Shown piece after piece: positions 1-38,984 of a stretch of 38,984 bases of DNA (position 1 is the first letter of the stretch; each line of letters starts with the position of its first letter). The stretch is from a virus. A program made the position numbers and the translations under genes. The notes beneath the pieces were generated by a model, which worked only from the letters and a program-made list of their open reading frames with translations, was not told the DNA's origin and made no database searches. The stretch lies in IMG/VR virus record IMGVR_UViG_3300036859_000972, positions 1 to 38,984 of that record; one strand, written 5' to 3'.

Positions 1-104
1 GTTTTCTCCAACGCCCTGCACCGCCTCGGGCTGATGGGGGCCCCGCGCCGCACCATGCTCGGCGCCGCCCCCTATCTGCAGCCCGAGTGGAAAGCGGTGC
101 TCCC
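1..104 (+). CDS. Host heme-copper oxidase subunit I, 3' part, interrupted by prophage
   Basis: Frame 1 is open from the window edge and carries a GLMGAPRRTML segment followed by PEWKAVLP, which resembles the C-terminal region of type B heme-copper (cytochrome c) oxidase subunit I, the membrane subunit that reduces oxygen. The proposed prophage end starts at 105. The frame runs on into phage DNA and stops at 196-198, giving a foreign tail. Joining base 104 to base 38957 restores an in-frame hydrophobic stretch (AVLPVVMTAIVI), as expected if the last transmembrane helix was split. The family assignment rests on about 35 residues. Confidence 0.5.
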
Positions 105-151
105 TGTAGCGGACGCGGTGAAATCGGAATCTGTGCAAGGTGAAATCGGAA
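105..151 (+). repeat. attR-like end with two transposase-binding motifs
   Basis: The motif GAAATCGGAA occurs at 120-129 and 142-151, exactly 22 bp apart, the spacing of Mu R1 and R2. The terminus TGT at 105-107 lies 15 bases outside the first motif, the same spacing as at the other end. R1 shares 16 bases with the innermost attL copy, and R2 shares 15 bases with the middle attL copy. The end assignment is inferred from this symmetry. Confidence 0.7.
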
Positions 152-156
152 AAACT

Positions 157-594
157 TCGGAGGGCGAGTTCAGAGACACCACACAGGTGCGAGCCTGAGA
201 CCATTTTAACGCACCGAGTACCATGCAGCGCGTCAACATGGCCAGGCCTAGGAAGCGGTGGCTGCGGGATCGAACCGCAGGCCTCCAGGTTCGTGCGCCA
301 GCGCAGCATCGCGTCCAGGATGGCTCGCAGAACGCCTCCCGGCGTAGCTGCTCGGGATCCGACCGGCAGCCCTCGGAGCCATGCTCTCACCGATGCCTTG
401 CTGGCGGTTTCCCCTGGCCGCCCCTCCCATGCCTCTCTATGGGGACCAGCGACCGGCCCCCGATTGTCCCGCCAGGGCTCACCAGCGCATTCTGGCTGCC
501 TCCAGCAGGGCCCCCGTAGAGTGGGGGCTACCTGTTCTCCTATCGACTCCTGAAGGCCCCTAGAAGGCCCCTCCAGGCCACCGCAGCAGGCCTT
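157..594. other. Non-coding right-end region of the phage
   Basis: No convincing gene was found between the attR-like motifs and the last virion gene. Short ORFs on both strands lack good ribosome-binding sites and consistent codon bias. One minus-strand stretch near 250-380 has some coding-like codon use and may be a gene remnant. Repeated GGGGCCTT units (minus strand, about 553-580) and an AGGCC/GGCCT pair just after the last stop codon could form a hairpin, but no T-run follows. Mu places mom/com near this end; nothing like them is seen here. Confidence 0.5.
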
Positions 595-975
595 TCACAC
601 CGCCTCCCAGGGCTTGATCTCGTTCGGGCGCTGGGAGCGGTAGAGCGCGAACAGCTCCAGGCGCCGGGCCGCGAGCCGATCGAGGATCGCCGGGAGGATC
701 TGGTCAGGATCCAGGAGCGGGAGCGGATCCCCGGGCACCACCGTCATGGGATCCACTGCCGGCAGGCCATGGAACCCCCGGAGCTGGTTCACGCCCTGGA
801 CCAGGAGCAGCAGGGATTCGCGCTGCTCGTTATGCGCCGTCCGGAGCAGGTTGAACTGGTTGATGAGCGCCCGTAGAAGCAGGCGGACCGAGTCGAAGAC
901 CTCCTCGAGCGCCGCCGTCGACGCCGCCACGAAATCCAGCGCCTGGCGCAGCTTCTGTTCGGTGAGCTCGCCCAT
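595..975 (-). CDS. Hypothetical protein, last gene of the virion operon
   Basis: A 126-residue protein that I do not recognise. It is largely helical in appearance, with leucine-rich amphipathic stretches in the first 70 residues that could form a coiled coil, then a Pro-rich turn and a second helix. The ATG at 975 sits two bases after the stop of the fibre gene. An ATG at 1002 is possible but would overlap that gene by 25 bases. Its position after the fibre gene suggests a fibre-associated, chaperone or attachment protein, which is inference only. Confidence 0.6.
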   Translation of the reverse strand: MGELTEQKLRQALDFVAASTAALEEVFDSVRLLLRALINQFNLLRTAHNEQRESLLLLVQGVNQLRGFHGLPAVDPMTVVPGDPLPLLDPDQILPAILDRLAARRLELFALYRSQRPNEIKPWEAV

Positions 976-977
976 CT

Positions 978-2642
978 TCACATCACCGAGATGGCATCCC
1001 ACGACGGCGTGGTGCCGCTGACGAACGCCAGGTGGACCGTCTTTCCGCCGTAGCCGTCCACGTTCACGAAGCTCTCGTAGGGCGCAGTCGCCGTGTCGTC
1101 AAACTCCCGCGCCCTCTCGGGTGAAGAGTCTGAATCCACGACCTTGATGCGAGACGTGGTGACGGTCTTCCGGATCCGGATCCGCTTTGCCTTCCTCGGG
1201 AGCCGGAGGCGCTGACTGGTCCCTGTGACGACCTGAATCCCGACTGGGACCTCTCCAAAGCTGCTCAGGATCCCCCGACGCCGGTCCTGGACCTGGCGGA
1301 GGACGGCGTCCCTGTTCTCGTCGGCACCGGGTGCCGTCCCGCTTCCAGCGACCTGCGGGTGCAACCGCTGGAGTAAAATCCCCGTTTTGTCCTGGGTCAG
1401 GATAGCGAGGGGGACCCGGTCGTCCGTGGGGTGGGCCGGTTCGGCAGGAGCGGCAGCCGCCGTGCCCTGGATGATGGAGAACACCCCGGCGTCGTCCACC
1501 ACCAGCAGGTCTTTCCTCGGGTTCGAGGCGTCGGCCGTCGCCATCGTGACAGTGTCCAAGCCGGTCTTGTTGAACCGTTTCCCCATCGTCACCAGAACCC
1601 CGCCGTAGCCATTGAGGCTGTCCGCGTCCTTCACCACGAAGAATCCAGCGAAGTCAATGATCTTATTGCCACTACTTTCGTTGGCAGCGTTGACTGTCAC
1701 CCTCACGGTGTGGGATCCCGCAGACAATCCGAGAATCGGGAACGGGTAGTCGAAGTGCGCATTGGTGCCCGCCCAAATCGTCCAGCGTTTCGCTACGAGT
1801 GTGGCGTCAAGCGTAATGTCCAGGAAGCCACGGTCCGTGTTCGTGTTGAACAGGAGGACGATGCCGGTGCCCGTGAAGGTAATCTCGAAATAATCTGCTG
1901 CGGTACTGCTCCGGCGCATCCGGCCCATGAGGTTCCGCGATTCCGTGTTGGTGGACCATGTCCCGACGTAGGTGATCGCCACGGTGTCGCCGGGGTCTAC
2001 AATGTCCTCGCGGTCCCCGTAGGGGAGAACGAAGACCTGATTGCACGCCACCCCGTCTGCGGCATCGGCCAGCACGTCCACGTACTCGATGCCCTGCTTG
2101 GCAATGATGAAACCGCTTGATGCCGCGTTCTTCGTCCCGCTCACCGTGATCCGGACGGTATGGGCAGCGTTCGACAGACCCTTGTACCCGAAGAAAAGCC
2201 GCTCGACCCGGCTGGCGCGGTAGGTGTCAATCGTATCCAGGGCTGCCGATCCATCCTCCATCGTGACGCCGGAGATGGTCGAGGGCGCCGACCCGTCGAT
2301 GGTGATGGTGGCAATCCCCTGGTTGCTATCCCCCCGCAGGACCAGCCGGAACGCCCTGGCGCGGATCGTGATCTCCACAAAGTCGTTCGTCGTGCTACTC
2401 AGGCGGCTATTGGTGTCTTCGATAGGACCGGTGTCGGCACCATCCGACCAGGCGCCGCTTTCGGTCCAGAGCAACGACCTGGTCGGCACCCGCACCACCT
2501 TCGGGATCACCAGGAACCCCTGCGGCGTGCACTTGGCGGCGAACAGCTCCTGGGGCGGGACGTTCTCCTGGACATCCAAGACATCGGAGGCGGCCGGGTT
2601 GATCGCGCGGTTCGTGTTGGAGATCAGGCGGGCCAGGGGCAT
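978..2642 (-). CDS. Putative tail fibre / receptor-binding protein with two beta-sandwich modules
   Basis: A 554-residue protein near the distal end of the tail operon. Two modules, about residues 55-190 and 225-345, share a layout: a DFVEITIRA or DYFEITFTG strand, a DITLD/TITID strand and an AHTVRITV/SHTVRVTV strand. This resembles galactose-binding-like carbohydrate-binding folds. The C-terminal 150 residues differ and end in a beta-rich segment. Such proteins usually form the host-contacting tip or side fibre of siphophages. Receptor binding is inferred from position and fold-like pattern; no catalytic motif is visible. Confidence 0.6.
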   Translation of the reverse strand: MPLARLISNTNRAINPAASDVLDVQENVPPQELFAAKCTPQGFLVIPKVVRVPTRSLLWTESGAWSDGADTGPIEDTNSRLSSTTNDFVEITIRARAFRLVLRGDSNQGIATITIDGSAPSTISGVTMEDGSAALDTIDTYRASRVERLFFGYKGLSNAAHTVRITVSGTKNAASSGFIIAKQGIEYVDVLADAADGVACNQVFVLPYGDREDIVDPGDTVAITYVGTWSTNTESRNLMGRMRRSSTAADYFEITFTGTGIVLLFNTNTDRGFLDITLDATLVAKRWTIWAGTNAHFDYPFPILGLSAGSHTVRVTVNAANESSGNKIIDFAGFFVVKDADSLNGYGGVLVTMGKRFNKTGLDTVTMATADASNPRKDLLVVDDAGVFSIIQGTAAAAPAEPAHPTDDRVPLAILTQDKTGILLQRLHPQVAGSGTAPGADENRDAVLRQVQDRRRGILSSFGEVPVGIQVVTGTSQRLRLPRKAKRIRIRKTVTTSRIKVVDSDSSPERAREFDDTATAPYESFVNVDGYGGKTVHLAFVSGTTPSWDAISVM

Positions 2643-2643
2643 G

Positions 2644-3078
2644 TCAGGCCTCGTATTCTATCTGGGTGAAGTACTGGACCGTCATCGTGTTGTCCTTCGG
2701 GAAGCCGGGATCCGGGATCGAAGCGATCAGCAGGTAGACGCCATTCACGTTCTTGATCCCGATCCGGCGCCAGGTGAAGTTGGCCTCCCCCGTCCCGAAG
2801 CTCACGTTGGCCTTCGCCAGGTTGTCGATCACCAGCAGGTTCGCCAGGTCCTTGACCACGTCCTCCGGGTTCAGTCCGGTGCTCAGCCGGTCGATCGCTG
2901 CCTGGGAGGACGAGACCACGAGCTGCTTCCAGGGGGCATGGGTCCCGAAGTTGAAGACGCGCTTGGCCTCCTCCTTCGCCCCGACGACCAGTAGCGTATT
3001 CGGGACGACGAGGACCCTGTCCGGCAGGCCATCCCGCCGGACTTCGAGCCAGTGCCTGGTCCGGTGGCGACGGCGCAC
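2644..3078 (-). CDS. Hypothetical minor tail/baseplate protein
   Basis: About 144 residues from the GTG at 3078, which lies 11 bases after the stop of the upstream hub-like gene. An ATG at 3153 in the same frame would add 25 low-complexity residues overlapping that gene. From LVVPNTLLVVGA onward the protein has mixed alpha/beta character, with a GTGEANFTWRRIGIKN stretch and a C-terminal TVQYFTQIEYEA strand. It is not recognised. Its place between the hub-like protein and the fibre suggests a small tail-tip or fibre-connector protein. The start codon is uncertain. Confidence 0.5.
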   Translation of the reverse strand: MRRRHRTRHWLEVRRDGLPDRVLVVPNTLLVVGAKEEAKRVFNFGTHAPWKQLVVSSSQAAIDRLSTGLNPEDVVKDLANLLVIDNLAKANVSFGTGEANFTWRRIGIKNVNGVYLLIASIPDPGFPKDNTMTVQYFTQIEYEA

Positions 3079-3089
3079 GGCGTCCGGGC

Positions 3090-4889
3090 TCAGAAGGTGA
3101 TGTCCGGGCCCGAGCTCGGGTCGATCTTCCCGCTGAACGCTTCCCGTCTCCATACTCCCACCGTCCCGGCGCCCGTCGGGACGCCGTTGTTCGTCTGGTA
3201 GCCATTTCCCCAGAGGGACGTCAGGCCCGTGTACTTCGCCTTGAGCTGGTCATTCCGGACCGGGATCGCCTCCACCAGGTAGCGCGTCGGGGTCGGGATC
3301 GCCACAGGGGCAGAGATGATCCCCGTCACGGGGGCCGGCGCCGTGATCGCCCCCGTATGCAGGAGGGTCATCCGCACATGCGCCACGGCCCCCTCGGTGA
3401 ACGGGAAGATCGGGCTGAGGTCCGTCACCTCCATGACCTCGTTGGCGAGGCCCCGGAGGCCCGTCCGGCGGTTCGGGATCCTAGGGAACGTCGCCCTCAC
3501 GATGTCCCCCACGTCCCGGACCAGGTGGTCCCAGTGCCCCGCGACCTCCAGGACGTCCGGAGGGTCGGCGTAGCGCGCGAAGACCCGGTTCGTCCGGTCG
3601 TCCGCGATCTCCTGGGCCCCAAGGTCCGAGGCGAGCCCCCGGTCCTCGATCACCAATGGGGGCTGGCGACCGTACTTCGTAATGGAGGCCGGCTCCACCC
3701 ACACCTGCCGCGTCTGGAACGTGGAGTTGGCATGGTCCCAGTCGTACCAGATCTCCACCACGTTGATGATGAGCCGGTCGCCCGGCTTGTAGCGGGGGAG
3801 GCCGACCGTATTCGTGTCGTCCAGGAGCGGCTGGCTGCCCGGCGCGGGCGCGGGGGCGTACCGGATCGCGCTGTACTTGCCGTCTGGGAGGACGAACGGG
3901 TAGCAGTTAAGGGTCTTCCAGATCTGGTCCTCCAGCCAGGTCTTGCCCTCTTGCGGGCCGCTCTCGACGAAACGGTACTTCTGGACGCCAAACCCGGCCG
4001 CTAGCGTTTCCAGTCCGGCGATGTCCACGAGCGCCTGGGGCACCCCGAGGCCCTCCCCGTCTCCCCGATCATATTTCGAGTTGCCCCCCTCAGCCGTGGT
4101 GAGCAGGACCCGAAGGGCCAGGTGGACCTTGTTCCCGAAGATGATGATCGGCTGGTCCTGGGTCGCGGAGCCGAAGATCCGGCGCGCCGTCGCCCGCTGG
4201 ATGTCGGCGATTACCACGATCCAGTCGAGCCCGTCCGGGGAGAAGTCCCGCTCGTAGACCTGCATCTTGGGAAGCGGCAGGTACTTGACCTCGTCCACCA
4301 GCGCATACCCGACGAAGACCTGCGCCCGGATCCCCGGCCTGATCTCCTCCCCGTTATGGAGCAGGGCGTCCACCGCGTGCACGGCGGCCGTCGTCCCGTC
4401 CACCGCCCTCGTGACGTTCTGGAAGAGCCGCGTGGCCGGGTCCCGCGAGGCATAGCGGACCCGCTCGTCATCGATCAAGAGCGTCCCGGCCGCCGGATAC
4501 CCGGCAATGTCCTCCCCCGCCTTCGCCTCCACGTTGCCGCCGTTCGCAGGCACGGAGGCCGTCATCGCGACCCCGAGCTTGCGCTTTGGGTTCGCGCAGT
4601 ACCGCGTCACCTCGTCGCCAGCGTCCTGGAGCCGCAGCCGGAACTGCCCGTGTTCCGAGCGGCCCCGCTCCGGCTGGACCACCTGGGTGTTGCCGGTGAT
4701 CTCGACGAGATACGTGAGCTTGGGCTTCGTCTCCGCTTGGATGGCCCCGCTGCTGAAGTCCCGGGAGAAGGCCGCCTCGGTGGCCGACGGCCCGGAGCCG
4801 ACCAGGGTGAAGAATCGGACGAAGAGCCGCGGGGTCCCTTGAAGGGCGAGGTGGGCGGTGTCAAACTCTGGGGTCGTCGTTTTGCCCAT
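3090..4889 (-). CDS. Putative tail hub / baseplate protein
   Basis: A 599-residue protein following the Dit-like gene, the usual place of the tail-hub (gp27-like) protein that links the tube to fibres. The N-terminal third is beta-rich with a GEEIRPGIRAQVFVGY segment, where hub proteins typically state an axis and origin for the device. The middle contains a large mixed domain. The C-terminal 60 residues (AITAPAPVTGIISAPVAIPTPTR onward, in part) look like a linker plus a small tip domain. No lysozyme or peptidase motif is seen. The function is inferred from order and size, with moderate certainty. Confidence 0.5.
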   Translation of the reverse strand: MGKTTTPEFDTAHLALQGTPRLFVRFFTLVGSGPSATEAAFSRDFSSGAIQAETKPKLTYLVEITGNTQVVQPERGRSEHGQFRLRLQDAGDEVTRYCANPKRKLGVAMTASVPANGGNVEAKAGEDIAGYPAAGTLLIDDERVRYASRDPATRLFQNVTRAVDGTTAAVHAVDALLHNGEEIRPGIRAQVFVGYALVDEVKYLPLPKMQVYERDFSPDGLDWIVVIADIQRATARRIFGSATQDQPIIIFGNKVHLALRVLLTTAEGGNSKYDRGDGEGLGVPQALVDIAGLETLAAGFGVQKYRFVESGPQEGKTWLEDQIWKTLNCYPFVLPDGKYSAIRYAPAPAPGSQPLLDDTNTVGLPRYKPGDRLIINVVEIWYDWDHANSTFQTRQVWVEPASITKYGRQPPLVIEDRGLASDLGAQEIADDRTNRVFARYADPPDVLEVAGHWDHLVRDVGDIVRATFPRIPNRRTGLRGLANEVMEVTDLSPIFPFTEGAVAHVRMTLLHTGAITAPAPVTGIISAPVAIPTPTRYLVEAIPVRNDQLKAKYTGLTSLWGNGYQTNNGVPTGAGTVGVWRREAFSGKIDPSSGPDITF

Positions 4890-5936
4890 TCAGGCGACCC
4901 CGGCTCTGAAGGTCATCGCGGCCTGCCAGAGGTCCCGCCCGGGCACCCGGCGGACGGTCGCCAACCGCGGGTCCAGGACCTCGGCCGTGGCATAGTAGTT
5001 CTTCCAGCGGGGAAAGTAGGAGTCGGTCAGGTAGCTCACCACTGAAGCGTTCAGGTCGAAAGCGCGGGTGAAGAAGCCGAGGCGGTCGTAGAGGCCGTAG
5101 GCCAATGCCGTTACCGCATCTACCGCCCCGATCCGAAGGTTTGTCGGGAGTGCGGTCAAGGTCCCATTCCCGGCGCCGGACGGGGCCGGTCCCTTTACTC
5201 CATTCAGCCATAGTTCCAGATTCGAGGAATCCTTCCACTTCGCCACGATCTTCTGCTCTGCGTTTGAAGCCCAGGAGACCGCGATGTCAACCTGTCTGTC
5301 GCCAGAGGCATTGGAAACCCTCAGCTGCAACACATTCGAAGCTGTTTTATCCAGCAGGAGCGCCTGCGCTCCTGCATTGATGTCGAGAAATCTATGTGCA
5401 GAACCATCGTTGCCTGCCCAGCCGGGTCTTACAATGAGGACAAGGATCCCTTCGGCCGCGAGCAGGCTCGGCTGCTGGCCGGCCGGCGCCGTGGGGAAGT
5501 CTAGGAACTCTCCACCAGGGTCGAGGCGCAGCCCCTTGCCGAACGTGGCCGCCTCGTAGGAGGGTGTGCCGGTGAAGGTCCCCAGCGTGCCCTGCTGGTC
5601 GGCCAGCGTGCCCTCGAACTCAAGCGCCGCCCCCTGGAAGCGGTTGAGGTACAGCTCGAACTGCTTCCCCGGCCCGCCCCAGGTGCGGAAGAACTCCCAG
5701 AGCTGGAACGCCTCGTTGGCGTCCAGGTTGGGCCAGACGATGGTCCTGGTCTCCTCCGTGCGCTCGATGAGGACCTTGCGCCTGCCGGAGGGGCTCGTGC
5801 TCTCCGACCGCACCTGGTCCAGGACCGAGGGCAGCTCGGCCAGGGCCGGGTCTGCGAACTCAAGCGTCACCGCCGGGCTCCCGTAGATGATGCGCGGGTA
5901 GAGCGAGCCGACCCGCGGGTTGCCAGTGATGCCCAT
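4890..5936 (-). CDS. Dit-like distal tail protein with an inserted LamG/concanavalin-like domain
   Basis: A 348-residue protein right after the tape measure gene. Residues 1-105 (with YPRIIYGSPAVTLEF, then EAFQLWEFFRTWG) and the last 40 residues (ATVRRVPGRDLWQAAMTFRAG) fit together as a distal-tail-like core. Residues about 105-300 form a separate beta-rich unit with a GLRLDPGG strand and LELWLNGVKG, typical of LamG/concanavalin A-like lectin domains. Dit forms the ring joining tube and hub, and lectin insertions add host-glycan binding. The start ATG at 5936 is followed by a clean frame to a stop one base before the hub gene. Confidence 0.55.
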   Translation of the reverse strand: MGITGNPRVGSLYPRIIYGSPAVTLEFADPALAELPSVLDQVRSESTSPSGRRKVLIERTEETRTIVWPNLDANEAFQLWEFFRTWGGPGKQFELYLNRFQGAALEFEGTLADQQGTLGTFTGTPSYEAATFGKGLRLDPGGEFLDFPTAPAGQQPSLLAAEGILVLIVRPGWAGNDGSAHRFLDINAGAQALLLDKTASNVLQLRVSNASGDRQVDIAVSWASNAEQKIVAKWKDSSNLELWLNGVKGPAPSGAGNGTLTALPTNLRIGAVDAVTALAYGLYDRLGFFTRAFDLNASVVSYLTDSYFPRWKNYYATAEVLDPRLATVRRVPGRDLWQAAMTFRAGVA

Positions 5937-5945
5937 GGCCTCTCC

Positions 5946-8069
5946 CTACAGCCTCGCCGCTTCGAGCCGGATGCCGCGCGCCCCGGCCCGGTCCAGCATA
6001 AACCGCAGCATCTCGTCGAACAGCTCCGGCGCACTCTGGCGGGTGGCGCGGAGCATCTGGCGAAACTCGGTCGCCCCCAGGATGATCTCCCCCCGCGCCG
6101 CCCGCGCCCGGGCCCTGCCGAATGCCCCGGCCCCCACCAGGGTCCGCCGCCGGACGCCGCCTGGGAGCTGCTCCTCGATGGAGATGCCGCCGATCGCCTC
6201 GAGGCCCTGCAGGATCTCGAGCTCCCGCGCCTGGGCCGCGGCCCGGAGCTCCACGCCCCCCACGTCGGGACTCACCCCCCGGGCCCGGATCGCACGGATG
6301 CCGGCCAGGCTCCCGGTCGCGGCGATTTCCTCCTGGCCGGCCTGGAGGATCAGGCCCGTCGCCCGCTGCCGAAGGGCCGCCATGGCCTCCGGCTCCAGGG
6401 CATGGATGATCGTCCCAAACTTGAAGGAGGGCTCGGGGATCCCCGTGGAGAGCGCCTCCAGCTCCTCCAGCGTGTCGGCCCCCTCTACGACGAGAATCTG
6501 GGCCTGGGCCCGACGCTGGCGCTGTTCCTCCCTCCGCCTCTTCGACTGGGCCCGGCTGCCGGAGACCAAGCCATAGACCGCCCCAGCGACCGCGAAGGCC
6601 GCCCCGATGTAGGGGATATAGCTGCCCGCCTGGAACATGGTGCCGAGCCCCGATCCGATGGCATACCCTCCGAGGCCGCCGGCGATGCCGCCTGAAAGGG
6701 GGGTCTGGGCTCGCCCAGCCGCCAGGATCCCCAGGGCCCCGAGACCAACCGTCCCGGCCGCACCGGCGAACTGGCCAAAGCTCAGGCCAGGGGCCTCGGT
6801 CGTGAAGAGGCCACCCGCTCCCCTTGCCTCAATCTCGGCCGCCGAGGCCGCCCGAGTGGCCACATCAACGCCGGCGGTGCCAGGCACCCCCGCCGCCATG
6901 GCCACGCTACCGAAAGGGCTGCCGCCACCTCCGAGGCTCATCAGGTTCTGGAGGCTCAGGCCGCGGGCCTCTCCACCAAACGCCTTCACGAACGTATTCC
7001 GGAAGAGGTCTCGCGCAAGGCCCTCCAGGAAGCTCTTGAACGTTTCCCCCAGGCTTCGACTTCTCCCGATCAGCCCATCGAAGAGGGCGTCCGCTCCGGC
7101 GTTTCCTACCGAGGTCATGGCGTTGACGAAGGTGTCCGACCGCTGCCGGATCTCCCGGAAGATCTTGTCGATGCGCTCTGCCGATTCCCCTGCGGCGAAC
7201 TCGGCTGATGATCCAGCCTGTTCCTCGGCATCGCGGAGAGATCTTTCCAGCTCTGCGAGTTCTTCCTGTGCAGCCTTCGTGGTCTCCTCAGCAGTGACGA
7301 CGTGCAATGGTCTTCCACGGGCCTTATTCAGCAGGTCCGTGACTTCGGCCAGCTCGCGCGTCGCTTCCGTCAGGGCGACCGTTTGGACTTCCTCATGGAG
7401 ATCTGCTAGGGCCTTCTTCTTCGACAGCTCTGATGCCTGGCCCTGAGTCTCCACCAGGACCTTCATGGCCAGGTTGAGACCTACGTTTGCTTTCTCCTGT
7501 CTGCCCAAGGCCTCAGCCAGCCGGAGCTGTGCGGCTTCGAGGGTGTCCGCGACAGGAGCCCCCAGCTTTTGGAGCCCCTGCAGCGCCTCGATGCGATTGG
7601 TCAATTCAGCGATTTCTTTCTGGCTGTCGGAGACGACCTTCGTCAGGGTGGCCACGTTGGCCGTGGACACAGCTTTAGTGAGCTCCTCCTGGGCCTCCTT
7701 CGCCTTCTTGGCGGCCTGGAAATAGCTGGTCAGCGCAATCACGAGGGCTCCGCCCGTGACGACGGCCAGCGCCGTCATGGCATTGCCCCCGAGGCTGGCG
7801 ACGGAGGCGAGCGAAGCGAGGCGAGACCCAGTGGTCCCGAGGGCGGGGGAGAGCTCGCCAATAAGGGTGAAGCCGAGGAAACGGGCAGACGATGCGGCTG
7901 CGCCGACCTCCCTCCGGAAGCTGATGGAGGAACGCTCGGCCCTGCCAGAGGAATCCACCAGCTGGTCCTGCGCCCTGACAACCTGCTGCAGTCCGCTGCT
8001 GGCCTGGTTGACGGCCTGCATGGCCTCGTTCCGGGCCCGGATCAAAATTTCTACGATGTTTTCGGCCAT
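5946..8069 (-). CDS. Tail tape measure protein
   Basis: The largest tail protein (707 residues). It has a helical N-terminus, a hydrophobic segment around residues 97-117, a long coiled-coil-like stretch at about 120-300, and Ala/Gly-rich hydrophobic helices around 430-520. This is the usual layout of tape measure proteins, which set tail length and help DNA cross the membrane. At roughly 1.5 angstroms per residue it predicts a tail near 100 nm. The start is preceded by the frameshifted end of the chaperone gene, which overlaps it by 19 bases. Confidence 0.85.
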   Translation of the reverse strand: MAENIVEILIRARNEAMQAVNQASSGLQQVVRAQDQLVDSSGRAERSSISFRREVGAAASSARFLGFTLIGELSPALGTTGSRLASLASVASLGGNAMTALAVVTGGALVIALTSYFQAAKKAKEAQEELTKAVSTANVATLTKVVSDSQKEIAELTNRIEALQGLQKLGAPVADTLEAAQLRLAEALGRQEKANVGLNLAMKVLVETQGQASELSKKKALADLHEEVQTVALTEATRELAEVTDLLNKARGRPLHVVTAEETTKAAQEELAELERSLRDAEEQAGSSAEFAAGESAERIDKIFREIRQRSDTFVNAMTSVGNAGADALFDGLIGRSRSLGETFKSFLEGLARDLFRNTFVKAFGGEARGLSLQNLMSLGGGGSPFGSVAMAAGVPGTAGVDVATRAASAAEIEARGAGGLFTTEAPGLSFGQFAGAAGTVGLGALGILAAGRAQTPLSGGIAGGLGGYAIGSGLGTMFQAGSYIPYIGAAFAVAGAVYGLVSGSRAQSKRRREEQRQRRAQAQILVVEGADTLEELEALSTGIPEPSFKFGTIIHALEPEAMAALRQRATGLILQAGQEEIAATGSLAGIRAIRARGVSPDVGGVELRAAAQARELEILQGLEAIGGISIEEQLPGGVRRRTLVGAGAFGRARARAARGEIILGATEFRQMLRATRQSAPELFDEMLRFMLDRAGARGIRLEAARL

Positions 8070-8265
8070 CTATGCCCAACACCTCTCTGCTGATGCTGCC
8101 ACCAGTCCGTGTCGAATTCAGCTGGGCTGAGCCTCGCCACTGCCGACAGGCTCCGACCGGAGGCTTCCGCCATCTCCAGCGCCAGGCGGATCACCTCCTC
8201 GAAACTGCTCTGCCGGGACTTCCGGGCCCGGTGCGGGGCCGGGCTCGGGCACGTCCCTTGGTGGG
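8051..8265 (-). CDS. Frameshifted extension of the tail assembly chaperone (T-like part)
   Basis: In the +1/-2 frame relative to the chaperone gene, the DNA encodes a stretch with SSFEEVIRLALEMAEASGRS, then LSAVARLSPAEF and a WW pair, stopping at 8051-8053. This looks like real protein, unlike the Gly/Ser-rich tail of the zero frame. Siphophages commonly make a G-T fusion this way, and a -2 shift is known for Mu. The frame is open from about 8352, so the shift lies between there and about 8215. The CCCC run at 8263-8266 is one candidate. It has no own start, so it is a fusion partner rather than a separate gene. Confidence 0.6.
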
Positions 8266-8657
8266 GCGCTCCCGATCCGGCTGAACTCGAGGACCTTGGC
8301 CAGGACGAAGTCTCGATCGGCCCGGAGGAGGGAGATGGGCAGGCTCCCCTCTATGGGTGGCTCCTCCATCGAGAGCCTGGGGGAAAGCACGAGCAGACAG
8401 AGGAGCTTGTCGTGGACCTCCTGCGACCGGGACGCAATGTCCCGGCGACCCTCTGGGTCCAAGCCCTTCACGTACTCCAGGGCCTCTGTCTGGTTCATCA
8501 TTGCCGTGGGAAGGCCCTCTGTCGCCGCCAAGATCTCGTATTCCGCCGCCCGCCGGACCAGCAGGCGGACGCCGGACTTTGGCGCCTCGATGGTCGTTGT
8601 CAGCTTCTGGAAGGCTTCCTCCAGGGGCGTCGGGCCCCGGCCGTTCTCCACGCTCAT
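8118..8657 (-). CDS. Tail assembly chaperone (G-like)
   Basis: A 179-residue protein between tail tube and tape measure, where siphophages encode the chaperone that coats the tape measure before tube polymerisation. The start ATG at 8657 has a strong GGAGGAA site. The body (residues 1-130) is helical, and the last 45 residues become Pro/Gly/Ser-rich as the true coding frame switches to +1/-2. Two products, short and extended, are therefore expected. The family is inferred from position and the frameshift layout. Confidence 0.7.
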   Translation of the reverse strand: MSVENGRGPTPLEEAFQKLTTTIEAPKSGVRLLVRRAAEYEILAATEGLPTAMMNQTEALEYVKGLDPEGRRDIASRSQEVHDKLLCLLVLSPRLSMEEPPIEGSLPISLLRADRDFVLAKVLEFSRIGSAPPRDVPEPGPAPGPEVPAEQFRGGDPPGAGDGGSLRSEPVGSGEAQPS

Positions 8658-8677
8658 GGTTCCTCCGTTCAGTCGAA

Positions 8678-9673
8678 CTAGCTCCCGCGCACGAAGGCGA
8701 TCGCGTACTCGTCGTTGGCTACGTTGGGCTTCAGGGCCAGCGTGACCTGGTGGACGCGGGCGCCGTTGCGGACTCCTTCCCGGATCCCGATCACCTGCGC
8801 CTTGGGCGCGCTGAAGTCCATCCGGTTGTAGGTGTTCCCGGTGCCGAGCTGGAAGGAGAGGTCCATCAGCTCCGCCGTCCGGAACTTGGCGTACCAGTCG
8901 AAGGTGGCGATCGGGACCATCTCCACGTCCAGCTCGAGCCTCGGCCGGCGGGCGGCCACGTAGATCCCGGCCACGGACTCGAGCGCGTTCGGATCCACCT
9001 GCACCTGGATATCCAGACCGGCGTTGAAGGCGATGCGCTGGGGCTTCGCCGCGAAATTCTCCGTGCCGATCTGGAGCGCCGCCGATTTGAAGGACGGGAA
9101 CTGGGGCGTGGCGCTGACGGTCGGGAGGACCAAGGCGACGGCCGACTCGGCGTCCCGCCGGCCGAGGAAATCGAACTCCATGACCGCGGGCTGGCCGGCG
9201 ATCCACGTGATGACCAGGTTCCCGAAGGAATCGATGGCCTCGTGGACGACGCCGTGCTCCTGGAGGCGATACCAGGTCATGGCCTCGGCGGTCAGGTCCC
9301 CGAGCGCCCGCGGTGCGTAGGTGTACTTCTCCGCGCCGGCGGTCGCGTCCAGGGTCTCGGAGTGGAAGCATCCCCGCAGGGGCACACTGGTCTTCGGCTT
9401 CACGCTGGCGGAGTAGGCCGCGCCGGCCCCCCGGGGCGGCATGGCGAACCGGACCCGCTCGAGCGCGAACAGCGGGACGGATTGCCCTTCGCCCAGCGGG
9501 GAATCCCCCTGTCCCTCGAAGTTCTGGAGGTCGGGTTCCACCTCGGGGCCCACGCGCGCCTCGAGGACGTCGGCCGCCGTCACGGTCCCGGCGAAGACGT
9601 CGGTCCCGAGCGCGGCCTGGTTCTTCATCGCGATCGTGGATCGCGTCAGCAGCGGGACCTGCGGTGCCGGCAT
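8678..9673 (-). CDS. Major tail tube protein
   Basis: A 331-residue, beta-rich protein with a strong ribosome-binding site (GGAGGG) and no sheath gene beside it. It lies between the tail-completion genes and the chaperone, the standard place for the siphophage tube protein that polymerises as stacked hexamers. The N-terminus (LLTRSTIAMKNQAALGTDVF) resembles tube-protein starts, and segments such as RRPRLELDVEMVP and VHQVTLALKPN are strand-like. It is longer than many tube proteins (about 150-250), so an extra surface domain is possible. Confidence 0.7.
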   Translation of the reverse strand: MPAPQVPLLTRSTIAMKNQAALGTDVFAGTVTAADVLEARVGPEVEPDLQNFEGQGDSPLGEGQSVPLFALERVRFAMPPRGAGAAYSASVKPKTSVPLRGCFHSETLDATAGAEKYTYAPRALGDLTAEAMTWYRLQEHGVVHEAIDSFGNLVITWIAGQPAVMEFDFLGRRDAESAVALVLPTVSATPQFPSFKSAALQIGTENFAAKPQRIAFNAGLDIQVQVDPNALESVAGIYVAARRPRLELDVEMVPIATFDWYAKFRTAELMDLSFQLGTGNTYNRMDFSAPKAQVIGIREGVRNGARVHQVTLALKPNVANDEYAIAFVRGS

Positions 9674-9676
9674 GCC

Positions 9677-9874
9677 TTATCCCTCCTCTTTCGGGGGAGC
9701 CAGTGTGAGCATCCCCAGCGGGTAATGCCAGCGGGTCTGGCCCGCCTCGTCTTTCACGATGATCCGCGTCGACTCGACCGCCTCGACCACGCCGAAGTAG
9801 CCGTCCGGCGTCCGGACGCGGTCGCCGGGCCTGAGCTCCCGGGTCTCCTCCAGCTCGTCCTTCAAGCGCTTCAT
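9677..9874 (-). CDS. Small SH3/KOW-like protein
   Basis: A 65-residue protein whose ATG at 9874 overlaps the preceding stop (ATGA) and has a GGAGGT site. Residues 15-60 read LRPGDRVRTPDGYFGVVEAV and then paired strands, a typical small SH3-like or KOW-like barrel. It sits between the terminator-like gene and the tail tube. A similar barrel protein is encoded upstream of the endolysin at 25872-26111. The role is unknown; a tail-completion or RNA-binding role cannot be told apart from sequence. Confidence 0.7.
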   Translation of the reverse strand: MKRLKDELEETRELRPGDRVRTPDGYFGVVEAVESTRIIVKDEAGQTRWHYPLGMLTLAPPKEEG

Positions 9875-10329
9875 ACCTGGACCTCCTCGGCCTGGACGGC
9901 GATCTCGCAGTAGTGGCAGAGCGTGTCGCCCAGGAGCCGGTGCTCCACGATCCGGACCTGGGCGGGCCCGAGCCGGCTGACGGTGCCGGCCAGGTTTGCC
10001 GGCCGCTGCCCTCGGAGCGCCGTGCAGACGGTCTCGATCAAGTCCTGGAACTCCTTCTCCGACCCCTGCGTGTCGTTCAGGCCCCGATAGCCCCGGAGGA
10101 CCATCGTGTGGCTTCGCCACTCCTGCCCGACGTCGTGGTCGCTCCCGGCCGTCGCCTCCCGGGTGATCGTCCACGCCTGGATCCGCTCCGCGCCCCCGAT
10201 CGTCGCCTTGAAGGTCTCGAGGACCTTGCTCCATTCGACAGCCCACCGCTCGTAATCGTGGACGATGCCGATGTTCGCCACGGCCGCCACGACGGTCTTG
10301 AGCTGGGCCCGGATCTCGCTGAGCGGCAT
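9871..10329 (-). CDS. Putative tail terminator / tail completion protein
   Basis: A 152-residue alpha/beta protein just downstream of the gp10-like gene and upstream of the tail tube, where tail terminators (gpU-like) are normally found. These proteins cap the finished tube and dock it to the head. The start overlaps the previous stop as TGATG. An N-terminal helix is followed by a helix-strand region with TWTITREATAG-like strand content and a C-terminal strand CHYCEIAVQAEEV. The family assignment comes mainly from gene order. Confidence 0.5.
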   Translation of the reverse strand: MPLSEIRAQLKTVVAAVANIGIVHDYERWAVEWSKVLETFKATIGGAERIQAWTITREATAGSDHDVGQEWRSHTMVLRGYRGLNDTQGSEKEFQDLIETVCTALRGQRPANLAGTVSRLGPAQVRIVEHRLLGDTLCHYCEIAVQAEEVQV

Positions 10330-10838
10330 CAGCGGCCCCCCAGCCGCCGGGCGATGGCGGCCCCAACTTCCTCGAAGATCTGGGAGAGCTGCGGGCGGAA
10401 GGACGCGAGGGCGTCCCGGAACATGAAGCGGCCGGGGATCCCACGGCGGGCGATCGCCCGGCTGACCAGGAAGGCGACCCGGCGGACCTCGGTGTCCTGC
10501 ACCCCGAGAATCCGCTTCACCCAGAGATCCAGGGCGCCCGGGGGCGGCTGCTTCGCCCCGGCCCGACGGCCCAGCTCGACGACGGCCGCGTAGGGCAGCG
10601 GGGAGCCGACCACCCCACGCACATCCAGGCCCCTCCCGCGGACTTCGCCGGCGATCGAGCCGCGCAGGCCGGCATCTTTGAAGACGCCCCCCGGCGTCCG
10701 GGCCCGGACCCGCCGCTCGAGCTCCGCCACCGCCGTAGCCATGCCCCGGTGGACCTCCTGCCCCATGATCTGGACGGCCTCCCGGCTGTCGGCCAGCGGC
10801 CCCCTGACCTGCACCGAGACCTCGTATTCAATCGGCAT
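10329..10838 (-). CDS. HK97 gp10-like / Mu gpG-like head-tail connector protein
   Basis: A 169-residue protein with the pattern of the gp10-like family: an N-terminal beta/helix region, the segment RRVRARTPGGVFKDAGLRGSI (in part), then SPLPYAAVVELG and a C-terminal helix. The P-Y-A-x-x-x-E-x-G motif is characteristic. These proteins join the head connector to the tail during assembly. It is followed by the terminator-like gene with a TGATG overlap. I am fairly confident of the family and less so of the exact role. Confidence 0.75.
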   Translation of the reverse strand: MPIEYEVSVQVRGPLADSREAVQIMGQEVHRGMATAVAELERRVRARTPGGVFKDAGLRGSIAGEVRGRGLDVRGVVGSPLPYAAVVELGRRAGAKQPPPGALDLWVKRILGVQDTEVRRVAFLVSRAIARRGIPGRFMFRDALASFRPQLSQIFEEVGAAIARRLGGR

Positions 10839-10840
10839 GG

Positions 10841-11152
10841 CTAGGGCCCGATCTCCTCCAGGACGACCTTCACCTCGGTCACGTACCGCTCGACACCGAT
10901 CGTGCCCCGCAGCTGCATGAAATAGGTCCCTGGTGTCAGCAAGTCGGCCACGTTGCTGTCGAAGAGCGCCGAGAGCTCATTCAGCGTAGCGTCCCAGGTC
11001 GCTGCCCCCCAGTCGAAGCCCGTCACCACCGCCCGGTTGGCGTCCAGGATCCGGCGCTCGGGTGTCGTCAACGTGATCGCCCCGGAGCTCTGGGTGCGCT
11101 CCACCTTCACCCGGATGGTCCGTTTATCCCCTTCCTTGAGAGTGACCGCCAC
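10841..11152 (-). CDS. Hypothetical small beta-sandwich virion protein
   Basis: A 103-residue protein beginning at a GTG one base after the previous stop. It looks beta-rich, with strands TIRVKVERTQ, AITLTTP and RYVTEVKVVLEE flanking a central helix. A comparable fold is used as an N-terminal anchoring domain in some baseplate and fibre proteins, but I do not recognise this one. It ends the cassette of accessory genes that separates the head-tail adaptor from the gp10-like gene. Confidence 0.6.
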   Translation of the reverse strand: MAVTLKEGDKRTIRVKVERTQSSGAITLTTPERRILDANRAVVTGFDWGAATWDATLNELSALFDSNVADLLTPGTYFMQLRGTIGVERYVTEVKVVLEEIGP

Positions 11153-12124
11153 TCACACCTCGACGAGCCGGTAGGCCGGCCCGAGTTCCACCAGCCGGTA
11201 GTCCGGCGACGACAGCTCGACCAGACCGTAGGCTGAGGCCAGCTCAATGAGGAGGTACGCCGTCGGCAGCTCCTCTACGCGGTACAAAGGCCCAAGTTCC
11301 CGGAACCCCACCGGCGTCGCCGGCCCCAGGAAGACCCTCTCCGCCTGGAACGCCTCCATCAGCGACGGGGACTCGGCGAAGGCCCGGAAGAAGCCGAACC
11401 GCACCTGCTCGGTGAGCCCCAGCGCCTCGCCGATCGCCCGGCCGATGTGCTGCCGCACCGCCTCGGTGAGCCCTACCGCCTCCGCCATCACCGTCCGGGC
11501 CTCGGGGCTGAGGTCCTCCGCCAGGCCCAGCGCCTGCTCGATCCGCTTCAGGACCTGCCGGGACATTGCCTCCGTGAGCCCGATCGCGTCCTCCACGCTG
11601 TGGAGCTTCACGACGCTCGCGATCAGGTTCTCCTCGAGGCCGATCGCCTCCGGAATGGTCCGGCCCGTGCGCTGCGCCACCTGCTCCGCCAGGCCCAGCA
11701 GGTCCCCGAGGCTCTTCCCAGCCTGCAGGACCTGCTCCTCGGTCAGGCCCAGGGTCTCGGCCTGCTCCTTCGCCGCCTGCCGGACGTGCGCCTCGACCAG
11801 GCTCACCGCCTCCTCGACCGTCTTGCCGGCCTGCCGCGCCAGCGCCTCGCTCGCCCCCAGCGTGTCCGCCACCTGGTGCGTCACGAGCTTCGACGCCGTC
11901 AGCGCCTCCTGGAGATCCGGCGCCTCCGCAATCGCCCGCTGCACCTGGACGACCAGGTCCTCGGTCAGCCCCGCCGTCTCCTGGAGGATCTGCCCGATCT
12001 GCTTGACCAGCGCCTCCGTGAGGGAGACCGTCTCGGCTTCCGTCCGGCTGAACAGGCCGGTCGCCGCGGTGCGGAACCACCGCAGCAGCCAGTTCGACGG
12101 GAAGCTCCGGCCGAGGCGCGCCAT
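11153..12124 (-). CDS. Protein built of tandem 18-20-residue helical repeats, with C-terminal 9-residue repeats
   Basis: A 323-residue protein starting at the ATG at 12124, with a GGAGGA site inside the end of the upstream gene. Residues about 27-260 consist of roughly 12 degenerate tandem units of 18-20 residues with a core (E/D)xxGLTE followed by a V.Q...-type helix. Residues 280-323 hold five units of the form AYxLVEL. The N-terminus has a short hydrophobic/aromatic patch (NWLLRWF). No family is recognised. Helical repeats suggest a long rod or collar spike, but this is inference. Confidence 0.75.
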   Translation of the reverse strand: MARLGRSFPSNWLLRWFRTAATGLFSRTEAETVSLTEALVKQIGQILQETAGLTEDLVVQVQRAIAEAPDLQEALTASKLVTHQVADTLGASEALARQAGKTVEEAVSLVEAHVRQAAKEQAETLGLTEEQVLQAGKSLGDLLGLAEQVAQRTGRTIPEAIGLEENLIASVVKLHSVEDAIGLTEAMSRQVLKRIEQALGLAEDLSPEARTVMAEAVGLTEAVRQHIGRAIGEALGLTEQVRFGFFRAFAESPSLMEAFQAERVFLGPATPVGFRELGPLYRVEELPTAYLLIELASAYGLVELSSPDYRLVELGPAYRLVEV

Positions 12125-12129
12125 GGCCG

Positions 12130-12600
12130 CTATTCCTCCCACTCGATATAGCTGTCGCTGTTCGGCGTGCCCGTGTCCACGCTGAGCCGGATCCCCAGGG
12201 CCTTGTATTTGGTGGCCCCGCTCACCAGGGACCGGGGCTCCCGCCCCAGGGGGAACTGGATCACGAACGGCCCGGGCGCGGGGAACCGCCAGGACTTGAG
12301 CACGGTGAGCACCGTCGGCTCCGCGGTGAACTCCCGCCCATAGGTCGCGAGCGGCCCGGTCGTGTCGCCGGCCACGAAGCCGCGCACCTGCTTGGCCCCG
12401 GTGCTCGACCCGGCCGTCCCGGCGGTCGCCTGGGTGCTCTCGAACAGCTCCACGAACACCCGGCCGGTGGCGGCGTCCACGGAGACCCCGATCTCCACGA
12501 CGATGATGGGCAGGGTGGCGCCCGGAATGATGTTGAGCGCCGTCTTGCCCGTGGTGCTCAGCGCGAAGGCGTCGGCCAGGAGAACGTAGCCTGCTGCCAT
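12130..12600 (-). CDS. Hypothetical virion protein, beta-rich
   Basis: A 156-residue protein with a strong AGGAGG site before the ATG at 12600. It begins with a small hydrophobic helix-like stretch and continues as alternating strands (PIIVVEIGVSVD, GRVFVELFEST, GPFVIQFPLG, YKALGIRLSVDTG). The pattern suits a beta-sandwich decoration or fibre-head protein. It is not recognised. It lies between the LamG-like protein and the tandem-repeat protein, within a cassette not found in the standard siphophage head-tail order. Confidence 0.65.
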   Translation of the reverse strand: MAAGYVLLADAFALSTTGKTALNIIPGATLPIIVVEIGVSVDAATGRVFVELFESTQATAGTAGSSTGAKQVRGFVAGDTTGPLATYGREFTAEPTVLTVLKSWRFPAPGPFVIQFPLGREPRSLVSGATKYKALGIRLSVDTGTPNSDSYIEWEE

Positions 12601-12612
12601 GATGCCAGCCTC

Positions 12613-13887
12613 CTAGTGCAGGGCCGCCCGCTTCACCGCCTGGAGGAGCGGCGTCGGGATGAGCGGCTGCGCGGCGGCCGCCGCCACCTCGTCCACCTTG
12701 AACTCCGTCGTGTCCCACGAGGTCTCGATGTCCTCGGTGGCGACGAAGACGTTGCCCAGGCCGAAGCCCGCCTCGCCCACGTCCGTGATGGCGTTGTCCG
12801 TCGTGGAGACGCGCTCCGTGCCGTTCTGGAAGCCCTTTTTCGCGGCGTCTCGTACCTGGAGCTTGAACTCGTCGTTGGCCGCGTAGGTCGTGGAGGCCAA
12901 TGCCAGCTCCGTGACGGTGCTCGCCACCTTTTTGTAGATCCGCTGCTGCGCGTTCCCCATCTTGTAGCCGTAGGTGTTGTTCACGTCGGTGTAGCGTCCC
13001 ACAAGGAACCACGGATCATCTCCGGCAGTATCGACGGCAGAAGGGATGCCGATCACGTCGTACTCGTCGTTCGTGGGGTTGGGCCGGCCCCGGTAGACGT
13101 GGTGGGCGCTATTGGCCACCGCCGTGGCGTCGCACCGGCCCGAGGCGTCAATCTCCTGAAGCGAGGTGTTCGACCGCGTCTCCGCCCACGAGTCGCCCAC
13201 CGTGTCCGGCGTCCGCACCACAAGGTCCTGGCCGGCCGTCCCGACGAAGGTATCGTGGAAGATGATCCCGGGGTTCGCGCCCAGGATCGGCGGGAAGCCG
13301 AAGTGCGCGATGTGGGCCGCGAGGAAGACCGCCCAGGAGAGCATGGAGGGGCTCAGCATGGGCTCCCCGGGAAACGGGGCGATGTAGGTGTGCAGGGCCG
13401 AAAACCCCTGCCAGCCGTCGCCGTGCTCCACGCCGGCGAGCTGCAGCCACCGAAAGAGCGGCGTGTCCCGAGTGAGCTCGGCGACCTGGCTCCCGACATT
13501 CTGGAGCATCGAGGCCAGGCGGTCGGACTTCCGCTTCTGCCACCCGAGTTCCGCCGGGCTCCGCTCCAGGAGGCGGTCCGGGTCCTCATAGTCCGCCTCG
13601 AACAGGTTGAGGACCTCGGCGTCGAGATCCATCGCCGCCGGGTCCCGGTACCGCACGAAGGAGAGCGCCCAGCCCTTCCCGACGCTCAGCACGCTGGAGT
13701 GGCTGTATTCCCTGGTGGGGAGAGGCGTCCCGTCCTCGTCCACAAGCCCGAGGTCCGGCAACCCAAGGTCCGGCAGCGTCGCGACCTTGGGGCGATGCAC
13801 AACCCCCTCGATCGGCGCGAAGGTCTCGGGGTTGACCGTCACGCTGTGGATCTGGACCACCGGCGACAGCACCCAGCGGATCGGCAT
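12613..13887 (-). CDS. Large virion protein with C-terminal concanavalin/LamG-like domain
   Basis: A 424-residue protein with a GGGGAG site. Residues 1-200 look globular and include a helix-rich core. Residues about 205-400 start with IFHDTFVGTAGQDL and contain DDPWFLVGRYTD and YKMGNAQQRIYKKV, a pattern common in LamG or concanavalin A-like lectin domains of phage structural proteins. This suggests a surface-exposed, sugar-binding head or collar fibre. The general class is fairly clear; its place on the virion is not known. Confidence 0.6.
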   Translation of the reverse strand: MPIRWVLSPVVQIHSVTVNPETFAPIEGVVHRPKVATLPDLGLPDLGLVDEDGTPLPTREYSHSSVLSVGKGWALSFVRYRDPAAMDLDAEVLNLFEADYEDPDRLLERSPAELGWQKRKSDRLASMLQNVGSQVAELTRDTPLFRWLQLAGVEHGDGWQGFSALHTYIAPFPGEPMLSPSMLSWAVFLAAHIAHFGFPPILGANPGIIFHDTFVGTAGQDLVVRTPDTVGDSWAETRSNTSLQEIDASGRCDATAVANSAHHVYRGRPNPTNDEYDVIGIPSAVDTAGDDPWFLVGRYTDVNNTYGYKMGNAQQRIYKKVASTVTELALASTTYAANDEFKLQVRDAAKKGFQNGTERVSTTDNAITDVGEAGFGLGNVFVATEDIETSWDTTEFKVDEVAAAAAQPLIPTPLLQAVKRAALH

Positions 13888-13896
13888 GGCTCCCCA

Positions 13897-14511
13897 TCAC
13901 TCCACGGTCAGGTCGTAGGTCGTCTGGAGCGAGTCGCCGCTCGACAGGTTGATGGCCGAGAAGACCGTGCGGCTCCAGATCGTGCCGCCGCCCGTGGCCG
14001 CCTGCGTGAAGAGGCCCCACTCGGTGATGGCGACGGTCGCGTCCACCGTGTTGGTCCCGACCGTCCGGAAGACGTTGGTCCCAGCCCCCTCGCCGAGCGA
14101 CCCGGTCGCCCGGGTGTTGTCGGGGTTGTACTGAGTCGTCAGCTCGGTCTGGAGGGCCGTGTCCCCCTCGGCCGCCGCGGTGGCGCCCGTCCCGATCCCG
14201 TGGAACTTCATGGTCTCCAGCTCGACGCTGTTCTGCCAGGCGTCGACCAGGAAGTTCTCGCCCGCGTTCACGATCAGGTTCTTGATCTGCCGGGTCTCGC
14301 CGAGGCTCCCGTCCTGGTGGACCACCTGGAGCGTCAGCTGCGCCTTGAGCTGCTTGTACTCCTTGGCGGCCGGCAGGAACTGCCCGAAGAGCGCGTAGAG
14401 CGCGGCCGCCTGCGCCAGGACGACGATCGTTCCCCAGAACCACATCCGCCGCCGGAGCGTGCGGAGTCGCCCCTCCGGCCCGCCGCCGAGCCCTACCCGA
14501 TCCTCAGCCAT
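13897..14511 (-). CDS. Membrane-anchored or TM-bearing virion protein with a phage fibre-type domain
   Basis: A 204-residue protein from the ATG at 14511, which has a strong AAGGAGG site within the end of the upstream gene. A transmembrane helix (WFWGTIVVLAQAAALYALFG) occupies about residues 24-46, followed by a short coiled region. From about residue 75 it matches a domain common in phage fibre proteins: GIGTGATAAAEGDTAL, VAITEWGLF, then SGDSLQTTYDLTV. The combination of an N-terminal membrane helix and a fibre domain is unusual. It overlaps the small membrane protein gene upstream. Confidence 0.7.
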   Translation of the reverse strand: MAEDRVGLGGGPEGRLRTLRRRMWFWGTIVVLAQAAALYALFGQFLPAAKEYKQLKAQLTLQVVHQDGSLGETRQIKNLIVNAGENFLVDAWQNSVELETMKFHGIGTGATAAAEGDTALQTELTTQYNPDNTRATGSLGEGAGTNVFRTVGTNTVDATVAITEWGLFTQAATGGGTIWSRTVFSAINLSSGDSLQTTYDLTVE

Positions 14512-14749
14512 TCCCGTCCTCCTTCTTAGCGCCCCGGAGCGCCCGGTAGCCTGCGATGCCCGCCGCAACGGCGGCCGCCGTCCCGCCGACCGCCTCCACG
14601 GGATGCTCCCGCACCGCCCGCACCACCTCCGCCCGGAACCCCTCGCCGAACGCCGCCCGGTCCCGCTGCGCCCAGATCGGCCCAGCCAGCGCCAGCGCCA
14701 GCAGATGCAGGGCCGCCACCAGGAGCAGCAACCTCTCGCGCGTGGTCAT
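14504..14749 (-). CDS. Small two-helix membrane protein
   Basis: An 81-residue protein with two predicted membrane segments (LLLLVAALHLLALALAG and AVGGTAAAVAAGIAGYRAL). The ATG at 14749 overlaps the stop of the head-tail adaptor gene (ATGA) and has an AGGAAAGGA site eight bases upstream, so it is preferred over the ATG at 14758. It could be a holin-like or virion-associated membrane protein, but it lies in the head-tail region far from the lysis genes. Function unknown. Confidence 0.65.
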   Translation of the reverse strand: MTTRERLLLLVAALHLLALALAGPIWAQRDRAAFGEGFRAEVVRAVREHPVEAVGGTAAAVAAGIAGYRALRGAKKEDGNG

Positions 14750-15444
14750 GCGTCCCATCCTTTCCTGGGGTGCGTCAGGCGATCGTGGCCCCAGGGATAG
14801 CCCTGGTCCCAGTCGGCGTTCGCCGATGCGGCGGGCGGGCCGGCCAGCTCCGTGATCCCGAGCGCGTCCATGTAGGCCTGCCGGAGCTCTTTGGCGCGGC
14901 GGGAGAACTCCTCAGCCTTCGACTTGTGGTCCACGCTGTCGGCGCCGATCGTGCTGTCCCCCTGCTGGCTGAAGCGGTTCGCGAGCCACTGGCACGCGAG
15001 GGCGCCGGCGAGGTTGGAGACGGCGTCGAACCGATGGTCGGGGATCGTCCCCACGCTCGCCGAGACCACGTGGAGTGCCGTGTAGGTCACCCGGGCCGTC
15101 TTTGTCGCGTCCGGCGTGAACTGGAACTGGATGAAGAGGCCCGTCGGCTTCTTGTAGAGGAGGTAGTCCTCCCCCTTCTCGAGGAACTCCGGCGGCCGCT
15201 TGCCCTGGGGGTACTCGATGGAGCGGACCGTCGAGAAGTCCTCGATGAAGTCCGTGGCCACCGCGACTTCCACAGTGAGCCCGCCGCCCGTCAGGTCCTG
15301 GAGCTTCTTCTGCGGCTCGTGGCGGGAATGCCAGACGACGGCCTCTTGGATCGCCGCCTCCTTCTTCGTGTCGGTCAGCGCCCCAGAGAGATCCTCCAGG
15401 ACCTGGTCGAGCTTGAGCTTGTAGTCGGCCAGCAGCTTCGCCAC
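14746..15444 (-). CDS. Head-tail adaptor (gp6/gp36-like connector)
   Basis: A 232-residue protein starting with GTG at 15444 behind a GAGAGGG site. Its N-terminus is helical (LADYKLKLDQVLEDLS). A central beta region includes YLLYKKPTGLFIQFQFTPD, and a C-terminal helical part (HRFDAVSNLAGALACQWLANR) matches the pattern of phage head-tail adaptor proteins that assemble under the portal. It follows the capsid genes, as expected. Confidence 0.65.
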   Translation of the reverse strand: MAKLLADYKLKLDQVLEDLSGALTDTKKEAAIQEAVVWHSRHEPQKKLQDLTGGGLTVEVAVATDFIEDFSTVRSIEYPQGKRPPEFLEKGEDYLLYKKPTGLFIQFQFTPDATKTARVTYTALHVVSASVGTIPDHRFDAVSNLAGALACQWLANRFSQQGDSTIGADSVDHKSKAEEFSRRAKELRQAYMDALGITELAGPPAASANADWDQGYPWGHDRLTHPRKGWDA

Positions 15445-15497
15445 GGTGTCCCTCTCCGGCCTGCCTCATTCAGGCCCCCGGAGGCCGCCCGGGGACG

Positions 15498-15526
15498 ACG
15501 CCGGGGGCAAGCACGGTCCCCGGCGT
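15498..15526. other. Strong hairpin upstream of the head-tail adaptor gene
   Basis: ACGCCGGGG at 15498-15506 pairs perfectly with CCCCGGCGT at 15518-15526 around an 11-base loop. Further GC-rich complementary stretches lie at about 15535-15560. There is no T-run on the minus strand, so it is more likely an mRNA-processing or attenuating structure than a full intrinsic terminator. Confidence 0.5.
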
Positions 15527-15566
15527 TTCGGCTCGCTGCCGCGGGCTCGGCCCGCCGCGGCTCGGG

Positions 15567-16046
15567 CTACTTGCGGGCGATGACCAGCACGATCGTGATG
15601 TCGTCCCAGGTTGGCGAGGTCCCGGTGATCGCCAGGTTCGCCGTGACTACCGCTTCGTCCGCGATGTTCGCGTCGGTGATGGTCGCCTCGCTCACGGTGC
15701 CGGCGGTGACTGACACGGGGGCCGAAAGCACCGAGACGGCGGTCTCCAGAATGTCCACCGTCAGGGTCGGGGAAGTCCCGCCTGAGGCCCGCGCCGTCGC
15801 CTGCACCGTAATCAGGATCGCCGGGTACGGCATCTTGAACCGCAGGACGCCGGCCGTGGTGGCCGTGTATTGCCGGTTCAGCGGAAAGGTCAGGATATGG
15901 TAGTTCGAGCTGGCCGGGCTGATGTTCACCGTGGCCGCGTGGGCCAGGCCCGGCTGGTCCGGGTAGAGCGCCGTCGGCTGGACGGCCGGCCCGAGCAGCG
16001 TCAGGACCGCCGCCAGGACCAGGATCAGGCTCCAGAATCTCCGCAT
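15567..16046 (-). CDS. Putative head decoration protein with N-terminal signal-like segment
   Basis: A 159-residue protein with a very strong GAAGGAGG site, immediately downstream of the capsid gene where decoration proteins are usual. The C-terminal 110 residues are beta-rich with FKMPYPAILITVQATARASG and ITGTSPTWDDITIVLVIARK, a pattern seen in phage capsid-associated proteins. The N-terminus is odd: a basic start, a hydrophobic core (LILVLAAVLTLLG) and a possible signal-peptidase site near AHAA (residues 35-38). Either the protein is exported or this segment has another use during assembly. Confidence 0.6.
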   Translation of the reverse strand: MRRFWSLILVLAAVLTLLGPAVQPTALYPDQPGLAHAATVNISPASSNYHILTFPLNRQYTATTAGVLRFKMPYPAILITVQATARASGGTSPTLTVDILETAVSVLSAPVSVTAGTVSEATITDANIADEAVVTANLAITGTSPTWDDITIVLVIARK

Positions 16047-16061
16047 CGGTGCCTCCTTCAG

Positions 16062-16089
16062 GGGCCCGGAGGCCGCAGCCTCCGGGCCC
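16062..16089. other. 12-bp perfect hairpin after the capsid gene
   Basis: GGGCCCGGAGGC at 16062-16073 is followed by a four-base loop and its exact complement at 16078-16089. It lies in the 56-bp gap between the capsid gene and the decoration-like gene. No U-run follows on the transcript strand, so it probably stabilises or partly terminates capsid mRNA. Confidence 0.6.
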
Positions 16090-16102
16090 GGAATGGTCAG
16101 CC

Positions 16103-17767
16103 CTACGCCACCACCGCCTTCACGGCTCCCCGGAAGTCCACCAGGTCGGCGCCGTACTCGTGGCGGATCTTGTGCTGGAGCTTGTCGGCCACGAACATCT
16201 GGCCGACCGTCGGGACATTCGCCACGAAGAACTCGGGCTCGCGCTGGTCGTTCAGGTAGCCGACCTCGATCGAGTCCACGACGTCCGGGCTCCGGAAGAT
16301 GTACCAGTCACTCGAGTCGCTGAAGAGCGGGTTCACGATGATCCGCTCGTTCTGCGCCCCGAAGCGCTGGTAGACCGGGTTGGCCACCAAGTTGGTGCCG
16401 TTCGTGATCTGGGGCGAGATGTTGAGCTGGAGGGCCACGCCGAGCAGCGCGTGTGGGACCGCCAGCCACAGGGGCTCCGTGAGGTCGATGCCGAGCTTCT
16501 CGCCGCTGCCCGGCTCGGTCTGGTCGGCCAGCTTCGTCATGGCCGACAGGACTTCCGTCGCTCCGGCCTCGTTCGCCGTCAGGGCCGTGGACTGCAGGTT
16601 GGCGTGGGTCGCGTGGAACCAGGCCACCCCGTCCACCTCGTAGGCCGGGTTGGTGATGGCGAAGTTCCAGATGAACTTCGCGTGCGTCCGGCGCGCGGAG
16701 CGGCCGAGGCGGCCGACCATCTTGACGACGGCGCCGAGGTCGTCGTTGATGAGGGTCTTCCGGCTGATCGTCAGGATGTTGCCCTTCTGGACCACGGCGT
16801 AGGAGATCTTCTCGTCGCTCGGCTCCGTGATCTCCGGGAAGTCCTGGGTCTCCGTGTTGAACTCTGAGAGGTCCCCGAAGTACTGGACCCGCAGGGTCTC
16901 CTGGGTCTTGAAGTTCATCACGCCGCCCGGCCGCGGCCGGCTGATCGCCCCTTCCCCATAGGTCGGGGCCTGGTAGTCCTTGATGAGCCGGCGGTGCATG
17001 CTGGTCCCGAGGACGTTCACCCAGGTCGTCGAGAGGATCGCCTCCCGGGCGTCCCCGATGATCTGGTTCATGGCCATCACCAGGTCCTTCCCGGTGACGA
17101 TCTGGAAGGCGTCGCGGAACCCCCTGAACCCCGGCACGTCCAGGCGGGAGACCTTCTCGCTCTCCTTGGTCTCCACGCCGAACATCCGGTCCATCCCGAT
17201 CTGGTGCTTCTGCTTCTGCTCGAGGAGGACGGCGGCCTTGGTGGACCCGAGGCCCATCACCCCGCCCTCGCCCACCACGGCGTCCAGGTACTCCTTCTCC
17301 GCCTTGATCGCGGCCTCGAGGGCCGAGGCCTCGAAGATCTCCCCCTCGAACTGCTTGCGGAGCTTCGCCTCGGCCGCCTCGGGCAGCTTCGCCTCGCCCA
17401 GGCGGTCCTTCAGGAGCATCCGGCACTCGGTGCCGCGGATCTCGACCAGAGACTTCGCGTCCTTGAGCACCGCGTCGAGCTCCGAGGCCTCGAAGGTCCG
17501 GTCGGCGAACTGCTTCCGAATCGTCGCCTCGACCGGCTTGGGCAGCTTCGCCTCTCCGAGCCGCTCCCGGAGCAGGATCCGGCACTCTGCGGCACGGACC
17601 GCTGCCAGGGACTGGTCGGCCGGGCTCGGCCCAGCGGGAGCCGGCGGTGGCGTCCCGAAGGCCTTCTCGAAGGCCTCCTTGACCTGCTCCTCCGTCGGGT
17701 TCTCCCCCAGCTGCGCCGCCAGGTCGGGGCGGCGCTTCCGGAGTTTCTCGAGCAACTCCTTCAGCAT
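16103..17767 (-). CDS. Internal in-frame start: scaffold-capsid product
   Basis: Inside the fused gene, ATG at 17767-17765 (Met310) is preceded by AAGGAGGT four bases upstream, the best ribosome-binding site in the head region. It would yield a 554-residue protein beginning MLKELLEKLRKRRPDL, the natural start of a scaffold domain. Nested scaffold starts within protease genes are known in Mu (I/Z) and lambda (C/Nu3). A further possible start is the ATG at 17257 (Met480), giving 384 residues of capsid. The site is visible; its use is inferred. Confidence 0.65.
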   Translation of the reverse strand: MLKELLEKLRKRRPDLAAQLGENPTEEQVKEAFEKAFGTPPPAPAGPSPADQSLAAVRAAECRILLRERLGEAKLPKPVEATIRKQFADRTFEASELDAVLKDAKSLVEIRGTECRMLLKDRLGEAKLPEAAEAKLRKQFEGEIFEASALEAAIKAEKEYLDAVVGEGGVMGLGSTKAAVLLEQKQKHQIGMDRMFGVETKESEKVSRLDVPGFRGFRDAFQIVTGKDLVMAMNQIIGDAREAILSTTWVNVLGTSMHRRLIKDYQAPTYGEGAISRPRPGGVMNFKTQETLRVQYFGDLSEFNTETQDFPEITEPSDEKISYAVVQKGNILTISRKTLINDDLGAVVKMVGRLGRSARRTHAKFIWNFAITNPAYEVDGVAWFHATHANLQSTALTANEAGATEVLSAMTKLADQTEPGSGEKLGIDLTEPLWLAVPHALLGVALQLNISPQITNGTNLVANPVYQRFGAQNERIIVNPLFSDSSDWYIFRSPDVVDSIEVGYLNDQREPEFFVANVPTVGQMFVADKLQHKIRHEYGADLVDFRGAVKAVVA

Positions 17768-18694
17768 CGTGACCTCCTTCGCTCCGGACGCTTCAAGCGC
17801 CCGGAGGAATGCCCCGCCAGCGGCGGGATGCGTGGCCAGATCGACCGTTGCGGGCTTCGTGAACCTGAGGACCGCGAAGGCCCGCCCCTCCGCGGTCTGG
17901 ACCGGCACGCCGTACACCCGGCTGTCGATCGAGAGGCCGACCAGGTCGGACCGGCCCTTCTTCGCCAGGTCGGTGAGCTTCTCCCTGAGCCACTCGGCCC
18001 CCTTCAGCAGGTCGAGGCGGGCCACCAGCTCCCCCGCCGCCTCCTTCACCTGGGAGATCGTGCCCACCAGGTGCTTGAGGAGCCCCTTCCGGGTCTTCTC
18101 GTCCGGCGAGAGACTGAGGTGGCCGTGGAGGGCCGGCGCCACCTCGAAGGCATAGACCGGCGCCCCCTCGAAGACCTCCGGGGCGCCCTTCAGCGCCTCG
18201 GCGGTGTAGTACCAGGGGATCGCCTCCTGGATCCCGGCGGCCGGCACCGGCTTCGGCTGCTTGCTGAACCCGGACCGGATCACCCGGACCAGCCAGGCCT
18301 CCCCCTTCGGCTCCCGGATCTCGACGGAGGCCTCCGTGACGGGGACGTACTGGAGGTCTACCCGCTCGCGCTCGCTGAACGTGACCGCGCCGTCCGCGGC
18401 CATCGTGTAGGGCACCCGGAAGTAGTCCAGCTCCTTGACCACGATGAGGTAGTCGGGGAAGACCTCGATCGGCCAGGGGCCGTCCTCCTGGTGCCCCTGG
18501 CGCCAGGCCATCCGGACGCGCTCCGCCCGCCCCTCGAGGCTCCCCATGGCGGCCGCCTCCGCGGCCTTTGCGGCGGCGATCCGCTGGATCTCGGCCTCCC
18601 GCTCCTCGGCCTGCTCCCGGCTGTCGAATGAGCCGAGGAGCTTCGAGCCGTCCTGGCTATAGAGGAGGTATTTGTCGCCCTCCTTCCGGATCAT
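16103..18694 (-). CDS. Fused prohead protease - scaffold - major capsid protein
   Basis: An 863-residue polyprotein. Residues 1-140 include a short LGSFDSREQAEERE motif frequent at protease N-termini. Residues about 150-300 are a prohead serine protease, with HGH at 190-192 and GLSID at 253-257 as likely catalytic His and Ser regions. Residues 310-475 form a charged helical scaffold containing a 53-residue tandem duplication. From about Met480 the protein is the HK97-fold/Mu gpT-like capsid subunit. A strong internal ATG at 17767 should give scaffold-capsid without protease. In Mu the protease, scaffold and capsid functions are spread over separate or nested genes, so a single frame is notable. 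Start: ATG after AGGGGGG. Confidence 0.8.
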   Translation of the reverse strand: MIRKEGDKYLLYSQDGSKLLGSFDSREQAEEREAEIQRIAAAKAAEAAAMGSLEGRAERVRMAWRQGHQEDGPWPIEVFPDYLIVVKELDYFRVPYTMAADGAVTFSERERVDLQYVPVTEASVEIREPKGEAWLVRVIRSGFSKQPKPVPAAGIQEAIPWYYTAEALKGAPEVFEGAPVYAFEVAPALHGHLSLSPDEKTRKGLLKHLVGTISQVKEAAGELVARLDLLKGAEWLREKLTDLAKKGRSDLVGLSIDSRVYGVPVQTAEGRAFAVLRFTKPATVDLATHPAAGGAFLRALEASGAKEVTMLKELLEKLRKRRPDLAAQLGENPTEEQVKEAFEKAFGTPPPAPAGPSPADQSLAAVRAAECRILLRERLGEAKLPKPVEATIRKQFADRTFEASELDAVLKDAKSLVEIRGTECRMLLKDRLGEAKLPEAAEAKLRKQFEGEIFEASALEAAIKAEKEYLDAVVGEGGVMGLGSTKAAVLLEQKQKHQIGMDRMFGVETKESEKVSRLDVPGFRGFRDAFQIVTGKDLVMAMNQIIGDAREAILSTTWVNVLGTSMHRRLIKDYQAPTYGEGAISRPRPGGVMNFKTQETLRVQYFGDLSEFNTETQDFPEITEPSDEKISYAVVQKGNILTISRKTLINDDLGAVVKMVGRLGRSARRTHAKFIWNFAITNPAYEVDGVAWFHATHANLQSTALTANEAGATEVLSAMTKLADQTEPGSGEKLGIDLTEPLWLAVPHALLGVALQLNISPQITNGTNLVANPVYQRFGAQNERIIVNPLFSDSSDWYIFRSPDVVDSIEVGYLNDQREPEFFVANVPTVGQMFVADKLQHKIRHEYGADLVDFRGAVKAVVA

Positions 18695-18703
18695 CGGCCC
18701 CCC

Positions 18704-18934
18704 TTACTTCGCCGCGGCCGGCTTTTCGGGCGGCGGGCCGCCCTTCCCGGTCACCTTGTACTCGGGCATCCGCTCGGTCTTCTTGCCCGGGGTGTAGACG
18801 CCCTTGTGGCCGCCCAGGGTCACGACGACCACCCGGTCGTCGTAGACCTTGGAGCTGAAGACGTACTCCTTCGGGATTCCCAGGGCCTCGCACGCCTTGT
18901 CCAGCAGACCGCTCTCCTTCTCCTCCTTCGCCAT
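18704..18934 (-). CDS. Small hypothetical head-region protein
   Basis: A 76-residue protein with an AAAGGAGA site before the ATG at 18934. A helical start (LLDKACEALGIPKEYVF) leads into strands SSKVYDDRVVVVTLGGHKGVY and a basic, Pro/Ala-rich tail. It lies between the gpF-like gene and the capsid polyprotein gene, a place where Mu-like phages often have a small accessory protein. Not recognised. Confidence 0.7.
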   Translation of the reverse strand: MAKEEKESGLLDKACEALGIPKEYVFSSKVYDDRVVVVTLGGHKGVYTPGKKTERMPEYKVTGKGGPPPEKPAAAK

Positions 18935-18957
18935 CGCCGGGTCTCCTTTCGTGTGTG

Positions 18958-19872
18958 TCAGGCCGCCTGTTGCTCCACCGTCGGCAGCTCCTCGCTCAGC
19001 CCGCCGATGTACGGGAGCGAGCTGCACCCGCAAAAGATCGTGTTCGCCGCGCTCCCCTTGGGGTCCCGCGGGAACATCAGCTTCTCGCCGCCCACGTCGT
19101 AGTCCTCGTAGACATCCCGGATCTGGCCGTGGGCGGCCGCGTGGCTCAGCCTGGCCTTGCCGGACCACAGCCACTGCTTCTGCATGTTCCGGACGACCTG
19201 GAGCGCCTCCTCCTGGCGGGCCTGCCCGGCAATCGAATGGAGCCGCCCCAGCTCCGTCCGGGTGATGACCTCCGCCCGGTTCGCCAGGCTGCCGAAGATC
19301 GAGGGGTCGTCCAGGTTCCGGCCGACCGCCTCCAGGACCTCTCGGGGATCCTTCACCCCGATCGCTCCGAGCTGGATCTCGGCACTGATCCTGCGGATCC
19401 CGTCCCGGGTCATGCGGGTGATGAGGTCGGCGGAGAAGTCGGCCGCGGCCGCCACGGTCGAGCGGGGGAGCTGGTGGGCCGGGAGGATGTCGGTCCCGAG
19501 GGCCACCCGCAGCGGCTCGTCCACCAGGAGGCGCCCGACGTCCGCCGTCTCCTCGGCCGCGGTCCGGCTGATCCGGCCGGCTCCCTCGCCGAGCTCCAGG
19601 AGCCGCCCCTCGATCTCCTGGATCGTGGAGCCGATCCGGGCCAGGTCGAATGTGCTGCCCCCCTCCTCGGCCTTCCGGATGGCGAAGGCGATCCGCTCGA
19701 CCGTCTCCTGCTGGCCCTCCCGGAGCAGCCGGCGCATGGCCCGGACCGTCCCGTCCTCGATCCGCCCGGCCCGGGAGATCAGGACCTGGAGCCGCCGGGC
19801 GTAGGCCGCCCGCTGCTCCGGCGTCCAGTAGCCCTGCTCGAGAGCCCGGGCGAGGACGGCCCTACCGGGCAT
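18958..19872 (-). CDS. Mu gpF / SPP1 gp7-like minor head protein
   Basis: A 304-residue protein starting at the ATG at 19872 behind GGAGGGG, overlapping the portal gene by 11 bases. The C-terminal part carries the head morphogenesis signature: TRTELGRLHSIAGQARQEEA, then WLWSGKARLSHAAAHGQ and a final FCGCSS cysteine motif. Such proteins bind the portal and are packaged with or injected alongside DNA. The N-terminal 140 residues are helical. The neighbours, portal upstream and capsid downstream, are as expected. Confidence 0.8.
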   Translation of the reverse strand: MPGRAVLARALEQGYWTPEQRAAYARRLQVLISRAGRIEDGTVRAMRRLLREGQQETVERIAFAIRKAEEGGSTFDLARIGSTIQEIEGRLLELGEGAGRISRTAAEETADVGRLLVDEPLRVALGTDILPAHQLPRSTVAAAADFSADLITRMTRDGIRRISAEIQLGAIGVKDPREVLEAVGRNLDDPSIFGSLANRAEVITRTELGRLHSIAGQARQEEALQVVRNMQKQWLWSGKARLSHAAAHGQIRDVYEDYDVGGEKLMFPRDPKGSAANTIFCGCSSLPYIGGLSEELPTVEQQAA

Positions 19873-21400
19873 AGCCCCTCCGGCTGCCTTCCTGGGCGGG
19901 GGCGCCGCCACCCTTGTCCGGGTCCGTATCAGGGTCCGGCGGCCCGCCGTTCCCCCTGCCGAGCTTCTGGCGCATCCGCGCCAGCATCTCCGGCGTGAAA
20001 TCCTCGCCGCCCGGCCCCCCGCCCTGATCCTGCGGCGCCGGCTCCACCTCACGCCCGAGCATCGAGGCCAGCATGGCGAAGATCCCGGCGGCGTCCTCCG
20101 CTTCAATCCAGCGGTTGCTCTGGGCGATGAGGAGCGAGGCGCTGACGCCGGCCAGGGCTTGCCCGATCCGGTTGATGTCCTTGGCGGCGATCTCGGGCGC
20201 CTCGACCTTGAAGGTCTCCACGGCCGGCTTCAGCTCCGTCCCCTGGCCCCCCCTCTTCGGCACCTGAACCTTCTCCCGGAGGAGGCCGGCGTTCACCGCC
20301 TGGCGGATCACGTAGCGGCCGGTGAACGCCAGCATGTACTTCACGTAGCCCTGGCGCTTCGAGAGCGTCTTGACGATCGGCTCGGCCATCTCGGCGCCCA
20401 CGGCGCGGTTCACGTCCCCGCCGGCCGTGAACCAGTGCTCCGGCCAGCCCCGCACCGAGAGGATGTGGTGGAGGAACACCTTCTTGATCGCCTCCAGGTC
20501 GGTCGCCTTCAGGTCCGGAGTCACGGCCTGCCAGCTCGCGTTCTCGTTATGAGCGCGAATCGAGCCGCGCTTCGGGGGCGGGTTGTTCTCGAGCCACTGC
20601 CGGATCTGCTCCTCGTTCATCCCCTTGAGCGTCACGTCCCAGAGATAGGCACCAAGCTGGGAGGCCCACTCCACCCGGTCGAAGAGCCAGTTCTCGTAGG
20701 CGTCCAGCCAGTCGAGCAGTGGCAGGAGATCGGACGAGCCCCGGGTGGCGTTCATCGCCCGGTTGACCGAGAAGAAGAAGCAGGCCCCGTCGTTGAACAG
20801 GTTCCGGAGCTGGCGCCCTGCCGTGCTCAGGACCGTCTCCTCGTCCTCGTTCAGGATGATCGCGTAGCGGCGCGGCTTGCCGGTCACCTCCTGTTTCGTC
20901 TGGACGCCCAGGAGGATGGCAGCGTTCTCCGGGTCGGCCTGGACGCCCTCGATCGCCGTGGGGTCCAGGTACCCGAGCCGGACCCGGCCCATGTGCGGGC
21001 TCACGAAGACCGGGTAGCACTGCTCCCCGTACATGCCCAGCTCCAGCACGCGCTGGTCCAGGGTCAGGTCCATCTGGTTGACCCCGTCGTTCCAGAAGCG
21101 CTCCAGGACCTCGGCCACGTCCTCGTTGTCGGCCGTGAACTTGAAGCCGTCCCCCACCACCATGTCCCGCGGCAGCTCGAGCATCCGGGTGGCCAGGCCG
21201 TTGGTCTTCCAGAGGTAGTAGGCGATCTCGGCCTGGCGGTCCTGGGCGAGGGGGGTAAGGTCCCGCTGGGGGTTCTCCGTCATCCGGCGGAAGTTCTCGT
21301 CCCCCTTCCGGGCCACGGGCAGGTTCAGCATCTGCTCCTTGACCCGGGCCTCGATGATCGGCCCGGCCAGGTGCTCGACGATTCGCTGCCACCAGCCCAT
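19862..21400 (-). CDS. Portal protein
   Basis: A 512-residue protein between large terminase and gpF-like genes. The ATG at 21400, four bases after an AGGGGGGT site, is preferred over the GTG at 21406. The body shows portal-like features: an N-terminal helical region, RMLELPRDMVVGDGFKF, a mixed central wing with YGEQCYPVFVSPHMG, and a long C-terminal helical crown that ends in a Gly/Asp/Pro-rich tail. The portal is the dodecameric ring through which DNA enters the head. Confidence 0.8.
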   Translation of the reverse strand: MGWWQRIVEHLAGPIIEARVKEQMLNLPVARKGDENFRRMTENPQRDLTPLAQDRQAEIAYYLWKTNGLATRMLELPRDMVVGDGFKFTADNEDVAEVLERFWNDGVNQMDLTLDQRVLELGMYGEQCYPVFVSPHMGRVRLGYLDPTAIEGVQADPENAAILLGVQTKQEVTGKPRRYAIILNEDEETVLSTAGRQLRNLFNDGACFFFSVNRAMNATRGSSDLLPLLDWLDAYENWLFDRVEWASQLGAYLWDVTLKGMNEEQIRQWLENNPPPKRGSIRAHNENASWQAVTPDLKATDLEAIKKVFLHHILSVRGWPEHWFTAGGDVNRAVGAEMAEPIVKTLSKRQGYVKYMLAFTGRYVIRQAVNAGLLREKVQVPKRGGQGTELKPAVETFKVEAPEIAAKDINRIGQALAGVSASLLIAQSNRWIEAEDAAGIFAMLASMLGREVEPAPQDQGGGPGGEDFTPEMLARMRQKLGRGNGGPPDPDTDPDKGGGAPAQEGSRRGYAR

Positions 21401-21411
21401 CGTCACCCCCC

Positions 21412-21759
21412 TCAGATCGCGCCCACGGCCGGCCCCGTCCCATGGGGCGCCGGCAGGAGGCTCAGCCCCAGCCGGGCGAGCTGCCGGGCCAGGGTCTTCC
21501 AGGGCACCCGGCTGCAGCCGGCCTGGGCTGCCGGCCCGGCCGCTGCCCGCTTCCGGCGCCGCCGGAGGGCCTTCTCGCCGAGCCGCTTCGCCTCGGCTTC
21601 CCAGGCCCGCCGGCAGGCCGTCTGGCAGAACCTGCCCGAGCTGCCCCGCCTGGGTTTCTCCAGCGGCTTATCGCACTGGTCACAGGCCCCGGCCTTGATG
21701 GGCCGTTTTTGCGGCCTGGCTGGGCCTACAAAATGCGCGCGCGCATTTCCCCTATCCAT
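21412..21759 (-). CDS. Small zinc-finger protein between terminase and portal genes
   Basis: A 115-residue, very basic protein with CDQCDKPLEKPRRGSSGRFC followed by CRRAW, a four-cysteine zinc-binding pattern. The ATG at 21759 overlaps the terminase stop. An ATG at 21789 would add ten residues. The C-terminal half is Arg/Ala-rich. HNH nucleases are often found near terminases, but no HNH motif is present, so this may be a DNA-binding packaging accessory. Function unknown. Confidence 0.6.
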   Translation of the reverse strand: MDRGNARAHFVGPARPQKRPIKAGACDQCDKPLEKPRRGSSGRFCQTACRRAWEAEAKRLGEKALRRRRKRAAAGPAAQAGCSRVPWKTLARQLARLGLSLLPAPHGTGPAVGAI

Positions 21760-23326
21760 GGCCGCCCATCCAGCCCTGGGCCCGTACAAGGCCGCCTACA
21801 GCGTGGCGCCCCCACCGGCCGGCGCGGGGTCCGGCCAGCGCCGCCTCCTCCCGCGCCCGCTCAGTTTGGTCCGACCCGGCATCCGCCGCCGCCACCTGGA
21901 GCATCAGGGCATCGGCCAGGTGGGCCAGGGCGTCCGGGCCGTCGTCGTTGACCGTCGTGCTCGGGAACGCCAGGAGCTGCTCGATGAGGAGGTCGGTCAT
22001 GGGGTCCTCGGCCAGGAACCGGAGGATCCCCCGCTCGACCAGGGGGGAGGCCTTGGCGACCCGGGTCTCCTTGGCCTCCGTCTCCTTGAGCATCCGGAGG
22101 GGCAGGTGCATTCCCCGCCGCTCCCCCTCCGATCGGAAGTACAGCTCGAGCCCCAGGAAGCCCGTCTCGCCCAGGAGGATCTCGCCGGCCGGCTCCTCGA
22201 GCTGGCGGGCGTAGGCCACCTGGACGATGGAGTCCAGCGACCGCCGGGTGATGTCCGGCCGGCGCACGTACAGGTACCCGTCCTGGGACCGCCCCCCCTT
22301 CACGAAGGCCCGGAAGTCCGATGTCTCGTTCCGCCCCAGGCTCGGGTCGATGACCTCCTTGACGACGTGGACCTGGCCGGCGATGTCCGCCTTCCGGTAC
22401 CGGACGATCCAGGACTCCTTGAAGAGCGCCTCGTCGTCCGGGGCGTCGAGCAGGATCTCCTTGTTGTAGGCGACCGAGCCCATCTTCCGCTTCATCCGGG
22501 CCAGGACCTCGGCCGAGAACCGGGCCGCCCAGGCCGGGGTCCCGTCCGTGTTCTCCCCCGGGAACCAGGCGTGCACCCAGGCCGCATCGGCCAGGACGAT
22601 GGCCAGCGCCGACCGCTTGGAGAGGAGGGTCCCGATCCACATCAGGGAGCCCCGGTGCGGGTCGAGCGCCCCCATCACCGCCTCCCGGACCCACTGGAGG
22701 AGCCGCTTCACCGTGGCCGGGTTCCGGACGTCCTGGTCCTCCTCGAGGTCGTCCAGGATGATGAGGTCCGGCCGGTGCGGCCCGTGCTTGATCCCCCGGA
22801 TCGCCTGCCCCTTGCCGCGGGCCAGGACCTTGATACCGGTCCGGGTCGTCAGGTCGTCGTCCCCCCAGGGCTGGCCCTTCAGGTCGCCGAAGTCGCTCCG
22901 GATCCGGGCGTTCTCCTCCAGCTCGATCCGGATCGCCCGGACCATCGGGGCCGCGAGCTCTCCGGTCGCCTGGACCAGGATGATGAAGTGGCGCAGCTCG
23001 TAGCAGATCGCGTGGAGGGGGTTGCCGAAGGAGACCCGGGTGCTCTTCGAGAACCCGCGGGCGGCCGCAACCGCGACCGGGTCCTCCCGGACGTCGAGAA
23101 GGCGGTCCATCTCCGCGTGCATCGGCGCCGGCGGGTCCGTGAAGTAGTGCGGCAGGTAGGTGTCGAAGAAATACTGCCGGTCCTCCCGGGCCCGGCGGAC
23201 CCGGGCCGTCTTCTTCTCCGCGGTGTCGTCCGGGAACGCCGAGACGGCTCCCCGGATGTAGTCCCGGAGCTCCCGCTCCTCGAGCGCGAACTGCCGGGGC
23301 GTCAGGCTCAGGATCTCGTCACGCAT
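21752..23326 (-). CDS. Terminase large subunit
   Basis: A 524-residue packaging motor. Walker A is ARGFSKST (residues about 89-96), with the variant form common in phage terminases. Walker B is LIILDDLEE (about 188-196), with catalytic acid at its end. The nuclease half has IDPSLG (about 326-331) and DDGPDAL (about 461-467) as acidic metal-binding motifs. The C-terminal 40 residues are Gly/Arg-rich. It couples ATP hydrolysis to DNA filling and cuts the concatemer or host-flanked genome. The start overlaps the small subunit gene by eight bases. Confidence 0.9.
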   Translation of the reverse strand: MRDEILSLTPRQFALEERELRDYIRGAVSAFPDDTAEKKTARVRRAREDRQYFFDTYLPHYFTDPPAPMHAEMDRLLDVREDPVAVAAARGFSKSTRVSFGNPLHAICYELRHFIILVQATGELAAPMVRAIRIELEENARIRSDFGDLKGQPWGDDDLTTRTGIKVLARGKGQAIRGIKHGPHRPDLIILDDLEEDQDVRNPATVKRLLQWVREAVMGALDPHRGSLMWIGTLLSKRSALAIVLADAAWVHAWFPGENTDGTPAWAARFSAEVLARMKRKMGSVAYNKEILLDAPDDEALFKESWIVRYRKADIAGQVHVVKEVIDPSLGRNETSDFRAFVKGGRSQDGYLYVRRPDITRRSLDSIVQVAYARQLEEPAGEILLGETGFLGLELYFRSEGERRGMHLPLRMLKETEAKETRVAKASPLVERGILRFLAEDPMTDLLIEQLLAFPSTTVNDDGPDALAHLADALMLQVAAADAGSDQTERAREEAALAGPRAGRWGRHAVGGLVRAQGWMGGHG

Positions 23327-23936
23327 GGGCTGCCTTGACCCGGGCCATCAGCCGGTCGAAGTGCCGGTTGAGGACCTCCGCCGCCTGCGGATCCACGTGG
23401 ACCAGCGTCTCGGTCATCGCCCGGAAGAACTCCATGAACAGCGCCGGCCGGTCGATCGCCGCCTTCTTCTCCCGCTGGAGATCGAGCTTCTCCTTGTCGA
23501 GGGTGAGCCGCTCCTCGTGGAGCCGCTTCCGCTCGGTATCCAGGGCCAGCTTGTCCCGCCGCATGCTCACCTTCTGCTGCTCCAGCGCCAGCCCGGCGAC
23601 CTCCAGCGGATCCTTCCCCTCGAGGTGGCGGAGCTGCAGGAGATAGAGCTGTTCGATCTTCTGCTCGATGACCTTCCGGACGTCCTCCGGCGGCTGCCCC
23701 TTCAGACTGGCCGCGATCTCCTGGGCATACTGCCGGGCCTCCTCGGCTGCCCGGTGCTCCGATTGCCACCAGGACCGGTAGCGCTGGAGACCGGACGGGG
23801 TGAGCGTCTCCCCGGTCTCCTCCTGTACCCGCGCGAGGATCGTCTTGAGCATGGCGTGCCGGAGGAAGCCCGCGTGGACGATCGCCTTCGCGTCCTCGCT
23901 CAGATCGAACAGTTTGAAGTGGCCGGTGCGCTTCAT
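23319..23936 (-). CDS. Terminase small subunit, Mu gp27-like (DUF3486 type)
   Basis: A 205-residue protein directly upstream of the large subunit. It has an N-terminal helix-turn-helix-like region (AIVHAGFLRHAMLKTILARV, then TPSGLQRYRSWW), a central helix, and a long charged coiled coil (LALEQQKVSMRRDKLALDTE and beyond). This arrangement matches the DUF3486 family of transposable phages, which recognises packaging DNA. The ATG at 23936 has no strong ribosome-binding site. Confidence 0.8.
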   Translation of the reverse strand: MKRTGHFKLFDLSEDAKAIVHAGFLRHAMLKTILARVQEETGETLTPSGLQRYRSWWQSEHRAAEEARQYAQEIAASLKGQPPEDVRKVIEQKIEQLYLLQLRHLEGKDPLEVAGLALEQQKVSMRRDKLALDTERKRLHEERLTLDKEKLDLQREKKAAIDRPALFMEFFRAMTETLVHVDPQAAEVLNRHFDRLMARVKAAHA

Positions 23937-23949
23937 GCATCGTCGCCCG

Positions 23950-24288
23950 CTACCAGAAGAGAACCTTCACCCGCGGGTCCTCGATCTCGCCGCCGAGGAG
24001 CCGAACCCCCTCGCCCGTGATCCGCCAGACCGTCACCCAGCGGCCGCGGCTCGGGTCGCCCAGGCGCACCCGCTTGTATTCCGCGTAGCCGGCGTCCTTC
24101 AGAACCGTGAGCGGCGAGTGGAGCTCGTCGGCGCTGAGCGTCACCCGGTAGTCGCGGTGCATCCGCTCCGCCAGCAGCTCCTGGTCGAGATAGGCGTTCT
24201 CCTCCTGCGCGCCCTTCCGTTCCCGGTCCATGTGCCGGCGCAAGAGCTCCAGGATCGCCCCGCAGGTCCGCGCCAGCTCGCCGCTCAT
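23950..24288 (-). CDS. Winged-helix phage protein (Mu gp26 position)
   Basis: A 112-residue protein with a GGAGGAG site and a start overlapping the upstream gene. It has a helical N-terminus, a helix-turn-helix-like segment (LDQELLAERMHRDYRVTLSADE) and a wing region with RWVTVWRITGEGVRLLGG, where ITGEGVRLL is typical of winged-helix repeats. In Mu-like genomes the gene before DUF3486 encodes a comparable protein. It may contact DNA in packaging. Its role is not established. Confidence 0.65.
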   Translation of the reverse strand: MSGELARTCGAILELLRRHMDRERKGAQEENAYLDQELLAERMHRDYRVTLSADELHSPLTVLKDAGYAEYKRVRLGDPSRGRWVTVWRITGEGVRLLGGEIEDPRVKVLFW

Positions 24289-24620
24289 AGCCGCTCCTCC
24301 ATGCGGGCCTTGATGTGCCCGAGGCGGTCCATGATGACGTCCTGCCCGTGGCGGAGCTCGTCCAGGGCCCGCTCGTGCAGTCCGCCCTGCTCCCGAATCG
24401 AGGCCGCCAGGTCCTGGAGGGCCCGAGCCTGGTCCCGTTGCGCCTCGATGGCGCGGGGGGCGTACTGCAGCATCAGCGCCACGAGCAGAAGGACCCCCCC
24501 GTTCTGGACGACGAGGCGCTGGACCCCCTCGCTGACATCGCCCCCGAGGAATCCCCCCGCCATGAGCGCAAGGATCCCCCAGGGGAGCCCCGCCTCGAGC
24601 CACGCCCGCACCCGGGTCAT
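24285..24620 (-). CDS. Small membrane protein with C-terminal coiled coil (DUF2730-like position)
   Basis: An 111-residue protein whose ATG at 24620 overlaps the preceding stop (ATGA). An in-frame ATG at 24635 is an alternative. Two hydrophobic segments (LPWGILALMAGGFLG and GGVLLLVALMLQYAP) are followed by a charged helix with HGQDVIMDRLGHIKARMEE. Mu-like phages carry a small protein of this shape between lysis and terminase genes. It might aid lysis or packaging at the membrane. Confidence 0.6.
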   Translation of the reverse strand: MTRVRAWLEAGLPWGILALMAGGFLGGDVSEGVQRLVVQNGGVLLLVALMLQYAPRAIEAQRDQARALQDLAASIREQGGLHERALDELRHGQDVIMDRLGHIKARMEERL

Positions 24621-25093
24621 CGCTTCTCTGTCCATCCTGCCGGCGCGCCCTGAGGCGTTGGCGCTGGCTCCAGCGCCGGCGTGGGTGTCTCCGGTGCCTC
24701 ACGGGATGGATCCAAGCCCCCCCCCAGCCGGCACCGCTCGTCCGCCTCCCCGTTCACGGCGAGGAGCGCGCACCGGTTCGCGTTGAACCGGGCCAGGACC
24801 TCGCGCAGCCAGTCCTGGAAGGCCGGCCAGGCCTCCCGGCTGAAGCCGGCCGCCAGGCCGAAGTCCCCCTCGGGCTCGGTTTGGAGGCGGTAGATCTTGG
24901 TCTCCGGGTAGACGCCCCGGTCGTCCGCGAAGGGGACCACGCGGAGCGCCGGCCGCTTCGGCAGCTCGTAGACCGTGACGTCAGGCGGGCCCGGGCCCAG
25001 GATCCCCAGGCCGGCGCAGCTCGCCGTCATCAGGCCGGCCAGTGACGGGATCCAGGCCCTCCAGCCGCTCCTTCTCACCCGCGTATCCCCCAT
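24617..25093 (-). CDS. Putative outer-membrane lipoprotein spanin subunit
   Basis: About 158 residues from the ATG at 25093. The N-terminus is basic, then hydrophobic, with a lipobox-like TASC where the Cys would be lipidated. It overlaps the inner-membrane partner gene by 113 bp in another frame, the classic overlapping Rz/Rz1 layout. It is longer than usual Rz1 proteins, with a globular middle (VYPETKIYRLQTEPEGDFG, in part) and a Pro-rich tail. The lipoprotein call is fairly good; the spanin role is inferred from overlap and lysis context. Confidence 0.5.
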   Translation of the reverse strand: MGDTRVRRSGWRAWIPSLAGLMTASCAGLGILGPGPPDVTVYELPKRPALRVVPFADDRGVYPETKIYRLQTEPEGDFGLAAGFSREAWPAFQDWLREVLARFNANRCALLAVNGEADERCRLGGGLDPSREAPETPTPALEPAPTPQGAPAGWTEKR

Positions 25094-25241
25094 GGGAGGC
25101 TTGCTCGGCCTCCGCCCGGAGCGTGGCATCGCCGACCCGCGCCTCCGTGAGGCCCTGCCCCCGCGCCTTCCGCCACAGGAACCAGGTCCCGAAGGCGACG
25201 ATGGCCAGCGTCACGCCGCCCAGCAGCAGGTACAGGCCCAT
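24981..25241 (-). CDS. Putative inner-membrane spanin subunit
   Basis: An 86-residue protein with one N-terminal membrane helix (LLLGGVTLAIVAFGTWFLW) and a charged, helical periplasmic part of about 60 residues (including ATLRAEAEQAS). It follows the holin-like gene and overlaps the lipoprotein gene. The pair would bridge inner and outer membranes in the last step of lysis. It is short for an i-spanin, so the call is tentative. Confidence 0.5.
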   Translation of the reverse strand: MGLYLLLGGVTLAIVAFGTWFLWRKARGQGLTEARVGDATLRAEAEQASHGGYAGEKERLEGLDPVTGRPDDGELRRPGDPGPGPA

Positions 25242-25260
25242 GGCGCCCCCCGCCCTGCGC

Positions 25261-25455
25261 CTACTTCGTGTTCCGGAACGCGGCGATGGCGGCCTTGAAC
25301 TTCTCGCCCTTGCCGGCCCCCCAGATCGCGGTCACGCCCGTTCCGGCGAACGCGGCCGCGGTCTCCCAATCCAGCGAGGGGAACCCCACGAACCCCAGGG
25401 CGAACCCGCCCAGCCCCACGACGATCGCCAGCCCGCCGGCCACCTTCATGAACAT
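25261..25455 (-). CDS. Putative holin
   Basis: A 64-residue protein with a strong AAAGGAGG site and two hydrophobic segments (VAGGLAIVVGLGGFALGFVG and TAAAFAGTGVTAIWGAG), followed by a short basic C-terminus. It lies directly after the endolysin gene. Size, topology and position suit a class II holin, which would permeabilise the membrane and time lysis. No sequence signature proves it. Confidence 0.6.
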   Translation of the reverse strand: MFMKVAGGLAIVVGLGGFALGFVGFPSLDWETAAAFAGTGVTAIWGAGKGEKFKAAIAAFRNTK

Positions 25456-25467
25456 CTCAGCCTCCTT

Positions 25468-25875
25468 TCACACGTCCTCGGCCGCGAACCGCTGGTAGAG
25501 GCCCCAGAGGTTGCGGGCGTGGACCTCGTTCAGCGCATGAGCCGCCGGCGGCGCCCACCGGTGGCTGAAGCCCTCCACGAACTCGATGCGGTAGCAGAGC
25601 CGTGGGTGCGTGGTCTGGTCGAAGGGATTCTGGTGGTACTCCCGCAGCCGGTTTCGGATGCTGTTGGCGGCCACGTTCGCCTGCATCGCGAATGTGGGGG
25701 CCGCATACGTCTGCACCCCGAACTCCCCGCCCAGGTACGGGTTGCCGCCCGGGTTCGGGTTCGGCCGCTGGGGCCCCCCGTTCTCCGCCTTCCGCAGGGC
25801 CGCCAGAAGGGCCCAATCGATCCCCCGTCGCCTGGCCACCTGCCGGATCACCTCCAGCTCCTGGTCCCATGTCAC
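25468..25875 (-). CDS. Endolysin, lysozyme-like
   Basis: A 135-residue protein starting with GTG at 25875, overlapping the preceding stop as GTGA. The segment LLAALRKAENGG with E31 followed by GEFGV is the active-site pattern of a small phage lysozyme-like family (usual form RxxENGGxxxEFG). Here about 13 extra residues rich in Pro, Asn and Gly separate the two parts. A conserved aromatic C-terminal region (FSHRWAPPAAHALNEVHARN) follows. It would cut peptidoglycan at lysis. No signal peptide is seen, so it depends on a holin. Confidence 0.7.
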   Translation of the reverse strand: MTWDQELEVIRQVARRRGIDWALLAALRKAENGGPQRPNPNPGGNPYLGGEFGVQTYAAPTFAMQANVAANSIRNRLREYHQNPFDQTTHPRLCYRIEFVEGFSHRWAPPAAHALNEVHARNLWGLYQRFAAEDV

Positions 25876-26111
25876 GAGGCGACGTCCCCCATCCAGGCCT
25901 CCCGGGCGGCCCCCGGCATCGGCGCCCGGTCCTCCTGCTTCTCCACCCAGTGCGCGTTGAGCGTCACCGGCCAGTCTCCCTCTGGCCGAGCGTGCAGGGG
26001 CCGGACGATCACGTTGCACGTCTCCTGCCCCTCAAAGATCTGCTCCACGGTCCCTTCCAGGAGCACCTTGTCCCCAGGCTTCAGCTGGCGGCCCTTGCAG
26101 TCGTGCGGCAT
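25872..26111 (-). CDS. Small SH3-like protein, first gene after the late terminator
   Basis: A 79-residue protein from the ATG at 26111 with an AGAGGAGA site. It contains LKPGDKVLLEGTVEQIFEGQ, then NVIVRPL, a small barrel resembling SH3/KOW-like folds, and a second strand pair. It is the first gene of the lysis block and its stop overlaps the endolysin start. Function unknown. Its place directly after the promoter-terminator pair makes a regulatory RNA-binding role conceivable but unproven. Confidence 0.65.
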   Translation of the reverse strand: MPHDCKGRQLKPGDKVLLEGTVEQIFEGQETCNVIVRPLHARPEGDWPVTLNAHWVEKQEDRAPMPGAAREAWMGDVAS

Positions 26112-26130
26112 GGGGTCTCCTCTGGCCCGC

Positions 26131-26174
26131 AAAAAAGAAAGCGCCCGGGGGGCCCTTTGTGGCCGCCCGGGCGC
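26131..26174 (-). terminator. Strong intrinsic terminator ahead of the lysis operon
   Basis: On the minus strand GCGCCCGGG (26174-26166) pairs perfectly with CCCGGGCGC (26149-26141) and is followed by TTTCTTTTTT (26140-26131). It stands after the last early gene and before the first lysis gene, and just downstream of a putative promoter. Confidence 0.9.
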
Positions 26175-26206
26175 GTAGCGGGCGTAGCGAGTAAATTTTC
26201 GGGGGC

Positions 26207-26236
26207 AGTTTACGCCCCTTCAACGCCTCCTGTCAA
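26207..26236 (-). promoter_or_regulatory. Putative late promoter
   Basis: Minus-strand TTGACA at 26236-26231 (perfect -35) and TAAACT at 26212-26207 (-10, 4 of 6) are separated by 18 bp. Transcription would begin near 26200 and meet the intrinsic terminator within about 30 bases. The -35 overlaps the stop codon of the last early gene. Confidence 0.6.
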
Positions 26237-26349
26237 CGCCCTCCAAAGGGGCCCTGCTCCAGCCAGCTCCGGACGTACCAGGCCGCGGCCGCCAACCCGA
26301 CCAGCACGGCGCCCGCCGCCCCTCCCACGACCCACATCCACCGCTTCAC
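26233..26349 (-). CDS. Very small membrane protein
   Basis: A 38-residue protein starting with GTG at 26349 behind a near-perfect GGAGGAGGAGG site. Almost all of it is one membrane helix (VVGGAAGAVLVGLAAAAWYV) with basic and aromatic flanks. It is the last gene before the terminator. Function unknown; possible roles include lysis timing or superinfection exclusion, both guesses. Confidence 0.6.
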   Translation of the reverse strand: MKRWMWVVGGAAGAVLVGLAAAAWYVRSWLEQGPFGGR

Positions 26350-26369
26350 GCCCTCCTCCTCCCGGCCCG

Positions 26370-26750
26370 CTACCGATCCCCGCCCGTCGCCTCCCGGAAG
26401 GGCGGGAACGGCCGACCGCTCCGGTCCACGACCCCCGTCCGGACGTCGATCTCGCCCGCCAGGATCTCGGTCTCCCGGGCCAGGCGGTCCAACTCCGCGA
26501 CGTTCTCCGCGGTCTTCTCGTCCGGGTTGTCCGGCATGAGGGCCTCCAGGTGCTCCCAATCCAAGCCCACCCGGAGCACCCGCCCGGCGAGGACCTCGAG
26601 CCCATGCGACGCCGCCCGGAACCATGCCGCCAGGGTGAAGTGCTCAATGTCCGTGATGAGGAAGGCGTGGGTCGCGGCCAGGTTGATCCCCTCCCGACCC
26701 GCCTCGAACCGCTTCAACAGGACCTGGCCCGGCTCCACCGTGTACGTCAT
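26370..26750 (-). CDS. Hypothetical early protein
   Basis: A 126-residue protein with an AAAGGAG site; its ATG overlaps the end of the long frame of the upstream zinc-finger gene (ATGA). It is mainly helical with an acidic C-terminal region (PDEKTAENVAELDRLARETE) and a central LAAWFRAASHGLEVLAG. Not recognised. No metal-binding or catalytic motif is visible. Confidence 0.6.
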   Translation of the reverse strand: MTYTVEPGQVLLKRFEAGREGINLAATHAFLITDIEHFTLAAWFRAASHGLEVLAGRVLRVGLDWEHLEALMPDNPDEKTAENVAELDRLARETEILAGEIDVRTGVVDRSGRPFPPFREATGGDR

Positions 26751-27418
26751 CCCGCGCTCCTTTCGCTCGCCGTCTCTTCGCCACTCTTCCGCCGCCTCAC
26801 GCCGCCGCCCTCCCCTCCAGCTTCGCGAGGGCCTCGCCCGTCTCGCACGAGCACCCCCGTTCCCATTCCGCCCGGCAGACCTCGCTTCGGATCCCCATGA
26901 GCCACTTCGGGCACTCGACGCTGACCGGGATCAACGGCCGGCTCTGCTGCGGCGCGTTGCGGCACGGCCGCACTCCGCTCCGTGGGGGGCGCCTTCCGGC
27001 GGATCGGCCGCTCCAGGGAGTCTCCCGCGCAGCGCCGCTCGTAGTGGGTCCGACAGAGCCCGGCCTGGCGGATGCTCCGGCCGCACCCCTCGACCGCGCA
27101 CGCCATGCCCTGCTCCCGCAGGCGGCGCCGGAATTCCAGGCGGTAGTGTTTGGTGCACAACCCCTGGGCGTGGTGGCCACTCCCGCAGCCCGGGATGGAG
27201 CAGGTCGGGCCGAACGCTCCGGCATTCCGGGCCCGGAAGTAGTGCATGGTGCAGAGGCCCCTGGCCAGGGAGCGCGTGCGGCAGCCCTCGACGCTGCAGA
27301 ACGGGTTCTCCTGCTGGAGCCGGTGGGCCTGGTAGTGGGCGGCGCATCGGCCCTGGGCCTTGTGCGGCTGCCCGCAGCCCCGGATCGCGCAGGTCGGTCT
27401 CTCGCCCCCTCTAGGCAT
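26747..27418 (-). CDS. Protein with four tandem CxxxxC...CxxHY zinc fingers
   Basis: Up to 223 residues. Residues about 9-130 hold four similar units of the form C-x4-C-x9-C-x2-H-(Y), for example CSIPGCGSGHHAQGLC followed by TKHY. Such treble-clef-like knuckles occur singly next to HNH domains or in small phage proteins; four in a row is unusual. Codon bias collapses after about residue 145, while the +1/-2 frame keeps excellent bias, so the true C-terminus may be encoded in the other frame after the six-C run at 26984-26989. DNA or RNA binding is likely. It lies just upstream of the late promoter region. Confidence 0.7.
   Translation of the reverse strand: MPRGGERPTCAIRGCGQPHKAQGRCAAHYQAHRLQQENPFCSVEGCRTRSLARGLCTMHYFRARNAGAFGPTCSIPGCGSGHHAQGLCTKHYRLEFRRRLREQGMACAVEGCGRSIRQAGLCRTHYERRCAGDSLERPIRRKAPPTERSAAVPQRAAAEPAVDPGQRRVPEVAHGDPKRGLPGGMGTGVLVRDGRGPREAGGEGGGVRRRKSGEETASERSAG
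26797..26973 (-). CDS. Small Cys-rich ORF in the alternative frame of the zinc-finger gene
   Basis: A 58-codon frame from a GTG at 26973, with almost every third base G or C. It contains VECPKWLMGIRSEVCRAEW followed by GCSCETGEALAKLEG, so four or five cysteines could bind a metal. It may be the real C-terminus of the four-finger protein reached by frameshift, or a separate overlapping gene. The GTG has only a weak GGAG upstream. It overlaps the long frame fully. Confidence 0.45.
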   Translation of the reverse strand: MRPCRNAPQQSRPLIPVSVECPKWLMGIRSEVCRAEWERGCSCETGEALAKLEGRAAA

Positions 27419-27644
27419 CGTCGTCTTCCAGGGAATGGACCGACTCCCGCTGCCCCGCCACCCACTCGCACCGCGCGCAAGACAACCCCCCCCGCGGGTC
27501 CCGCACCCAGGCGTGATAGCGGCAGCGCTCTTGGAGATACTCCAGGCGATCGCGCCGGGTCAGCCGGACCATCCCACAGAAGAAGACCGCCACGGCGACG
27601 CTCGCCACGCACCACGCGCCAAGGACCTGGAGGACCGTCGTCAC
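27411..27644 (-). CDS. Small membrane protein with cysteine pair (intact copy)
   Basis: A 77-residue protein: N-terminal membrane helix (VLGAWCVASVAVAVFFCGMV), then a cytoplasmic part with ERCRYHAWVRDPRGGLSCARC, a potential zinc site. The start overlaps the previous stop (ATGA). The 840-bp repeat unit carries only the first 35 codons of this gene, so it is complete only in this left copy. In the right copy it is truncated and fused to another gene. Function unknown. Confidence 0.6.
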   Translation of the reverse strand: MTTVLQVLGAWCVASVAVAVFFCGMVRLTRRDRLEYLQERCRYHAWVRDPRGGLSCARCEWVAGQRESVHSLEDDDA

Positions 27645-27886
27645 GGGCCCCCTCCGATTCCGAGCGGCTGCGGCCCTTCCTCGACGTTGAATCGCGTATG
27701 GTCCTCACGGCATAGTGCCTGCAGCGCGTCGTAGGCCCTCCCGTGCCCGTCCTCCCCATTCAGGGGGAGACCGCCGTTCCGGGCGCCTCGGATCAGACCG
27801 CGCAGGATGCAGATCTCCACCGCCTGGTCCAGATCCGAGAACCCTCCGTTGACCAGGAGGAGTCCGGCCAGGAGGATTGCCCTCAT
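27641..27886 (-). CDS. Small secreted or membrane-anchored protein, copy 1
   Basis: An 81-residue protein with an N-terminal signal-like segment (MRAILLAGLLLVNGGFS), then DLDQAVEICILRGLIRGARN and a polar tail. The ATG at 27886 overlaps the previous stop (ATGA), which fixes the start. An identical copy lies 840 bp to the right. Function unknown. Confidence 0.6.
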   Translation of the reverse strand: MRAILLAGLLLVNGGFSDLDQAVEICILRGLIRGARNGGLPLNGEDGHGRAYDALQALCREDHTRFNVEEGPQPLGIGGGP

Positions 27887-28074
27887 ACAGAGACCTCGGC
27901 GTAGACGGCCGTTTCCGTGCTGATCGGCTTCATGCCAGGGTCCTTGTAGCTCTGCAGGGACCCTCGCTTCCATTCGGGCGCGGCGTCCCGGCAGGCCAGG
28001 ATCTGCTCCTCGATCTCGTCGAAGAACTCCGACCGGTGCGTCTCTCTGCAGAAGATACAGCGCACCTCGTACAT
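27883..28074 (-). CDS. Small protein with CxxC, copy 1
   Basis: A 63-residue protein starting MYEVRCIFCRETHRSEFFDE. The CIFC pair suggests half of a zinc ribbon; a third Cys lies in ILACRD. Its start shares one base with the preceding stop (TGATG). An identical copy is encoded at 28723-28914. It is part of a run of small zinc-ribbon genes. Function unknown. Confidence 0.6.
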   Translation of the reverse strand: MYEVRCIFCRETHRSEFFDEIEEQILACRDAAPEWKRGSLQSYKDPGMKPISTETAVYAEVSV

Positions 28075-28268
28075 CAGTTCCACACCCACCCGCAGGGGCA
28101 CTTGACCGTCTCCATCGGGTCCCGCCGCCGGATCTCCCGCCCGCACTGCGGGCAGAGCCGCACCCACTCCAGGACCCCGTCCATCTCCGCCGTCAAGCGC
28201 CGAATCGTGAGCGTCAGGCTCTCCAGCACTTCTTCCATCGCCTCAAGCCGCGGATCGCGGCCGGTCAT
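28074..28268 (-). CDS. Small zinc-ribbon protein, copy 1
   Basis: A 64-residue protein from the ATG at 28268. A helical N-terminal half (EAMEEVLESLTLTIRRLTAE) is followed by a zinc ribbon, CPQCG...CPCGW. It is identical to the copy at 28914-29108. In this copy the frame is also open upstream and forms the chimeric ORF. It could bind nucleic acid or a protein partner; function unknown. Confidence 0.65.
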   Translation of the reverse strand: MTGRDPRLEAMEEVLESLTLTIRRLTAEMDGVLEWVRLCPQCGREIRRRDPMETVKCPCGWVWN

Positions 28269-28484
28269 CGCCGGGGCTCCGCCGCTTCGCCGCCCTCCGC
28301 CGCACCGCCTTGACCGCCTCGATGCACTTGCGGACCCCCAGGTCATCCGCCGGCCAGACGATCTCCGCCCGGGACCGGTCTCCAGGCGATCGCGCCGGGT
28401 CAGCCGGACCATCCCACAGAAGAAGACCGCCACGGCGACGCTCGCCATGCACCACGCGCCAAGGACCTGGAGGACCGTCGTCAC
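28074..28484 (-). CDS. Chimeric ORF made at the duplication junction
   Basis: A 136-codon frame that begins with the first 35 residues (membrane helix) of the small membrane protein. It crosses the junction at 28381 into about 37 residues of formerly antisense or out-of-frame sequence, and then continues in frame through the whole zinc-ribbon protein of copy 1 (from 28268). It could be translated from the membrane-protein start, giving a membrane-tethered zinc ribbon. The linker is Arg/Ser/Gly-rich and unlikely to fold. This is a product of the duplication, not a conserved gene. Confidence 0.6.
   Translation of the reverse strand: MTTVLQVLGAWCMASVAVAVFFCGMVRLTRRDRLETGPGRRSSGRRMTWGSASASRRSRRCGGGRRSGGAPAMTGRDPRLEAMEEVLESLTLTIRRLTAEMDGVLEWVRLCPQCGREIRRRDPMETVKCPCGWVWN
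28243..28380 (-). pseudogene. 3' fragment of the GemA-like gene (duplication remnant)
   Basis: The last 45 codons of the GemA-like gene (from SRAEIVWPADDLGVRK onward) are repeated here without the 5' part, because the duplication began inside that gene. The frame is open upstream into the junction but lacks the normal start. Confidence 0.85.
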
Positions 28485-28726
28485 GGGCCCCCTCCGATTC
28501 CGAGCGGCTGCGGCCCTTCCTCGACGTTGAATCGCGTATGGTCCTCACGGCATAGTGCCTGCAGCGCGTCGTAGGCCCTCCCGTGCCCGTCCTCCCCATT
28601 CAGGGGGAGACCGCCGTTCCGGGCGCCTCGGATCAGACCGCGCAGGATGCAGATCTCCACCGCCTGGTCCAGATCCGAGAACCCTCCGTTGACCAGGAGG
28701 AGTCCGGCCAGGAGGATTGCCCTCAT
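28481..28726 (-). CDS. Small secreted or membrane-anchored protein, copy 2
   Basis: Identical to the 81-residue protein at 27641-27886, with the same signal-like N-terminus and ATGA overlap. Both copies have intact starts and stops and could be expressed. Function unknown. Confidence 0.6.
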   Translation of the reverse strand: MRAILLAGLLLVNGGFSDLDQAVEICILRGLIRGARNGGLPLNGEDGHGRAYDALQALCREDHTRFNVEEGPQPLGIGGGP

Positions 28727-28914
28727 ACAGAGACCTCGGCGTAGACGGCCGTTTCCGTGCTGATCGGCTTCATGCCAGGGTCCTTGTAGCTCTGCAGGGA
28801 CCCTCGCTTCCATTCGGGCGCGGCGTCCCGGCAGGCCAGGATCTGCTCCTCGATCTCGTCGAAGAACTCCGACCGGTGCGTCTCTCTGCAGAAGATACAG
28901 CGCACCTCGTACAT
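28723..28914 (-). CDS. Small protein with CxxC, copy 2
   Basis: Identical to the 63-residue protein at 27883-28074. The start shares one base with the stop of the zinc-ribbon gene (TGATG), as in the other copy. Function unknown. Confidence 0.6.
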   Translation of the reverse strand: MYEVRCIFCRETHRSEFFDEIEEQILACRDAAPEWKRGSLQSYKDPGMKPISTETAVYAEVSV

Positions 28915-29108
28915 CAGTTCCACACCCACCCGCAGGGGCACTTGACCGTCTCCATCGGGTCCCGCCGCCGGATCTCCCGCCCGCACTGCGGGCAGAGCCG
29001 CACCCACTCCAGGACCCCGTCCATCTCCGCCGTCAAGCGCCGAATCGTGAGCGTCAGGCTCTCCAGCACTTCTTCCATCGCCTCAAGCCGCGGATCGCGG
29101 CCGGTCAT
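28914..29108 (-). CDS. Small zinc-ribbon protein, copy 2
   Basis: Identical 64-residue protein, from the ATG at 29108 inside the end of the GemA-like gene (26-base overlap). This is the ancestral arrangement, since the upstream gene is complete here. Zinc ribbon CPQCG...CPCGW at the C-terminus. Confidence 0.65.
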   Translation of the reverse strand: MTGRDPRLEAMEEVLESLTLTIRRLTAEMDGVLEWVRLCPQCGREIRRRDPMETVKCPCGWVWN

Positions 29109-29685
29109 CGCCGGGGCTCCGCCGCTTCGCCGCCCTCCGCCGCACCGCCTTGACCGCCTCGATGCACTTGCGGACCCCCAGGTCATCCGCCGGCCAGACG
29201 ATCTCCGCCCGGGACCGGTCCGGCCTCCCGAGCGCCCGGTCGAAGACCCCGTTCACGTAGTCGGCGCTCATCCCGGCGACCAGGTTCTTGAGCCGGAAGA
29301 GGGCATCGAGCGTCAGGCGGGAGCCCGGGTGGCCCTCCCGGCGGGGGCGCTTCTGCGGGGCCGGGAGCTTGCCGTCCCGTCCCAGCTCCACCCACTCCCC
29401 CCGCCGCCGCACGCGCCCGAGCGTCTCGGCGTTTAGCTGGTCGAGGACGATGGCCAGCTCCCGCCGGTCCAGCGTCCACGCCCCCCCTCGGCCCGGCGGC
29501 TCGTGGAAGTGCCGGATCGGCCGCCCGAGCGCGATCGCCGTCGTCCCCTCCAGGGCGTCCCGCGCCTGGTCCTCGCTCAACCCGAGGCGCCGGGCCCAGG
29601 TCCAGAATGCGCGGAGCTGCGCCGCCGTCGGCCAGACGCCGGCCGCCCCGGCCACCCCCGCCCCCACCACGCCCGCGCAGCTCAT
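29083..29685 (-). CDS. Putative GemA/Gp16-like regulatory protein
   Basis: A 200-residue protein with PTAAQLRAFWTWARRLGLSE followed by a helical region, and a C-terminal part with RLTLDALFRLKNLVAGM and DDLGVRKCIEAVKAVRRRAA. The start of the conserved part (a Q-L...LGLsedqaR pattern) resembles the Mu gp16/GemA family, which modulates host gene expression and DNA topology. Position in the middle-early region also fits. The family match is moderate. The ATG overlaps the previous stop (ATGA). Confidence 0.45.
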   Translation of the reverse strand: MSCAGVVGAGVAGAAGVWPTAAQLRAFWTWARRLGLSEDQARDALEGTTAIALGRPIRHFHEPPGRGGAWTLDRRELAIVLDQLNAETLGRVRRRGEWVELGRDGKLPAPQKRPRREGHPGSRLTLDALFRLKNLVAGMSADYVNGVFDRALGRPDRSRAEIVWPADDLGVRKCIEAVKAVRRRAAKRRSPGDDRPRSAA

Positions 29686-30059
29686 TCCTGGCCCTCCAGC
29701 TCCATCGCGAGCTGCCCGAGCAGCTCCCGCGCGGCCGCGCTCCCGTGCAGCGCCCGGTACCGGCGCGCGATCGCCACGATCCGCCCGCGGAGATTCGATT
29801 CGCCGACCCGGAGGTCCTCGGCATCCTCCGCGATGAAGGCCCCTGGGGGCTTGCCGCTCGTCGTGCAGATCGGCAGCCCGTGGTCCGCCACCAGGCTGTG
29901 CAGGACCTCCTGGACCTCACGGACGCCCATCCCGAGCTCCCCCGCGATCCAGGGCTGGGTCACCGCGTTGACCCGTCCCCGGGCCCGCTCCTGGAGATAG
30001 CCCCATACCCGGGCCTCCCCGGGCGAGAGGATCACCTCCGGGAACAGGTCAACCGACAC
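29682..30059 (-). CDS. Winged-helix DNA-binding protein
   Basis: A 125-residue protein from a GTG at 30059 behind GAGGACGG, overlapping the stop of the zinc-ribbon gene. It has LSPGEARVWGYLQERARGRV, then WIAGELGMGVREVQEVLHSL, a clear helix-turn-helix, and a wing with GLPICTTSGKPPGAFIAED. Such proteins occur in phage early regions as transcription or replication accessory factors. Exact role unknown. Confidence 0.6.
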   Translation of the reverse strand: MSVDLFPEVILSPGEARVWGYLQERARGRVNAVTQPWIAGELGMGVREVQEVLHSLVADHGLPICTTSGKPPGAFIAEDAEDLRVGESNLRGRIVAIARRYRALHGSAAARELLGQLAMELEGQE

Positions 30060-30246
30060 GCCCGTCCTCTGCGCGCGCCCCGGCCGGCACGCCATCCACG
30101 ATGACCCCGTGGGACCACAAGCTCTCCACCGACCTCCGGGGATCGACGCACTTCCGCGACCCGCAATGCGGGCACCGGCCCTGCCTGTCCTGGTGGATCT
30201 CCCCGCAGTCCAGGCAGAGGAGCGCGAGCTTTCGCCCCAGGTTCAT
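30049..30246 (-). CDS. Small zinc-ribbon protein
   Basis: A 65-residue protein: CLDCGEIHQDRQGRCPHCGS in the first half is a complete four-Cys zinc ribbon, with one more Cys following at SRKC. Its ATG overlaps the Gam stop (ATGA). The C-terminal half is not distinctive. One of several such proteins in this early operon. Confidence 0.7.
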   Translation of the reverse strand: MNLGRKLALLCLDCGEIHQDRQGRCPHCGSRKCVDPRRSVESLWSHGVIVDGVPAGARAEDGRVG

Positions 30247-30704
30247 CGGGGGACCACCTCATCCAGGTCGTAGCCGAAGGCGTCCTCGTGCTTGATCCTG
30301 GCTCCGCAGGCCTTCAGCAGCGCTTCCGGGGCGCCCCCGAGCGACTCCTTGTTGACCTCGTACTTCACCCGCACGTAGTCCATCTTCCGTCGCTCGAGGA
30401 GCCAATCGAGCACTCGCTTCCAGGAGCGGGCGGTCACGAACGACACCTTCCGCAGCCAGACCTTGCCGTGGACGCCCTTCCAGGTGCGCCCGACGAGCTC
30501 CCCCTCGTGCTCCCGGACGAAGATCTCCACCGCGGCGAGGTAGCCGTCCCGAACCGCCTTCGCGCGCTCCGTCCTTTTGGCCAGGGCGGCCTTGATCTGC
30601 GCGATCTCCTCATCCGACTCGGCCGCATCGACGGCCATGGCCCGCTGCGCGTGCCCGATCTCGAGCAACGCCTTGTCCACGTCGTCCCATCCCGTGATCT
30701 TCAT
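30243..30704 (-). CDS. gam: Mu Gam-like host-nuclease inhibitor
   Basis: A 153-residue protein with the Gam family layout: two long N-terminal helices (DDVDKALLEIGHAQRAMAVD and a charged helix to about residue 60), then KGVHGKVWLRKVSFVTARSW, and a C-terminal VNKESLGGAPEALLKACGAR. Gam is a Ku-like dimer that binds double-stranded ends and blocks RecBCD-type exonucleases, protecting incoming linear phage DNA. The start overlaps the previous stop (ATGA). Confidence 0.85.
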   Translation of the reverse strand: MKITGWDDVDKALLEIGHAQRAMAVDAAESDEEIAQIKAALAKRTERAKAVRDGYLAAVEIFVREHEGELVGRTWKGVHGKVWLRKVSFVTARSWKRVLDWLLERRKMDYVRVKYEVNKESLGGAPEALLKACGARIKHEDAFGYDLDEVVPR

Positions 30705-31189
30705 CGCCGCATCCCCAGCTTTCCGGCCAGCGTGGCCGTCATGTCCTGGAACGCCTTCCGGTTCTCGGCCGCCTCCTCGGGCGTGACCTTCGCCGGCGGC
30801 GGGGGCGCCCCGGGGCGCCCGGCCCAGGGCTTGCCCCACTTCCGCCCGTTCTCGCACCAGGTCCGGAACGCCGACCGCCAGTTCTTCACCGGCCGCTTCC
30901 GATCCCCGATCGCGTGGATCTCGAAGGCCAGGAGCGCCTCCCGGAGGTTCAGCCCCCGGTCGGACGCCAGGACCCGCTGGAAGAGCCGCACGTCCTTGGC
31001 GAACTCGAACGGCCACTCCGGGAACTTCATCGCCACGAACTCCAACGCCCACCGGATCTCGGCGGGCAGATCCGCCGCGACGCCCAGGACATGCAGGAAC
31101 GCCCGCCGGACCGCCGGCTCGCCGTGCTCGGCGATCAGCGTGCGGATTTCCTCGGCAAGGTCCACCGGAAGAGCGCGTTGCAGAGCCAT
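30701..31189 (-). CDS. Hypothetical early protein with replication-initiator-like motif
   Basis: A 162-residue protein from the ATG at 31189. It is helical, with FEFAKDVRLFQRVLASDRG and the segment VKNWRSAFRTWCENGRKWG. The W-x-x-A-F-x-x-W pattern is common at the end of phage replication or helicase-loader-like proteins. A Pro-rich linker precedes a final helix. Replication is inferred from that motif only. It lies directly upstream of gam. Confidence 0.5.
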   Translation of the reverse strand: MALQRALPVDLAEEIRTLIAEHGEPAVRRAFLHVLGVAADLPAEIRWALEFVAMKFPEWPFEFAKDVRLFQRVLASDRGLNLREALLAFEIHAIGDRKRPVKNWRSAFRTWCENGRKWGKPWAGRPGAPPPPAKVTPEEAAENRKAFQDMTATLAGKLGMRR

Positions 31190-31263
31190 GCGTACCCCAG
31201 GACCAGGAGGGCCACGACCGCCCAGGCCGCCCAGAGGACCCCGTGCCCGAACACCCCGTTCAT
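31135..31263 (-). CDS. Very small membrane protein
   Basis: A 42-residue protein from the ATG at 31263, which overlaps the stop of the zinc-ribbon gene before it (ATGA). One membrane helix (VLWAAWAVVALLVLGYAWLC) followed by a basic tail. It overlaps the next gene by 55 bases. Function unknown. Confidence 0.55.
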   Translation of the reverse strand: MNGVFGHGVLWAAWAVVALLVLGYAWLCNALFRWTLPRKSAR

Positions 31264-31409
31264 TGCTTCGCCCCATCCTTGACCAGGAAGCCAGAATTCG
31301 GACAGCTCGTCGCCTTCCGGGGCAGCGTGTGTACGGGCAGCCGCTCGAAGATCCCGTCGAAGATCCTTCCGCACATCTTGCAGATCAGGCTGGTCTTGAC
31401 GCGCTTCAT
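31260..31409 (-). CDS. Small zinc-ribbon protein
   Basis: A 49-residue protein starting MKRVKTSLICKMCGRIFDG, with a second half carrying KATSCPNSG. Three cysteines in two groups suggest a degenerate zinc ribbon. The frame has consistent G/C third positions and ends in an ATGA overlap with the next gene, which supports it being real despite its length. Confidence 0.6.
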   Translation of the reverse strand: MKRVKTSLICKMCGRIFDGIFERLPVHTLPRKATSCPNSGFLVKDGAKQ

Positions 31410-31413
31410 GCCG

Positions 31414-31848
31414 TTACCCCGCGGCCTGCAACACCCGGCGGGCCGCCCGGAGCGCGTCCTCCGGCTTCAGGCCGGCCTCGGTGAGGATCACTGCCGACTC
31501 GGCCAGGACCCTGGGGAGCGGCTGGTCGCAGGCGTCGCACCGGATAGTGACCGACGCTCTTCTCCCGCGCTTGCCCTCGCGGCGCCCTGCCGGAGCCTTC
31601 CCCCTTTGCCCCCGCGTCTTCGCCCGGATCGAGGGGGACGCCTCCGGATGGTGCTTCAGGTGCCCGTAGCACAGCCCGAGGCTCGGCTTCGCCGTCGAGA
31701 TCGGCCGCGTGCAGCCGGCTTCCTTACAGGTGCCTTTCGCCACTGGTGTCTCCCTCCCGTCGTCGCGGCAGCGGAAGCACCGGGTGCCCTCCCGCGCCTC
31801 GACCGGCAGCAATGCGATGCCACACTCTTCGCAGGCGGTCTCGTCCAT
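31414..31848 (-). CDS. Multi-zinc-finger protein
   Basis: A 144-residue protein with at least three cysteine clusters: CEECGIALLP with GTRCFRC (a DksA/TraR-type four-Cys finger), CKEAGCTRPI with GLCYGHLKHH (a CxxxxC...CxxH knuckle like those of the four-finger protein), and CDACDQPL near residue 105. A basic Arg/Lys/Gly-rich linker lies between. DksA-like fingers can contact RNA polymerase, so transcription control is possible but unproven. Confidence 0.65.
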   Translation of the reverse strand: MDETACEECGIALLPVEAREGTRCFRCRDDGRETPVAKGTCKEAGCTRPISTAKPSLGLCYGHLKHHPEASPSIRAKTRGQRGKAPAGRREGKRGRRASVTIRCDACDQPLPRVLAESAVILTEAGLKPEDALRAARRVLQAAG

Positions 31849-31852
31849 CGCC

Positions 31853-32098
31853 TCAGCTCGAGCTGCTCGTCGGCATCAGCCGCCGGACCGCCACCGCGCA
31901 GCGGCGGCCGCGGTTGTCCTGCCCAACCGCGTACTCGACGGCTTCGCCCTCGACGAGATTGACGCGCTGCTCGCCGGGCGCCCGCTCCACCTGGCGGGCA
32001 TGGACGAAGATGTCCTCCAGCCGAGACCCGTCGCCGTCATCCGGCGTGATGAAGCCGAAGCCCTTCTGCTCGTTGAACCACTTCACCGTGCCGCGCAT
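31853..32098 (-). CDS. Cold-shock domain protein
   Basis: An 81-residue protein matching the CspA family: RGTVKWFNEQKGFGFITPDD (RNP1 KGFGFI) and DIFVHARQVE (RNP2). A C-terminal strand (EGEAVEYAVGQDNRGRRCAV) completes the barrel. These proteins bind single-stranded RNA and DNA, melt RNA structure and act as antiterminators in E. coli. It has a GGAGGGAGG site right before the ATG. A phage-borne copy could help antitermination or translation; this is inference. Confidence 0.9.
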   Translation of the reverse strand: MRGTVKWFNEQKGFGFITPDDGDGSRLEDIFVHARQVERAPGEQRVNLVEGEAVEYAVGQDNRGRRCAVAVRRLMPTSSSS

Positions 32099-32108
32099 CC
32101 TCCCTCCC

Positions 32109-32300
32109 CTAGTTCAGCCGCGCCTGCCGCATCCGCTGGACCCGCTCGATCAGCCCGAAGGCGTTCCGCGCCACCTCGCCAGCCTGCTCCGGGGGCAGGT
32201 TCTCGGCCACGATCACCGGCTTGCACCCGTCCGCGCCCGTCCAGACGCTGATCTGGTAGTTCCCGTCCGCCTGGCGCACCACCAGGATCGTGGGGAGCAT
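32109..32300 (-). CDS. Small hypothetical protein
   Basis: A 63-residue protein from the ATG at 32300 with a GGGAG site. Two strand-like segments (TILVVRQADGNYQISVWTG and KPVIVAENLP) precede a long helix (EQAGEVARNAFGLIERVQRM). Not recognised. It lies between the zinc-ribbon gene and the cold-shock gene. Confidence 0.6.
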   Translation of the reverse strand: MLPTILVVRQADGNYQISVWTGADGCKPVIVAENLPPEQAGEVARNAFGLIERVQRMRQARLN

Positions 32301-32317
32301 GGTGACTCCCGCGGCGC

Positions 32318-32515
32318 TCACGCCACCCCCGCCATCTCGACCGCCGGCTCCGTCTCCTGGCGCGTCTTCCTGGGCCGGTACCAGACGACGTGCGCGACGG
32401 CCCCGCAGCCGCGGGCCAGGCAGGCCCAGCGCTCCCGGACGGAGAGCACGCCGGGCCCGTCCCAGCCGACGCTCTGGGTCCGCCGCATCCGATACCCGCA
32501 GGCCCGGCACGTCAT
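32318..32515 (-). CDS. Small zinc-ribbon protein
   Basis: A 65-residue protein starting MTCRACGYRMRRTQSVGW, with a second pair in ACLARGCGAVAHVVWYRPR, giving a four-Cys ribbon. The ATG overlaps the stop of the Lar-like gene (ATGA). Possibly nucleic-acid binding. Function unknown. Confidence 0.65.
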   Translation of the reverse strand: MTCRACGYRMRRTQSVGWDGPGVLSVRERWACLARGCGAVAHVVWYRPRKTRQETEPAVEMAGVA

Positions 32516-32721
32516 GCCACCACCCCCAGTCGCCTGCCGGAGATCCTCGGCGCCCGCTGGTTCCATCGCGCGATCGCCTCCGCCTTCGTGTCTCCCGTCA
32601 CCATCGGCGCGACGGCGCAGGCTTCGTTGCCACACCAAACCAGCCGTTTGGTTGGCGGCCCGCCGTGCCAGGGTTCGAGCTCCGGTTGGGCTCCGCAGAA
32701 TGGACAGGGCAGCATCTTCAT
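32512..32721 (-). CDS. Lar-like restriction alleviation protein
   Basis: A 69-residue protein with the Lar family signature: LPCPFCGAQPELEP at the start, WCGNEACAVAP in the middle and TKAEAIARWNQRAP at the end. Lar proteins from Rac-type prophages reduce type I restriction of unmodified DNA, apparently by affecting the host enzyme. Its start overlaps the MuB stop (ATGA). The family match is good; activity here is inferred. Confidence 0.8.
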   Translation of the reverse strand: MKMLPCPFCGAQPELEPWHGGPPTKRLVWCGNEACAVAPMVTGDTKAEAIARWNQRAPRISGRRLGVVA

Positions 32722-33740
32722 GCCACCACCCCCGTCGCCTGGCGCAGGTCCTCGAGCGTGGGCGACCGGCCCGTCCCGTTCAGGCGCTTGGCGACCCAGG
32801 TGCAGTGCTTCGTCACGATCCGGAACGACCCGGTCCGGAGGGCTTGCTGGTGCAGGTAGTCCACGCCGGTCCGGTCGAGCTTCGGGAGGATCTGCGTGGC
32901 GATCTCCTTCACCTCTTCCCGCTCCGGCGGCAGTCGAAGATGCCTCCGGAAGCCGACGCGGTCCCGGAGCTGCGCGAAGGGGGCCCGGACCACGCCCCGG
33001 ACGGTCTCCATGCGGCCCCACACCTCCTCGTTGCCGCAGAGGACCAGCCCGATCGCGGTCTCGTCGTGCAGCGCCCGGAGGATATTGACGACGGTCGTGG
33101 TCAGGTGCTGGGCCTCGTCCACGATCAGAAGCCGCCGGGAGCCCTTGAGCGCCACCACGAGCGCGTTGAAGAACGCCCGGCCGGTCGTGGTCTTGGGCCG
33201 CAGCCGGAGGACGGCGACGAGCTCCTCCAGGAGCCCCCGGTCCCCCCGGATGGTCGGGTTGCAGGTCACCAGGATCGCCGAGGGGTGCTGGCGAACGTAG
33301 TTTCGGATGGCCTCGGTCTTGCCCAGGCCGGGGTTGCCGTAGATGACGGAGACGTCGCACGACTCGTGGGCGTGCCGGAGCCCCTGGGTGACCACCTTCG
33401 TGAACCGGTTCTCCCGATAGGCCGGGTCCGGGGGATGGAGGGCCAGGCGCGCCTCCTCGCCGAGGAACGCGGCGACCCGCCGGGCGAGCTTCTCGTTGTC
33501 CCCCTGATATTTGCCCTGGGCGAACCAGGAGATCGTGGCCGCCGACATGCCGATCCGCTTCGCCGCGGCCGTGACCGTCCGCCCGTTGCCGGCCACCTTC
33601 TCCTCGAGCCAGCAGTTGAGGCGGTAGCGGACTTCGGCGATCTCCCCCTCATCCAGGACCCCCGGGACCCGGCCGAGGTCCTGCCGGGCCTCGGCGTCGG
33701 CCGCCTCGACCGGGGTGCGAGCTGTCTGCGATGTCGCCAT
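32718..33740 (-). CDS. MuB-like transposition target ATPase
   Basis: A 340-residue AAA+ ATPase from the ATG at 33740 behind AAGGAGA. Residues about 35-100 carry a helix-turn-helix (VTAAAKRIGMSAATISWFAQ), as in Mu B. Walker A is GNPGLGKT (135-142), Walker B LLIVDEAQH (204-212). Residues 290-340 form the C-terminal helical part. MuB coats target DNA, brings it to the transposase and gives target immunity. Unlike Mu, where A and B are adjacent, three small genes lie between transposase and MuB here. Confidence 0.9.
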   Translation of the reverse strand: MATSQTARTPVEAADAEARQDLGRVPGVLDEGEIAEVRYRLNCWLEEKVAGNGRTVTAAAKRIGMSAATISWFAQGKYQGDNEKLARRVAAFLGEEARLALHPPDPAYRENRFTKVVTQGLRHAHESCDVSVIYGNPGLGKTEAIRNYVRQHPSAILVTCNPTIRGDRGLLEELVAVLRLRPKTTTGRAFFNALVVALKGSRRLLIVDEAQHLTTTVVNILRALHDETAIGLVLCGNEEVWGRMETVRGVVRAPFAQLRDRVGFRRHLRLPPEREEVKEIATQILPKLDRTGVDYLHQQALRTGSFRIVTKHCTWVAKRLNGTGRSPTLEDLRQATGVVA

Positions 33741-33898
33741 CACCGTGTCTCCTTGTGTCCTTGCGTCAGGTACCGCTTCAGCCAGCCGGGCAAGAGGCGT
33801 AGGTAGCCCCGGCAGTGGATGCACCGCTCGGCCAGCAGGTGCCGGCCGTCCGCGGTCGCCACAATCGTCAGCGTCCTCTCGCAGTTACATCCGCCCAC
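33740..33898 (-). CDS. Small zinc-ribbon protein
   Basis: A 52-residue protein from a GTG at 33898 (GGGAG upstream). It has GGCNCERTLTIVATADGR followed by ERCIHCRGYL, a four-Cys ribbon, and a basic C-terminus. It ends TGATG with the MuB start, so the two are translationally coupled. Confidence 0.65.
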   Translation of the reverse strand: MGGCNCERTLTIVATADGRHLLAERCIHCRGYLRLLPGWLKRYLTQGHKETR

Positions 33899-34052
33899 GG
33901 AGGACTCCCATCCAGAGCCGGTACAGGCCGGCGACGAGGATCCAGAAGAGCAGCGCCCAGGTCAGGCCCAGGACCAGAACGACCGGGTCGCCCGGCCCAG
34001 GCGGGCTGCACGGCTTCCACAGTGGGCAGGCGGCCCAGGTCGCTGGGCTCAT
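33885..34052 (-). CDS. Very small membrane protein
   Basis: A 55-residue protein: a Cys/Pro-rich start, then one membrane helix (VVLVLGLTWALLFWILVAGL) and a basic tail. The ATG at 34052 overlaps the previous stop (ATGA). Function unknown. Confidence 0.6.
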   Translation of the reverse strand: MSPATWAACPLWKPCSPPGPGDPVVLVLGLTWALLFWILVAGLYRLWMGVLRGRM

Positions 34053-34243
34053 CGCGTGTAGATCCTCTGGATCGCGCATCCGTTCCCGACCGTGATGATC
34101 TGGTCCCGCTCCCGCAGCACGGCACAGTCGCCCGGGCCGAGCCGCGTCACGGCGGCCGCGCAGCCCAGGAGGGCGGCCAGGATAGCCCCGACGAGCAACC
34201 CCCACGGGAACAGGAGCGAGGCGAACCACAGGACGCGCTTCAT
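34049..34243 (-). CDS. Small lipoprotein-like or membrane protein
   Basis: A 64-residue protein with a hydrophobic N-terminus (LWFASLLFPWGLLVGAILAA) leading to LLGC, a good lipobox. The mature part is about 36 residues with two more Cys. The ATG overlaps the transposase stop (ATGA). Possible roles, such as superinfection exclusion, are guesses. Confidence 0.6.
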   Translation of the reverse strand: MKRVLWFASLLFPWGLLVGAILAALLGCAAAVTRLGPGDCAVLRERDQIITVGNGCAIQRIYTR

Positions 34244-36567
34244 CGTTGCCTCCGTGCCTTCGCCGGCCGGGCCGGCAGCTCGTCAGCCACGACCATCTGG
34301 GCGCGGTCGTAGTCGGAGATCCCATCGGGCTCGGGCCCTATTGGCTCCGCGGCGAGCTCGTCCAGGACCAGGTCCCGTGGATCTGCCAGGGGTGGCGGGA
34401 GCGCCTTGGCCGTCCCAGCCGCCTCCACGGCCTTGAGGGCCTTCGCCGCCTTTCGGAACGGCGTCCGGAGCGGGCGCACGACGGCCGGTTTCGGGTCCGG
34501 CGCCGGCGCCGGCGCGGCGGCCAGCATCGCCGGGAGCGCCGCCCGCAGCACGTCATCCGGCTGGGCCGCCTGCGCCGTCAGCTCCTCCCGCCAGGCCTTG
34601 GCGAGGCGCGACCGCCCCTGCTTCAGCCGCTCGGCCTTCCGGATCGCCTCCTGGCCCGCCCCGTAGGCGAGCAGCTCGTCCCGCTCGGCCACCCCGACGA
34701 ACTCGTCCTGAGCCGTGAACAGCCAGAGCCGGCCGGCGACGTCCTGGTCGTAGCGCCCGTAGACCTCGGTGGGCGCCCCGGGCTCCTGGAGCGCCGGGCA
34801 GCTCCAGCGCCGGCGCGCGAACTCCACCGCGCCGCGGCGAACGGCCAGCAGCTTCGTCGTCTTCATGAGGAGGAGCTTCAGCTCCTCATCCGTCGCCGTC
34901 CGATGGACGTAGCCAGGGGCCAGGACCCCCGCCTGCCACACATCAAGCGGGGCTGCGTTGTCCAGGCCCCGGGCCTCCGACGGCTCCACGTTCGCGATCC
35001 GCTCGACGTACAGGCCGTAGGCGATCCCCACCTGCTCGAGCGTGGGGATGTCCGCCGGCCGCTGGAGCACGGCCGGCAGGTCCTCGGGCTTGTGCGCGGC
35101 ATCCCGGCCGCAGTAGGTCGGGAACCACTTGTCGAACTGGGTGTGGGCGGTCCCGAACCACCGTTCGATGAGGCGGGACTGCGGGTTGCCAGGGCGGCTG
35201 AAGTGGGGGACCACCTGGAGGTGGGCGAGCAGCGACTCGACCCGCACCTCGTCCAGGCGGACCCGGATCCGGCGATGGCCCCCCTCGGGCGCGGTCGAGG
35301 TGAAGTCGCGCCCGTTGTCCATATAGACGTGCCCAGGGATCCCGCCCCGCCGGATCCCGCGGGCCAGCGCCAGGAGGATCGTGTCCTGGGAGGGCGTGGC
35401 CGCCACGCACCAGCCCAGGCGCCGGCGGGAGCGGATGTCCATCCACTCCGTGAGCCACGGCCTCCCGAGCCGCCCGTCCGGCAGCCGGCAGACCAGGTCG
35501 AACAGCATATGGTCCGTCACCCACCACTCATTGACCGCCAGCGTGGTGGGATCCCGCTCGATGTAGGGCCGGTAGCGGGCCGCCCAGGCCCGCTCCCCCT
35601 CCCGATGCCGGACGCGGACCTCCTCCGGGATCGCCTGGAGGAGCCGGAGGAAGGCGCGGTAATCGGGGAGGACGGAGGTCGGCTCGCCCCGCCCGCGCAG
35701 GAGCGCCGCCGTCGCCCGGTAGCACTCCTTGGCCGAGAGCTGGTGGGTGTTCAGGTAGAGCCCGAGGAAGCCGCTCTTGGCCGGCTCCGGGATCGCCGCG
35801 TGCGCGGGGCCCCCGTCCGCCCGCCGGGCGAGCCGCGCATCGAGAAGGGCCGCCGGGTGCCCGTCCGTCTCCCGGGCGAAGGCGATCCATCTATAGAGAG
35901 TCCCCAACGACCGAGGGATCCGGTCTCGCTCTTCGGCCACCCGGGTCGCATCGCCGCCTCCTCCCGCCGCCCGCCTGTCCGTGAGGAACTGCGCGAGCAG
36001 CGCCGCCCGTTCCTTCTTCCCATTCCGGTTCGTCGCGGCGTAGGCCTCCGCCTCCCGCAGCAGGCCGAGGCGCGCCGCCGCCCGCGCCCGCTCGGCCTCC
36101 GTTGCCGCATCCCAGCGCGCGGCGAGAGAGGGGGGGACCGGTGGCACGAGCACCGCCAACGGTCTCGCAGCATCGGCGATCTCTGGAAGGCCCGCCCCCC
36201 CGGCGGGATCCTCCCCCGGCCCTATAGCATCTGCTATAGAAGGTTGAATACGGCATGGCGGAGAGGCCGACACCCCAGTGCCCCGGGGGACTACATCCCC
36301 GGCTCGAGGTTCCTCCGCCCGGGCGCCGCAGCCCAGACCCTCAGCTGGATCACCGGGCCCAGCGGCTACTACCTGCTCCTGTTCTGGACCCTCACCAGTC
36401 GGCCTCGGGTGTTCCAAAGGCGAGCCCACCAAGCCGTTCTGGAGTCCCGGAGGACTTCCACTCTCCAGATGTGCAGCCTCCGGCGTTCCGACCTGCCGGG
36501 CCCGCCACTTCTCCTGCGCCTCCACCGGCAACGCCGCCAGCGGGATCTTCACTCGCGACATATTCAT
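34240..36567 (-). CDS. MuA-like DDE transposase, catalytic part
   Basis: A 775-residue transposase from the ATG at 36567, which shares a base with the stop of the helix-turn-helix ORF (TGATG). It begins MNMSRVKIPLAALPVEAQEKW, the usual linker just after the N-terminal DNA-binding domain of MuA-like proteins. Then comes a 110-residue Gly/Pro/Glu-rich linker, helical DNA-binding domains (about 150-340) and the catalytic core: D352 (TDHML), D417 (MDNGRDF) and E468 (LIERWF). A beta-barrel and a basic C-terminal tail follow, where MuA contacts MuB. The N-terminal DNA-binding domain is missing from this frame. Confidence 0.9.
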   Translation of the reverse strand: MNMSRVKIPLAALPVEAQEKWRARQVGTPEAAHLESGSPPGLQNGLVGSPLEHPRPTGEGPEQEQVVAAGPGDPAEGLGCGARAEEPRAGDVVPRGTGVSASPPCRIQPSIADAIGPGEDPAGGAGLPEIADAARPLAVLVPPVPPSLAARWDAATEAERARAAARLGLLREAEAYAATNRNGKKERAALLAQFLTDRRAAGGGGDATRVAEERDRIPRSLGTLYRWIAFARETDGHPAALLDARLARRADGGPAHAAIPEPAKSGFLGLYLNTHQLSAKECYRATAALLRGRGEPTSVLPDYRAFLRLLQAIPEEVRVRHREGERAWAARYRPYIERDPTTLAVNEWWVTDHMLFDLVCRLPDGRLGRPWLTEWMDIRSRRRLGWCVAATPSQDTILLALARGIRRGGIPGHVYMDNGRDFTSTAPEGGHRRIRVRLDEVRVESLLAHLQVVPHFSRPGNPQSRLIERWFGTAHTQFDKWFPTYCGRDAAHKPEDLPAVLQRPADIPTLEQVGIAYGLYVERIANVEPSEARGLDNAAPLDVWQAGVLAPGYVHRTATDEELKLLLMKTTKLLAVRRGAVEFARRRWSCPALQEPGAPTEVYGRYDQDVAGRLWLFTAQDEFVGVAERDELLAYGAGQEAIRKAERLKQGRSRLAKAWREELTAQAAQPDDVLRAALPAMLAAAPAPAPDPKPAVVRPLRTPFRKAAKALKAVEAAGTAKALPPPLADPRDLVLDELAAEPIGPEPDGISDYDRAQMVVADELPARPAKARRQR
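36222..36239. promoter_or_regulatory. AT-rich palindrome inside the transposase gene
   Basis: CTATAGCA and TGCTATAG form a perfect 8-bp inverted repeat around two bases, in otherwise very GC-rich DNA. It lies in the low-complexity linker part of the transposase gene. It could be a protein-binding site such as an enhancer or operator. Function not known. Confidence 0.4.
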
Positions 36568-36770
36568 CAGTCCGGCTTTTTCGATTTGATATACTTGCCA
36601 CGAACCCGCTCTTGAGCGACCGTTCTGGCGGGCATCTTTCCAGATTGAACCCAGCGCTGTACCGTTCTTGGAGTCACGCCCATCAGTTCGGCGACCTCCG
36701 CCACCGTCAGCCACGCTTCGCTGGCGCTGTGGCATTCTTTGCCCTCGAGTGGAAATCGGTCATCCTTCAC
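36567..36770 (-). CDS. N-terminal helix-turn-helix domain of the transposase, separate frame
   Basis: A 67-residue protein starting with GTG at 36770 (GTGA overlap with the upstream stop). It has WLTVAEVAELMGVTPRTVQR then WVQSGKMPARTV, a MerR/excisionase-like winged helix of the kind at the N-terminus of many MuA-like transposases. The end (GKYIKSKK) followed by the first residues of the next ORF reads as one normal transposase if the ribosome slips -1 on GAAAAAG at 36576-36582. Alone it could act as a competitor or regulator at the phage ends. Confidence 0.75.
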   Translation of the reverse strand: MKDDRFPLEGKECHSASEAWLTVAEVAELMGVTPRTVQRWVQSGKMPARTVAQERVRGKYIKSKKPD

Positions 36771-37264
36771 TTCTGGCCACCACCGACGAGCGCCGCGATC
36801 GCCTGCATCGCCTCGTAGGCTTCGCGGTCGATCTCCGCCCGCTCCCTGGGCGTGACCTCCCCATCGGCCAACGCCTTGGAATAGACCGACAGGAATTCCC
36901 CGAATTCCCGGCAGACCTTCGCGGTGGAGATAACCAGGTCAAAATGAGACCGCCCGTCCTCCGGGACTTGGATGGCGATCCGCCCGACCCGGGCCTCTAG
37001 GGCATCGAGAATGGCCGTGTTGCCAGTGAGGAGTGTGAGCGGGACGATAAGGCTTGCCGGCAGCCGGCGTGAGGCATCGGATGGGTTGTGTGGGTCGTAG
37101 GTGTAGGACTGGAGGGTCTGCCGGGGGATCCCGATCCGCTCGGCGACCTCCTGGGCCGTGAGGCCCGAGTCCTCCAGGACGCGTCGGATCGCCTCCGCGA
37201 GCGTGGCGGTCACTGGGCCGCGTGGCGGGAGCGAGGAGGACGCTACTTGCCGGGGTTTGGTCAA
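36767..37264 (-). CDS. CII-like phage regulatory protein
   Basis: A 165-residue protein. The start may be TTG at 37264 or GTG at 37213. An N-terminal helix-turn-helix (LTAQEVAERIGIPRQTLQSY) is followed by a helical C-terminal domain with LTLLTGNTAILDALEARVG and FDLVISTAKVCREFGEFLSV. This layout matches proteins annotated as phage regulatory CII family in transposable and P2-like phages. It lies just after the Ner-like gene, so it is probably an early regulator. It lacks a strong ribosome-binding site. Confidence 0.7.
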   Translation of the reverse strand: MTKPRQVASSSLPPRGPVTATLAEAIRRVLEDSGLTAQEVAERIGIPRQTLQSYTYDPHNPSDASRRLPASLIVPLTLLTGNTAILDALEARVGRIAIQVPEDGRSHFDLVISTAKVCREFGEFLSVYSKALADGEVTPRERAEIDREAYEAMQAIAALVGGGQK

Positions 37265-37354
37265 GGGGTCATCCTGGTTGACATGGAGCCCCCGCCTGCG
37301 ATAGACCCTGGTCAGAAGAGATGGCCGGCACCGCCGCTCAGCGGTCGGGCAACC

Positions 37355-37606
37355 TCAAGCGGCGGGCCGGCCGGGCAGGCAGAGCTCGCGCGGCTCGCAG
37401 CCGAAGCGCTTCGCCAGCGCCTCGACAACGGCCACCCGTGTCTCCGGCCTGACCTTTCTGGAGTTCTTGAGCACCCGGCTCACACTGGCGCCGGTGACGC
37501 CCGCCAAATTGGCGATCTCCGCCTGCGTCATCCGGTGCGCGGCGAGCAGGAGCTTGACGTAGTTGAGGTTCAATCGGAGCCTGGAAGTGGAAAGACCATT
37601 GCCCAT
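37355..37606 (-). CDS. Ner/Cro-like helix-turn-helix regulator
   Basis: An 83-residue protein from the ATG at 37606. The upstream TTG in the same frame is the promoter -35 and so is not the start. The helix-turn-helix is MTQAEIANLAGVTGASVSRV, followed by a LacI/XRE-like stretch (ETRVAVVEALAKRFGCEP). As the first leftward gene facing the repressor it has the place of Ner, which turns down early and repressor transcription. Its ATG lies only a few bases after the predicted transcription start, so the mRNA may have almost no leader. Confidence 0.65.
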   Translation of the reverse strand: MGNGLSTSRLRLNLNYVKLLLAAHRMTQAEIANLAGVTGASVSRVLKNSRKVRPETRVAVVEALAKRFGCEPRELCLPGRPAA

Positions 37607-37616
37607 TGTGCTGCGG

Positions 37617-37645
37617 AAAGTACCGAATCGGTCCTTATCTGTCAA
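37617..37645 (-). promoter_or_regulatory. Early lytic promoter
   Basis: TTGACA at 37645-37640 is a perfect -35. After 17 bp comes TACTTT at 37622-37617, a weak -10. The palindromic operator lies in the spacer, so repressor binding would block RNA polymerase. It would drive the leftward early operon starting with the Ner-like gene. Confidence 0.65.
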
Positions 37646-37665
37646 GTGAAAAGTTCAGAGTCGGT
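37622..37665. promoter_or_regulatory. Repressor operators O1 and O2
   Basis: ACCGAATCGGT at 37622-37632 is an 11-bp perfect palindrome around one base. A second site, TCAGAGTCGGT at 37655-37665, matches 9 of 11. O1 overlaps the leftward promoter spacer, and O2 overlaps the start of the repressor gene, which would allow autoregulation. Confidence 0.55.
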
Positions 37666-38107
37666 ACATCTCGGCGCAAGAATACGGCAAATCCGCGAAT
37701 CTCTTGAGCTAACTCAGGCTCAATTCGCAGACAGGTGCGGCTTTCCAAATAGAACAGGAGTAGTACGATATGAGGCTGGCAGGAAGCGACCAAACCTAGA
37801 GCTACTCATCAGAATCGCGAAGGTTGGAGGTGTCTCGCTGGAATGGCTGCTAACAGGGGAGGACCAGCAACTTCCCGAGAGCAAAGGCCAGCGTATCCTT
37901 GTCCATGAAGCTCCAGTTATATATCAGTCGATCATAGAGGAATTAATCCATGGTCCCCCAGAGCTGATCCGGGCCATCCGTGACCTGATAGAAGTCGTAA
38001 AGGGCCCCGATGAGCAAGCTACAAACTGGCTCCTGGGCAATATCACGGTCTTCGCCGAGCGCACCAGGGCGCACACCGGGAAGCGCAGACGACGACGGGC
38101 TGGCTAG
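37646..38107 (+). CDS. XRE-family phage repressor
   Basis: A 153-residue protein on the opposite strand to nearly all others. The N-terminal helix-turn-helix is LGARIRQIRESLELTQAQFA then NRTGVVRYEAGRKRPNLELL, with SLEWLLTGED at its end, a typical XRE domain. The C-terminal 80 residues are helical with a basic tail and no LexA/CI peptidase motif. The GTG at 37646 is the most upstream sensible start; it has no ribosome-binding site and may be leaderless. The gene is visibly less GC-rich than its surroundings. It would keep lysogeny through the operators at its start. Confidence 0.8.
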   Translation: MKSSESVHLGARIRQIRESLELTQAQFADRCGFPNRTGVVRYEAGRKRPNLELLIRIAKVGGVSLEWLLTGEDQQLPESKGQRILVHEAPVIYQSIIEELIHGPPELIRAIRDLIEVVKGPDEQATNWLLGNITVFAERTRAHTGKRRRRRAG

Positions 38108-38145
38108 AAGGGGAGGGGGGAGGGCAATGGTCAAAGACGCCAGAG

Positions 38146-38253
38146 ATGGAAGATCTGCTCCGGGCCATCAGGGCCCTGGGAGTCAGCGCCGAGCAGCCTG
38201 CCTTCGCCAGGCTCCTGGGCTGGCGCTTGAGGCGGATTTTGGGTGTCTCCTGA
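38146..38253 (+). CDS. Possible small protein downstream of the repressor
   Basis: A 35-codon ORF (MEDLLRAIRALGVSAEQPAF and a basic end) with G/C-rich third positions, in the gap between repressor and zinc-ribbon genes. No good ribosome-binding site is seen, although a purine-rich run lies 25 bases upstream. It looks like a single amphipathic helix. Weak support. Confidence 0.35.
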   Translation: MEDLLRAIRALGVSAEQPAFARLLGWRLRRILGVS

Positions 38254-38293
38254 ATCGCCGGCCTGCGATACCCATCTTGGCCGAAGGGGTGTG

Positions 38294-38593
38294 ATGATGC
38301 CATGGGAATGCGCGCCACCGTGCAGCTCAAACAACCCTGATAGGCTGGAGAAGTGCAGGGCCTGCGGAACCACAAAGGAGCGGGCCATGGAGATCTCGGC
38401 CAGGCTCGAGGCTGGCGTCGAGCCCCTACCTGCTCCTCCTGGTCCAAAGCCGAAGTGCCCCACGTGTGGCTCAGAGGACCTGGAACGGATCTCGACAGGC
38501 TCGAAGGTGGGTAGGGCGGTGATGCTCGGCCTATTCTCCCTGGGCCACCTCTCCAAAACGTTCATCTGCAGGAACTGCGGATACAAGTGGTAG
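38294..38593 (+). CDS. Two-zinc-finger protein: RanBP2-type finger plus zinc ribbon
   Basis: A 99-residue protein from the ATG at 38294 behind AAGGGG. Residues 4-22 (WECAPPCSSNNPDRLEKC then RAC) follow the RanBP2 pattern W-x-C-x(2-4)-C-x3-N-x6-C-x2-C. The C-terminal half is a zinc ribbon, KCPTCGSEDLERIST, a hydrophobic middle (VMLGLFSLGHLSK) and FICRNCGYKW. RanBP2 fingers bind single-stranded RNA or ubiquitin in eukaryotes and are uncommon in phage proteins. It lies outside the repressor at the lysogeny end and may be expressed in the lysogen. Confidence 0.75.
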   Translation: MMPWECAPPCSSNNPDRLEKCRACGTTKERAMEISARLEAGVEPLPAPPGPKPKCPTCGSEDLERISTGSKVGRAVMLGLFSLGHLSKTFICRNCGYKW

Positions 38594-38802
38594 GAAACCT
38601 GGTTCCAACCCCATCATATAGTAGAAGGGAGCACTGTGGCATTTGGAACCCAACGCCGTGCGACAAGCCGTGCGACAAGCCGTGCGACACCGTGCGACAA
38701 TGCCACCAGCAAAACCGTGGCTCCACGCTGTTTCATGTGGATCTTTTAGGCTTCTCTCACGGGCCTTTATAGGCCCCAAAAGGCCGCCGTAGCCCACCCT
38801 AA
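38594..38802. other. Non-coding left-end region with repeats
   Basis: No gene is supported here. It contains an inverted repeat GGTTCCAA/TTGGAACC (38601-38608 and 38643-38650), a block of short tandem repeats (38655-38700), and a nested inverted repeat (38741-38807). The short ORFs in this stretch are products of the repeats. Confidence 0.6.
38655..38700. repeat. Four tandem copies of (G)CCGTGCGACA(A)
   Basis: The unit GCCGTGCGACAA occurs at 38655-38666 and 38667-38678, then GCCGTGCGACA at 38679-38689 and CCGTGCGACAA at 38690-38700. The regular 11-12 bp period places the copies on one helix face, as in protein-binding iterons. Confidence 0.85.
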
Positions 38803-38807
38803 AAGAT
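38741..38807. repeat. Nested inverted repeats next to the attL-like end
   Basis: ATCTTTTAGG (38741-38750) and CCTAAAAGAT (38798-38807) are perfect 10-bp complements. Inside lies GGGCCT-TTAT-AGGCCC (38761-38776), a 6-bp stem hairpin. The outer repeat touches the innermost transposase-binding motif. Confidence 0.75.
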
Positions 38808-38956
38808 TCCGATTTCACCCTGCACGACCCCTCGATTTCGCCGGTTTTTCCGATTTCAGGTCCGCCAGCTTTCCCAGCTCTAAACCCGCGCCAAACCGCC
38901 CTCGCCCGCCCTCGCCCGCCCGCGTTCGGTTTTCCGATTTCGGATCGACGGGGACA
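38807..38956 (-). repeat. attL-like end with three transposase-binding motifs
   Basis: Complement of GAAATCGGAA occurs at 38932-38941 (outer), 38848-38857 and 38807-38816 (inner), plus a partial copy at 38833-38839. One outer site, a gap of about 84 bp and two inner sites is the Mu attL layout (L1, L2, L3). The terminus ACA at 38954-38956 mirrors TGT at the other end at equal distance from the outer motif. A GCCCTCGCCC direct repeat lies between the outer and middle sites. Confidence 0.7.
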
Positions 38957-38984
38957 GGTGGTGATGACCGCGATCGTGATCAGG
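38957..38984 (+). other. Host flank beyond the right phage end
   Basis: 28 bases. Joined to base 104 they continue the oxidase frame as a hydrophobic segment (VVMTAIVI). Too short to identify further. Confidence 0.4.

Follow-up and report, generated by a model that had tools for sequence, protein, structure and literature searches.

The Q protein of lambda is the classical case of antitermination, and for activation of late genes by Mor and C the textbook example is the Mu-like phages. At lambda pR'/tR', a good sigma70 promoter is followed by an intrinsic terminator, located ~136 nt after the start and directly before the lysis and virion genes, and the system includes Q and a -10-like pause element. 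An antiterminator without homology to Q is also described, since AlpA of P. aeruginosa acts at the promoter before the lysis genes of alpBCDE, where the terminator lies 54 nt after the start (PMC7969949). The known function of Com, another protein of Mu (PF10122), is to activate mom translation; its RNA-binding core is GAGNNCC, and two copies 2-3 nt apart are preferred (PMC6483171).

In this work, the whole stretch of viral DNA that was analysed (IMGVR_UViG_3300036859_000972, IMG/VR; 38,984 bases, 69% GC) is called the window. Its genes lie almost all on the minus strand. Unlike lambda, the virus is a Mu-like transposable phage, with a Mu-type transposase (PF02914 and rve), a MuB-like ATPase (AAA_22/TniB, 32% identity to Mu B) and Gam (PF07352) all above cut-off. 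The gene order is transposase, MuB-like protein and Gam, then a CII-like and another helix-turn-helix protein, small early genes, a presumed lysis region, terminase, portal, head and tail. A promoter and a terminator were observed as a pair at the boundary of early and late genes, oriented in the late direction, with a lysis and virion operon of ~25 kb downstream (Table 1). The pair occupies the same genome position, between the GemA-like region and the lysis genes, and stands in the same gene order as the Mor/C control of Mu; unlike Mu, the window has no Mor/C protein, and it has a strong -35 and a terminator downstream of the promoter. The arrangement resembles lambda pR'/tR' in its promoter, its terminator and its place, with default termination assumed here, whereas the terminator comes only ~26 nt after the predicted start and there is no member of the Q family. 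By analogy, it may also be compared with alpBCDE, with which it has a promoter, a short leader, an intrinsic terminator and lysis genes in common.

Table 1. Features of the window at and around the promoter-terminator pair.
Feature	Position	Strand	Remark
-35 hexamer TTGACA	26231..26236	-	a small early transmembrane ORF stops inside it (stop codon, end 26233)
-10 hexamer TAAACT	26207..26212	-	spacer 18 nt
Direct repeat GGCGTTGA x2, 13 nt apart	26220..26240	-	spans -35 and spacer; p=0.008 (shuffling)
Dyad GGGGC-GTAAACT-GCCCC	26202..26218	-	centred on -10; candidate regulator site; one match in the window
Tandem leader repeat CGCTACGCC-CGCTACGCG (box CGCTACGC x2), period 9	26172..26189	-	directly 5' of the hairpin; p about 0.02
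Intrinsic terminator	26131..26174	-	9+4 bp GC hairpin, 1x1 internal loop, then TTTCTTTTTT
Terminator hairpin GCGCCCGGG-C-GGCC-ACAAAG-GGCC-C-CCCGGGCGC	26174-26141	-	
Terminator tail TTTCTTTTTT	26140-26131	-	
First gene past the terminator, 79 aa	25872..26111	-	no family; first ATG at 26111
Presumed lysis region	24617..25875	-	no family matches
Endolysin-like ORF (by position)	25468-25875	-	within presumed lysis region
Small membrane ORFs	25261-25455, 24981-25241	-	within presumed lysis region
Lipoprotein-like ORF	24617-25129	-	within presumed lysis region
Terminase large subunit	21752..23326	-	query for fetching relatives
Four-finger protein ORF	26747..27418	-	C-terminal part in another frame than that of L002
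Coiled-coil and C4 zinc ribbon protein, 64 aa (CPQCGREIRRRDPMETVKCPCGWVWN)	28914..29108	-	conserved in L002; candidate late regulator
Zinc-ribbon gene, second copy	28074..28268	-	from 840-bp tandem duplication
Cold-shock domain protein PF00313	31853..32098	-	also in L002

The sequence-only reading had described a TTGACA-N18-TAAACT promoter followed by an intrinsic terminator before the lysis and virion operon. The pair is confirmed as real and as more than chance: both elements are present on the minus strand, 32 nt apart, and each is the best of its kind in the contig. By scanning both strands of the window with weighted E. coli matrices, applied to a genome of 69% GC, the site at 26236-26207 was the top promoter with 11.7 bits, the runner-up reaching 10.1. 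A consensus scan gave two promoter-like sites in 15 kb against 0.7 expected, and the same site was the higher scorer. From spacing only, transcription is predicted to start near 26200. The terminator is by far the strongest in the window (-30.3 kcal/mol, followed by a poorly tailed one at -22), and its d'Aubenton-Carafa-type score is strongly positive (+47). A simple consensus-scan program overlooked it, for which the 1x1 internal loop is probably responsible. The folding of leader and terminator together (26200-26120) beat all 200 of 200 shuffles (z -4.7). The exact 30-mer of the promoter had no match among viral contigs. A further, weaker hairpin of terminator type, at -20 kcal/mol and with a poor T tail, was seen at 37687-37738 (-), upstream of an early helix-turn-helix gene; with a nearby promoter TTGACA-17-TACTTT at 37645, it is a possible early attenuator.

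The closest relative, L002, has a terminase 91% identical to that of the window and a syntenic early region in which most proteins show ~50-77% identity. Its pair consists of TTGACG-N17-TAGAAT and, 34 nt further, a hairpin followed by T7; the next gene encodes an amidase (PF01510), at the position of the window's presumed lysis region. The promoters of the two phages align closely around the -10 (GGGGnn-TAnAnT-nCCCC), while the hairpins do not align, and the lysis genes are also unlike. Because the layout is the same and the hairpin sequence is unlike, promoter and terminator were kept while the terminator sequence changed.

Further relatives were retrieved with a terminase profile (80 viral and 50 genome loci); the GemA-like (gp16-like) protein retrieved none as sole query. 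A junction terminator was defined as a strong terminator on the late strand, 1.3-4.6 kb upstream of terminase, and a promoter had to reach at least 9 bits within 150 nt. In the first set, 87 of these loci, a promoter was found at 11 of 29 junction terminators, where shuffles gave 1.5, and at 7 of 92 terminators elsewhere (p=2.7e-4). In the second set, 48 loci fetched afterwards with another profile and judged by unchanged criteria, the corresponding proportions were 7/12 (0.7 expected) and 3/47 (p=2.1e-4); since the relatives are not independent, the p-values are optimistic. One of the seven pairs of the second set, that of L193, lies inside coding sequence in a phage with Mor, and a more distant relative, L005, is without such a pair. 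These counts bear on a rival explanation, in which the terminator simply closes the early operon and shields the late genes from it, while the promoter is of little or no importance (fortuitous or minor) and the late genes start elsewhere from an unrecognised activator-dependent promoter. The terminator does lie exactly at the early/late boundary, junction terminators without a recognisable promoter were found in L008, L072, L077 and L081, and L012 and L077 carry Mor, so that an insulating terminator alone does occur. We nevertheless regard this explanation as unlikely for the window, since only 30 nt separate the terminator from the first ATG, which leaves scant space for a further promoter, and the matrix scan found no other good sigma70-type promoter within the 25-kb late operon. 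Moreover, promoters are far commoner before junction terminators than elsewhere in both sets of loci, and L002 retains the layout despite its changed terminator.

By comparing the pairs among phages, it was seen that leaders differ widely in sequence and in length, which ranges from ~20 to ~110 nt, and that what persists is the layout and the place before the late genes. Where the genes downstream of a pair had a family match, they were cell-wall hydrolases, namely Amidase_2 (L002), Peptidase M15 (L006) and Amidase_3 (L138). This variation speaks against a small-RNA gene, whose terminated transcript of ~70 nt would itself be the product and would regulate an mRNA of phage or host, a view that might also be taken of lambda 6S RNA or IsrK. 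In its favour, a small-RNA transcription unit is just such a promoter with a terminator, the fold of the stretch is stable, and IsrK of Gifsy-1 is a prophage example in which both read-through and terminated forms occur (PMC4825925). On the other hand, the Rfam search for a small RNA gave no match, and such a gene seems to us very unlikely. In L069, L049 and L072, three phages that have no Com-like ribbon, a common element CGGTATCGGAAAAACC, with variants, stands directly upstream of the junction terminator hairpin; in L069 and L049, virion-like genes precede the pair.

Several repeats were observed at the promoters and in the leaders. The dyad centred on the -10 of the window has a counterpart in the same register in L002 (GGGGG-ATAGAAT-CCCCC), with p-values of 0.23 for the window alone and 0.012 for L002, and L059 has an 8-bp dyad across its -35. 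Over 13 pair promoters, dyads were over-represented (sum 64 against 53.7, p=0.002), and thus a DNA-binding factor may act at the promoter. The leader repeat of the window may be an RNA or DNA element; the leader of L002 contains tandem TTAGCC x2 with period 11 (p=0.002). As regards a -10-like pause element, TTTACT occurs near +6 in the window, and 13 leaders showed no enrichment over shuffles. The over-represented dyads, together with the CII-like and other helix-turn-helix proteins encoded by the phage, would fit control at initiation, in which a repressor or activator binds the promoter dyads and the terminator is too leaky to matter. The predictions, however, make the terminator a very strong one, and the relatives either retained a strong terminator or swapped in another strong one, which would be needless if it were leaky and irrelevant, so that control at initiation alone is, in our judgment, most improbable.

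The proteins expected for activator control were absent from the window: neither it nor L002 has a member of the Mor/C family (PF08765). Among records with a strict pair, that is, a pair outside coding sequence, the Mor family was found in 0 of 15 (L193 left out) versus 17 of 48 other records (p=0.006, or p=0.027 when L193 is counted as a pair), although this contrast is supporting evidence only, because the records may be fragments and are related. Weak pairs were found also in the Mor-bearing L115 and L155. The matrix scanner that recovered lambda pR'-tR' as a control found no pair in the middle/late region of Mu or in JBD30, Mushuvirus and a Mannheimia Mu-like phage, and in all four an annotated late activator of the Mor/C family stands where the window has its pair. 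The Q families PF03589 and PF06530 had no match in 26 records (the window and 25 relatives) in a search with an E. coli positive control. The window phage is thus not of the lambda Q family by homology, and Q-like control of it would be a functional analogy. The earlier proposal of late antitermination rather than a Mu C-type activator is therefore supported in part, as the layout recurs above chance at the usual place of Mor/C and the Mor family is missing from the window and the 15 strict records; the likeness to lambda does not extend to Q, and the factors that it had named went unsupported.

A strong terminator ~30-110 nt into the transcript, before the late genes, is best explained by antitermination, and the many relatives that keep this layout without Mor/C suggest that late genes are switched on by overriding a stop signal, as in lambda. 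While promoter, terminator, position, recurrence and the absence of the Mor/C and Q families can be read from the sequence, we infer where transcription starts, that it terminates by default, that there is an antiterminator and which protein this is. We hypothesize that the pair is probably the on/off switch of the late operon, acting by antitermination, in a phage without a Mor/C-type activator. A sigma70-type promoter, constitutive or operator-controlled, would start a leader RNA of ~70 nt, which would end by default at the strong hairpin; early transcription would stop at this hairpin as well. In the late phase of infection, a factor encoded by the phage, whether bound at the promoter or to the leader, would make RNA polymerase ignore the terminator and transcribe the 25-kb lysis and virion operon. 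If a large, mostly uncultured group uses such a lambda-like terminated promoter, as appears, the Mu-like genome plan would have two interchangeable late switches. In the literature searched, mainly freely accessible papers, no such switch was described for Mu-like phages.

In many pair-bearing phages, the gene just 5' of the promoter encodes a C4 zinc ribbon of 40-76 aa that resembles Mu Com. A match to PF10122 at E<=0.01 was obtained for seven of 12 ribbons, and that of L139 exceeds the cut-off. The ribbons had been noted before the GAGNNCC motif was known to the analysis. Across 22 junction pairs, 18 GAGNNCC boxes were counted in leaders and 5' arms against 2.9 expected, often in tandem, and 16 of the 18 fall in 7 of the 11 phages with a Com-like ribbon; L038, L078 and L139 have the exact tandem arrangement. 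Among 175 distinct strong terminators, at least two boxes were present at 4/9 terminators with a Com-like ORF ending no more than 400 nt upstream versus 3/166 others (p=1e-4). A scan of IMG/VR for a tandem box with a terminator, done without gene information, returned 14 stretches; in L202, L203, L205 and L207 the boxes begin 28-56 nt past the end of a Com-like ribbon, and in L204 a ribbon lies ~250 nt upstream. In a control scan for tandem GAGCGCC without a T-run, the matches were mostly coding, and none of 80 had a Com-like ORF close upstream. What discriminates is solely a ribbon immediately before the terminator in combination with the boxes. The mere presence of a small C4 ribbon at some place in the early region was rejected as a marker, because it occurs in 12/16 pair phages versus 10/17 Mor phages.

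Read most simply, this association would mean that these terminators are targets of the Com-like proteins, which would either prevent or promote termination. In several relatives, the factor overriding the terminator would most likely be the Com-like ribbon encoded just upstream, reading tandem GAGNNCC in the leader RNA. More tentatively, and with less than even confidence, we propose that Com-family ribbons are RNA-binding antiterminators of late genes in many Mu-like phages and of other head-gene operons, that their binding sites are the tandem GAGNNCC boxes of the nascent leader, which in many cases overlap the terminator's 5' arm, and that translational activation of mom is one derived use; the two ribbon genes of the window (28914-29108 and 28074-28268), with CGCTACGC x2, would be a diverged version. 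A role of Com in transcription termination was not described in the literature searched, mainly freely accessible papers. The association offers a cheap and concrete test of whether a known RNA-binding protein belongs to an unrecognised class of transcription antiterminators. The Com-like ribbon ORF, the tandem GAGNNCC and the intrinsic terminator form a compact module in otherwise unlike phages (L202 ~1748-1956, L203 2582-2856, L205 1863-2129, L207 518-824, all on the minus strand). In L202 and L203, a prohead protease-like gene follows the terminator; in Mu, a late promoter precedes the prohead protease gene. A second scan returned L251, where ~2060-2830 (+) contains a head-protein-like ORF that ends in a Com-like ribbon; a tRNA-like sequence and tandem GAGCGCC come next, and then a protease-like ORF preceded by a strong terminator.

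For the window itself, the four-finger zinc protein and the cold-shock protein had been named as candidate factors, and both are now unlikely. The cold-shock protein is common only to the window and L002, being absent from the 25 other relatives searched, and L002 matches no more than part of the four-finger protein, whose C-terminal part is out of frame relative to L002 and whose best database matches are zinc fingers of HNH-type families. A small C4 zinc ribbon, Com-like in the relatives, appears to be the better candidate. The ribbon of the window compares weakly with the Com-like profile (hhalign probability 33%), PF10122 has no match in the window and its leader is without GAGNNCC boxes; the ribbon was rejected as a Com on the profile result, and the factor of the window is thus a guess. 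The small protein encoded directly past the terminator was rejected as a common junction factor, since it had no match in the relatives. A single GAGACCC, which fits GAGNNCC, lies at 26114-26120 (-), where it shares bases with the first late gene's ribosome-binding site, and may be due to chance. The part of the four-finger protein conserved in L002 (SVECPKW...) sits in an overlapping frame at 26797-27759 (-), and the frame change possibly reflects an indel at a C-run near 26990, either a sequencing error or real. The two ribbon genes result from an 840-bp tandem duplication (27641-28480 and 28481-29320) in which the zinc-ribbon gene and adjoining small ORFs are doubled with identical proteins, and the unit is apparently present as a single copy in L002.

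Follow-up and report, generated by a model that had tools for sequence, protein, structure and literature searches.

A MuA-type transposase that may be divided over two stop-start-linked cistrons in a Mu-like phage

The transposase locus of an uncultured Mu-like phage consists of two open reading frames (ORFs) that meet at a domain boundary. In the window (the whole stretch of 38,984 bases that was analysed, which is the record IMGVR_UViG_3300036859_000972) an ORF encoding a small helix-turn-helix (HTH) protein directly precedes, in another frame, the ORF of a MuA-type transposase core. The stop codon of the first overlaps the start codon of the second, and the two halves fit a single family model. 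We propose, with a probability of roughly 0.48, that a MuA-type transposase has been split here at a domain boundary into two cistrons that are linked by termination-reinitiation. The locus would then be an unusual, as yet unproven, variant of the MuA-type transposase. The main rival explanation is a single-base indel, either real or made by the assembly.

The transposase locus and its surroundings

The window carries a set of Mu-like phage genes, all on the minus strand, which encode a terminase, a portal protein, a head protease, a MuB-like ATPase and the MuA-type transposase. The features that matter for the present analysis are the following.

32718..33740, minus strand: MuB-like AAA+ transposition protein (phrog_296, DNA transposition protein, E 7.8e-59)
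34049..34243, minus strand: small ORF 3' of the transposase, the two being joined by an ATGA overlap
34240..36567, minus strand: transposase core ORF, 775 aa, ATG start (Pfam, phrog_310, MuA structure 4fcy)
36552..36604, minus strand: imperfect hairpin across the junction (-15.8 kcal/mol), whose loop contains AAAAAG and whose 3' arm contains the core ATG
36553..36590, minus strand: junction segment of 38 nt, comprising the HTH tail, the stop, the core start and MNMSR (delimited by the ends of the family-model matches)
36565..36569, minus strand: TGATG, in which the HTH stop shares its A with the core ATG (read from the sequence)
36567..36770, minus strand: HTH ORF, 67 aa, GTG start, TGA stop (HTH_17/MerR-like, Pfam HTH_17, E 4.3e-11)
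36576..36582, minus strand: GAAAAAG, proposed slip site (zero frame TCG AAA AAG), containing the tetramer A_AA.G
36767..37264, minus strand: upstream gene for a CII-like transcriptional activator (phrog_101, E 7.7e-23)

The HTH ORF ends with AAA TCG AAA AAG CCG GAC TGA, and what the initial annotation had read from the letters of the junction was found to be correct. The frames of the two ORFs differ by -1, the core ATG at 36567 lying in the -1 frame relative to the HTH ORF; GAAAAAG is present at 36582-36576 on the minus strand; the zero frame stops two codons past the AAG (CCG GAC TGA); the stop and the core ATG together form TGATG at 36569-36565; and a -1 slip would yield an uninterrupted product of 843 residues (65 + 3 + 775). 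The frame favoured by codon preference changes near 36590-36570 from that of the HTH ORF to that of the core, the HTH ORF being short and low in GC3.

Short gene overlaps are common in the phage: the upstream CII-like gene has its own TGA overlapping the GTG start of the HTH ORF (GTGA), and an ATGA follows just after the core. The start of the MuB-like gene was picked on the basis of coding score and Shine-Dalgarno (SD) sequence. Elsewhere in the window an 840-bp near-perfect tandem duplication was observed (27541-28380 and 28381-29220), with a single difference between the copies and with three small minus-strand ORFs present twice; it represents either a recent duplication or an assembly artefact. 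Ahead of the early genes, at 38656-38700, four CCGTGCGACAA repeats are found at a spacing of 10-12 nt (chance expectation 0.55 within one mismatch), which are candidate operator or transposase-binding sites. A megablast search with the first 20 kb of the window against phage records gave no match.

Relation of the two ORFs to the MuA family

The core ORF contains, in this order, the linker motif IPLAALPVEAQ, a low-complexity insert of ~110 aa, the I-beta/I-gamma end-binding region, the DDE catalytic domain and the Mu C-terminal domain. It matches the phrog_310 transposase (E 1e-96), the Pfam families DDE_2, rve and HTH_Tnp_Mu_2 (the last with 21.9 bits at a cutoff of 20.5; Mu-transpos_C stays under its cutoff) and, at the profile level, the MuA structures 4fcy and 1bcm. 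The end-binding domain that precedes the catalytic core shows profile matches to 4fcy and 2ezh. The DDE triad of the RNase H-like core (D352, D417 and E468 of the core ORF) is invariant in alignment A1, and a MuB-like AAA+ gene (phrog_296), another characteristic of the MuA family, is present as a neighbour. The insert of ~110 residues, which at about residues 20-140 of the core (36510-36150) separates the SLP motif from the end-binding domain, is missing in distant relatives and partly common to a relative with 67% identity.

The 67-aa product of the upstream ORF is a DNA-binding HTH protein, as the initial annotation had recognized, but its Pfam type is HTH_17/MerR-like, which may or may not correspond to the winged helix of Mu. 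It scores 43 bits with Pfam HTH_17 versus 31 bits with the transposase model. Free-standing HTH_17 regulators and transposase heads are equally similar to it; its closest viral matches are HTH regulators encoded on their own, and the flanking DNA examined around them contains no transposase.

Relatives of the transposase were gathered from phages, plasmids, viral contigs and genomes, and a model of the whole transposase was built. In 194 of the 234 related ORFs (a set in which some ORFs are repeat copies from one contig) a single frame encodes both HTH and core, the others being truncated, without a detectable head, or broken elsewhere. An HTH in another frame at the junction was observed only in the window and in no other of the 234. 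In the N-terminal part of the model the HTH of the window covers columns 1-35 and the core frame columns 35-59, so that the 38-nt junction segment runs from a Y (column 35, HTH half) to a V (column 35, core half). Since the matches meet at one column, the ORFs appear to be two halves of one ancestral architecture, and as a pair they possess the complete set of domains. The initial annotation had already regarded the pair as two parts of one MuA-like architecture, a view that is supported by Pfam, by phrog_310 and by the model columns; judged by these matches, the HTH ORF looks like the N-terminal part.

The order of HTH, IPLxxLPxEAQ, end-binding, DDE and C-terminal domains is that of the MuA family (phrog_310; BalMu-1 A, DMS3 A, phage Mu A), as is the MuB-like ATPase gene that follows in the same operon. 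In these relatives one frame runs through both HTH and core, whereas the HTH of the window is a separate ORF in another frame. The window thus lacks the fused same-frame head that is usual in MuA proteins. However, the head is missing in some accepted members, and an in-frame head is therefore no strict requirement for membership.

Scans of viral and genome contigs yielded a single close relative, IMGVR_UViG_3300018063_000463, which is 67% identical at the amino acid level in the core; it is truncated within the core ORF, and the junction region is absent from its contig. Targeted scans of viral and genome contigs found no further close relative. The alignment of relatives, by which the initial annotation would have judged whether the split is conserved, displays one continuous frame in the distant relatives (25-35% identical), but reaches the lone close relative within the core only.

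DMS3, whose annotated transposase excludes the head, was considered as a parallel split and rejected: the start has simply been called late, and the HTH head, MNEWFSAQKLVGLPG..., is encoded in frame upstream of it (L004:2016-2175). The related loci L036 and L185 were likewise rejected as instances of the same split, their breaks being mid-protein and away from this junction. In L036 a change of frame interrupts the transposase ORF immediately ahead of the catalytic domain (L036:3956-4046). The Mu-like transposases of L136, L144 and L151-L153 begin at the I-beta-like region; an HTH head was sought in the other frames upstream of them and none was detected nearby.

Translation of the core

Two kinds of coupling junction are standard, one of them being the TGATG overlap (PMC6728339). 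The locus has the layout of the ATGA/TGATG termination-reinitiation pairs described there, i.e. a 1-nt stop-start overlap within an operon that contains other short overlaps. The first cistron would give rise to the 67-aa HTH protein and the second to the 775-aa core with its own end-binding, catalytic and C-terminal domains. Having read the HTH ORF to its stop within TGATG, ribosomes would restart at the ATG that overlaps it, by which the output of the core would be tied to translation of the HTH ORF. Unlike in the known pairs, however, the overlap is preceded by a very weak SD sequence: of ~30 phage starts checked, none has weaker SD pairing than the core ATG (-3.2 kcal/mol), and in E. coli loss of the SD often lowers reinitiation and can abolish it (PMC6728339). 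The core start is therefore probably not used alone, which implies that it either needs the ribosomes of the HTH ORF or is no start at all. Reinitiation, mentioned as an alternative in the initial annotation, is the reading that we favour, with the TGATG speaking for it and the weak SD against it.

The hairpin across the junction would hold the core start, and translation of the HTH ORF may open it. Its stability (z -2.4 in the most favourable of several windows, picked after the fact; lowest 4-10% of the operon windows) constitutes weak evidence. The position of the core ATG in the 3' arm and of the proposed slip site in the loop fits sequestration of the start site more than slippage, and with the slip site there the hairpin can have no role as a downstream block.

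In the main rival explanation the gene encodes an ordinary single-frame transposase that has suffered a one-base loss (or a two-base gain), through an assembly or sequencing error or through a real recent mutation, and there is no split protein. This seems doubtful to us, although several observations agree with it: the HTH is in the same frame in 194 of the 234 related ORFs, the core ATG is without a useful SD, frame breaks are known elsewhere in related transposases (L036, L185), and the record has another oddity in the form of the 840-bp near-perfect tandem duplication. Against an indel, the other long genes that were checked are open, and the TGATG would have to be a coincidence, such a stop-start junction arising in only 2.8% of the single-base deletions that were simulated in relatives. 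If the record is a short-read assembly, a homopolymer error at a run of five A's would also be uncommon.

The length of the linker also bears on this point. In the 153 in-frame relatives, which are only 25-35% identical to the window transposase, the stretch that separates the recognition helix and the SLP motif is 10-22 residues long, and most often 17. A hand count on the same alignment gives 17 for the window if the matching ends are joined directly, and 31 for the -1 fusion or restored frame, whereas the relatives do not exceed 22; the surplus corresponds to the 38-nt junction segment. These lengths would fit better with an evolved gene boundary than with a single missing base, but the argument is softened by the fact that the lineage has also lengthened the next linker by ~110 aa.

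The initial annotation had favoured a programmed -1 ribosomal frameshift at GAAAAAG. In this explanation a minority of the ribosomes would produce the 843-aa fusion and the rest the 67-aa HTH protein. We regard this as improbable, and as weakly supported. The arrangement is indeed reminiscent of OrfA-OrfB of the IS3/IS1 elements, in which a DDE ORF in the -1 frame comes after an HTH ORF that has an A-rich site close to its stop: AAA AAG is in frame, two codons 5' of the stop, the core ORF is in the right frame and without a good start of its own, and no stop interrupts the -1 frame in the overlap. The core frame is in fact open far 5' of its ATG (839 codons from stop to stop), and the position of a slip is therefore not set by stops. 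AAAAAG is rare in the GC-rich window, with four sites on both strands of the 39 kb. The local stretch is A-rich, however, and the chance of the motif in the last 12 codons is ~1-2% (a hand estimate from composition), a figure that rises once all slip motifs are counted.

Some IS elements make use of A_AA.G, of all tetramers the one that shifts most readily in E. coli, but such tetramers are barely shifty in that organism without a strong stimulator (PMC4066793). No SD-like stimulator was found in the 30 nt upstream of the slip site, and the RNA 3' of it does not fold more stably than shuffled sequences (z 0.14 and 0.16, folding without pseudoknots). Moreover, GAAAAAG is no true X_XXY_YYZ heptamer, since the Lys tRNA in the P-site would need to re-pair on GAA, and a canonical heptamer is absent from the HTH ORF. 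What had been described as a near-IS3 slip site is thus only an A_AA.G tetramer, and unlike in IS3/IS1 there is no heptamer, SD stimulator or downstream structure, while the core belongs to the MuA family. Furthermore, the fusion linker of 31 residues falls outside the range of 10-22 in the 153 relatives, and the split was found in no relative. No description of frameshifting in a Mu-like transposase was found in the literature consulted, the frameshifts described there for such phages being in tail genes. The claim of a programmed slip is not supported by these findings, and the locus looks more like two stop-start-linked genes.

A last explanation, in which an excisionase- or regulator-type gene unrelated to the transposase by chance precedes a head-less core, is very unlikely. 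The higher score of the HTH ORF with Pfam HTH_17 (43 versus 31 bits), the free-standing HTH regulators without nearby transposase among its closest viral matches and the existence of core-only transposases are in line with it, but the HTH match stops at the exact model column where the core match starts, and the linker motif found after the HTH in relatives is still present in the core.

A possible separation of the transposase head from its core

In Mu the enhancer-binding head and the DNA-cutting body form one chain, and decades of work have dealt with the way in which the head directs assembly. Enhancer binding is the function of the I-alpha head, and MuA tolerates insertions in its I-alpha domain in an enhancer-free assay (PMC3362531); the head was omitted from the MuA crystal structure (PMC3562280). 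In the transposable prophages of Leptospira the enhancer-binding domain is missing and transposition is nevertheless supported (PMC8705779). Taken together with the head-less relatives, these observations make a detached head mechanistically possible. Like the head-less TnpA proteins (Leptospira prophages, PMC8705779; L136, L144, L151-153), the core in the window starts from the end-binding domains and has no fused head. Unlike those proteins, it is directly preceded by a fitting HTH with a TGATG overlap.

If the transposase is indeed produced from two coupled cistrons, the core would act without a covalent enhancer-binding domain, as in the head-less Mu-like relatives, and the separate HTH protein may function in trans at an enhancer or operator, or as an early regulator. 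Such a two-piece enzyme would regulate itself in trans and not via one polypeptide. We further suggest, tentatively, that the enhancer-binding head is produced on its own, and that the stop-start coupling, perhaps with some -1 slippage, determines at the ribosome how much head there is relative to core (or to fused enzyme).

Should the gene merely be broken or misread, the locus would be of little importance beyond its annotation. If the split is real, the natural separation of head and body would show a transposase head that acts in trans or has turned into a regulator, and the phage would offer a simple system for testing the function of the head in trans.
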